DNA of 64,000 nucleotides from Apostichopus japonicus (taxonomy: Eukaryota > Echinodermata > Holothuroidea > Aspidochirotida > Stichopodidae). The notes below the pieces were generated by a model, which saw only the letters and a list, made by a program, of their open reading frames with translations, ran no database searches and had not been told where the DNA came from. Below, one piece after another: positions 1 through 64,000 of the stretch; position 1 is the first letter of the stretch; every line of letters begins with the position of its first letter. The position numbers and the translations under genes are program-made. The DNA lies in the NCBI RefSeq assembly GCF_037975245.1, contig NC_092568.1:2666001-2730000 (forward strand), in the 5' to 3' direction.

Positions 1-253
1 CTGTTCCTTAGTTGCTTAGTGCAGTATATAAAAGCAGGAAGAATCCATATTATATTATAAATAATACTGTGTTTTAACTTTCCATGAACAAACTCCTTCC
101 ATGGTGCTCAAGGGTCACCTGCTGGTGCATGGCCCTTGTGGGAAGAGCGCTAACAAGCCCGTCTCTTCTCATGAGTGTCCCTGATGAGGATGTTGGATTC
201 ACCAGCTTCTTCTGACCTCTGCCGGCTGTCTCAAGGTTAATTGTTCCTAAATG

Positions 254-3200
254 TTACCTAGAATATCCTGCAGTGACAGCTGATCTTTTAAAGTCTGTAA
301 TGAATTCCTCCATGAATGTTCTGCAAATGAGTTCAAATGTTACAGTCAAGATATGAGTGCTTAGCTACCCAAAAATTACCACATCCCATTTTTTAACAAA
401 GATAGAAGAGTTTTGGGTTTCATTTTAAAGTATCCCAATTCGAGTCTTTTGTTTAATATTTCGATACACAAAGAGAGGAATGAGGGAGTTGGGATGGAGC
501 TTTTTTTTTAATATTATCTATTTTAAAATGCAGGAAGCTCAACAGTATCTACCTTCCCCTCAGCTTAATACCTCCATCCCCTCTCCCCCTTCTTCCTACA
601 TCCACCCCCTGTCCCCCTTCTCCCTACATTACCAACAAGCCTTGTACACATGTTTGTTCTTGTGTTGCTATTTCTGTCAGCTAAGACTGATGTTCTGGCT
701 GTCATCACCCTCTAAACACCTCCGCCACCCTCACATCCAATGAGAAACAAAATTCACTTTTTCAGGAGGACCATACAGGTAGTCTCTCCACACATCATCA
801 CTGCCCCCCCCTGGTGCCCCCCGGTTCCCCTGCCTTTGGTTCCCCACCTCTCCACTACTCTCCATCACCATTAAAACAATTAACTCACTTTGCTCTTACT
901 GCCATTTCATTGCCAGTCCATCTAGGACTGTACGGGCAGTCTCTCCTCACATCATCACCGTACCCCCCCCACTGGTGCCTCCCCCTCACCATTAAAACAA
1001 TTCACTCACTTTGCTCTTACTGCCATTTCATTGCCAGTCCATCTAGGACTGTACGGCAGTCTCTCCTCACATCATCACCGTTCCCCACCCCCCCCTGGTG
1101 CCTCCCCCTCACCATTAAAACAATTAACTCATTTTGCTCTTACTGCCATTTCATTGCCAGTCCATCTAGGACTGAACAGGCAGTCTCTCCTCACATCATC
1201 ACCGTCCCCCACCCCCCCTGGTGCCTCCCCCTCACCATTAAAACAATTGACTCACTTTGCTCTTACTGCCATTTCATTGCCAGTCCATCTAGGACTATAC
1301 GGGTAGTCTCTCCTCACATCATCACCGTCCCCCCCCCCCACTGGTGCCTCCCCCTCACCATTAAAACAATTCACTCACTTTGCTCTTACTGCCATTTCAT
1401 TGCCAGTCCATCTAGGACTGTACGGGTAGTCTTTCACCGTTTGGTTGAACGGTCGGCCAGTCGAGGTGGTATGGTACACAGACTGAAACACAAACTCTGG
1501 CTGATCTTTAGGAAAGTACGGTGGAATATGAACTGCAGAAGAGAAAAGAACGTCCAATTGTACCATTAATTGGTAGTTTCTCATGCATTATGAATTATGT
1601 ACCAAACAACTTGTGAAATTATCACAAGTATTTGTAGAACTAAAACACTTAAATCTCAAGGCAGCGTGTCGTATTTGCAAAGCGAATACAATCAAAATAT
1701 ACTTAAAAGAATATGTCAACTCGAGCGCATATAGCAAGATTCGAACTAAGATGCTATAAAATGCCCGTGGATTGGGTGAATAGAGACCTTGTCTTACTTC
1801 TGTAATGAAATGTAACCAACTGCTTTAAAGATAGAAGGGAAAATAAGTATCCATTTACCAATGTGATCATGTTGCTAGCCTTACTTGTATCACTTATTGA
1901 AAATACTCCCATTCGTTGAAATCATGAAGAACCACTAGATACTTGCATCTAAAGAATTTGTTAAAATGTTCATATTGACATACAAAACTTTGATCGAACT
2001 GGACGCTTCTGTCCTCAACATGAGATGAGATGCTACAAAAGCAGAAATTTAGCAGAGGCTGGGTGGACTGAGGAAGGGGGATGGGGAGGGAAATAGATTA
2101 TGTAAAGTGCCCCCCCCCCTGCTCCCCCTGATCTCTTCATTGCAACTGGATAGACAAAGTTATAAATACTTACCATGTAACAGAAAATGAAAATCTTGGT
2201 TTTCAAACAGAAATGATATCTGCTCGAAGCTCTCTGCATCGTACTCCAAGACAGACCTGATGAGAGATAATGTAAACAGAAGAAAAATAAATTAACTAGA
2301 AGACTGTTATGTTGCTGAATTCCTCTAAAAGTAAGTGAAAAGTTTGCAATATGATCTACATGATCAACACTAATATATTTACAAATTTACTGGTTTATTG
2401 TACACAATTGTTACTTTCAACATGAGATGTGCACATAGCTTTGCTACAATCACAGTCAGAAAGAAATTTGAAAGATATGAAATTAGTTGATCAACTCTGT
2501 TACATGACTAGAGATTGCAAAAAATCTTCAATTACCATGACCATGTAAATTTATTCCAAAAAGCATCATTTAGTTTGAAGTGGGTATGCTCAGCTGCTGT
2601 TAATAAAAATATATATATTCTTGGGTCAAGGTTTTTCCCCGACTTTCGGAATCTTCCTATGTTTCATGAAAAGAATACAAAGCTGCTTTTTTGTCCTCAG
2701 TATGGGATGTATAAACCTTTTTTACTTTTTAAGCCTTCAGTTTTGCATTAATTATTACATTTTCATTACTTAACACTCCCCCAGATTGATTGTTAGCAAG
2801 TCACATACTTCATTACCATAAAAATCATGAGAAATCATAATTATGTCATATCATTCCAAAACCACCAGTGCTTGTGCACAAATCTTGACTTATTTGTTGT
2901 TAGTTGAAGTGTTGAAGTTAGTTGAAGTTAGTTGAAGTGAATGTGATATACTCACCTGCCATAATGACTGAGAAAAGCTGCAATGTACTCTTGTCGTTTC
3001 TTAAATCCCTTAGCAACCAGGTCAATCTTGAGGTCAAGGAAAGTATGAAAACATCTTTGAACTGAACCAGATAATCTAATCTTCCATGTCTTGATATAGC
3101 TTTACCACTATTATCTTATCAGTCAGTTTAGCAAAGAAATAACTTCACATGTTCTGAAGTCATACATTAAGACCAAATGTATGACTTCAGAACACAAAGA

Positions 3201-6200
3201 TATTTCTTGAAACTCTCTGTTTGGTATGAATGAATACCCAGCAATCACCACCACTCCTAAAGGCTTGGTGTTTACATGGTAGCTTGAATTTTAGTAGTAT
3301 AATAAAGTCATGAGATGTGGAAACAAAATTAATACCAATTCATATTTTAAATTATGTTTGACTTAAAAAATTGATAACGCAGATCTGACATATATGCCTA
3401 CCAAGGTAGATTAATCAAGTTCTGGCATGGTGTAAATGTTTCTAATTTACAATCTATGTTGACCTTTATACTACGATATTCATATAATTTGCAAACATTT
3501 GATTCAGATATATGCAATGTGCAGAAGTCCACATGAGTGTAGGCTGACTTACCATATTTTCTAAAAGTTCACAGACTTGTGGTACGTAGGTGAATAAACA
3601 TCCATCGTTAGGGAAGACAGGAATCCTAAGACTGTTGGACCCACCGAGGGCGCTGACAGTAGAGAAAGACACCAAATAATTTATCACATCCCAAAGAAAA
3701 CTCCTATTGTTTGCATTTATATACAGATCCAAACAACCAAAGGTATATATGCCATTGTAAGCTATTCAATGTGATTCATTTAGTCGGCAAACCTTAAAAG
3801 CAGCGTGTGAGTTGCAACAAGAGATAATTTTTGATCCACTGGGTTAATCCCATTACAATTAAGCACTTTGTAATTAATGAAACTGTCCAATGTAATTTCC
3901 AAATGAACACCCAAAATTTTGATTTTTAAAAAGTGGATTTCAGTGTTGGTTTGAACTTGCAGCGTGATCAAATACTAGGAAAACAATAGTTTATTCAAAC
4001 AGGTTGTGTCAGGATTAACAAAGAATCGTTAATAAATTACTAATAAGCAAGCTTTCAGGGATAAAGGCTTTGTGACATCATTATTTTATCAACTACCATC
4101 ACATTATACAGTACTTGATACACATCCTAAAATTGCTACAAGCTGGGAATGAAATGCAAACCACTGCTTAAATTATCCTTTGAAAGCTGTGTGTGTTAAA
4201 CATGATTCTGGTCACTGCTTGATTCTTATAAGCCTTTCAACCCTTGATGTAAAGGTTTGAGAGATCTTGCAACATCCAGAGGTATGCAAGGGGAGGGGGG
4301 TAAGGAGTGGATTGCTAGAGTTGAAGAGTGAGTACTGAAAGGATGAAGCTTATATCACCCGATGGTGGGTGCCACCTTTTGGAAATACATAACGTAACTT
4401 ACACCATTGTACTTTGCTAATCATAGGAGGCAGGAGGAATTGGCAGAGGAAGGTGAGGAGAGGAGAAGGGGAGACAGTAGGGCAGATGGGTAGCCTAATC
4501 TATCAAAAACTTGAATATTTACTTTTTCAAAAGCAAGAGAATAAGTAAAGAGCAGTGGCGGCGCCAAGGGGGGGCTTGGGGGGGCTTTAGCCCCCCACTG
4601 AAGTAGTCAGCCCCCCATTAGCCCCCCAACTGAAATAGGCACAAAAAAAAAACCTCATTGAAACAATATAGCCTACCCAAATTTTGTCAGCCATAACGCA
4701 GTGCTACAATGGTCAATGGAAATTTTGATGAATTTTGTTCTCATACGGCAATGTCGTGTGCGTTTAACAAACAGCGTGTATACAGACTAAAACAGGAGTT
4801 GTGTCAGAGAGCGCGATATAATAATTGAGCAAAGGAATTGGATCTTTCACAGCAGGTAATATTTTAGTGATACGAAAACTGTGAATTGGTTTCTTCCATT
4901 CTAATTTGACTAAAGTTACTCACAAAAAAATGCAGATTTTTGGAGAAATTTTCAGGTGACAAAAGCCTCGCTAAATGCCACCATTTTGCATGTAGGCCTT
5001 TCCAGGATTGGGAAAAATTTCAAAAGGGGAGGGGGCACCCCCTCCCCTTATACCCCTCCCCCAGGACGGCGATCACTCAATCTTGTAAGCCACCCAAAAA
5101 ATTGGCTCAGCCCCCCCTTAGCCTCCCCAACTAAAAATTCCTGGCGCCGCCACTGGTAAAGAGCATATTACTTGGAAATGGATTTTCATATGATTGAATG
5201 TAAACAAGAGAACTCTCAAAACAATAATACTACAAGAAATACTAAATCCGGAAGCAAAAACTATTCAAATGCAAACAGTTCATACTGACTTCATCAAATA
5301 AACTTGGTCACAATGTGTCTTAGTCAAAGTCAAATAAAACAAAAACAAAATAATCCAAACAATAGCTTTATTGTGTTTTATAGCTTTTAATCTGTTGTAT
5401 TAAAACAAAAGAGTTTTCTCTTACTATTCTACACTAGGTGACAGGTAAAGCTGTGGATACATCTTCTCGCCTGGATGTTGATACGTAACCAAGAGGATAG
5501 CCATATCTTCTCCAGGACTTTCAAGCTAGACAGAAGACATATAAATAAAGCAATGACAATATCAGCTTGTTTCAAATTCAACCTAAACTTACTGATTCTC
5601 TCCAAACGTTCAATAAATGCTGGTCTCAAATCAGGAAATTGAGGTTAAAAACATTCTTTTCTTGTCGTGGCACTTCTTTCCATTCTAAATTAATTGAACG
5701 TCATATGCCCATTTGAGATTCTATATGAAAATAGTAAAATGGTGGCTGATATGTTAGCCGACAGATTTTGGAGGACCAATATGTCACTAGTTTCATCCCT
5801 TCAATGGGAATGTGATATATATTTGTACAAATAATATGAACATTCATCAGGCTAGGCCTCTATCATGGCTGTACAAATGACCAATGTGAGTGAATATAGG
5901 GTGGCGATGTTGGTGGAAGGCCTTGTCCCAAGACTGAGGGAGACAGGGATCAAGACTGTTCATAATGTTGTAAAGTGGACCAAAAGATGCAAACATTGGT
6001 TTGGGGGGAGGGGGGGGAGGTAGGGATTGGATTAATATTTGGAGTTTTGAAATCATAACTCAGCAGCTATCTGTCAATGTACAGGCTCCTATTGACCTAA
6101 GTGCCATTGTTGTTAGGTAGGCATCAGCTTCCCTACAAAGCTCTTGGAGATTAGAGTATGGTGCATATGGGTACATGACCTACAGTATGTTAACATAAAT

Positions 6201-9200
6201 AACATGTTTTGGATGAAACAGACCTAGAGATAACTAACTTTGGTAAATTGGAATGATTTTGAGAAAAACAATAGTTGACAGTTGTGTTCTAAATAATGAA
6301 TACTCAATAAGCTGATTTGAGTCAGGGTTATTCCCCAGGAGATAAACGATGGAAATTAAAACAAATCAGAGGTGATGCTGGTGGTGGTGGTGGTGGTGGT
6401 GGTGGTGGTGGTGGAAGAGGAGGTTAGATGGGTATCTCAAAAGAACACAAATTTTTGCCCACCATTTAATGTCAATTTATGTTGAATTCTTTAGTCTTTC
6501 ACTTACCTTTGTAAAATATTCAGGTATTTCAGAAAAGTTCACAGGTAGCCTTATCAAGAATTTTACCACCGTTTCCCACGTTTGCTGTTGTAAAAGATAT
6601 ATAAAAAAATTCATTGGACTAAAATTTTGAGATATTCATAGTGCTGACAGGCATGAAAACGGTTATGAACAGTGGTTTAGGTCTATCATAGCGCTGAGAG
6701 GTACCAAATTGTACACAGGTTAATAAATAAGCTTTACTCAGTACTGCATAGGAGACGTATAAGGAAGGTATAGCATACATTAGTATGAGAAAATTCTTAA
6801 AATATCTAAACATGGTACATCCATCCCTCCTTGCATCTATTTTAATTGCTTGTGATATTCTAAGTTAAAGGGAAAAGGTAATCAATATTTAATATTCAAT
6901 TTTTTTATATTTTTTTTTATATATATATATATTTTATTTATTTCTATCTTTGTTTGTCAATTAAACAAATACTGTACAAATTGTACAACACTGCCACCAA
7001 CCATTGGGTTCTTGATTTATTACTTACAGTAGCTCTTGTTAACCTGAAGAATGCCCCATAGACAACCTCCAAAGAATCTTTATCTTGAAGATGAGTCTAC
7101 TGAACGCTAGAAGAAACTGTTCACCTACAAGCTATGTATAAGAATCTCACAACAAACTGAACTTTTGTGATAAAAGGTAAATGTTAACAACACAAGAACT
7201 ATTTACATTTGTTTCCATCCAAAAGCAAGACAAAAAGATACCATTTATCTTTAAGTTTTGAGGTAAATAAATATGATTAGCATTGTGAATAAAGTAATTA
7301 ACATCTTTGGCAAGGGAACTTACCATCATCCTTCTATGGGGCATGTGTACCTCTACTTCAGTGAATTTCCTTGTATTCATGAGTGAGGCATATTCAAACT
7401 GAAGCCTGGTGTGTTGACTGATCTCCTCGATTTGGAAGGCTTTGTAAAACTCGATTAACTCACAGATGACAACCTTGAGACTTAAAGGATCGTCTGGATC
7501 CCACTTGACTAATGACTGAGGAAATCGGAAGAGAAGATGACTGTTAAGTTATAAAGAAGCTAAAATAGGCAATTTCATAACTTTATGGAAATTTCAAACA
7601 TTTCCAAAACTTAAACAGTTGGTGTCATTCAAATGTAAAATAAATCTAACATCTTGGTTAAGCAGACCAAAAAATTTACTTTTGATAAAAAAAAAATAAA
7701 AAAAAAATATCATCAATTAGCCAACTTTGCAAACGAAATATTAGGACAGAGGTTATCACTTGATTTGGCCAAAGTTGGCATTCATTTGTAGTGTTTATAC
7801 TGAATGCATCAGTATTAAACTGGAGCGAGAAACAAAGTATCTGGTGGGATGTAAATTATATATTTTTGGGTTTATATATAAGTTTAGCTATGAGACACAG
7901 AGCTCTAAATACTTTGACACATTAACATTTTGTTTTAAAAAAGCTACAAAAGAGTCTTCTTGCTTTTGTCCTTACTCTTATTTCCTCTAGAGGTGGTACA
8001 AAGTCATTGTCAGCCGGTCCAAAGATGAAATCTGGGGGATCCTCGGGATACATTGAATTGAAAAGAACCTGCCCTGAAAATTGGAAATGAACAAAAATGT
8101 GAACAATGTTTCTTTTGAATAACAAACGTGAGGAATGAGTTTTTATATAGTACGTGAGTTGTCAAAATTCATGTGATGGAATATCCTGAAGCATGACTTC
8201 ACTCAACTTCACTCTTATATCTGTATTTTGCTGCACTAGCAGAAAGGGATCCAAATTCAATCCTCGACCAATTTTATATTTTCTGCTGTATAGTTGTGAA
8301 ACAGTAAGGCAACTTGAATAAACATGCTGTCGATAACTATTAACCAGAATAATTGCTTCCCTGTATATGAGAGATATTACTGTTCATTAAATTCTCTCTC
8401 TCCTTCTAATGATTATTGTTGAATGAATTATAACCTGGACTTTGCAAGTAAATCACAATGATCTGATAATATTAAACTAAATTATGAAATACTTACATGA
8501 TAATGTATGAGTAGCAAAGGGGATGTTGACTTGAATCCTATCATACAACTTCTTGCCATCAATAGAATTGCAGCTGCAAGGGGAAAAAATTAGTTTACGA
8601 GATGAAAATGGGGAATTGTTACTAACTCATTTCCATATCTACATTCCAATGATGCATTCCATTCCATGGTACAGGGCCCATGTCACATATAGACTGATAT
8701 GTATGTCATTCATATAATACAAGAACTAATTTTTAATGCACATACCATAATCTCATATAAAGGCAGAAGCAATCATTTATACACCCTCTTCTTGCCCAAT
8801 CCGGACTCGGAACAATACCACTATATAATACTCGAAACCCATGGGAATTGTTCGTCTCATTATTACTTTCTTATTGTCCTAATACTTCTCTAAAATGAAC
8901 CCAGAGATATACAGTACTGTACCCACCCATCAATAACCTCATCTCTCGCATACTAACCTTTCATCATCCATTTCATCTATTCATGTTCACCAGACACTAC
9001 ATATTTACTTTTGTTTCTAGTCACATATGGTTAGTCAGCTCTTTGCTATAGGATTGGAAACTGTTTTATGTTTGGGGAATTTCAGAGCTGTCATATCTGC
9101 CTGGGTGTGAGGAATGTGTTTTTATTCTTTTTCCAGTAAGTTCACTATATTCAAATTCTTGTTAAATTTCAGTTACTATATTATGTTAGTGGCTAAAGTT

Positions 9201-9710
9201 TGTTTGTTACCTGCTCTCAATATATTGTAAACTTTGAGAAGCCTCTTTCTATTTGAGTTCTTTTTGTTGGTGGGGGTCACTGTTACAGTATTCACTAGGC
9301 AGAGGCCCTAAGTCTTTGCTAAGTGTTAAGATGTGTGGTTGAACAGGGAAAATGTATGCTACGGTTAATGTTCGTGGATATGGTTATAACCTCTTATAAG
9401 GGGAATTAAATCGGATAGAATTTTGATACGCACTACTTAAAACCATCATCCGCTTAAAGTGAAATAGTATTTAACGACATGACAAGCAATTCCATCTGCT
9501 TGGCTTTGGTCACACCCCTGTCTCATACCTATGACATGTGTACCAGTTCTGCTAATCGTACATAAAGACAACGGAGTGGATAGCTTACCTTGTTCGTGGC
9601 TCAGTAAGATGAACACGACCTCCTAGAACTCCTATATCATTATTTTCTTGGAAAGCAGCAATGAACGTTGCGATCTTTGGGTGAAAATCTTCCAGCGGTA
9701 ACCCTGTCAT
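254..9710 (-). CDS. BABAM2: BRISC and BRCA1-A complex member 2 (BRE/BRCC45), complete 11-exon gene
   Basis: Coding exons in transcript order on the minus strand are 9710-9589, 8573-8497, 8073-7976, 7515-7324, 6584-6507, 5525-5425, 3652-3553, 3026-2956, 2256-2174, 1532-1379 and 320-254. Every junction is GT-AG and the phases close to 381 codons including the stop, giving 380 aa against 383 in human. Recognisable blocks include DPPDFIFG (exon 3), [16 protein letters not shown] and YVPQVCELL (exon 7), [15 protein letters not shown] (exon 8), EYDAESF (exon 9), and [15 protein letters not shown] and YPYSPRW (exon 10). From family knowledge, BABAM2 has UEV-like domains without catalytic cysteines and is a scaffold of the BRCC36 deubiquitinase in the nuclear BRCA1-A complex and cytoplasmic BRISC, acting on K63-linked ubiquitin. 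The start is the only ATG that opens exon 1 in frame. Oddities are a minisatellite copied from exon 10, a hAT insertion in an intron, and a fold-back element 49 bp upstream of the ATG. The 5' UTR and poly(A) site are not resolved. Confidence 0.95.
765..1440. repeat. Minisatellite (121-124 bp period) derived from the BABAM2 exon 10/intron 10 boundary
   Basis: Five tandem units are marked by GCCATTTCATTGCCAGTCC at about 901, 1022, 1144, 1268 and 1391, with a partial unit at about 765-810. The unit at 1391 is the genuine 3' end of BABAM2 exon 10. The others lie in intron 10 and repeat the last 50 or so coding bases, the splice donor, and a C-rich stretch of the intron. The minus-strand donor GCAAA/GTGAG is intact in four units; in the unit near 1130 the GT is changed to AT. 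The long plus-strand open frame here (814-1569) is an antisense artefact of the repeat. Confidence 0.9.
1533..2173 (-). other. BABAM2 intron 9
   Basis: The intron is bounded by donor G/GTAAGT and acceptor TTCTGCAG on the minus strand. I see no further gene, RNA or mobile element in it. Confidence 0.75.
2257..2955 (-). other. BABAM2 intron 8 with a short GAAGTTAGTT-type tandem repeat
   Basis: At about 2895-2940 the motif TTAGTTGAAG is repeated about four times with small variations. A C-run lies near 2110 in the adjoining intron. Nothing else was recognised. Confidence 0.65.
3134..3210. repeat. Long hairpin (18-bp perfect stem, imperfect extension) in BABAM2 intron 7
   Basis: TGTTCTGAAGTCATACAT at 3150-3167 is followed by a 9-nt loop and then by its exact reverse complement at 3177-3194. 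The arms extend outward imperfectly through AAGAAAT (left, from about 3134) and its complement ATTTCTT (right, to about 3210), so each arm is about 34 nt. The size and shape fit either a microRNA precursor or a short MITE. I cannot assign it to a known family. Confidence 0.75.
3653..5424 (-). other. BABAM2 intron 6
   Basis: This is the long intron between the exon ending VEY and the exon starting ALGG. It holds the hAT-type element at 4553-5155, listed separately. The remaining sequence shows no coding signal. Confidence 0.7.
4553..5155. mobile_element. Non-autonomous hAT-type transposon (603 bp) with 8-bp target-site duplication
   Basis: The element begins CAGTGGCGGCGCCA and ends with the exact inverted copy TGGCGCCGCCACTG. 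It is flanked by GTAAAGAG at 4545-4552 and again at 5156-5163, a perfect 8-bp duplication as expected for hAT transposition. Subterminal regions are rich in G-runs (left) and C-runs (right). No transposase reading frame is present, so it would be mobilised only by an enzyme encoded elsewhere. It sits in BABAM2 intron 6. Confidence 0.92.
6378..6414. repeat. (GGT)n microsatellite in BABAM2 intron 5
   Basis: About twelve uninterrupted TGG triplets lie 90 bp downstream (in transcript order) of the exon 6507-6584. The minus-strand transcript would contain CCA triplets. No coding role is seen. Confidence 0.95.
6585..7323 (-). other. BABAM2 intron 4 with AT-rich tract and a cryptic exon candidate
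   Basis: A T/AT-rich tract lies at about 6897-6945. At 7028-7106 a splice-site pair (acceptor TTTCTTCTAG, donor ACT/GTAAGT on the minus strand) brackets 79 nt that would shift the frame. It is not needed to join the conserved exons and is described as a finding. Confidence 0.6.
7516..7975 (-). other. BABAM2 intron 3
   Basis: The intron contains A-rich runs near 7687-7709. No other feature was recognised. Confidence 0.7.
8574..9588 (-). other. BABAM2 intron 1
   Basis: The first intron runs from donor AG/GTAAGC at 9588 to acceptor TTGCAG at 8574. I see no element or additional exon in it. Confidence 0.7.
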
Positions 9711-9758
9711 TTTGTAAGTTATAACTGAGACGCGAGCTGTACCAATTCAAGGAAATAC

Positions 9759-11356
9759 ACACCGGTGTGAAGTTAGTTACTTATTCCGCGTTCCTCATTC
9801 GACATTCACGAATAAGTAACTGCAGTACACATGATATACATTTATGAAAAGCCGAATGCTTCCGTACGAGAATATCAAGAATTTTTAGTCGAAAAAGTAC
9901 ATTTTTCCAAAGTTAATTTGGGTTTAACAATGGGTCATATGAAACTTTCAAGACAGTGTAGAAAATTACCACAATGCGTCTTCCCGGTCCAAACAGTGCT
10001 TGACCAATTCGCATGACCACTTCACCATCACTTATTAAATATATGTAACGGAGGCACGAAAATTAGGCCCTAATAAATCCTGCACGCCTTGGACCACCTA
10101 ACCAATGTTTAACATGAACTATATCGACAATGTAGAAGAGTACCATAATACGTCTTGCCCGGTCCAAAGAGTACTTGACCAATTCAAATGACCACTACAT
10201 CATAACTTCTTAAATTAGTGAAACGGGACTACGAGAAAGCTTTGGGCCCTTATCCATCCAGCACGATTTGGATCACCAAACCGATGGGTCATATGAACTC
10301 TAAAGACAATGTAGAAGAAAAACATAATGGGTCTTGCCCGGTCCAAAGAGTGCTTGACCATTTCAAATCACCACTACATCATCATGCACTTCTTAACTTC
10401 AATACAAAGGAACCACGAAAAAGCTTTGGCCCCTAATCCATCCAGCACGCCTTGGATCACCAAACCGATGGGTAACATGAACTCCAAGGAAAATGTAGAA
10501 CAGCACCATAATGCGCCTTACCCGGTCCAAAGGGTTCTCGACCAATTCAATTGACAGCTACACCGTCACTTCTTAAACGAACTACAAAGGGACCACGAAA
10601 AAGCTTTGGACCCTAATCCATCCAGCACCCCTTGGATCACCAAACCGATGGGAATCTTGAACTCGAAGGACATCGCAGAAGAGTACCATAATGCGTCTTG
10701 CCCGGTCCAAATTGTGCAATTCAAATGACCACTACAACATCACTTATAACATGAATGTTACGGGACCACGAAAAAAATTATGGTACTGTACTACATTGTC
10801 ATTAGAGTTCAAAAGACCCATTAGTAAGGTGGTCCAAGGCGTGCTGCATGGTTGGGGATCAAAGCTTTTTTGTGGTCCCGTTACATTCATTTAAGAAGTG
10901 ATGATTTAATTAGTGGTCATTTGAATTGGTCAAGCACTCTTTGGACCGGGCAAGACGCGTTATATGGTACTCTTTTGAATTGACATTAGAGTTGATATGA
11001 CCCATTGGTTGGGGGTCCAAGGCGTGCTGGTTTTTATTAGGGCCTAAAAGGGTTTTTTTCAGGTCCCGTTACATGCATTTAAGAAGTGACGATGTAGTAG
11101 TCATTTGAATTGGTCAAGCACACTTTGGACCGGGCAAAACGCATTGTGAGAGTTTTCTATATCATATGACCCATAGATAAACCCTAAAATTTGGCTTTTC
11201 CACGACCATGATCTTGAACATCTTGTAAGAAAGCATTCGTCTTGCCATTGGTGTTACGTCGATACCATTGTCGAATAAGTAATTTATAGGTAGCAGTTAC
11301 TCATTCGCGAATGTCGAACGAGGAACGCGGAATAAGTAACTAACTTCACACCGGTG
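9759..11356. mobile_element. Fold-back element: long terminal inverted repeats enclosing oppositely oriented ~180-bp tandem repeats
   Basis: The left end (CACCGGTGTGAAGTTAGTTAC, from 9759) is inverted at the right end (GTAACTAACTTCACACCGGTG, to about 11355). Homology between the arms continues inward for roughly 230 bp. Inside, a unit marked by CCCGGTCCAAA recurs in direct orientation at about 9985, 10160, 10339, 10523 and 10703 (spacing 175-184 bp), then in inverted orientation at about 10943 and 11127. The orientation flips near 10760-10800. GAAATACACA occurs at 9752-9761 and 11366-11375, a candidate target-site duplication, although it does not abut both inverted repeats symmetrically. There is no transposase frame. 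The architecture resembles Foldback-type DNA elements; the superfamily is undetermined. The BABAM2 start codon is only 49 bp from the left end. Confidence 0.85.
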
Positions 11357-11375
11357 AATATCGGTGAAATACACA

Positions 11376-12539
11376 TTTTAATGAACAAAGTGTTATGTAG
11401 CCAGATTCCTATTCGTATTGTTGCCAAGTCACCGCTGTAGAGGCATGACGACAGCGGCGGAGGTAATCACGGGGTCCGGCAGGTGCGAAAATATCCCAGT
11501 GCAAAAGTGGGGGACACACACCTCTGAGGGTATCTGCTAAGCCAGCAGATAATGAAAGCCCGTAGTTTTCGCTAAGTTCATTTCCAGTTTATTATATTTT
11601 TAGTATGTTGAATTTCAAGATTCTAGACAGGATATTTCACCAGAGTTTTGAGACAAATACATATTTTGTGCTAAAGCCTGTGTGATAAAGCTGCTTGTCA
11701 TGTTGTTGTTAAAACGATGTTACTCATTATACTTCAAGTTCTAGTTTAGTATAGTAATGTACATATGTTTAAAAAATATTTTATTTGTGATTAAATTACC
11801 TGATGCCAAGTACAGGTCGGTAGCCTGCAGGAGGGCGGGCAGCTTCCCCTTGAGATTTCCACTTCCTTAAAGAAACTTGGCTTACGATAATATGAACGCC
11901 TGGACAGGATGCACTATTTCATTTAGTGTTAGCAAAACTTCATTTCTTTTTATACAATTTCATTAGTCAGTACAATAGTGTGCAACCTCAAGATTATATG
12001 CACGTATTGTACAGGAACGGCGGTCAAAGGAACACAAGGTATATTTTCACCGCGCATCATGTATACGCACGATCACGGATGCGATGACCGGACATGCGAA
12101 AGCTGTTTAGGTTTCCAAGAGTTTTTTTTTTAGAAAATAAACGTAGAGATCCTCCTAAGATTTAACTTCTAATGGCATCAGTGGTACCACTGTTCATAAA
12201 TATATTTATTACGATATTATGTACGGTAGGCATATCATTTTTCATTGCTAGCCCCTATATCAGTGCCCCAATGTTCTAACTAAGAATACTGAGGCACAGT
12301 ACCCTAAACGGCCCACCCATTCATCTCATTTGCCCCCCCCCCCCAGTAGGTCCCTTTATGGCATGTAAAACAAATAATGATAACACAACCTAACAATTAC
12401 TTAACACCTAAATTCTTCGTATGGCTTCCCCTCAGCATAGATAGGCTACGGCTATACAATCAGAATGTCCTAGCGGGCTTTTATATCTTCAATCAGCAGT
12501 ATTATTTATTAAATAAGCACGCGTAAAGTTTCTAGTTTC
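11376..12539. other. Intergenic region with two unconfirmed exon-like patches
   Basis: A GC-richer patch at 11400-11560 contains a 31-codon plus-strand frame starting at 11446 and a small hairpin (TATCTGCT / AGCAGATA, 11531-11551). At about 11812-11885 the minus strand shows an open frame ending at a donor-like CATCAG/GTAATT. Neither resembles a family I know. Either could be a displaced non-coding first exon of BABAM2 or part of an unknown transcript. The rest is featureless apart from a C-run near 12342. Confidence 0.4.
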
Positions 12540-12790
12540 TTTTCCTATGTTTAGGTGTATTTTGGTGGGGTTAGGCCGGTGGGGGTTCAGTGTGGGTTTT
12601 TTTGTTGGTGGCCTTGATAAGCTCTGCTTCTGCCAGGTCTCCCCCACTTCACATCATTTGTATATTTGTTTAATTATTATGGAATGTAGTGTATTGTATA
12701 TTCAAGTGTTATATGTTCACTTTGTTTATGTTATGGTGAAGTGGAAATAAATAGTTTTCAATTTCAATTTCAATTCAATTTCAATTACCA
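12540..12790 (+). mobile_element. 3' end of a non-LTR retrotransposon (LINE tail)
   Basis: The sequence GATAAGCTCTGCTTCTGCC followed by AGGTCTCCCCC, then an AT-rich stretch, AAATAAATAG and a (CAATTT)n-like tail at about 12756-12787 has the form of a LINE 3' UTR ending in a microsatellite tail. The same hairpin-like motif (AAAGCTTTGCTTATTCTGA then CTCC) follows the reverse-transcriptase remnant at 44.9 kb. No coding part is preserved here. The family assignment (L2/CR1-like) is an inference. Confidence 0.55.
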
Positions 12791-15700
12791 TTGTGTAAAA
12801 CAATTATTAAAGCAGAGTCTATAAAGGAACGTAGAGTCCTTTTACCTTCTTTCTTTTTTCTTGAAGTGTCAATTTCTTAAACATGAGGGCTCAAAGTAAA
12901 GAATGTTTAAATGCAGCTTATAAGGCATGGGAAGTGCCATTTCCGGCAATCTGGGACGAATTATTGGCACCAACCGATGGTGGTACTCCGCTTAGATAGT
13001 GTCATGATGGACCCACTAAACATTTCTAAAACAAGGCCCTGGTATATATACACATAAAATCATCATTGTATAACATATGGACGATACATCATGTTTCTCG
13101 ATGGTCCTCAGCTACCCCACTGAACCCCTAGAGTCCCCGTATTTCGGTGGGTCTTTTCGGGAGCCGCTTTGGGAGCCCCCGTTTTTCTGGGCTCTTTTCG
13201 GGAACCCCGTTTTTGGTTTGTTTTGTTTTTTAATTAAAGCGGTCACCCGTTTTTCACACGAGGTACGGTTATCGATGTTATATGGTTATTTATAAGTACT
13301 GCGTAAACAAGTCGTAACACGTTAGATGACACATGCATCTAATTTTTTTATCTGTTTGGGAGTCTAATCGAATCCCACAACCTTTTTTTCCATTTTTCGG
13401 GATACTCATGCATGGCAGTACATTAGTTCCACATTACATGGTACACAAACTGCAGAAGGGAATGTATACACGTATACACGCTAGGATCCTAGGGCTCCCG
13501 TTTGTAGCCAGTGATAGTACCAAACCAGCATTAGTTGCACGATCTGCCGATGCACTAGAATGATTTTCCTACGTTAACTGTCCAGAAAACTTACGTAACG
13601 GTCAAGCAGCACTAATTTAGATGTGTCTAGAAGAAACCGCGCATTGGCGCCTATGTCCTTCAAGATGGAAAGGGGGGGGGGGGGGGGTTGAACCTTTTGA
13701 AGTGTGACTTTTTGAAGTAGATGAAAGACCTAAAGGAAAATATAACATTTGGCAGAATGGCGGTGTCAAGAATATGCATGCATCGATTTTACACGAAGTT
13801 ATAATTTCATTCGGTCAAGACATTAGCACGATCAATCAAGAACTCATTCGAATGATGACAAGAACGTAATTTAAACGTTTCGAAATTTCGGATATGCCGG
13901 CGTTTTGTAATACATACTAACTTATGACAACACGTGTCTGGGGATGAAGCGTTTCAGAACATTATCGATTAATCGTAGCCCGCCACGGAATGTGAGCCGT
14001 AAATCTATAGCAGATTGTCTTTGCTTGATCTTATTTTCAGTATATTACGTAGGCCTACTCAGTTCGGTTTGGTTAAATTGTCAGACATTGATGAATAAAC
14101 GCAGAAAGTTGCTTTGGCGCTTGTTTTGTGGTGGTTTCTGTTACAACCGTCTTAACAATATACATAGGCCTATTACTATTATTATTATATATAGGCCTAT
14201 TATTATTATAAAGGATGACTTTAGACACAAAATCCAGTGCAGGTTGTATGTAAATTTTGAGAAATGACCCTTTTAACATCTGAAGTTTATCCAATAAAGT
14301 GGCTGGAAATAGAATAGTAAATCTAACACAAAGGTCATCAGGTCAGTTCCTCAGATGCCACAGAAGAAAACCTAAAATAATATTTTGTTAATACGTTATA
14401 AATTTGTCAAGGACAAATTATGTTGTCAACCAAGGATTCTCCAGCTGTCGAAGGAAGGTGTCAATATCTTGCAACTTTTAGAACAATGAAGTAATGAACA
14501 AAGTGTACAGGACACTTTGGGAGATCATTTCCTTAAAGCTGAGAGTCATTTTTAGCTGATTTGATCATATTTGGGCTATTATAACCCCATATCAATGAAG
14601 TTTACAAGTTTGGATAAAACGTCAAATTTCGTTTCAAATATTGGCGTCAATAATTATAGGATTTTATATATTTGAAGATGTTTTTATACATTAGATTAAC
14701 AGCAATATGAAAAGTGTCTGTCTGACAAAACATTCGACGATTGATTCGAATCTGTTAATTTCTCTCTCTTTTAACGATCATTTGGAACAAAACAATCCAT
14801 AAAGAAAGATTATAATCCTACTTTGACTTAAACTTATATGTAGCCCAAATTTGGTAATAGTTGTCGAGTAAACACACACATACACAAAACTTTGGAACTT
14901 TCAAGAACTTCTCGTTTATTTTTAATCATGTTTTTCTTTTTACGAGTATACATGGGGTATATTACAGATATGTGATTGTTACAGTAACTCAATTCATGAA
15001 AAACTTACACACACACAAACACACATACATTCAATAATACTATAAATAAAAGATAAATCGATTTTGAGAAGTTGACACGTAGTATAAAACATATATTCTA
15101 CTATGTTATGTTATGTTTTGTTAATAAAAATTCAATGAGCCCCCAACTGTTTGCATATCATACAATACGGTATAAAATATAATTTCCCTTACAATATCAG
15201 AATGTACATTTTTCCCCACCCGCAACCCATTCATGACGGAGGGAACATTAAAAAATACAACATGTATATTACGTAAATTAAATAAGTTTTTTAATTTAAA
15301 GTTAATACTTTGCAAGCGTGTTAAAATTTATAGGAACAATTATACGCCAAAATTAATGAACCGAATAACGAATGAAAAATTACATATAACTATAATGGAA
15401 TAGTCACTTTTATATCCTTATTTTCCTTACCAATTCCTGATAAGACAACATCGCTTATATATGGTAAACATATATCATTGCACGAACTAGCCCGACATCA
15501 TTGAAACTAAATATTCACAGATTAATGTGTCCAAATATAAAGGACTATGTTTGCATAAACCTTGAAAGATACAGAATACCGTATACTGGACGAAATTGCT
15601 ATGGTCAATTCTAGTAATACTTTCTCAGGCTCCCCTCATATTCCCCTCCCCTCTCATCCCATACCATACCACCCCCCCCCCACCTCCCCTCCTCACCCAT

Positions 15701-16033
15701 ACCTTTTTAGGCACGTCTTTCTTCAACGTTTTCTTTTAATCTCATATACGAGATGAAAGCTGAGAATGGATAGGATATATATCTACAGGCATAAATAACA
15801 CGAGAGTCAAGGTGTATGTTCACACTTAATGCGTATGACGTCATCAGTAACATTCACTCACTTATATAAACTTTTACTGATGAAGGAACAGAAGGATGCA
15901 GAGGCGTAAAGAATCCTTTTTACTATCCCTCCACCCCCCCCCCACCCCTGCTCTAACCCTTCAACCTCTTCCTCCCCTTCGAAGGCAATGCACCTCTTTG
16001 ATAATGATTGGTTGTCTGCTGGTTTTCACGTGT
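12791..16033. other. Gene-poor region downstream of the ARF-like gene
   Basis: The interval holds a short imperfect tandem repeat of GGGAGCC/GGGAACC words with TTTTCGGG (13130-13215), a poly-G run (13672-13687), TAGGCCTAT words near 14165 and 14195, and C-runs at about 15671 and 15936. The open frames on either strand lack splice context or homology I recognise. The 3' UTR of the ARF-like gene must begin at 16033 and extend leftward here. Confidence 0.55.
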
Positions 16034-17927
16034 TCAAGATCTCTCTTTCTTGAAAGTTTTAAGCATTTTAGAGAGCATTTCCATTCCTTCAAATAGCCCC
16101 TCGCCTGTTGTCGCACATGTTCCTTGGATGGACCACGGGTTCCTGCGAAAGTTCCTCAACTGAAGGTTTTCGATGATTTTGGATGGACCAACAGCTCCTG
16201 TTTTGTTAAGAATGAAAAGAGTCTGTTTTTTCGTGCTGAATACAAGGGGGGGGGGGCGAGGTGGCTGACTACCATCTGGTATCACATGCCTATAGCCATA
16301 TTGTGGACCGTCAGGGACCGATACCATCCATACAATGAAGGAAAAATATTTTGCATGGTGGATTTGATATGTATTGATTTCATTCCGAAAATGGGGAAGC
16401 GGGGAAGGGGCGGGGGCCGCCAGGGGTGGGTCGGCAAAGCAGTCTCCTTAATTAGTTGCATGCAGACTGGTACAATAATCTCCATATTAGAAGGTTCTTG
16501 ATCTTTAAAATGCAGTTTATGTATTGCAGAACATTTAAAAAGGTTGTGGTACCTGGTAAGTCTTGCTTGTTCGCCATGACAACGAAGGGTATATCCCTAA
16601 TAATGCCGTCATCTGTCAGAATTGCTTCTATTTCTTCTCGGGCAATCTTAAATCGTTCCACGTCAGTGCTATCCACAACAAATATTAAACCTGTAGAAAA
16701 TCAATGCAAATTTGTTGTTCTATTTTATACCAAAGATTTTAAAAGAAAGATTATCGATCTAAAGAAGCGAAAAATATGTAAAAGAAAATGTTGGTGTCTA
16801 ATTATTTATGACTTGATCATCAGAATTGGTGAAATTAATGTGCTTAAATTCCTTGGTGTAACTCGATGGCCCTCTATTTCTTTGCTAGATAAAATCAAAG
16901 CAAAATAATTTTCTTCCACTTATATAGTCATGTTAATGACCCTTCATTACCCCCTTCCTCCCGTTACCAGGAGAAAAATATATGTGTAGAGAATATATGA
17001 GTATCTAAAACAATTCTCTGAAGTCGACTCATTTAAGTATACCTTCCGCTCCGATGTAATAATGTCTCCATAGCTTTCTGATGGTTTCTTGGCCTCCAAC
17101 ATCCCAAACTGTTAAAGTTAAACCTGGAACTGGTGTGATTTCTTCTACATTAAAACCAATTGTTGGTATCGTGGTCACCACTTCATTCAACTTTAACTTG
17201 TACATAACAGTCGTTTTCCCTGAAAAGAAAAGAAACCTCTGCCTAATTGATGTATCCAGTCACTCGAATGATATATTAACGGTAAGAGTTGACTTGGAAA
17301 CATGTAGGCCTAATGGGGGCGGGCAGTAGTTGAGTGACCACTTATTTTACTGTCCAGAATTTTTGGTTGCAATACTGATGACCTGCAAATTAAGGCCGAG
17401 AACTATTTTGTCAATTTTCCCGGATTGCACAGGTACGTAATACGACAGTGTATTATAATATGGCTACGTGGGAAGTTCGCTTTGAAATCACTCACGAGTA
17501 CGCCAAAACTGGAATTATTGCCTTGAGTTTGCTTATTATACTTAATAATGGATCTATGCAAAACACTGGGGCCTTATAGGGTGCCCGGGGAAATAAGTGT
17601 CAAATTATTTGTTTTTTATTGTAAACTATTGGAAATATGTGGTCTCAGAACCCGGCGGACAGCTGACACTCAACGCCACTGATTCTGTCACAAATTTATC
17701 ATTCCCCCCCCCCCCCCACCAAGTGTGCTGGTTAGGTAATTGCCCAAAAATTGAACTGAGTGTAATCAGTAATTTTGAGTCTTAAATGACTTAAAAGAGA
17801 ATTTAACTTGGAATAACTTAAATCACTTACCTGCACCGTCAAGTCCGAGAAGAAGTACTCTGGTTGGTGGTCCATAGGTAAACCAATCATTGTACAGTGA
17901 AGACAGTTTAGCTAACAGCAGACCCAT
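16034..17927 (-). CDS. ARF-family small GTPase (ADP-ribosylation factor-like), complete 4-exon gene
   Basis: Coding exons on the minus strand are 17927-17831, 17219-17043, 16690-16553 and 16197-16034, giving 191 aa with all junction phases consistent. Motifs are an N-terminal [10 protein letters not shown] with Gly2 available for myristoylation, P-loop GLDGAGKT (residues 28-35), switch I region [11 protein letters not shown] (48-58), WDVGGQ (71-76), NKQD (132-135) and TCAT (164-167). The glycine of WDVGGQ and the lack of a C-terminal prenylation cysteine are typical of the ARF/ARL branch. ARF-family proteins cycle between GDP and GTP on membranes and recruit coats, tethers or lipid-modifying enzymes. 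Human ARF1 is 181 aa; this protein has a longer N-terminus before the P-loop and a lysine-rich tail (KTFKKERS). I cannot choose between a divergent ARF and an ARL such as ARL14-like. The third exon uses the uncommon donor G/GTACCA. It is head to head with RAB4. Confidence 0.92.
16198..16552 (-). other. ARF-like gene intron 3
   Basis: The intron contains G-runs near 16246-16256 and 16390-16430. Open frames here on either strand are chance extensions of the flanking exons. Confidence 0.6.
16691..17042 (-). other. ARF-like gene intron 2
   Basis: The AT-rich intron runs from donor AAG/GTATAC to acceptor TTTTCTACAG. No embedded feature was seen. Confidence 0.7.
17220..17830 (-). other. ARF-like gene intron 1
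   Basis: The intron carries a run of C residues near 17706-17719. Nothing else was recognised. Confidence 0.7.
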
Positions 17928-18591
17928 ATTGGTATGGTTTCTTTTATAGATGTCTCGATAATCGCTGATTTACATTCCCCGTGCGCGTTGACGAGTTTGG
18001 ACAAAATGAATACAGATGCATGTTGTCTCCCTTATTATATATATTTTGTAGTTCAATGTTGGCAATGAACACGTTGTTGGATTTACGATGATAATTAGTC
18101 ACTGACTAACAGTTTTTTGAACACCTTACCAAATCCACGTTTCAGAAAAGTACATGGGAAGTTCCCATATGACGCATATTGTTTTGGGGATAAAAATAGA
18201 CGAATTTTTCGAAATAAAATCTTGCACCAGTATTTGAATATTGCAACATATCATGCTTTATATCGAAAAAGTTTTATTTCCCTGCAAAATATAATAATTT
18301 TAATACTTAACAATATAATTATTTTGATACAGTTGTTATTAATAGTAAAAACTATAGGCCTAGGTCTCTAATGACTCTGAGCAAATAATTTTACATCTGG
18401 CTGCAGCTTCCAAAATTAAGCAACAGAGAAACCTCGATCAAGATAATAACACCTTGCTAGCAGTTGCAAAGTTTCTACTGCATTTGGTTAACGCTATACA
18501 CTCAAAGGATCTGGGATAGCAATCTTGTTCGATATTCTCTTTGTGAGCTTTATTCAGTGTGTCTGTTTTAAATGGCGGAGACCAGAAAGAT
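17928..18591. promoter_or_regulatory. Bidirectional promoter region between the ARF-like gene and RAB4
   Basis: The two start codons diverge with 664 bp between them. This interval must therefore contain both 5' UTRs and, unless there are further upstream exons, both promoters. I see no clear TATA box at a suitable place for either gene. A short upstream reading frame sits immediately before the RAB4 start. Confidence 0.6.

Positions 18592-18595
<4 letters not shown>
18572..18595 (+). promoter_or_regulatory. Upstream ORF overlapping the RAB4 start codon
   Basis: ATGGCGGAGACC opens a seven-codon frame (MAETRKI) whose stop TGA shares bases with the RAB4 start as ATGA (18592-18595). If the transcript begins upstream of 18572, ribosomes could terminate and restart at the RAB4 ATG or scan on to the second in-frame ATG at 18628. 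Confidence 0.5.
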
Positions 18596-28126
<9,531 letters not shown>

Positions 28127-31100
28127 GGGCCATGCCCCCTTCATTCCATGCGATGAGATCCTCCACTATAACCTTCAATGTTACCCAGCTCTCTTCATCT
28201 CTACATAAATGTTACTCTTGCCAGCAAGTTACGATCTGTAAGAAAAAAAAACCTGGTTATCATTGTTGTCAGTGGGTATTTTTATTTTATTTTTTTTCTC
28301 AGTTCATTCCTGCTGCGAAAAAAAAATATGAGAAGAAAACTCCAGATGATTTTCCAGTAGTGGTCTGATCTTTTTAATGTTTCTCACTTACATAGACTGC
28401 CCATGGTCAGTGTTTTGATAAAGAAAGATGTATATTTAAGATATTTCTGGCTAGATCTTTCAAACAGAGATTTACACATTGTCTAAGGCTCTCACCTTGA
28501 GCTGGCTATGTGTCGTAATTGTTTCATGCGCTAACCCAGTCAGTGGTGTGAAAGAAACACTTGGTATATACCTATCCGTTATCACGTGATCGACGCCATC
28601 ATTGCGGGCCGTCCGAGAATAATATCTCTACAAAGCTAGAATGCAGAGTGCAGAATTTAGCAAGCTGTGAAGTAGTAATTCCCCTTGTCAGTGTTCCAGC
28701 CATTTTTAACAAACATGAGCACTTGACATAGACCGACTACGGTTGTAGCTGTGGTAAGCCTAGCTACTCTAGGCTGATTTTAATTCCAGCTAGAGCTGTT
28801 AGTGGCTTTAATAGTGATGAGTGTATTGCTCCCAGTTATGCTAGAAAGTCAGTTAATGGCCACTGATGCTCCAACTGTCAGAAAGCATTTTACAACATAC
28901 ACTCGGAGGCACTTTAGCTCACCTAGACTATTAATCCTCAAATATGAACACATTTCAATATCTGGAAAAATCTGGAGGAGTCGTAACTACCAGGAGAAAT
29001 GGACTTTTGAAAACTTGGAGCAATTTTTAACGTAAAAAAATTTGGGGCCAATCTCGATGGACTTTTAAACTGTTGCATCTGTGGGCTATTAGTGTGCATT
29101 GATGGGATGAAATGAAAGACTTGACAGACCTCATACAGAGCGTTGCTCAAGTAAACTCGATTGAATCTGCTGCAAAGTGAAATACTGTTATGGAAGGCAA
29201 CCAGCTACGTATTAACGAAAATGATGTGCCGGTCGTCCTTATGTCCGCTTATTTTGGTTTTTAGTCTTATGCAATCTGTTACTACAGTTGTGCTACACGA
29301 TAATTTGTTTGGATCAAGAGATGGCTCATGTTAACTCTTGAGTTAGCAAGCTTCAAATCTCTGTAATATTGTGATGTGGATTAATTTATGCTCATGTATA
29401 GAAAGTTAGAAACACTGAAAATGTAAATCAAGCTAAAAAAGTTATGTGTAAAGTAATGCCCAGTTGCATGATTGCTGTTTTTCTTTGCAGTTTAAAAAAA
29501 AAAAAAAAATTCATTGGATATCTCTTCGAGCAGACTTCCATATCACATGTATCTTCAATTCTGTAAATATTTGTTCGCTTTCTTGCACAAATTGTTTCAT
29601 AAAAATGACCTTGGAGATACATCTTTAAGTCTGTATATTAACTGCGGGAGGATATCTGAAAGAAAAGTTCACCAACCATGTTGGGAACTGTACCACATTC
29701 TTTCAATGTTTTTCAGAGAGTATTTAGCGCTCACTTTACAGCTAGGTCAATGTAAAGCATGCTGAAATTACTGGGACATAAATCGGCATGTTGTAGTGAT
29801 TGTATGGCCGTGTCTAAAAAAGACAAAAAGTTGATTTGCTGTGTTTCATAGAACTAAATACTACTGTCAAGAAGTGTTAACCAATAAAAGAAACTTTTTA
29901 TTGGGGGGGGGGGGGGGGGTTCCTTCATTGTTCAAATGAACAACATCCAAATGGAATGAAATCTTTACATCAAAACTTTCATCAATTTTTATTTTTACAC
30001 ATCTTACTTGACATCTCATTTGTTGCAGTAGAATAAAACTCCCATTATTGGAGCATTATTTAGGGCTACCTTTTCTGCTCCTGAAATAATCTTAAACTTT
30101 ATAAAATTCTATCCAAGTCTTATACATTGAGCTCAATGGGCCGTTTAGCAAGCAGTCAGTGTTGTGATTGCAGTTATAATAGCAGTGCTTGTGTGTTTTG
30201 GTATGAAATTCCATATTGTGACTAATCTACAAAAGAAATTATAAAAAAAAAACTTGTATTGTAACATTAATGTCATCAAGAGGGTGTGACATTGCTTGTC
30301 CCGGTTGGATATTTATCGAAAGCGGACAACAGTTAATATTGGGACTTTATAATAATAATTAATTCACTTTAAAAGTGAAGCAATTGGACGCATGACTTAG
30401 TGGGTAGCATACTTCAGTAACAGACTGCCATATTCAGTTTGTATCATCTAGAAAACTTCTGAGCATGGAATTGTCCCAAGAAAATATGAAATATATAGAT
30501 ACTGAAAACTGTCAAAAAAGTGTTGGAAATTGTGTTGAAATTTTTGAAATGTGACCATTTTGGCATATATCTAAAAGTGTTTGTGCCATCTGGTAGTCCC
30601 TTTAAATAAAACATAAGAAGCCGTTTGTATCAAAGATTTTGTCAGTTATTTCTGTCCATCATATGGTTATTTCAATCATGTTTGAAACATTTTTAAATGA
30701 TTAAAAAAAATCTTTTTATGTAATTTATAATGAACACTAAAGTTTTCATGACAATTGGAATTGAGGTATTTTCTTGTGTCTGGGCATAAGACAACTATTT
30801 AATTATTACCATTATTCTTATTATATTGTTTAGGTGGGAGGGGTTCCGTGTTCTTTTGTTCCCCTTTGTGTAGTCTGATATTTTTCTTCATCTTTTTATA
30901 CCTTCAGGCTAAATATTACTATTTCTGTTTGTATATTGCGCATTTGCAACCTCTTCACATAAATATTTATTCATCATAACATTCTCGTTCACCCAATTAT
31001 CCACCACCCTCGCTAGGATATATGTTCTTGTGTTCTTGTCTGTGAAGGATATATACAAAGGGAGTGCATTCTTTTGTATGTAGAAGTTCACTCTCCATGG

Positions 31101-31147
31101 GATATATCCCTTACAGTTAAGCTTAACTGTGATCATATGGTGATTCT
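28127..31147 (+). other. RAB4 3' UTR and downstream region
   Basis: Candidate poly(A) signals AATAAA occur at 29883-29888, 30032-30037 and 30605-30610, so the 3' UTR could be about 1.8-2.5 kb. The choice cannot be settled from sequence alone. A poly-G run lies at about 29904-29920 and an A-run at about 29494-29508. Short open frames here have no recognisable relatives. Confidence 0.5.
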
Positions 31148-33085
31148 CAGTGGCGGAGATTTCTTGTCAGAAGTGGGGGGGTTGCAGGCCATTGATGAAA
31201 TAAAAAGTCATAACTGCTGGCTCACTATATAAGTGGAGCGCCACCATAAGTTGGCGCGAAGTGCACAAGAATTTTTTGGCAAATATTGCCTCCCAGATTG
31301 CAGTAAATGGCACTGCCCAGGCCTTGAAAAGCTGGATTTAACCAGGGGTGTATGCAGGATTTTCTAACCCGGGGGGCGCGTATTACTATCTAAGCGGAGC
31401 GCCACCATTGGTTGGCGCGCAGCGTACAAGAAAATTTCTGGTTTTGGTACCCCCAGATCACCGGAAATGGCACTTGAAATGGCTTGAAACTGACCAACCA
31501 TATGTACACTTTTGCCTGACAACCAAGTTTTTTCCAAATACTTTTTTCTCATCTATAACCTTTTTGAAGATTGTCACCAGTCACACATCATGTTCGACTT
31601 CATCACATATCCTGTGGATCATTGCTTTTGTAGGTGATTCTTCATCACGGCCCACAATATCCGTCAGCCCCACTGTTCAGAATTTGAAAATTCACAATTC
31701 TCGTGAATAAATTCACTTCAAAACATACCCATAATGTTGCACAAAATATCATCTATGGACAACCGATATAGAAAAACCTCCTTCAAACCCTAACAGACGG
31801 GTCAAAATTGCACGAGTATGATGAAGTATGATGAAGAATGTTGGTTAGGGAATTTTCGAAAATTCAGACGCTACTAAAAAATTTCGTTGAAGGAAATAAA
31901 AAATATACCAGATATTTCCGAAACCGAACACTACACACATCGACAGTTTTGACCATGGGCGCAGATCAGTCTTGGATAATGGTGGGGACGCGTGTCTGTT
32001 CTATGACACTATCTAAGCGGAGCGCGACCATGGGTTCGCGCGTAGCGTACGATTTTTTGGGGCAAATATACCTCCCAGATCGCCGGAAATAACACTTCCC
32101 AGACCTAATGATGCTCCTAAACCTCCTTAAGTTTTAGATCTCATTGCTTAGAAATTTAGTTTGGAGAAATACATGGGCGTCTGCAGAAAGAAAATCAGGG
32201 GGCAAATAATCCAAGTAGACTTTTGTATATACGATGGGTCTGGGGTCCTCTCCCAGAAAACAAATATAGACTGCCGCAAATGCGATTTCCGTCCTATATT
32301 TAACAACTGTGGATAAAATACAATAAAATGAGAACTGCTGCATGTCATTTGCACAATGCTGGATCAAACTGCGCCAAAGTTCCATACAGGGGAACTTGAA
32401 ATGCAAAGACAAATTGGTGGGGACACGGTATATCATGTCCCCACTACTGAAAAAGTTTGTGGGGACGCGTCCCGCTGTCCTCACCAGGATCTGCGCCCAT
32501 GGTTTGGAGGCTGTTTATCGTGGAACGCCATTTTCATGCTTACTGATATGATGTGATATCTGCTGTTTGTTTACAAATTCGAATAATTTTGTCACTGTTC
32601 CTCTTCCTCTTCCCGTTTTCTTGCCGTATTTTCTACTCCATCCTTTGGTCCTTTTCTCTCTTTCTTCTTTTTCTTTTCCTTCCTTCACCTCGTTGAAGTT
32701 GGCAAGTGTATACAGTTCCAAAGCTATTCAACAGCAACAAAACGTTATTTTGTGTATTTCTGTTGTGGGGTGAAGTTAGCGCTATGAGCTACAAGGTCCA
32801 ATGCGCAAGGTGGGGGAAAGGGGCTAGAAATAATGTGTCGGTCAATTCTAACTCGGTTTTCGGTCGTTAATTGTTGATGTAGCCTACCAGGTAAAAGGTT
32901 GAAATGACTTTAACAATTTCAAATTTAATAATTTGATTTATTATGCCATTTGGAGCACATAACATAGGCTATAACAGAACATTACTGGCAAAAACTAGGG
33001 GGGGTTGATTGTGTGGGCCAACCCCCCCTCTTCAAAAAGTGGGGGGGTTAAAACCCCCCCAACCCCCCCTGTTTCTCCGCCACTG
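31148..33085. mobile_element. Nested non-autonomous hAT-type element, copy 1 (1938 bp)
   Basis: The element begins CAGTGGCGGAGA and ends with the inverted TCTCCGCCACTG. GTGATTCT at 31140-31147 and 33086-33093 is a perfect 8-bp target-site duplication. A motif of the form CTATCTAAGCGGAGCGCC, then a short loop and GGCGCG, recurs three times inside (near 31226, 31388 and 32008), each time shortly after a hAT-like terminus. The element therefore appears built from several related elements inserted into one another. No transposase frame was recognised. It is near identical to the copy at 33801-35704. Confidence 0.92.
31953..32501. mobile_element. Inner hAT-type element nested in copy 1
   Basis: Termini CATGGGCGCAGATC and GATCTGCGCCCATG are exact inverted repeats. 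The flanks GTTTTGAC (31945-31952) and GTTTGGAG (32502-32509) are a degraded 8-bp duplication (6 of 8). A further hAT-like left end (CATGGGCGTCTGCAGA, near 32172) lies inside it. Confidence 0.8.
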
Positions 33086-33800
33086 GTGATTCTCCTTTGC
33101 TACCCTACTTAATTACAATTTGAATTAACTCATTTTATGTTGATTGTTTTAGCAATAAAGCTCTTTGAGGATGTTGAATTAAACATTGTCAAAATGATCG
33201 TCAATTCTGCTTTAAAAAGTCAAGATAGAAAACCTAATATGATATAGCTGTAAATAGTTAATTTCACTTGTAAAATGTTTGTTTAATGGTGTATGGAGTG
33301 GGCAACCTACGACCCGCGGGCCACATGCAGCCCGCCAGTGATTTTTTTGCGGCCCTTAATTTGTCTCAAAAAAAAGAAAAAAATCAATCTATTTTACATC
33401 ATCACAAAAAACGAGCTAGCTGCTTAGAATTTATCGGCACTAATGATGCTGTCAGGTAGGCCTATTATTTAATTTTTTGTGAATACACACACCTATTTTG
33501 GAATCAAAGGTTTGAAATCAACAGCAGGTCGTTGGTAAGGTGCGGCCCAGTCCATTTTTCACTCCATATATCTGGCCCATTCATTCACAAAGGTTGCCCA
33601 TCCCTAGTAAAATCTAAAGACACGACACAGTATTGATCCTATCAGTGTCAGTTCACTTCCTGTGCTCAGTATCAACAAAGTTTGCTGTCATTTTTAATGT
33701 ACTGTGGGAAGAATAAAATTATATCTGAAATAGTGATTCTTGTTACCTCTCATCAAACTAGTGGCTGATAGCCATTATTATTATTATCTATATTTGTTTG
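33086..33800. other. Spacer between the two large hAT copies
   Basis: The 715-bp interval is unrelated to the flanking elements and contains the 314-bp MITE at 33293-33606. No coding signal was seen. Confidence 0.7.
33293..33606. mobile_element. hAT-type MITE of the GGGCAACC family, copy 1
   Basis: The left end ATGGAGTGGGCAACC is inverted at the right end as GGTTGCCCATCCCTA. The interior matches the element at 42807-43179 throughout: GGGCCACATGC, CTGCTTAGAATTTATCGGCA, AACAGCAGGTCGTTGGT and GTGCGGCCCAGTC. I found no matching 8-bp flanks, so the insertion is probably old. Confidence 0.8.
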
Positions 33801-35704
33801 CAGTGGCGGAGATTTCTTGTCAGAAGTGGGGGGGTTGCAGGCCATTGATGAAATAAAAAGTCATAACTGCTGGCTCACTATCTAAGTGGAGCGCCACCAT
33901 AAGTTGGCGCGAAGTGCACAAGAATTTTTTGGCAAATATTGCCTCCCAGATTGCAGTAAATGGCACTGCCCAGGCCTTGAAAAGCTGCATTTAACCAGGG
34001 GCGTATGCAGGATTTTCTAACCCGGGGGCGCGTATTACTATCTAAGCGGAGCGCCACCATTGGTTGGCGCGCAGCGTACAAGCAAATTTCTGGTTTTGGT
34101 ACCCCCAGATCACCGGAAATGGCACTTCTCGGGCTTGAAACTGACCAACCATATGTACAATTTTGCCTGAGAACCAAGTTTTTTCCAAATACTTTTTTCT
34201 CATCTAACCTTTTTGAAGATTGTCACCAGTCACATCACGTTCGACTTCATCACATATCCTGTGGATCATTGCTTTTGTAGGTGATTCTTCATCGCGGCCC
34301 ACAATATCCGTCATCCCCACTGTTCAGAATTTGAAAATTCACAATTCTCGTGAATAAATTCACTTCAAAACATACCCATAATGTTGCACAAAATATCATC
34401 TATGGACAACCGATATAGAAAAACCTCCTTCAAACCCTAACAGACGGGTCAAAATTGCACGAGTATGATGAAGTATGATGAAGAATGTTGGTTAGGGAAT
34501 TTTCGAAAATTCAGACGGCTACTAAAAAATTTCGTTGAAGGAAATAAAAATATACCAGATATTTCCGAAACCGAACAATACACACATCGACAGTTTTGAG
34601 CATGGGCGCAGATCAGTCTTGGATAATGGTGGGGACGCGTGTCTGTTCTATGACACTATCTAAGCGGAGCGCGACCATGGGTTCGCGCGTAGCGTGGGAT
34701 TTTTTTTGGGCAAATATACCTCCCAGATCGCCAGAAATAACACTTCCCAGACCTAATGATGCTCCTAAACCTCCTTAAGTTTTAGATCTCATGGCTTAGA
34801 AATTTAGTTTGGAGAAATACATGGGCGTCTGCAGAAAGAAAATCAGGGACAAATAATCCAAGTAGACTTATGTATATACGATGGGTCTGGGGTCCTCTCC
34901 CAGAAAACAAATATAGACTGCCGTAAATGCGATTTCCGTCCTATATTTAACAACTGTGGATAAAATACAATAAAATGAGAACTGCTGCATGTCATTTGCA
35001 CAATGCTGGATCAAACTGCGCCAAAGTTCAATACAGGGGAACTTGAAATGCAGCTATTGGTCAAGACAAATTGGTGGGGCCACGGTATATCATGTCCCCA
35101 CTACTGAAAAAGTTGGTGGGGACGCGTCCCGCTGTCCTCACCAGGATCTGCGCCCATGGTTTGGAGGCTGTTTATCGTGGAACGTTTGCTTTACAAATTC
35201 GAATAATTTTGTCACTGTTCCTCTTTCTCTTCCCGTTTTCTTGCCGTATTTTCTACTCCATCCTTTTCTCCTTTTCTCTCTTTCTTCTTTTTCTTTTCCT
35301 TCCTTCACCTCGTTGAAGTTGGCAAGTGTATACAGTTTCAAAGCTATTCAACAGCAACAAAACGTTATTTTGTGTATGTCTGTTGTGGGTGAAGTTAGCG
35401 CTATGAGCTACAAGTTCCAATGCGAAGGTGGGGGAAAGGGGCTAGAAATAATGTGTGGGTCAATTCTAACTCGGTTTTCGGTCGTTAATTGCTGATGTAG
35501 CCTACCAGGTAAATAGTTGAAATGACTTTAACAATTTCAAATTAATATAATTTGATTTATTATGCCATTTGGAGCACATAACATAGGCTATAACAGAACA
35601 TTACTGGCAAAAACTAGGGGGGGTTGATTGTGTGGGCCAACCCCCCCTCTTCAAAAAGTGGGGGGGTTAAAACCCCCCCAACCCCCCCTGTTTCTCCGCC
35701 ACTG
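33801..35704. mobile_element. Nested non-autonomous hAT-type element, copy 2 (1904 bp)
   Basis: It has the same termini and interior as the copy at 31148-33085, in the same orientation, differing by scattered substitutions and small indels (for example a longer insertion near 35051 and a deletion near 35187). TTTGTTTG at 33793-33800 and 35705-35712 is a perfect 8-bp duplication, different from that of copy 1. This shows an independent insertion rather than a segmental duplication. No transposase frame is present. Confidence 0.92.
34601..35158. mobile_element. Inner hAT-type element nested in copy 2
   Basis: Termini are CATGGGCGCAGATC and its inverse. Flanks GTTTTGAG (34593-34600) and GTTTGGAG (35159-35166) match at 7 of 8 positions. 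The nesting is shared with copy 1, so it predates their separation. Confidence 0.8.
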
Positions 35705-38700
35705 TTTGTTTGTCATCTAAGGACAAGTGAGACATTTCTAATGTGTCTGTGTAAGAAGTGGACTGGTTTGGATAACTCTGACATCAACAGTTGAAGACAT
35801 AAGTCATTCTTTCCTTGTCATGGGGTTCACCAACTAATTGAAATTCACCATATTTCTAGAAATGAACCTGATGCATATTGGTGTGTGTGAAATTGATGCC
35901 TAAGTATCAACACAATAGAAGGATAATGCTTTGTATGAGGGCTTGCAGTTCTCTGAAATGGGTATTCGATGGTTTAGAAGGTGGAAGCAAGGTTTTGTAC
36001 ACCTGCTTATTAGGGTGGTACATTTGGTTGCATCAACATTGAAGATCATGCCTGGGTTCATATGAAATGTTGCATTAGTGGTTAGATCTAGAGATATAAC
36101 GAGGTCTCAAGACAGTACTTACAACTTATAGACGCTTTCCACACAGCTTCGTTTTGGGGCATTGCCATATAAAAGTTTGCGAGCAGTAATTGGTATGACT
36201 TATGGGATCATTATTGAATGAAAATAATAGAATATTACCAAATTATGCAGAATTGACAAAAATGTGACAAAACCCAAAAAGATTATCAGAGTACTTTCCT
36301 GAATGCTTTGAGACCCAAATCATTCCTAGATTAAAGAAGAAGGCATTAAATGACTCGATATTAAAGGGAAAATGTTTGGAAGGAGCCAGTTTATTCGACC
36401 TACGGGTGACCATATCGAAGTATAATAGCATATTTGTCGCTATTATTCCTCCATCTGTACTGTTGTGGATTACTTTCTAAATTCTTGCACATTTGCTAAC
36501 ACAGATATGTGAATAAGTCAATCCTCATTTATTAAAAGCTGCTGTATCATATATAACTCGTTAGATAGAATGTTCGCCGCTTCTTTGTACAAGTAATATT
36601 CCACCAGCTGTTCTTACAACGAGGAAGCATTTTTATTCTGAAGAAAATTTGTGAAATTGTGCAAAGTTTCTTATTCCATTATATCACTTTCTGGACATTG
36701 TTACTTATAACACAATTCGATCGGAATAAAAGCCCAAAAATTGTTGAAGGCTCTGCAGTAAATGTGCAAACAGCTTGAAGGTGGAAATTCCTTCAGAAGC
36801 TTTGCTAACATATGTGGGTTGGTATAACTTAAAGATGTTATACTGTACCCCTTAGGGTATTAAATCCTACTGTTGTAAAGAAATTGATTAGACCAGGGTA
36901 AGGCCATTATAGTAACCTGCGACATTGCCAACACATAACCTACGGCTTACATTTGATCAGGTTAATATCTAATCTTCACCTTTAATGAACGGTTAGTCTC
37001 TGCCTGGAAACCGTTTAGCTTAAAATAGTTAAATTATGAACGTAAAATTAAAAGTCACATGTGAAGTTATAGTATATATCTTGCACGTGCTACTGAACAT
37101 AACATGACTGTCGCAGCATAAGCTTTCAAAAATTAAGTAACCAGGTATGTTAAATTCTGATTGGTTGCTGTGTAATGTGTTCAAGGAGTAACTCTCAAGG
37201 AGAGAACAGCTCTAGAATACTGATACATGCTACAAAGTAAAATTTAATTTGTATTTGTAGTATTTATGTACATTGTCATAATGTAACCCTTTTTTTGATA
37301 AGAACAGTTTAATACCCTGAAAGAATCAACGTTCTTGCCCAGATATTGGTTACAGGAAGTGTAAACTCTCGGACTCTGTGGAGGTAAATATAGATGGTGA
37401 GAAAAGTTTTGCACAGAAGCTTATCGAATGGATTAATTTCAGTTCAAAGTAGTTTTTCTATTTTGATATATGGATAATGATTGCTGTGGATGTGTTTATC
37501 TAGCAGATGTAAGATACTGATTGTATTAATAATATGTAAGTCTTCATCGGTCCAAGTAAGATGAGGATGGGAACTGTAAACTAAGAGATAGGCTAGTCTG
37601 GAGTTACACCTCAGAGGAGTATTGTGCAATAGGTCACAAGGTAACAGTATTAAACATTATGTCACAGACATTTACGTGACCATACACTGTATAAAGTGTT
37701 GTCTGTACACTAACGTGTGTTAATAGGGAACACATACTACATACTGTAGATCTGTGATAGCCTGATACATCCAGAGTAGTCATCAGCCGATATTTCACAT
37801 ATTTTCATTCAGATTTGGAAAGTGTTAAAGGAAGAACTATCAATGGAGATGGTATTTGACTGTGAAAGGCTGACTGAGTCTTAAACTGTCAAGGTCTGTT
37901 GACAGAGAGGGTGGGGGTACATACAGGTTCTGCGACACGAGTGTTGTACATGTTACATACCACACGCAATCAACAGCATAAATTTATGCAAAGTGCAAAG
38001 TTGTTAGTAGTGAACAGGTTACCAAGAGCAGGAGGACGTTATAGAAATATGTTTTCTTTTCCAAAACCTACACGGTTATGAAACAACATAGGTGAAAAAG
38101 ATACCCTAGTTGAATTACGATGTTTGGAAATGTTGTGCTGTGGTATAGCATTACAGTGAATGGTTACCGATTGACCTATTCAGAAAGGTCACAGACAGAA
38201 ACAACACATGCACAGATGTCGTCTCCCAACTAGCTTTTCCAAAATGGATTGATTGAGATGGTTGTAGCTATCAGTTAAATTCATGGTATTCAAACTGTTT
38301 GGTGAGACCCTACTTGTCACCTTCCTAATCTTACCCTCCAACGGCTGAGTTTGTGGCATGGGGAGGTGATCTAATGGGATGGGGCAACCTCTGTCCTTTG
38401 AGAAACTTTTATATGATATTTGCAGTGATTGATAGCTGCAAAAGAGGGCATATGCAGAACCAACAATTGAGGAAAGAAAGTGATCTGTACTTTTGAAATT
38501 ACATGTTAACGTAAACAACTGATTAAATGGAACATGTATTGCAAAAAAAAGTGAACTCTGTAAATGATATTTACAGTTAACTTAAGTAAAAAAAAAAATT
38601 AGTCATGTGCTTTGTTTTTAGTTGAGGGTATAGCTATTTTTCTAATACATTATTGTAGAAGTTATTGTACAGTAAGCCATGTGTATGAAAGTTTGTTTAT

Positions 38701-40382
38701 CCATGTTTTGGAACCAATTAAACATATTAACAATCTCTATGGACTAACTCTTGTCTCCATCTCTTTGTACTACATAGTAGATTAATCCTGGTCTCACAAT
38801 GTTTCATAGGGAAGTGGATGCGAGTTGCCAATTCAGAATTGCATCAAATCCCAAAATGAGATGAATTCTTCATTATGTTAGGTATTGGTCTTGCTCTCTT
38901 CATCGCCCAACTTCTCTCTTTTGAAAGTACCTATTTTTTTAAAAACCATTTTAAGAAATTCTAAAATGTGAAAACTCAGTAAATAGTACACTATTTATTG
39001 AATGAAAGATATTAAAATGTCTTCAAGAATTTAAATTGAGATATTTTTATTTTTACATTTTTCAAATGTCTTTTGAACCAAATAAAATGCGGCCTTCAAA
39101 TACACCGCTACCAATATACAGCAGTAGAAGCTGCTCACTCAGCATTCCACCAGTTTACGTGAAAATAATTGAACTTGCACAAAATACATTTGATAAAACT
39201 ATCGCAGAACAGTGATTTCAATTTGAAATGCTAATGATGTGTTCAATATCTGCTCAACAATGTGTCTTCCACAGGGTTCCCACATCTTCTTAAACTTGAA
39301 ATCCCATGGCTTCTTCATGACATTCGAAAATCCCATGATGTTTTTTTCAGAGATGTTTTTTCATGAGATGTGGGCAACTCTTTATGGTAAAAACAGAACC
39401 AGCAACAAAACAATTCAAGAAAATCACTCCACTTTCCATCACTTTTTGGCAATTGTTATTCTTCTCCATGACATTTTTCAAACCTGGAAATTAACTCTCA
39501 ATGTTCCATGACTTTTCCAGGTTTTCCATGAGAATCCTATGCCGAATATGATGACTCACTGAATTCCCTACCTACTTAAGATGTCCACTTTACAGTTGCC
39601 CACAACATTTCCAACATTTTGCTGACCTAACTTGACCACTGTCTACCAACCAAACACCATATATTTCTTGTACTAAAGTGAATTCACATAGACCAACATG
39701 ATCTACACACAATAATTAATTTCAGTCTTGGTTCATTCTCACAATTCTGTCTTAAAAGCATTGCAAAATGCAGTGAAATATAGGAGATGTCCCCCATTTT
39801 TTTTTTAACCATCTAATAAAGCCTTGCCTGCCCCAAAATATAGATTTTACAACTTGTGAGTAAAAGAATGATAGTGATTTCCTCTGAGGGGTTTTGTCAT
39901 TTCCCAATTTATTAAAAAGCTTGTACCCCTTGAAATGGGAATAGTGTCACTTGTGGATTGCATGAGCCTAACTTCCAATTGACCAGAACAAATAACTTAT
40001 AATTTATGTTAAAATACATCTTGTGATCTTCCATCGTCATGATTTGATATCCATGTCTCAGCTTTCAGAAGAATGTAAAATTGATCATTGTTACCATGGA
40101 ATTGGACTGCAAAATAGGACTGACAACATCAACCATGATATTTCCTTCCATCTTGACTTAGTAAACATCTAATAAATTGATGCTCACACTATTAATCCGA
40201 GTCAGACTTGACTTAGACATTTCAAAATTACATTAAGGCATTAAAACATTTCAGACTGATTAAAAAGACTTAAAAGAGACTCCTTCTTCCTTCTTCTTAA
40301 AGCAAAACTATGGGTTCTTTATAGTCACTACATGAGTTAACATCATGTATCCTTATGAGAGACAGACAACATTTCATCATCA
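35705..40382. other. Intergenic interval between RAB4 and CCSAP
   Basis: RAB4 and CCSAP face each other across this region. Its right part should contain the CCSAP 3' UTR (minus strand, from 40382 leftward). Apart from the hAT-type MITE at 39272-39540 I recognise no gene, RNA or repeat. The open frames present are short and lack splice context. Confidence 0.6.
39272..39540. mobile_element. Degraded hAT-type MITE of the CAGGGTTCCC type
   Basis: The left end CAGGGTTCCCACATCTTCTT and the interior words TTCCATGACTTTTCCAGG and TTTTCCATGAG are characteristic of a widespread animal MITE group ending in GGGAACCCTG. Here the right end has decayed to AGAATCCTA. No target-site duplication was recognised. 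Confidence 0.65.
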
Positions 40383-43300
40383 TCATCTCGATGGAGTCCT
40401 TGCAGAAAAGTTTCTTTGATACTCGGTCAGCCATATATCATCCTCCTTGTCATTTAGATGAGTGGAAGCATTGAAGAGAGCCCTGGTCCTTTTCTTCTTC
40501 AAGGTCTCTCTTCGTCTTTCCTCCTCGTTTCTTAAGATGTCCAATTCTCTTCTCTTGAATGCTCTCAGTGCAGCTGGATGAACCTGCGAAAGGTATTTCC
40601 AAACATTTTACAAGAATACTTGAACATTTTCTCACGAGATAGAAGACTTGTGTAACTCTACCGTTGAGTAGGTAAATGCACACTGATATACTTTGATATT
40701 ACAGCAAGCAGTCAGTAACAACTCCCAAGGAATCAACAAACCAAAAATGTAAATATACATAAATCAGCTTGAATATACCAAATTTGCTTGTTGATATATA
40801 GGGAATGATTTATCTAGCATTGTGTAGCAAAAATGGTCTGATTGCTACATGTAATTTGCAAAATTGTCGAGTAGTTTTTTTGTTTAACGCAGCATTCTAT
40901 GAGGGACAATATTTAGAGCCTTCAAAACTAAACTACTAAAATTGAACAATAAATTATTCCCCTTCTCTGATGTCCTGAACTCCTGATTTATACTGACTCT
41001 GTCAATGGCTAACCAAAGTACGTATAATAACATTTTAAGCACAGTCTTGGATTTAAACTTACCAGTATATAATTTTAAATTGCCATATATATGCCACATA
41101 CCAAATTTAAACTGGTGTACATTTTCAAATGCCTGAGATTTGTGAATTATAGACGTACCATAGTAACACTACATACTAAAAACGATTCATCTGAACTCAT
41201 TAATCCAAGATCAATTCTCTCACTATGTAAAGCCAGCCATGCACTGCTTGAAGTGAATGCGAACAGACTCAACTTTTGTCATCCGTCGTTGTCGACACGC
41301 AGAGCCTCACAACTGAACCTAACACAATAAATGACTGCATATAAAGACATTCTTCTGTTGAGGACCAGTTCTCCTTAAGGTCACATGCAAAATTTATATC
41401 CCTGTGACTGGTTACATTAAATGAAACTGGGCAGTTGAAGTTGTGAACTGGCATGAAAGAGGAGGACTGCCAGTTAGGAAAACACTACATGTTGTGTTTC
41501 TCCGACTAAAGCTGACATTTATTTACAAGAGGCTGAAGTCTTATCATGATCAATCTCATATATATTCTTAAGCACACACACACTGCCTGACTAGACACAA
41601 TTCTCCACCTCACGATGGTCAATTTGAATCGGTTTGCAGTCAGTCTAGAGCAGGTGCAAACATGTCACCCTGCCCACATCTAACTTTTCTTCAAATAGAC
41701 CTTTCAGCGTAGAAGAGAATAGTGTGATCTGGACGAGTTGTCTTGGAGGAAACAAAGGCGCTGTGGAACAAGATTTACCTCATTTGCAGCTCTGACGTTG
41801 AACGTTTGTTTTGCGCCGACCCCTTTTGTGGCATCTGCCCAGCCAAATGCAAGGAAAGGTGGTGTGAGGTCACTTCTCTCACATTTAGCATCCTTATTTG
41901 GAGATGAGATTGGTCTAGACTTTCTCTTTTGTCTCAAACCTGACTGTTTCTTCTTTCCTGATGACTTTCTAGCTATTACGAGAAAAAAAGAAACATCTTT
42001 GGCGAGCTACAAAAAATATGATCTCGCTGTTAATGTGACTCTTTATCTTCCTTTTTTACTAGTGAAGAGAGTACTTTTCAAAGTTTCTCACATAAATAAT
42101 TACAAACTTGTAAACCAAAAGACACAAAAAAGTACAAACCAAACAAAGTATGGGCGAAGGGAAGGAAAATCCCAGAGTAGTTTCGCACAACTAGTACAAA
42201 TACAAAAAGTATATAAAGCAAAACATGTTTTGTAATTGTTACATATCTTTAAGTCAGAGCAAAGTAAGACACACACACGACCATCATCTTTAGCTTATAA
42301 ATATGTCAGAGATGGTTTTTGATAGACAACTCCTGCAAACAACAAAGAAAACCCTTGTTCTTGTTTGGGAGATATCCTAATATCCTCTTTGGGATCTATA
42401 AGTTTGTAAATATGTGATGTCATAGTGCCACTAAAATATGAAACCTTTCACTTTATTTTTCTCTCTCTATTTTTGTTGTTGTTGCATCCTTCTTTTTAAG
42501 ACCGTAGACTGCTAACAGTGCTGACACTGAAACCAATGACATCATAAATTTTGTAGTTCATAGGTCATGTTAAGAGGTTCAGTATGTTAAGATTCAGTAT
42601 TTGCAAAAGCCAGCTCCATTACAGAATCATAAGTTAATATATAAAGTGAAACATTACAACATATGATGTCATAATCAGACTTGATAAAGTCTTCAACCTT
42701 CTTGGTAAGGAACATTAAGTCTGTGGTATCTCCCACACAGAATTTAGCATATTTAGCTCGGCTGTTTGAGGAAGTTTTTCATGACAGTTTTCTTCATCAC
42801 ATAGACCGTGGGTGGGAAACCTACGGCCCGGGGGCCACATGCGGCCCACCAGTGATCTTTTTGTGGCCTGCGAGATGTCTCAAGAAAAAGCAATTTATTT
42901 TACATCATCACAAGAAAACAAGCAAGCTGCTTAGAATTTATCGGCACTAATGATGCTGTCAAGTACAGTACTGCAGGCCTATTATCCCAATAAATTATCA
43001 ACTGTACTGTATTGACATTATGTTTTTGTGAATACAGATTAAGTACACACACCTATTGCTTGAAAGTCCTCGGAATCAAAGGTTTGAAATTAACAGCAGG
43101 TCGTTGGTTAGGTGCGGCCCAGTCAATTTTTTCACCCCTTATATCGGGCCAATTCATTCAAAAAGGTTGCCCACCCCTGACATAGACCAATAAATGATGG
43201 TTAGTGTTCTGTCTCCAACTCTCCATTATGGGCTGAACTTTGGGAGTTCATGTTCTGAACACCTCAGATATAAAGAAAACCATAAAGAGACTTTGTTCAA

Positions 43301-44120
43301 CGCATGTCACTGCCGATATTCAACCTTGAAAAGTTCAAACTTTTGTCTGCTTGATTAATAATATATTAACAAGTTTTATAACCCACTGTACTGTACCACT
43401 ATGCAGTTCCACAACAGTGTCAGAGAACATGTTTCTATACTTCTAGCATAATATGAAATGTGAAACACATGTTTCGTGTTTGTTATCAAGTAATTAAGTT
43501 TTATTACTAGCTTTTACTTGAACACTTCCTTGTTCAGGAAGAAATGTTTTCTTCAGAATAATACACTAGCATGTATACATGAGATGAAACCAAGTGAATA
43601 TGGTGAAAATTGAACTTAGGTTGGTTGTGCAATTAGTACATAAAATCCAACTGGCTGATTTTTAAAGTCAGAATCCTGTCTGTAACTTTCAGTTTCTTGT
43701 ACAGAAATTTATTTCATGGACAAAAGAAAACACAAAGTTTTATAACAAACGCAAACAAGTGGTACCTGGTGGTGTTGGTGTGTTCTTCTCAGAACTGATA
43801 TGACGGTTCCTGTCTGGAGTAGAACGAAGATGTTCCGGCCGTTTACCGCTCCATTCTGGTGTTTGAACTTCCTTCTCAGTCCTTGCTACATGTATTTCAT
43901 TTTCATCTGGTAGTCTCTCTCTATTACTGTTGTTCAGATTCAGTTCATTTCTGCATAACTTTCCATTCTCTGATTCACTGTCCCAATCCCATTCCACGAA
44001 ATTATGTTGATGTTCCAACTGCCTACGCAACACGCAGTACTGGTAGTTGCTCCTATATGCATCGTGCGTGTGCCTTGAAGGTTCTCGAAACTGTCTCTTG
44101 TATTCCGTCCTCTTTCCCAT
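40383..44120 (-). CDS. CCSAP: Centriole, cilia and spindle-associated protein, complete 3-exon gene
   Basis: Coding exons on the minus strand are 44120-43766, 41972-41779 and 40583-40383, giving 249 aa with consistent phases; human CCSAP is about 270 aa. Three blocks match the family. The N-terminal KTEYKRQFREP (about residues 4-14) is followed by an R/L-rich helix and an acidic Trp-containing patch (EWDWDSE). The central block is PPFLAFGWAD (156-165) with QTFNVRA. The C-terminal blocks are VHPAALRAFKRREL and WLTEYQRNFSAR (234-245). The regions between are low-complexity, as usual for this protein. CCSAP binds tubulin polyglutamylation-rich structures (centrioles, spindle, cilia) and has no enzymatic domain. 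Exon 1 ends at the unusual donor G/GTACCA. A splice acceptor at 44146-44148 shows that 25 nt of 5' UTR join a non-coding exon further right. The gene is tail to tail with RAB4. Confidence 0.88.
40584..41778 (-). other. CCSAP intron 2
   Basis: The intron runs from donor GAG/GTAAAT to acceptor CGCAG. No element was recognised. Short open frames are without context. Confidence 0.65.
41973..43765 (-). other. CCSAP intron 1
   Basis: The intron contains the hAT-type MITE at 42807-43179. Otherwise it is AT-rich sequence with no further feature. Confidence 0.65.
42807..43179. mobile_element. hAT-type MITE of the GGGCAACC family, copy 2 (373 bp)
   Basis: The left end CGTGGGTGGGAAACC is inverted at the right end as GGTTGCCCACCCCTG. 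ACATAGAC at 42799-42806 and 43180-43187 is a perfect 8-bp target-site duplication. Subterminal CGGCCCGGGGGCCACATGC is typical of this hAT MITE type. It inserted in CCSAP intron 1 and has no coding capacity. Confidence 0.9.
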
Positions 44121-44245
44121 CTTTACTCTCTTATGCAGATGTCAACTGCAAGGAGGAAAATAAAGTCAATTGGACATAAGTAAGCTTGAGGCTATGGGAC
44201 TAAGGACTTTTTGGGGTTAAGAGACCTTGTATAAACTGAGCTACT
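44121..44245 (-). other. CCSAP 5' UTR segment and splice acceptor
   Basis: On the minus strand TCCTCCTTGCAG ends at 44146 and is followed by 25 nt of leader before the ATG at 44120. The first, non-coding exon must lie to the right. The LINE remnant beginning at 44246 therefore sits inside the 5' UTR intron, assuming the acceptor is used. Confidence 0.5.
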
Positions 44246-45090
44246 AAGTTTCTCGGTACTATTATCTTAACTGGAAAAATCATATTTCATATATCTGTAG
44301 TAAAATTGCCGGTGCAAATGGAATTATATATAGATTAAAACATGTTCTTCCGAAAGATACATTATTGACTTCATATAATACTCTAATACTTCCACACCTG
44401 AATTATAATTTACTTGCTTGGGGAGGTGCAAATAAATCACTGTTGCATAAATTATGTAAACTGCAAAACCGTGTAGTTGGTGACATTTGTATTGCCCCGT
44501 ATATTGCTCACTTGGGTCCTCTTTTTAAGAGTCTGAACGTCTTAACTATTTTTGATTTATTTGATTATCAGCTTGGTATTTTTATGTTTAAGTTTAATAA
44601 TGGAAATCTTCCTCTTATTTACAACTCATATTTTCATTATAGATATAATCTGCATCATTACAACACTAGATCGATGTATTCTCTAAACATTCCATATTCA
44701 AGAACTAGACTTAGACAGTCCCAGATTCGTTCAAGTGGTGTTACTCTCTGGAATTCACTCTCATCTAATCTCACTGAATTGAATATTACTTTATATACTT
44801 TTAAAAATAGGTTGAGAAAAAAATTGATGTTGACTTCATATTACATGTAATTATATGCATATTTAGACCAATCTTAAATGTTGCTGTTATTCTTTTGTAA
44901 TTAGCACATTGCTAATTATTTTTTTAATTTCATTTCCTTTCTTTATTGTTAGGGGTCAGACTCGAAAAGCTTTGCTTATTCTGACTCCTCTACCCATCAT
45001 ATGTATATATAAACTGATTATTGCATATAATTTATTATATTTAAGTATATTAATTTAATAATTATCATGTTATAAAATATAAATTAATGA
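44246..45090 (+). mobile_element. 5'-truncated, frameshifted non-LTR retrotransposon (LINE)
   Basis: Translation from 44246 gives KFLGTII. After a frame change it continues NWKNHISYICSKIAGANG, LPHLNYNLLAWGG, LCKLQNRVV, HHYNTRS and LWNSLSSNL, and stops at 44850. This is the C-terminal part of a reverse-transcriptase ORF2 (thumb region onward) of the CR1/L2/Crack type. The change of frame near 44262 makes it a dead copy. Its 3' UTR (44851-45090) includes the hairpin-like AAAGCTTTGCTTATTCTGA and ends in AT-rich sequence. Confidence 0.85.
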
Positions 45091-47088
45091 TGATGGTACA
45101 AATAACTTGAAACTTGATGGTGTAGATGCTCAGATGCATTACTTAGTACCTAACCATGTTTTATGAAGAAAAGAGAGGTATGAAACCGTGACTGTGAATC
45201 GCAGAATTTGCAAGGTTGATTGAGACTACTCCAATGAAGTGTATATGATGTGTATAATCCAATGCATTTGGCCAAAACTACGGATGGAAAATAGCCACTC
45301 TAAAACCATGGTCTTTTGCCACATGTGGTTGTATATTTTGTGTTGTCAAGCCAATTATTAGGATACCTTTATTTTTTATTTCACTTATTTGTGTGACTGT
45401 ATTTTCCATTCCATTTTTGGAAAAATCTGATGATCCATTGACTTTGATGTGCCATTCATCATTAAGGCTAAATATTAAATAAAAAGAAAAGCTGGGCAAT
45501 ACGTTGGGTAATAAAGTCTTTGAATTGTTGTTATGGCCCAAGTTTAATAGCAGCTTCTTTTCCTTGCATTGTCTTAAACTTTAATGGCACTATTGCATTG
45601 GTCTGGATTTTTTAAAATTCCATTGTCACTTTCATATGATGAAAGAGCGATTACTGTGATAGAATTTTTACTAAGCAAACCCAAATTAACCTTTTCGTAA
45701 ACATTAACAATTTTGTTCTCCCAAACTATTATGCGTTCATATTTTAAACTCAACCAATCAAATCATCTCTAGTATATGACGTCAGACATTAACAAATGCT
45801 CCTGTTTTGCTCATAATACGTACTGTACTATGTTAAACATGCATACAACCTATACGATATACTGTACTATACTGTGTAATGACATTGCACACAATCACTT
45901 GCACAGACAAGTTTGCCAATGCACTACAAAATGACAAAGCTAGTATTGAAAGTGTTATTCCCATATCTGCCCTATTGTTCTTGTCCATAAAGATTCTTTT
46001 CCGTAGGCAGATTAATAGTGCATTAGGCCTTGGGTATAATCGTCCAGATCACATGATATGTTCCAAAAATTTTGCTAACTAGGCTAGGTACAGAACGTTA
46101 ACATGTTGTTCAATATGACCAATCAGTGTCCAGGACTGGGTACTCTAGGTCACATCCGAAACAGACATGATTGACAACAGCTACAACACATTAATGAGCT
46201 TGGTCTTTACCGTTAACTGTGATAGTTTAAGTCATGATTTGTTTGTTTGTATCTCAAATTTTGAAAAGTTAAGTTTCATTTGACATCTTAAAAGGTTAAA
46301 TTTGGAACAGGAAAGCTGGAAAGTCTTGCTAAATAAACAGGCTTTCAATGCAATATTGCCCTATAATGTACATCTGTAATCGAATTGAAGTTACTGTTTG
46401 CTCAGATGGGATTTGATCAAAATTTCTGGAAATTTAATAAGCATGATCTTTATTGCACAACTATAATCCTTGAAGATTTGATGAAACTTTGATGTGAAAA
46501 AAATCAGTGTTTTGTGGTCCTGATCCTTCTCTCATTCACACTTCACAGGTGTTGCCACGGTATTCCACAGTATTCACATATAAAATCTGTAATGTTTGGC
46601 GACGAGCTTTACCAAAGTATGGACGGCTTACAGTAGTCTGCCTTACTACGTAATAGGCCAGTGGCTAATTACAGTATGTATTGTATTGAGTCTAGCTGTT
46701 TATTTGACCCATTAAAAAGCTGATATGGCGATATTACTTTGTAAAACCTGGTCAGCAAACATTGACTGCTGCTGATGTATTAATTATAATTTGAGAACAC
46801 TCCAATCCTATTTTCGAAACCTTTGTTAAATCTCTGTAACTGTGTAAGAAAATTTATCACTTTTTTATACCCCTCAAGAAAACACATAGGCATATCTGAA
46901 TTCTGATTACTCTAGTCTAACAGTAAAAGGTAAAGTAACGCTGAAATGCAGCTCTAGAATAGGCCAACCACGTTTGTGTTGCCCTACGTTAGCGTAGATT
47001 TGAGAGATTCTTGCCATTTTCTCCGCAATTTTGATATACAAAAACTGTGGTATACGCTGGGGGCGCAACTATCTGCTTATTAACCCTG

Positions 47089-47111
47089 ATCTGTACACTT
47101 AGTGTACAGAT
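47089..47111. repeat. Near-perfect palindrome (11-bp arms, 1-nt centre)
   Basis: ATCTGTACACT at 47089-47099 and AGTGTACAGAT at 47101-47111 are exact inverted copies separated by one T. A binding site for a dimeric factor or chance are both possible. Confidence 0.6.
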
Positions 47112-48565
47112 TAGTGGCTTATCATCGACCCCCTGTTGTAGTATTAGACCTAGGCACAGTTCCACGAAAACCGAGTAGGTGTAACACAAAACGTATGAGA
47201 ATCATAATCAACATGGACAAAGAGATATTTTCAAACCTAGAAATACAGGGATGTGGAGAATGAACAACAAAGGATAATGTAAACGATACCTAACTCTTTG
47301 AAACCGAAAAAACGTTCAAACACGGAATACGGTTGCTTTTGTTCTTGCTTTTTAGTCTGGTGCACTCGTCGTTGCTAGTAATGAACATTTTGCATTCTGG
47401 GGATATTTAAATTTACCAAAACAATCAACAGCCTCGTTCAAAACCTCAAAATCTTTATGGAGCGCCGTTAATGATCGATAGCAATCTTAACTGAGGATTT
47501 TGAATTAAATTGTTGGAATTCAAACAAAACAAAAAGTGAGGAAAATCTCATTTTTCAGAGGCATAAAAATCATGCTGGTGGATAAGAATAAGGAGAGGAA
47601 GGGGAGGGGGTTGAGCTCAGTTCGCGCTGTTTACTTCTTCCTGTTCGGCCTCTTTTTGGAGTTCCAGAATAGAAAATATCCGAACATGCATAGGTCAATG
47701 TAACAAATTAAAAATCCATGATATGAAAATAATTCCCCCCCCCCTTTGCTTCCCTTTCCTCCCCTCAGTCCACCCTTTTTTCTCAGCTGCCGAACCCCTG
47801 CATAAAAAAAAATACACTGTAGTACCTCCATACTTTGCAGCTAACATGAGTTGACAGTGGAAATCCCACGAATCACTGAATCCGGTCACCTTCCAGCGAC
47901 AATTCAAATCATGTTCGAAAGGTCAACAGTTTTGAAATGCCGTTAATACAGCCTAATCTGTCACAGTCGGAAGTTCATCAGGTCCCCAATATATGCTTAC
48001 CATATGTATTACTGAAAGCGTATTTGCTGTTAGGTAGTGCTATAGACGAAGAGGTGGGAGTTAGTAAACGTAACGAATTTAATGTAACAACATCTGATAT
48101 TTTTTATTTTGGTGTTTTAGTTAGCAGATTTACAAAACAGTGTTGATGAAACCGGGTTAAATTACAATGATCCAATCACATGATTTTCTTTATCCATCGA
48201 AAATTCATGGATGATTTTATGAGCCCAAAATTCAGTTTGATATGTCACAGACCATCATAGGCTAAAAATGGCACTGGCTTACATTTTCTGGTTAATTCGA
48301 GAATAACATAAATTCCTGATCAATTTATTTTGCCGAATTGACCACACTTAAAAGAGGTGGGCAAATAATTTCACCCAACACTGAGTAGCGTGTGTGACAT
48401 CCCTCCGTAAGGGCCTTAACATTTACAGTAGAAATGATCTTCTGTCACGTGGAAAGTCTTTTAACTTGAAACTTTTTACCGTTAAATACATCAGATTTAG
48501 GCTAGCCTAATTTTCAATAATCTGCATATCAGAATCATATTAAGCAGTAGCTTTTTCTCGTTTGT

Positions 48566-48800
48566 CGAGTGGCGTCGCCAGACATTTCAATCTGGGTCGG
48601 GGGGGGGGAGGTTGGGCACAGTATTAATGAGGGGGCACAATGTTTATTTGTGAATGCCGTCATGGGGAGGGGCCTAAGGGAGGGGTGTCCCTCTCCCCTT
48701 TGAGAAATTTTTGAATAATTGAGGGTCCTATATTTTGCATTACAAAACAAAATCTATATTGCGACGGAGAAAGGGGGCCCAACGGTGTTTGTGTGTGTAT
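48566..48800. mobile_element. Probable solitary hAT-type element end
   Basis: GAGTGGCGTCGCCAGACATTT followed by G-runs resembles the left end of invertebrate hAT elements (consensus-like CAGTGGCGTAGCCAG). No inverted right end was found within the following kilobase, so the copy is truncated or eroded. Confidence 0.4.
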
Positions 48801-49699
48801 GTGTGGTGAGGGGAGGGGTGGGGGTGGTAGGCCTGTATTGCGCACTTATAGGAATCTAGGAGGAAGTTATGATAGAATCCACATGAAGCGAGAAAAAAAT
48901 TATTATATGATCTTTGCACTACTTTACTGAAAAGATTATCTATGACAATATATAATGTAAGTTACCGAGCAGACTGCTTAACAGAAGAACAAAATTATAT
49001 CTTATAAGAGGCATTGATCCTGGATCAGACACATGAATTTAAAGAGATGATGATCAAATTTATAAATAGTGTGTTCCGATTAGAATACGATTAACAGAAT
49101 GAAATTGATTTATCGTATTCATCGGCACTGTCAGTATGAAGTAGGTCACCAGTTTAGTTTATATATAGACGTATTTCATTTGCCTTGAAACCGTAAAGTT
49201 ATATGAGCAATTGAGTTGGTCACATATGTAACCGAAGTTTGGCTACAGGCTTGTATATACAGGCAGCCCCCTTATTTTACGGAGAATGCTACTAATTTAC
49301 TGACATAAGCCCATAAATGCAAGTTTATCAAAGCAGGAAGTCGAGGATATCCATCCTTTCCCAAGATATTCATTATTATGTTTACATATCCTGCTACGTG
49401 TCGTTGTCTTAAAGGGTAACATTTTTTCCCGACCGTACTAAACATATAATGTTTAGAAGCGTAGACTGCGTGTTTTATTATTTATTTGCCATAATGTCAA
49501 ATTACTAATGCACAAACGCAGAACAATGGTGAAAAGAAGGTATGTGCCCTGAAAAAGGCTTCCTGGTAAATTCCAACAGCGTAGTATTACTTTCAAAGTA
49601 CCGCCGTGCTCAGAACATTATCTTTTCTCAACCTAGATATATACTTACAGTTCATGTTGCCAAGATTAGAAAAAAGTAACCTTTTCCCCCCAAGAAGAA

Positions 49700-50092
49700 A
49701 TACAGTGGGTCTGTACAGTTGAAATGGTACTGTCGCCCTCTATTTATAAGGGGCGGAGCTTCCGTGGCTATGTGTAACTTTCCCTACATGCTCCAGCTGC
49801 AGCTAGCTAGCTAGGTACGGTACGGTTTCAACTTCGGTGAGTATTCTGCGGTTCAACTCCACAGTACATATGCATGCTACACACTCACACACAGAACGAG
49901 CAGACTTCAACAATTGGTAGTTCCCTATTCTGGAAACGACTTTCCTGTTTAACGATTCTCGGTAGAAATCTTTTTTTCTTTAACACACAGTCGCCGTTTT
50001 CATCTCCGCGCGGTGATTCAGATTTGAAGTTCGTTGTGCTGAAAGAAGGACAAAAACCCCCGAACTTCTCACTTCAGAGCAGTGTCGTGAAA
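49700..50092 (+). promoter_or_regulatory. Promoter-like region and 5' leader of the gene starting at 50093
   Basis: TATTTATA at 49741-49748 lies directly before a GC box (GGGGCGGAGC, 49750-49759). The next 300 bp are richer in CpG than the surroundings. The in-frame stretch from 49874 has no stop before 50093, but its composition (poly-F, poly-S runs) looks like leader rather than protein. Confidence 0.5.
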
Positions 50093-50312
50093 ATGGCCAC
50101 TGCGGACTATACTGTAACTTCACTGGCAAGTGGCAGCCATGAAAATGTTGGACATGTTAGCATGCCGTTAGATGTACAGTCAGTCATTGGGCAACCTATA
50201 ATAGACGTTAATGGACTTAATGGAGATTCTAGTGATTCAAGAAAGCGACCATTAGATACTATGGAAGGTGATTTCGAAGCAATATTAACAAAACGGCAAA
50301 ACGTTTTAATAG
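50093..50312 (+). CDS. First coding exon of an unidentified gene (73 codons, partial)
   Basis: ATG in good context (AAAATGGCC) opens a frame ending at donor G/GTGAGT, leaving phase 1. The peptide begins MATADYTVTSLASGS, is hydrophilic with Ser/Asp/Asn-rich stretches, and carries a basic patch (SRKRPLDTMEG) that could be part of a nuclear localisation signal. I do not recognise the protein. Similar short KRP/KRQ patches occur at the N-termini of KH-domain RNA-binding proteins (FUBP, hnRNP K), but the likeness is too weak to name it. No second exon was found up to 64000. It probably lies head to head with CCSAP. Confidence 0.6.
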
Positions 50313-52890
50313 GTGAGTAGCGTTCGACAAAGAGTAGTATGGCTATCCCAATTTACCATTAGACCAGACTTTTAAGGTATCTGGGCTTAGACCTAATTTA
50401 GAGTTAGACCTTTTATATTCATACCACTCAGTAACATTCAGGACCTTTGCCAAGTTTAGGGTCCAATGTAGCTCTAAATAGTAGGACATAAGTTAGGCTT
50501 GTCAAATTAGCTTAGGATAGGTAATAGAGTTTGTTTAGACAGCACTGTGGTAGAAAGTTCCCACCGTGGAAAAGTTCATTAGAAATATCACTACGATAAT
50601 TGGTATAATATGCTAGTAACCATATCATGCCACGCTTGTTAGCTAGACCAGTTGTGACCTACTCAACTGGTGCTCAGTGGTAGCCAACCATTGCCAAATC
50701 AACAGCTAACCCCAAATTTTAAACATTTAAGGAGGGACAGGAGCTATACAATTTGTTGATGTAGTTTATAATAAGTTTGAATTAGCGCCCAAACGTCAGT
50801 CTTAGTTTGGCCTAGTCCTACATCAACTTTAACCTCTGTCACTGGCAGACTCTTGTTGTGAAGAACAGATCAATCAAGCTTTTCTGAACCAAATGTTTTG
50901 AAGACAAAAGCACTTTTTTATATTTGACATGGGGTAAAATATTAAAATGCTTCACAGACTTTTCTAATATCAGATGAATTCAAATGTAGCTCCTTGCCTC
51001 AGATGACGTTAAGCAAGGTACTTGTTGGTCTTCATTGGGCCAGAATCTTATTATGGTATATGATCAAAAACTAGTATACGTATTTTTATTGAATGAGCCG
51101 AAATTAAATACCATACTTTTTCCTTGGTCAATGAGAAGTTGTCACTAATCTAATTGGTAAGAATGAATCCTTTGCACAATAACGTAAAAAGGAAGACTTA
51201 AATTAAGCTTAAAGTTGTAACAAGGTCGTAAGTTGTATTAACCGTGAGTTATTAATTAACTAAATATATGGTGAGCATGCCCCTATGCTACCATAATGCA
51301 TAATGCAATTGATGTATTGTCTCCCTCAGTATTTTTTTCCTTCACAATGAATAAAACAGAAAAGAAGGGAAAAAGTGACTGGTTTCTATCGGAGTGTATT
51401 TTAAGAGGAACCATTTACTGTAAAACAGGCACAGATGACAGAGCAGTTTAATTTACTAAGTTGCTTACATTTCTTTTAGGCATATCATATATTGTTTACA
51501 GTTTGTGTTATGGGCCTGGCTATCGTCTCACCTGGCTAAGACATCCTAGGTTCAGTCTTGTATTTTGAATAACTGTACTATAAGATAGTACAGAGCATAC
51601 AATGTTGTACCTTATAACTGAAATAGTTCCAACATTCTAATGAAAATAAACAGTATATAATGGTCTCCAGTTTTACAGCTTAACCCGCACAATATTGTAT
51701 TATCAAGTTCATGATTCACTGTTTGTTGTTGTTATCAGTTAAAATCAATTACCTGTACAGGTACCACTGTGCAGTGTTCTTGAAAACTGTGCAAACCAGT
51801 CTGGTGCATAAAGTGTGTTCCCAGGGAACTAACTACAGTATATATGTGAATTTTTAAAGTAGTTTGCTGTTACAGTAGTGTATCTGATTCAATTATGTGA
51901 ATCTAAGTGTGTGTGTTTTTTTGTTTTTTTTTTAAATTTCAAATTTATGCTGCAGAAAGGAATCCTGGGGATGAAATCTGAGTGAATTAAACTGCTTAAG
52001 AGAAGAAGCTGGGTTGCACTGTGTTCTTAAACATTAATTAATACAACTTATGTGATCTTTGGAGAGGCAATGATGTACCTGAAGATGTAATATTTGTTAC
52101 TATAATACTCTAATACAGCAGCATGAATAGGAAAGACTTCAAAAACTTGCAAAGAAAACAAAATGTCTCTCTTTGCAATTTGTTAGACATATAGACAGTA
52201 AGTCTTTAAAGTGGAGTACTTTAACCAAATGGTTGTAACCACATTGAGGGCATAGTAGATCGTCATGGTTACATTTGCGATGTCTAACTAAAAGAAAAGT
52301 TAAAACTATACAAAATGCAGAGCTTTTAAGTAAGTGGTGCAAAAAAAAAAAAAAAATGGTGCTAAACTAATGGGAATGAAGTATTTTCACTTTCCCAAAA
52401 CTGAAGTAAATCATCAATCACGAGTATATAAATCACAAGTTCTGAACGTTTTCAAAACATTTAATAGTTTCATAACCCAGAAAAGCTGTGATTGTAAACG
52501 CTTCAGATCTGCTCCTGAGTACTCATTGTGCGTAGTAATGTCAGATCCACTACTTCTAATACATTGCTACTCTCTGCACTGATGGTACACTGAAATCAAT
52601 GGAAGACAGTACACACCTGTATGTCAAAGACAACCAGCTCGGATTTAAAGCATCACTTTGGGATCAAATCTTGTCCTTAAGTACCAAAAATTCTCTTTGC
52701 TTAAACTGATACGTCCCCCTGCCCCCTCCCCCCTTGCATTTGATTGAACGGTAGTATTTTATTGCCTGCATGTGATGAAAATCTGGAAAAAAAATGTGTT
52801 TTGATAACATTTTTTTAACCAGAATCATTTCCATTCCTATTTGAATTCAGTCAAAGAAGAAGCTACATTCCCACTGCCCCATTCACAGTA

Positions 52891-52945
52891 CGTTCTTGGT
52901 AAAATTTCCCCAAGCTATGCGTTCTTGGTATTTCCCCAAGCTATG
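52891..52945. repeat. Short tandem duplication
   Basis: CGTTCTTGGTAAAATTTCC and the following CCAAGCTATG (52891-52919) are repeated at once as a 26-bp copy lacking three bases (52920-52945). Confidence 0.8.
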
Positions 52946-55900
52946 CGAACATCCAAAAAGATAATGTACTCTACAGCTCCCTGACAATGGCAAACCACAC
53001 ATAACAAATCTGGTCATGCTTCATTGTAACCTAATTGCTTCTGTTTTGTTACAAGGCTTGAGTCTTTTGCCTATAATGCTCTGCAGACAAGTTCATTTCA
53101 ATACAGAATTTTCTTTTAACTTTGTCCTAGGTTCAGATATATATGCCAAGGCTATTAAGGTTATCCATCCAATACACTTCAATATTCCAAGGTTAGGCTA
53201 CAGTACTGTCTAGTACAGTAGTAAGTAGTATCATTGATAATATATATACCAATGTATTGAATGGGTTTTTTCCACCAGAGCTCCTTTCACTGTGCAGAAA
53301 ATAAATAACAAATAACAACCCAATGAGTTATACTTTGGAGACTAAAGGAAAAGGAAGATTATACAATTGTGGTTAAAATTAGAAAAAATGTTTAAAAAAA
53401 ATTGGTAAAGAATGTAGCTCAGATATGAAAGATGTTAAATTTGTTATGTTATCACTATATTGAGAGGTAATTTAATTTGTTGAAATTTCTGACAAGTATG
53501 GCAGAAAAGGTTGTGACCTTGAGTAAAAGCTTAAAATTATTGAATTGCTTACTAGAAGGATGTGAAGAAGAATGGTAAAGTATGTGCCTTTTGCATAATT
53601 GGAGATAACTGGTGTTAAAAGTGTTGCTTTGTGATGTTTTTAGTTCTTAGTTCCTGTTTTCTGGTAAAATTTATAATCCACATAGACAACACAAAAGTAT
53701 TACCGGCACATTTCAGTAAAAAACTAAAAATTATAAATAATTTTTATTATAAGATTGGTGGTACTGCAAAATGTCCAAGATACTTGATTACAGGAGAGTA
53801 GCCTCACACCATTTTTCGTTCTAATGACGTTGCCAATGTTTATCCGGGGAAAAAAAAGATAGATTTTTCAGTTAGTTGCAAAGCCTTCTTAAATTAGGTT
53901 GCGCCGTACCAGGTACATTAAAATTGTTCCGCAGGAATTAGAACCTCTTTGTTTGCTCGGGAGCTTCATATAAAACACTAATGAAGACTGTGCAGCTGTT
54001 TCAACAATTATCACAATCTGCATTCCCCACTTAAATCCTTAAATTTGCCGGTTGCCATGGATACCAACAAATTGCAACTATAATATCCACTTGACAGAAT
54101 TTATAATAGGCATCCAGTGCCTTTGTATGTGCATTTCTGATTATGATTTTTTTAAATTTTGTTAAATTGAAAAAATTGAGAAAAAGAATACTATTCCTTT
54201 TTTTTAAAAGTTTTATGTTTGGGGGAAATTATGGACATTGGGAGCATATGGTGGAGTGAGTATGCAGCTTTTAGTGTTTTTAAGTTCTGAGGTAAAACTA
54301 TTCATCATCTTGTAATTCTGTGTCTGTGCTGAATCAGTAAAGTTTGTGTTTATCTAGATTGAAATATGTACATTTTAATGATATTTTTGGTTTAATTAGG
54401 TAAATCTTATCTTCTCTTACAGGTCACATTGTTAGCCTGTTATATATATGTGTGCCTCAACAGATGTTTATCAACTGTTAAGTGTTAACCCTAAATACTT
54501 TAGGTTCACAATACTGTATGTTGTGGCAGCAGGTTCTTGAAAGAACATTACCTAGGCCTAGCATTATAAATTGCTACATTGGAGTTGTTATCTTTTCATA
54601 AATAGCTCTTGATGTTAATTACTACATGTTGTCATCATTAACTGATAATACAAATTATGAGCTTATGCTAATTGCATCTTGATAACCCTTTTCCCCTCTC
54701 CCCCCCCCCCAAAAAAGACTTAAAATACTCCCTACCTAGCCTTCATATGACAAACCTCGTCACACACATCAACTTGATTGAATATATTCTGGAAATTGAA
54801 ATCTAGGTCTGATAATTGTACTGCCACAAACTGATGTATGAGTCACTGTACACAAATTTGATTTATTTAACATGATGCAACAAATTGTTAGAATTGTAGC
54901 TGTATTGTGCCGTATGAATGATTTCAGGAAATCATCAAAATTGATATGTTCTATGTTAGTGTGGAAAAGAACCAAATTGGCGAGATTAGTCAAACACTGA
55001 TTAGTGCTAAAACAGCATTGCCACAAAAGGATGGATTTGTGCATATATATCTATGTTAATCCGAAATGTAAATTACCAAATCATTTTGTAACATTTCTCT
55101 TCCTGTTTTGAAACAAATTCTTTGGTTAATTGTTCAAATGGATTTTTGTAATTAAATTTCAAAATATTTGTCGTTACAGAAAACAATAATTTCCATTACT
55201 GTTAGACTGTTAACATTTCTTGTATCACAGTTAGTAGTGATTATAGAACCAACCTGTATGTGACCCGGTTTGCTTCCAATCTTTAGATTAGCATATTTTA
55301 AGGCAGCAGAATTACCTCCATGTGTCAATACTTTCCTCACCACTGTAATAGAAGGTAGGTATTGCATGATGTTTTTTTTTTTGTGGTCTAGGCAAGTGGT
55401 TACCAGTACTCTACAAGAGAGTCTACATGCATGAATGTGTGTGTGTTTATGTGTGCGTGTATGTGTGTTGACCTTGTACACCTGAAGTACATATGGAAAG
55501 GTGCCTCTAGGCACCTTTTTGAAATTTTGTGTAACAACAATAACATTGCTAAAAAGTAGGTTAGCTACTTTAAACGGTTGACTTATACAGTGAGAGTTGG
55601 TCTTTTAGTACAGATTTTTTCTTATTGAGTATAAACAGTACACAGACAGAAGACAATGGTTAATTCTGGACCTGACAGTGTACCCTACTGCCCCCCTCCC
55701 CTCCCTTAGCATATTTTCCTGTTTTATTTGTCAAAGACTCAATGTTTAACCACTACATCTTCTAAGTTTCCAACATGATGGTAAGTTTATAAACAAAAAA
55801 GTAGGATGATACTGTCACCTAGGTCACAAGTTTGAGGTCAGATGTATAGAGTCTGCTGGTATGGTATTATAAACCTTGGTGTTGTGGTCAACTTTAAACC

Positions 55901-56654
55901 ATGGAAAGGGGGGGGGGGGTATGGGTGTGTGTGATAGGTAAGGAACTGTACATATATATCTTACTGTATACACTCAAGTTTCCTAATTCATGGTTGACCT
56001 ACAGTAATGATGTTTCCCTTGGGTTGTAGTAATTTTCTTTCCTCACAAAGTACAACAACACAAAACAGCAATGCTAAAACCCATCACTCTCAAAAGGCAG
56101 TTGAATAACACCTATTGTCAAGGTTTATGGGCAGAGATAGCTCCATTCTGAAATACAATAGCTCAGAGGTCTTTGTTACTCTTCTGCCCACTGGAGAGTA
56201 AAATCCTTATGGTATGTTGATAAGGAAAGGAAATCCATAGTGATTTCTATAGGGTACCTGCTCAGTGTTTTCAATAGGTTTCTAGAGGAATTTCAAAGAA
56301 ATGAGAGAGGACCATAAAAATCACAGCATGATGAATAGATTGAGGATTTGAAAGGGCTTTGACCATCCATATCATAGGATGACTCTTAGGCAGCCAACTT
56401 AAATGCCTAGTTTTAGTTGGCTAAGTTTGTCCATTCAATGGATTAGGCAATGGTGTGGTTGTCAGTGTTAACTGCTAAGCCAGTTTTGAATTGCCATTAA
56501 AAAAAAGACAATTCTTGTTTGATGATATTATGACTGAAATACCAAATCTCATACCCGTGTACAGTAGTGCATTTAACTCGGCTAGTTAAGTTTCATTCCA
56601 AGTATTGAAGTACAAGTTGGAAAATTCCAAAATTAATCATATTTGAATTTTACA

Positions 56655-56702
56655 GATAGATAGATACTAGACAGACATAGACAGGCAGACAGATAGATAG
56701 AC
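56655..56702. repeat. GATA/GACA microsatellite-like tract
   Basis: Interspersed AGATAGAT and AGACAGAC tetramers over about 48 bp, imperfect. Confidence 0.8.
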
Positions 56703-59700
56703 AATCTTTTGCCAACTGGTGCTCATTCCACAAATTTACCAAAGTTTACAATGTTGCCTTATATTGGCATTGTTTCATCTACAGCACTGTTTAAGCACAT
56801 CTTGTACAAATAGAAAGAGAACAATAAGGACAGTAGCAGGTTTCACTTCCTAGTTGCACTATTATAGATGGCTTTACACATTCACATAAAAATGGCAGCC
56901 CCAACACATCTCTGAAACCCTCCATGCACAGAGCAAGATTTTCCATAGCATTTTGCGATTGTAGTCTAATCCAAGCGTTGCTATGATTTCGGGTGAAGAA
57001 TATGCCTAACTTGTTGTGTAGAGAGGACAGGAGTCTTTTTGCTACTGCGAACTTTTGCAGTGAACTCAATAATCTGGGAAACTGCAAAAATTTATCCTCA
57101 GTGTGTTCTGAGTCCAGATCTGCCATACCTTTTCTTTAAATATAAGAAACTGTATATTCAGGTCTTTACTCGAAACCAAATTCAGATAAACTGAAAAAAA
57201 AACTAAATAATTGGTTTGTTTTGTATAACAAACTGTTCCTCTCATTTAAAAGTTATGCCTTTCGAGCAGGGAACCACTACTGCCTATACAGCTCCATGAT
57301 TCAAAGGTATATATGTTCACACAGCAAGACCCATTGGCATTGTTGTACCTGTGCAATTTTTACCCAAATGTCTATATAAGGTGAGAAAGTCAACACAAGT
57401 GTGCACTACAGTAGTTGAACTGTTATGCTTTTAAATCATGTATAGAACACTACATTGCTTATAGAAGTTTGCATATGTTACTACCGTTATACATTTAACC
57501 CTGTCAGCAGTATTACTGACTGTCTTTACCGGTGATGAATATTCGATCTAGATTAATGAATGCTGCTGACTTTTTCTATGCACTGTAGCTATCTTAACCA
57601 GACCAAGAATCTGTTTGCCCAATTCCCTCAAACATTACTTGTGACATATGGAGGTGCATGGCCTTATTACAAAATTGTAGGGCTTGGCCTGGACTTTGAG
57701 ACATTGCTTTTTTTTTTTTTTTTTGCCTGTGTGGGAATATTGGAAGTTGCTTCATCTGACTGACTGATGGATGTTGGAATTGAAAACACTCACCTGAAAG
57801 GTTTACAGAGAATTTACTTTCCGAGGTGGTTTTTAGCTTTCAGAGATTGTTTAGGTTAGAGGAACAGTTCAAAGCATTCATTCCTTGATTCTCCTCTGTA
57901 GAGACAATTGTTCGCTTGTGAACTAAATTATTAGCTGCCAAGATTGGCAGTGGGAGGGTTATCGGGGTGCAGAGTTGGTCGTCCATTTGATATATGTTCA
58001 CAGTGTCTGCGGTCTGATGATAAGTTTTTCCTGCCTAGTTACTGGCGTAATTTTGCCCCTAGTTTAATACAGATGTAGTTAATATTGCTGTTCTCGTTTC
58101 TCCCATGATGTTATTACATTTATTGATATTTAGGTTTCTTCTAAGAGTTTATGGGACAGTCTGTATATGAATACTGTATACTATAGGAGCTTTAATCTTG
58201 TAGCAAAAAATTTACCCTACTTACTATATATACAGTGTTAACTACTGTACATCCAGTCATATAATGGGTCTGTGTTCATGTGTTACTTCCCTTCCCCCCC
58301 CCTCCCCCCAATTCCAGTCAATATTGCGGCTGTCCATGATAAAAACATGGTAAATCATAGATTATTGATTTTATGATTTTAAATTAAAAAATCATAGTAT
58401 TGTGCAGAACTTATATATTAATTGATCAGTCATGTTCAGACCGTACATATACAGACTTCTGCTTCCGTCGTAACTCATTCAGTTTTTAATTATCAAGGCA
58501 CAAAGGGTTTTCTTACATTGTAAAATCATACAATCGGTTTAAATGCAAGCATTTCAGTGAATGCAATCTCTATGGGTCGTAGTAGGTTTTGAAGCTTTCA
58601 ATGCAATGAGAAGAAGATGAAGTTGAATGGGTCCAAAGACCTTGGCTATTTTACTACCTAATAAATAGATACTGGGTGAAGTTCAAATGTTCTTATATGA
58701 GTAACCTTGCTTGGTTTTCCCTTCTTTCTGATAATGTCCTGTATTAAAGTACAAAACACTATCAGTCAGTCAGTGTTATGAACCAAATTTTAATAATTTC
58801 TAAATCCTTGGAGCAAAATTTGGAAGTTTTGAATTTTTACTAATTGTTACTTGTTGCTATCGAGAATTACTTGCAGCTACTTCTCTGTAATGTCACAAAC
58901 TACTGTAAGTACAAAATTGCAATGATTATGTTATAAATATGCACAAAACCACCCACAGTCAGACATTTTGCATTAGTGTGTATAGAGAGATGTGTATATT
59001 TTGGTTTGAAATATGCTGTTTGCTTTACTGAAGTTCAAATTTGTTTCAGGTTTCAGGAAGGAAACCTGTAGGTCAATTTCTCAGAGATGTTAGTTAAGTG
59101 AAATGAAGTTGTTGTTTTTAGCCTAATATTAAATATCCAAAGGGATGTTAAAGAAAAAAAAGGCTGGCAATTCATTGTTTGTAGTTCTGTCAATAAATTT
59201 TTGTCGCATTTGTTAGTAATTCAGTGAAAATGCAGAAATGCAGATTTGCTAACCATAATTGGTTCATTTCAATTCAACATTTTTTTCCAAAATAAGGGCA
59301 GACTTGTAGTGAGTCCATCCGTCCCTGTCCCATCCCTGTCCCGTCCCTGTCCCCTTCCCGTCCCATGTTGTCTGTCAGTCTTACTCACCCTCATGGGTTT
59401 TTACTCGTACTCATACTCATACTCGTGGCATTTTGGAATCTGTACCACAGATAATAGTACAAGAGAACTACTGATATTCGTACTGTCTGTTATTTTACTT
59501 GTACCACTACTACAAGTCGGAAATAATTTTGTAAAATATTTTGTTTTAGTTCCATTCTAGATGTACCTAATAAGCAACTATTTATATACACCAGAAAAAG
59601 GTGATGACATGTGTGAATGAGACACTGTTCTGAAGCTGGTACACAACTGGTATGCTATCGCTTCTTGCACTTAAAAAAAAAAGAGAATTTGCTTGGGATT

Positions 59701-62700
59701 TCATTCATCCCGGTTGTAATACTGTGAGTTATTTTGGATTTTGAGGAATTAGTTTGTCTGAGGTTAGATCCATAAAATATTGTTATACAAAGCAATATAC
59801 GGTCAAGTAAACTACATTAAAAGTAGCTTGACAACATTACCATGCATTCCTTTTGCCCTGGAGATATTTTTGAAGTTGTTTAGTCCCTTTTATTAACAGG
59901 TAGCTAATAGTTTTGACTTGCCTGTTTCTTGCCCAGAGGCAGTTGTTAGGTGGTAGTATCTCTCTTGTGGGAGGTTTATCCAGGTCTTTGTACTCTTCTG
60001 GGAGTTGAATAGAGGGTTTATATTATAAAAATGTTTATGTAACAGGTAGAAAAAAGGCGGGGGAATAGTTGTTTTCCTGTCAAATTTGCTAGTAGGTTCA
60101 AAGTCACATCAACTTTGTTCATCTTCCATGTAAATTTGATTGATGTCAGGAAGTAGAGATCAGAAGTGTAAGAAGTCTTGGCTTGGTGGAAAGGATTTCG
60201 TAGCATCCTAGAATATATACACAGTGCTAAGATACATCAGTTGTCATGATGTTACTATGGAAATTCCAGATCGTTCTCCAGAAGTGTGTTAATAGACTAC
60301 AGCAAACATTGCAACCAGTCGGGTAATCTTTGTTGGTGGGGGACTACCATTTTGTCTACCCTGTGATGCCATCATGCCATTACCAGACTTTGTAGCTCAC
60401 ACCTAGTTTCTGATCTAAGTTACTTTCGTCATGTTTGTACGTGAGCGGTTTTAAAGATTAACAGTTTTATATCGATGTAGTCAATAAGAGTGGTGGTAGA
60501 ACTAAGTTTATAAAATTATGAGAGAGGAAAACAAAAATTATGAAAGTCCTGCCCTGTTGGTTCTGTGATGTTTAAAAGTTCAGGACAATGTTCTTTTGGT
60601 CTACCCAGATTAATGATGGCTTTGTGGTTCATTTGCCATATTATATCATTCATACAATGCAAATGAAAGGAATGTAATAACATAATCATTTGAAACTTTT
60701 CATCAGTTGAAATTGAAGAAAAAATTAAGACAAGTCAGATAATGTTACAGTCCTGACTTCTATGAATTCAAAATTAGGAAACTTGGAATGTCTCTAGTTA
60801 AAAGTGTGATTTGTGAAGCTGAATGAAACTGAAATATGGATACCTCTGACTAGGGTTGACTTTTTCTCAGCCTGATCGTTAAATATTGGTAATGAGTTAT
60901 TTTGATTCCTCAAAGGCTGACAGAGCCAATTATGTTGGATGCCTCACATTATATTAATTTGTAGCTTTGTAATTCACTGAGATGTCCCCTGGAAGAGCTG
61001 CTTTTTGGGTTTCTGTTTTACTTTCACAAGTTTCAAAAAGGTGTGCAAAATTTGATAAGTTCAGAGAAAGAAAAGGAAAACTATCGAGGCCAAAAATGAT
61101 TGTATGATGCATCAAAGCCAGTGAAAGGAAAAGAGAAACACATAAAAAAGGAGATTAATCTGGTCATCATCCAGTATACTGAAACATATTCAATATTTCA
61201 AAGTACATATTTCATTGATTTTGTAGCCAACCCGACGTGCTGTTTCATCGGACAAGGATTCATAAACATAAGTATCGAAAACGAGCAGTGGATTGACATA
61301 ATAAACAGACACCTGCGTGGCTGTACCGTCTCTGCAGGGATTGTTTGCAAGTCACATTCGCTAAAGTTGTAATTTCATTTTCAGCTCGGGTTGAGTCTGT
61401 CAAGAATGATTTTCTCGCCTGTTTTGATCCTAATGAAGCATAGTAGAAGTTCATGGGGGAAATTCTTGCTCGTTTCTTAACATTCAATCCCCACCTTCAA
61501 GTTGTTTCTACCAAATATTTTAAACAGATTCTTTAGATAGCTCAGACAATTAAACAGATGATTTCATTTTTTCTGTTGATACATTTGATCATTTTCTGTA
61601 GGAATGCAAATGATATGACCAGAGCATGGTTGGCTATTGATCGTTTATATGTAAAATAACCCTTATTTGTATCCAACTTCGTTCGGAAATTGGAATGCTT
61701 CGGGCAGAATGAGGACTGTCCTGCACTTTGCGTCTTACTGTGCTACATAGGACTCATTCTGTTTGCAAGGGCATGTAAGAGAGAGAGGGAAAGAATCCTC
61801 GTTTACCCATGAAATGGCCCCTTCAGCAAGTTTGAGCAAAGTACATCATAAACATTTCATTGAAAGCCGGTTTTTGAGTCGCTGCGGTAAATTAGCGGTA
61901 ACATTTGTTACTTATTACAGTTCACTACAGTGCAGAATATAAGCTTGACTATAGGAAATTCTCATTTTAAGTGAATCAAATTTAAAATATTAAATTTCTG
62001 AAAACTTCTCAGTCACAACTTGCATGTTTTCAAATTAAATGTAAACTTCTCGTAAATGGAAGTGATTTACAATCATTGGTGTTTTTAATGGAATGAAGAA
62101 AATGGCTGTTTAGTTAGTTGTATATGCAGGGTAAAACCTAGCAGCGGGACATGTGCTTCAGAGGGTCACAAGTTGGGAAACTGTGCACCCACAACTTGCC
62201 TGTTCGAGTTCTTAGTACTTTGTGTTTCTTTGTGTTTCTTTGCATTCTTGTTATTTGTCAGTGCTTTTTATGCCCTGAATGTATTTTCAGAATAGACTTG
62301 GTTTTGTCGTTGCTCCCCATCTTTCTAGCTTCAACTTGTTGTGCTAATCAGGTTGCAGCTAAGGAGCCTAGGTAGGTTTGAATGAATAATTCAGTGATAT
62401 AGTTAAATATAGTACTAGTACTATACAGATGTTATGTGTGTTAGGCTTGTCTATGTGCTGATATGTGCTGTGATATATATGCAGGCAGAGTGTGCACTAT
62501 CGGGTAAGTTTACACTACACTAGAAGAGGGTATACACAAGTGCATTAAGCTTAGTCAGTTTCAGTTTTTTTCTATACCCGTTGTCTGTTCGTTTGCACTT
62601 GTTATAGAAATGCTGGTATAGGAATATAGACTTTATATCAGCAGAAAAGAACACATTCAAGGGTGGAGTGGAACCCAAACATATTGCAAAGCTTCAACAA

Positions 62701-64000
62701 CGATAACTACTGACCTTTGACCCTGACCATATGGCAGCATGTTAAAAGGCATTAATGGTAGAGTTGTCCCCCCTCCCTATCTTATCTAAGATATTTCCAC
62801 TAGCGAAGTCTTAACTAGCACAGAAAGACTTATCATGACTGGTTAATTTAAAGCTTGTTGTTTGTTTGATGGGTAAATATCAACCTTCCTTATAAGGCAG
62901 AGAGGCATTAAAGGTCGTATTTGTTTAATCTGTAGAATCTCTATCTGGTGATTGTCATAGGTGATGTATTGTTTGTAATTTGGTAAACTTTATCTTTTCC
63001 TTTTTTTTTTGAAGTGGTGTGGGAACCCTGGGAATGAAATCACTGATAACCCACCATTTAGCATCAGCACCCATGAGTTTAATGGCTCTGTTTGTGATCA
63101 TGTGATGTCATTGTTGCTTGGTAGGTCTGATTACTATTAGCTGCCAGTTTACTTAAGACAAGCAGTGCCATTGCTCTAACAAGCATTTGGAGTGAAAAGT
63201 AAAGACCATTATTGTATAACCCGACAGATAAGATCAGAGGTAAACAGTGATTTACTTCTTACCCAAAGGTTATGGTCCAACTTATATTTTGAGTCTCCAG
63301 GTTGAAAAACACACATGAAAAAATAACCTAGAGCTCATAGGAATTAAGGATAACTTGCACTTTGGCATACATGTACTTATGTTATGTACAGATTGTATCC
63401 TCGGGCAACACACTTTTAAGACTTTGACATCGGAATCTACATCTAGGCTGCTTCACCTTCAAGGAAGGATACATACAATTGTGCCTTGGATTGGTGGTCA
63501 TTACCAGTAGGTATAAGAGTAACAGGTGCAGGAGGTATCAGGGTATCAGAGTATCATGGTATCAGAGTGTCAGGTGGTATGAGGTGCATTCGTTTGTCGC
63601 CTTGAATTGCCAAATGTTGTGCTCTAAACTTAAATAACCGAACATAAGGTCCCACCCTCCCCCCACCCAACCCTCCCCCACCTATCACAAGCATGCTTGC
63701 AATGGAATTACATATTTGATATTAAAATGAGATCATCTATCCTGTGTACATTTAAATACAAAAAGTGGCAGTTTTAGTGAAAAACACTAACCACATTGGT
63801 TGATGATATTGGCATCAGTTCTGGAGAGACAGCCTTGACTAGTGACCTGTGACAACATATAGCTAACGACCCAAAGCTGTAACCGTGACTACCTTGCAGA
63901 TGAATGGTCACTCTTGGATGACGGTATCAATGTATTTTAATATCTCTAGTGTTGAAAACCGATTCTCTTTGAGAATTTGATTCTGAAACATTTGTTTTTG

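Follow-up and report, generated by a model that had tools for sequence, protein, structure and literature searches.

A putative mirage-type minisatellite carrying an exon end and its splice donor in BABAM2 of the sea cucumber Apostichopus japonicus

The last intron of BABAM2 in the sea cucumber Apostichopus japonicus carries, downstream of the authentic exon end, four extra copies of a unit which on the minus strand comprises 53 nt from the end of the penultimate coding exon, the splice donor and some 70 nt of intron sequence. Judged by its sequence, this array is one of the mirage kind, a kind already known from amphioxus. We regard it as likely, with good confidence, that this mirage-type minisatellite is largely a passive product of turnover and that mainly its first donor is spliced. 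A second, separate array was found across an exon end of a kinase locus in the same genome, which suggests that echinoderms make exon-boundary arrays too. In this sense, what has been a lancelet curiosity would extend to echinoderms, one genome holding two independent examples, and such rows of near-identical donors may offer natural substrates for testing how the spliceosome chooses the first donor.

The last exons of BABAM2

In the window (the whole 64-kb stretch of DNA that was analysed), nine BABAM2 exon blocks were placed by eye from 8073 to 254, with splice signals read for most and not for all of them. The BABAM2 identity proposed by a first-pass annotation of this DNA holds, as the spliced 72-residue C-terminus read from the window matches PDB BABAM2 chains (E=8e-21), and the exon from which the array derives is the penultimate coding one (Table 1). 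On its own, this C-terminus missed the Pfam cut-off for BRE (16 vs 25.8 bits); the open frames 7150-7548 (E=2.9e-15) and 3469-3765 (E=5.3e-9), two further exons, lie above it. A PDB search with a 23-residue piece of the first exon block gave no match. Across the part examined, from 8073 downstream, the gene looks intact. With regard to a possible protection by U1 against premature polyadenylation, the last intron contains no AATAAA and has two ATTAAA, at 512 and 457. Neither Rfam, at its gathering scores, nor a tRNA scan returned anything in the window. A foldback-like element at 9760-11356, composed of ~184-bp subrepeats in direct and inverted orientation (73-80%), probably lies within a BABAM2 intron according to the partial exon map.

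Table 1. Coordinates of the last BABAM2 exons, of the array units and of the kinase exon-end array (window positions unless otherwise indicated)
Feature	Position	Strand	Basis or remark
Penultimate BABAM2 coding exon	1379..1532	-	154 nt, phase-2 donor from 1378; translation and PDB match of the spliced C-terminus
Last BABAM2 coding exon	254..320	-	21 residues, then stop TAA
Last BABAM2 intron, array inside	321..1378	-	GTGAGT at 1378, CAG at 323-321, read from sequence
Unit c0: authentic exon end, donor, first intron stretch	1309..1431	-	Alignment of units
Extra copy c1, GTGAGT donor intact after 1256	1186..1308	-	Alignment of units
Extra copy c2, ATGAGT in place of the donor after 1133	1062..1185	-	Alignment of units
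Extra copy c3, donor intact after 1010, one nt missing from the exonic part	942..1061	-	Alignment of units
Extra copy c4, donor intact after 889	785..941	-	Alignment of units
Decayed 18-nt exonic fragment, without donor	767..784	-	In match 767-811 vs 1291-1335
Kinase exon-end array (L038)	locus C23:17718052-17721420, array L038:1854-2354		Second exon-boundary minisatellite

Structure and uniqueness of the array

TRF reports the array at 858-1432 with a period of 123, 4.7 copies, 94% matches and a score of 1006, whereas 30 shuffled versions of the first 12 kb (first-order Markov) reached at most 58. The exonic part of the unit occupies 1431-1379 in the authentic exon, and its copies finish at 1379 (authentic), 1256, 1133, 1010 and 889, with donors spaced by 123, 123, 123 and 121 bp. 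AAA|GTGAGT stands at four of the five donor positions, and the copy at 1133, with ATGAGT, reads AAAATGAGT. The minus strand of the window contains AAAGTGAGT at four places, every one within the array, and the plus strand of the window lacks this sequence. The first-pass annotation had described four extra tandem copies of exon end, donor and intron start, with about 50 coding bases, a period of 121-124 bp and three of the four extra donors intact; TRF and the unit alignment confirm the copies, the coding part measures 53 nt at the spacing given above, and c2 is indeed the only copy that lost its donor. It had also called the intron start C-rich, which is correct only on the plus strand, since on the sense strand the intron start of the units is G-rich.

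The array closes with the decayed exon fragment at 784-767, which is taken in by a match of 767-811 to 1291-1335 (89%, E=7e-9) and is also the fifth match (89%) in a search of the own genome with the unit. A continuation of this fragment into a degenerate donor is unsupported, 74 of 1000 shuffles scoring as high. The longer and more divergent intron stretch that follows the donor within c4 would be native intron.

When the whole genome (671.6 Mb in 35 contigs) was searched with the unit, at least five matches were obtained, every one in the BABAM2 array; a dispersed repeat is thus an unsupported reading, all the unit matches listed being within the array. The window is C8:2666001-2730000 of this genome, and contig C35 (16,099 bp) is a mitochondrial genome, its genes being identified by eye. 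The frames of C35 are open under table 9, AAA occupies COX1 positions at which animals have Asn (FSTNHKDIG and DRNINTTF, for instance), and nad1 and nad2 share a strand with cox1-3, nad4, nad5 and cob, as in echinoids and holothuroids and unlike sea stars; this code speaks against an amphioxus origin. Minisatellites are dense in this region: 14 arrays with a period of at least 30 and a TRF score of at least 120 were counted in 144 kb (window plus 80 kb flanks), rows of several periods for one array being taken once, and loci being excluded if they overlapped the window or came from chromosome ends, from unplaced contigs or from the mitochondrial contig. With arrays so dense, some would be expected to cross exon edges by chance. 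In the flanks (loci L006-L013), ten arrays were inspected by eye for open frames, and none was clearly another boundary array. The window also contains a direct duplication of ~1.9 kb (31148-33085 and 33801-35704, 95% identity).

Repetitive stretches and homopolymers are difficult to assemble, and on this ground the BABAM2 array could be taken as an assembly artefact. We hold this to be extremely improbable, given that different copies carry different variants and that the assembly, in the available part of its description, is apparently a PacBio HiFi one with a mean read length of 14.7 kb, far above the array length (PMC10344927).

Variation among the copies and origin of the array

Among c0-c3, variable columns amount to 5/53 in the exonic and 7/71 in the intronic part (Fisher p=1.0), and this comparison gives no sign of constraint on the copies. 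With c4 added, the intronic part is the more variable (48/104 vs 5/53, p=2e-6), an excess that is mostly one long insertion or retained native stretch in c4. The exonic part of c1 departs from the exon by a single synonymous change, and those of c2, c3 and c4, three of the four extra copies, have missense or frameshift changes, among them Tyr>Cys in all three and a 1-nt deletion in c3. Variants are shared in a mosaic fashion: c2, c3 and c4 go together in column 5; in column 60 the pairs are c0/c3 and c2/c4; and in column 122 c0 pairs with c3, the other three copies forming a second group. Such mosaics may reflect turnover by exchange or conversion, and not selection on the copies; concerted evolution with diverged edge units may have taken place, five full units with mosaic variants and a decayed far edge being few to judge it by.

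We propose that the minisatellite, or 'mirage', arose by tandem duplication of ~123 bp across the exon-intron boundary and then expanded. Unequal exchange or conversion would later have reshuffled its extra copies, with decay at the far edge. Splicing would mainly use the first donor, because only this one closes a 154-nt exon that has an acceptor of its own and a unique 5' portion. If a later donor were rarely used, the in-frame TGA, at least ~120 nt upstream of the last junction, would make the product a likely NMD target. Given this structure, the presumed splicing at the first donor and the likely NMD of late products, the array may be for the most part neutral, at a small cost to splicing.

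Predicted consequences of the later donors

The TGA directly after AVRAK, pointed out in the first-pass annotation, is present and arises when the phase-2 donor is translated in frame (AA|G TGA). Such a stop in a late product is not special, since any phase-2 GTGAGT or GTAAGT donor that is read through gives NNG TGA or NNG TAA. The annotation had claimed that splicing at downstream copies would include this stop and remove the last 22 residues; the stop is indeed predicted for the three intact later donors, and the loss should be corrected to 21 residues (51 vs 72 from the same exon start). For the donors after 1256, 1010 and 889, respectively, the in-frame stop would stand about 120, 366 and 487 nt before the last junction, and the exon needed would have 277, 523 and 644 nt vs 154 nt for the authentic one. 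By the common 50-55 nt rule for NMD, the predicted later-donor transcripts are likely NMD targets.

Alternatively, the array may act as a length-variable set of alternative donors, yielding a BABAM2 shortened by 21 residues or lowering BABAM2 via NMD, for which the stop distances just given would be suitable. Three extra donors are intact, and the predicted pairing with the U1 5' end is -6.5, -5.7, -2.6, -6.5 and -5.7 kcal/mol from the first to the last donor position; as the four intact donors pair almost equally well, strength gives the first one little or no advantage. A G-rich stretch of G-quadruplex type (pattern only) follows four of the five donor positions, the one after 1010 being the exception, and is a further point in favour of alternative use. 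A minisatellite with multiple splice donors was reportedly described in human IFI6 (6-16) by Turri et al. in 1995. The tandem units of IFI6 resemble those of BABAM2 in that they place splice donors at the end of an exon, and two downstream units are reported as used donors in the available part of the source (PMC4526556); in BABAM2, by contrast, such use is putative. Against alternative donors, c0-c3 lack signs of constraint, exons of 277-644 nt would be required, and splicing in the amphioxus mirages is reported as undisturbed in the portions available of those papers. We consider alternative donor use unlikely, and with it the length-variable source of truncated BABAM2 that the first-pass annotation had offered as one option. 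That annotation names neither precedent, the amphioxus one leaning against such a function and the IFI6 one towards it.

Another possibility is that single copies are spliced in as mini-exons of 33 or 39 nt, which would lengthen the protein in frame by a second copy of 11 or 13 residues. CCTAG, a weak acceptor-like site, lies upstream of the donor position in all four extra copies. In c1, c3 and c4, the copies covered by this frame test (c2, without donor, being left out), the 33-nt segment from CCTAG to the donor has phase 2-2, and the reading frame continues through it to the normal stop; in c1 this also holds for a 39-nt segment. However, the first intron would have only ~90 nt, and the pyrimidine tract is weak (10-11/15) and placed behind the G-rich stretch, a measure that separates poorly because eight genuine BABAM2 acceptors range from 10 to 14/15. 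We find such mini-exons very improbable, and return to a mirage spliced mainly at its first donor.

Comparison with known systems

Amphioxus mirages have been described in Adh3, in the globins BflGb6 and BflGb9, in TnC and in PGBD5, and that of BflGb9 is a 157-bp duplicate of an exon's 3' boundary. In the available text of the two papers, splicing is reported as undisturbed and copy number as variable for some mirages, and the authors mention that the copies could serve as cryptic splice sites (PMC3087553, PMC3902484). As far as that text goes, the amphioxus mirages and the BABAM2 array have in common the minisatellite-like tandem copies of an exon-intron boundary and the splice signals kept in many, not all, copies. 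They differ in gene and phylum, and transcripts and haplotype copy numbers were examined in amphioxus, whereas the BABAM2 array comes from one assembly. Two properties underlie its assignment to the mirages, namely that its tandem units span an exon-intron boundary and that the splice signal is kept in three of the four extra donors; to these we added locality, a property of our own choice and not taken from a paper, and all the unit matches listed are local.

Tandem duplication across an intron-exon boundary has also been described, in the available part of one paper, as giving rise to a new intron (PMC4974935); there, the acceptor side is copied and an intron gained, whereas in BABAM2 the donor side is copied. 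Among the papers listed from the open-licence literature, no echinoderm boundary array was found in titles and abstract beginnings.

A second exon-boundary array in a kinase locus

The Apostichopus japonicus genome gave 134 kinase matches, of which the best-scoring 30 loci were scanned with TRF. One of the 30 (L038) has an array across the edge of its kinase match, match edges being the scope of the scan, and this fraction is not a rate because the loci are best-scoring and biased to long exons. The exon contains a myosin light chain kinase-like stretch (E=1.1e-43 to a myosin light chain kinase family member 4 chain), and its end, TTGCTATACCCT|GTAAGT, recurs at about 31 bp. GTAAGT is present 15 times in total, which makes 14 extra donors, and ATAAGT and GTAAGG each stand once. 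The donor is of phase 2, with TAA in frame within it, and in a genome search with the unit all the matches listed (at least five) lie at this one place. No next exon was recognised in ~1 kb beyond the array. In a similar locus (L039) there is a matching exon end with a single donor.

Both arrays lie in phase-2 introns, which suggests, from two cases only, a countable rule on array survival. One may speculate that sea cucumbers have many exon-boundary minisatellites, that these persist because phase-2 donors bring a stop of their own (NN|GTRAGT = NNG TRA), a wrong choice being removed by NMD, and that some arrays are copy-number-tunable donor sets or sources of in-frame mini-exons; we give this broader proposal a low probability.

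For the passive reading of the BABAM2 array we count the local unit, the equal exonic and intronic variation in c0-c3, the altered exonic copies and the mosaic variants, together with the dense minisatellites nearby, the second exon-boundary array and the undisturbed splicing reported in amphioxus. Counted against it are the intact donors (three of the four extra ones in BABAM2 and the 14 extra ones in the kinase array), the near-equal U1 pairing and the intronic excess when c4 is included. Also on this side, when 5' splice sites are duplicated the intron-proximal one is often favoured.

Other open frames in the window

On the minus strand, the open frame 43743-44141 matches CCSAP (E=1e-7) and 16037-16447 matches the Arf family (E=1.5e-6). 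The open frame 44248-44850, which is without a Pfam match, looks by eye like the C-terminal region of a reverse transcriptase of the LINE type. Ras-family matches lie on the plus strand at about 21951-22082 and 25675-25842.
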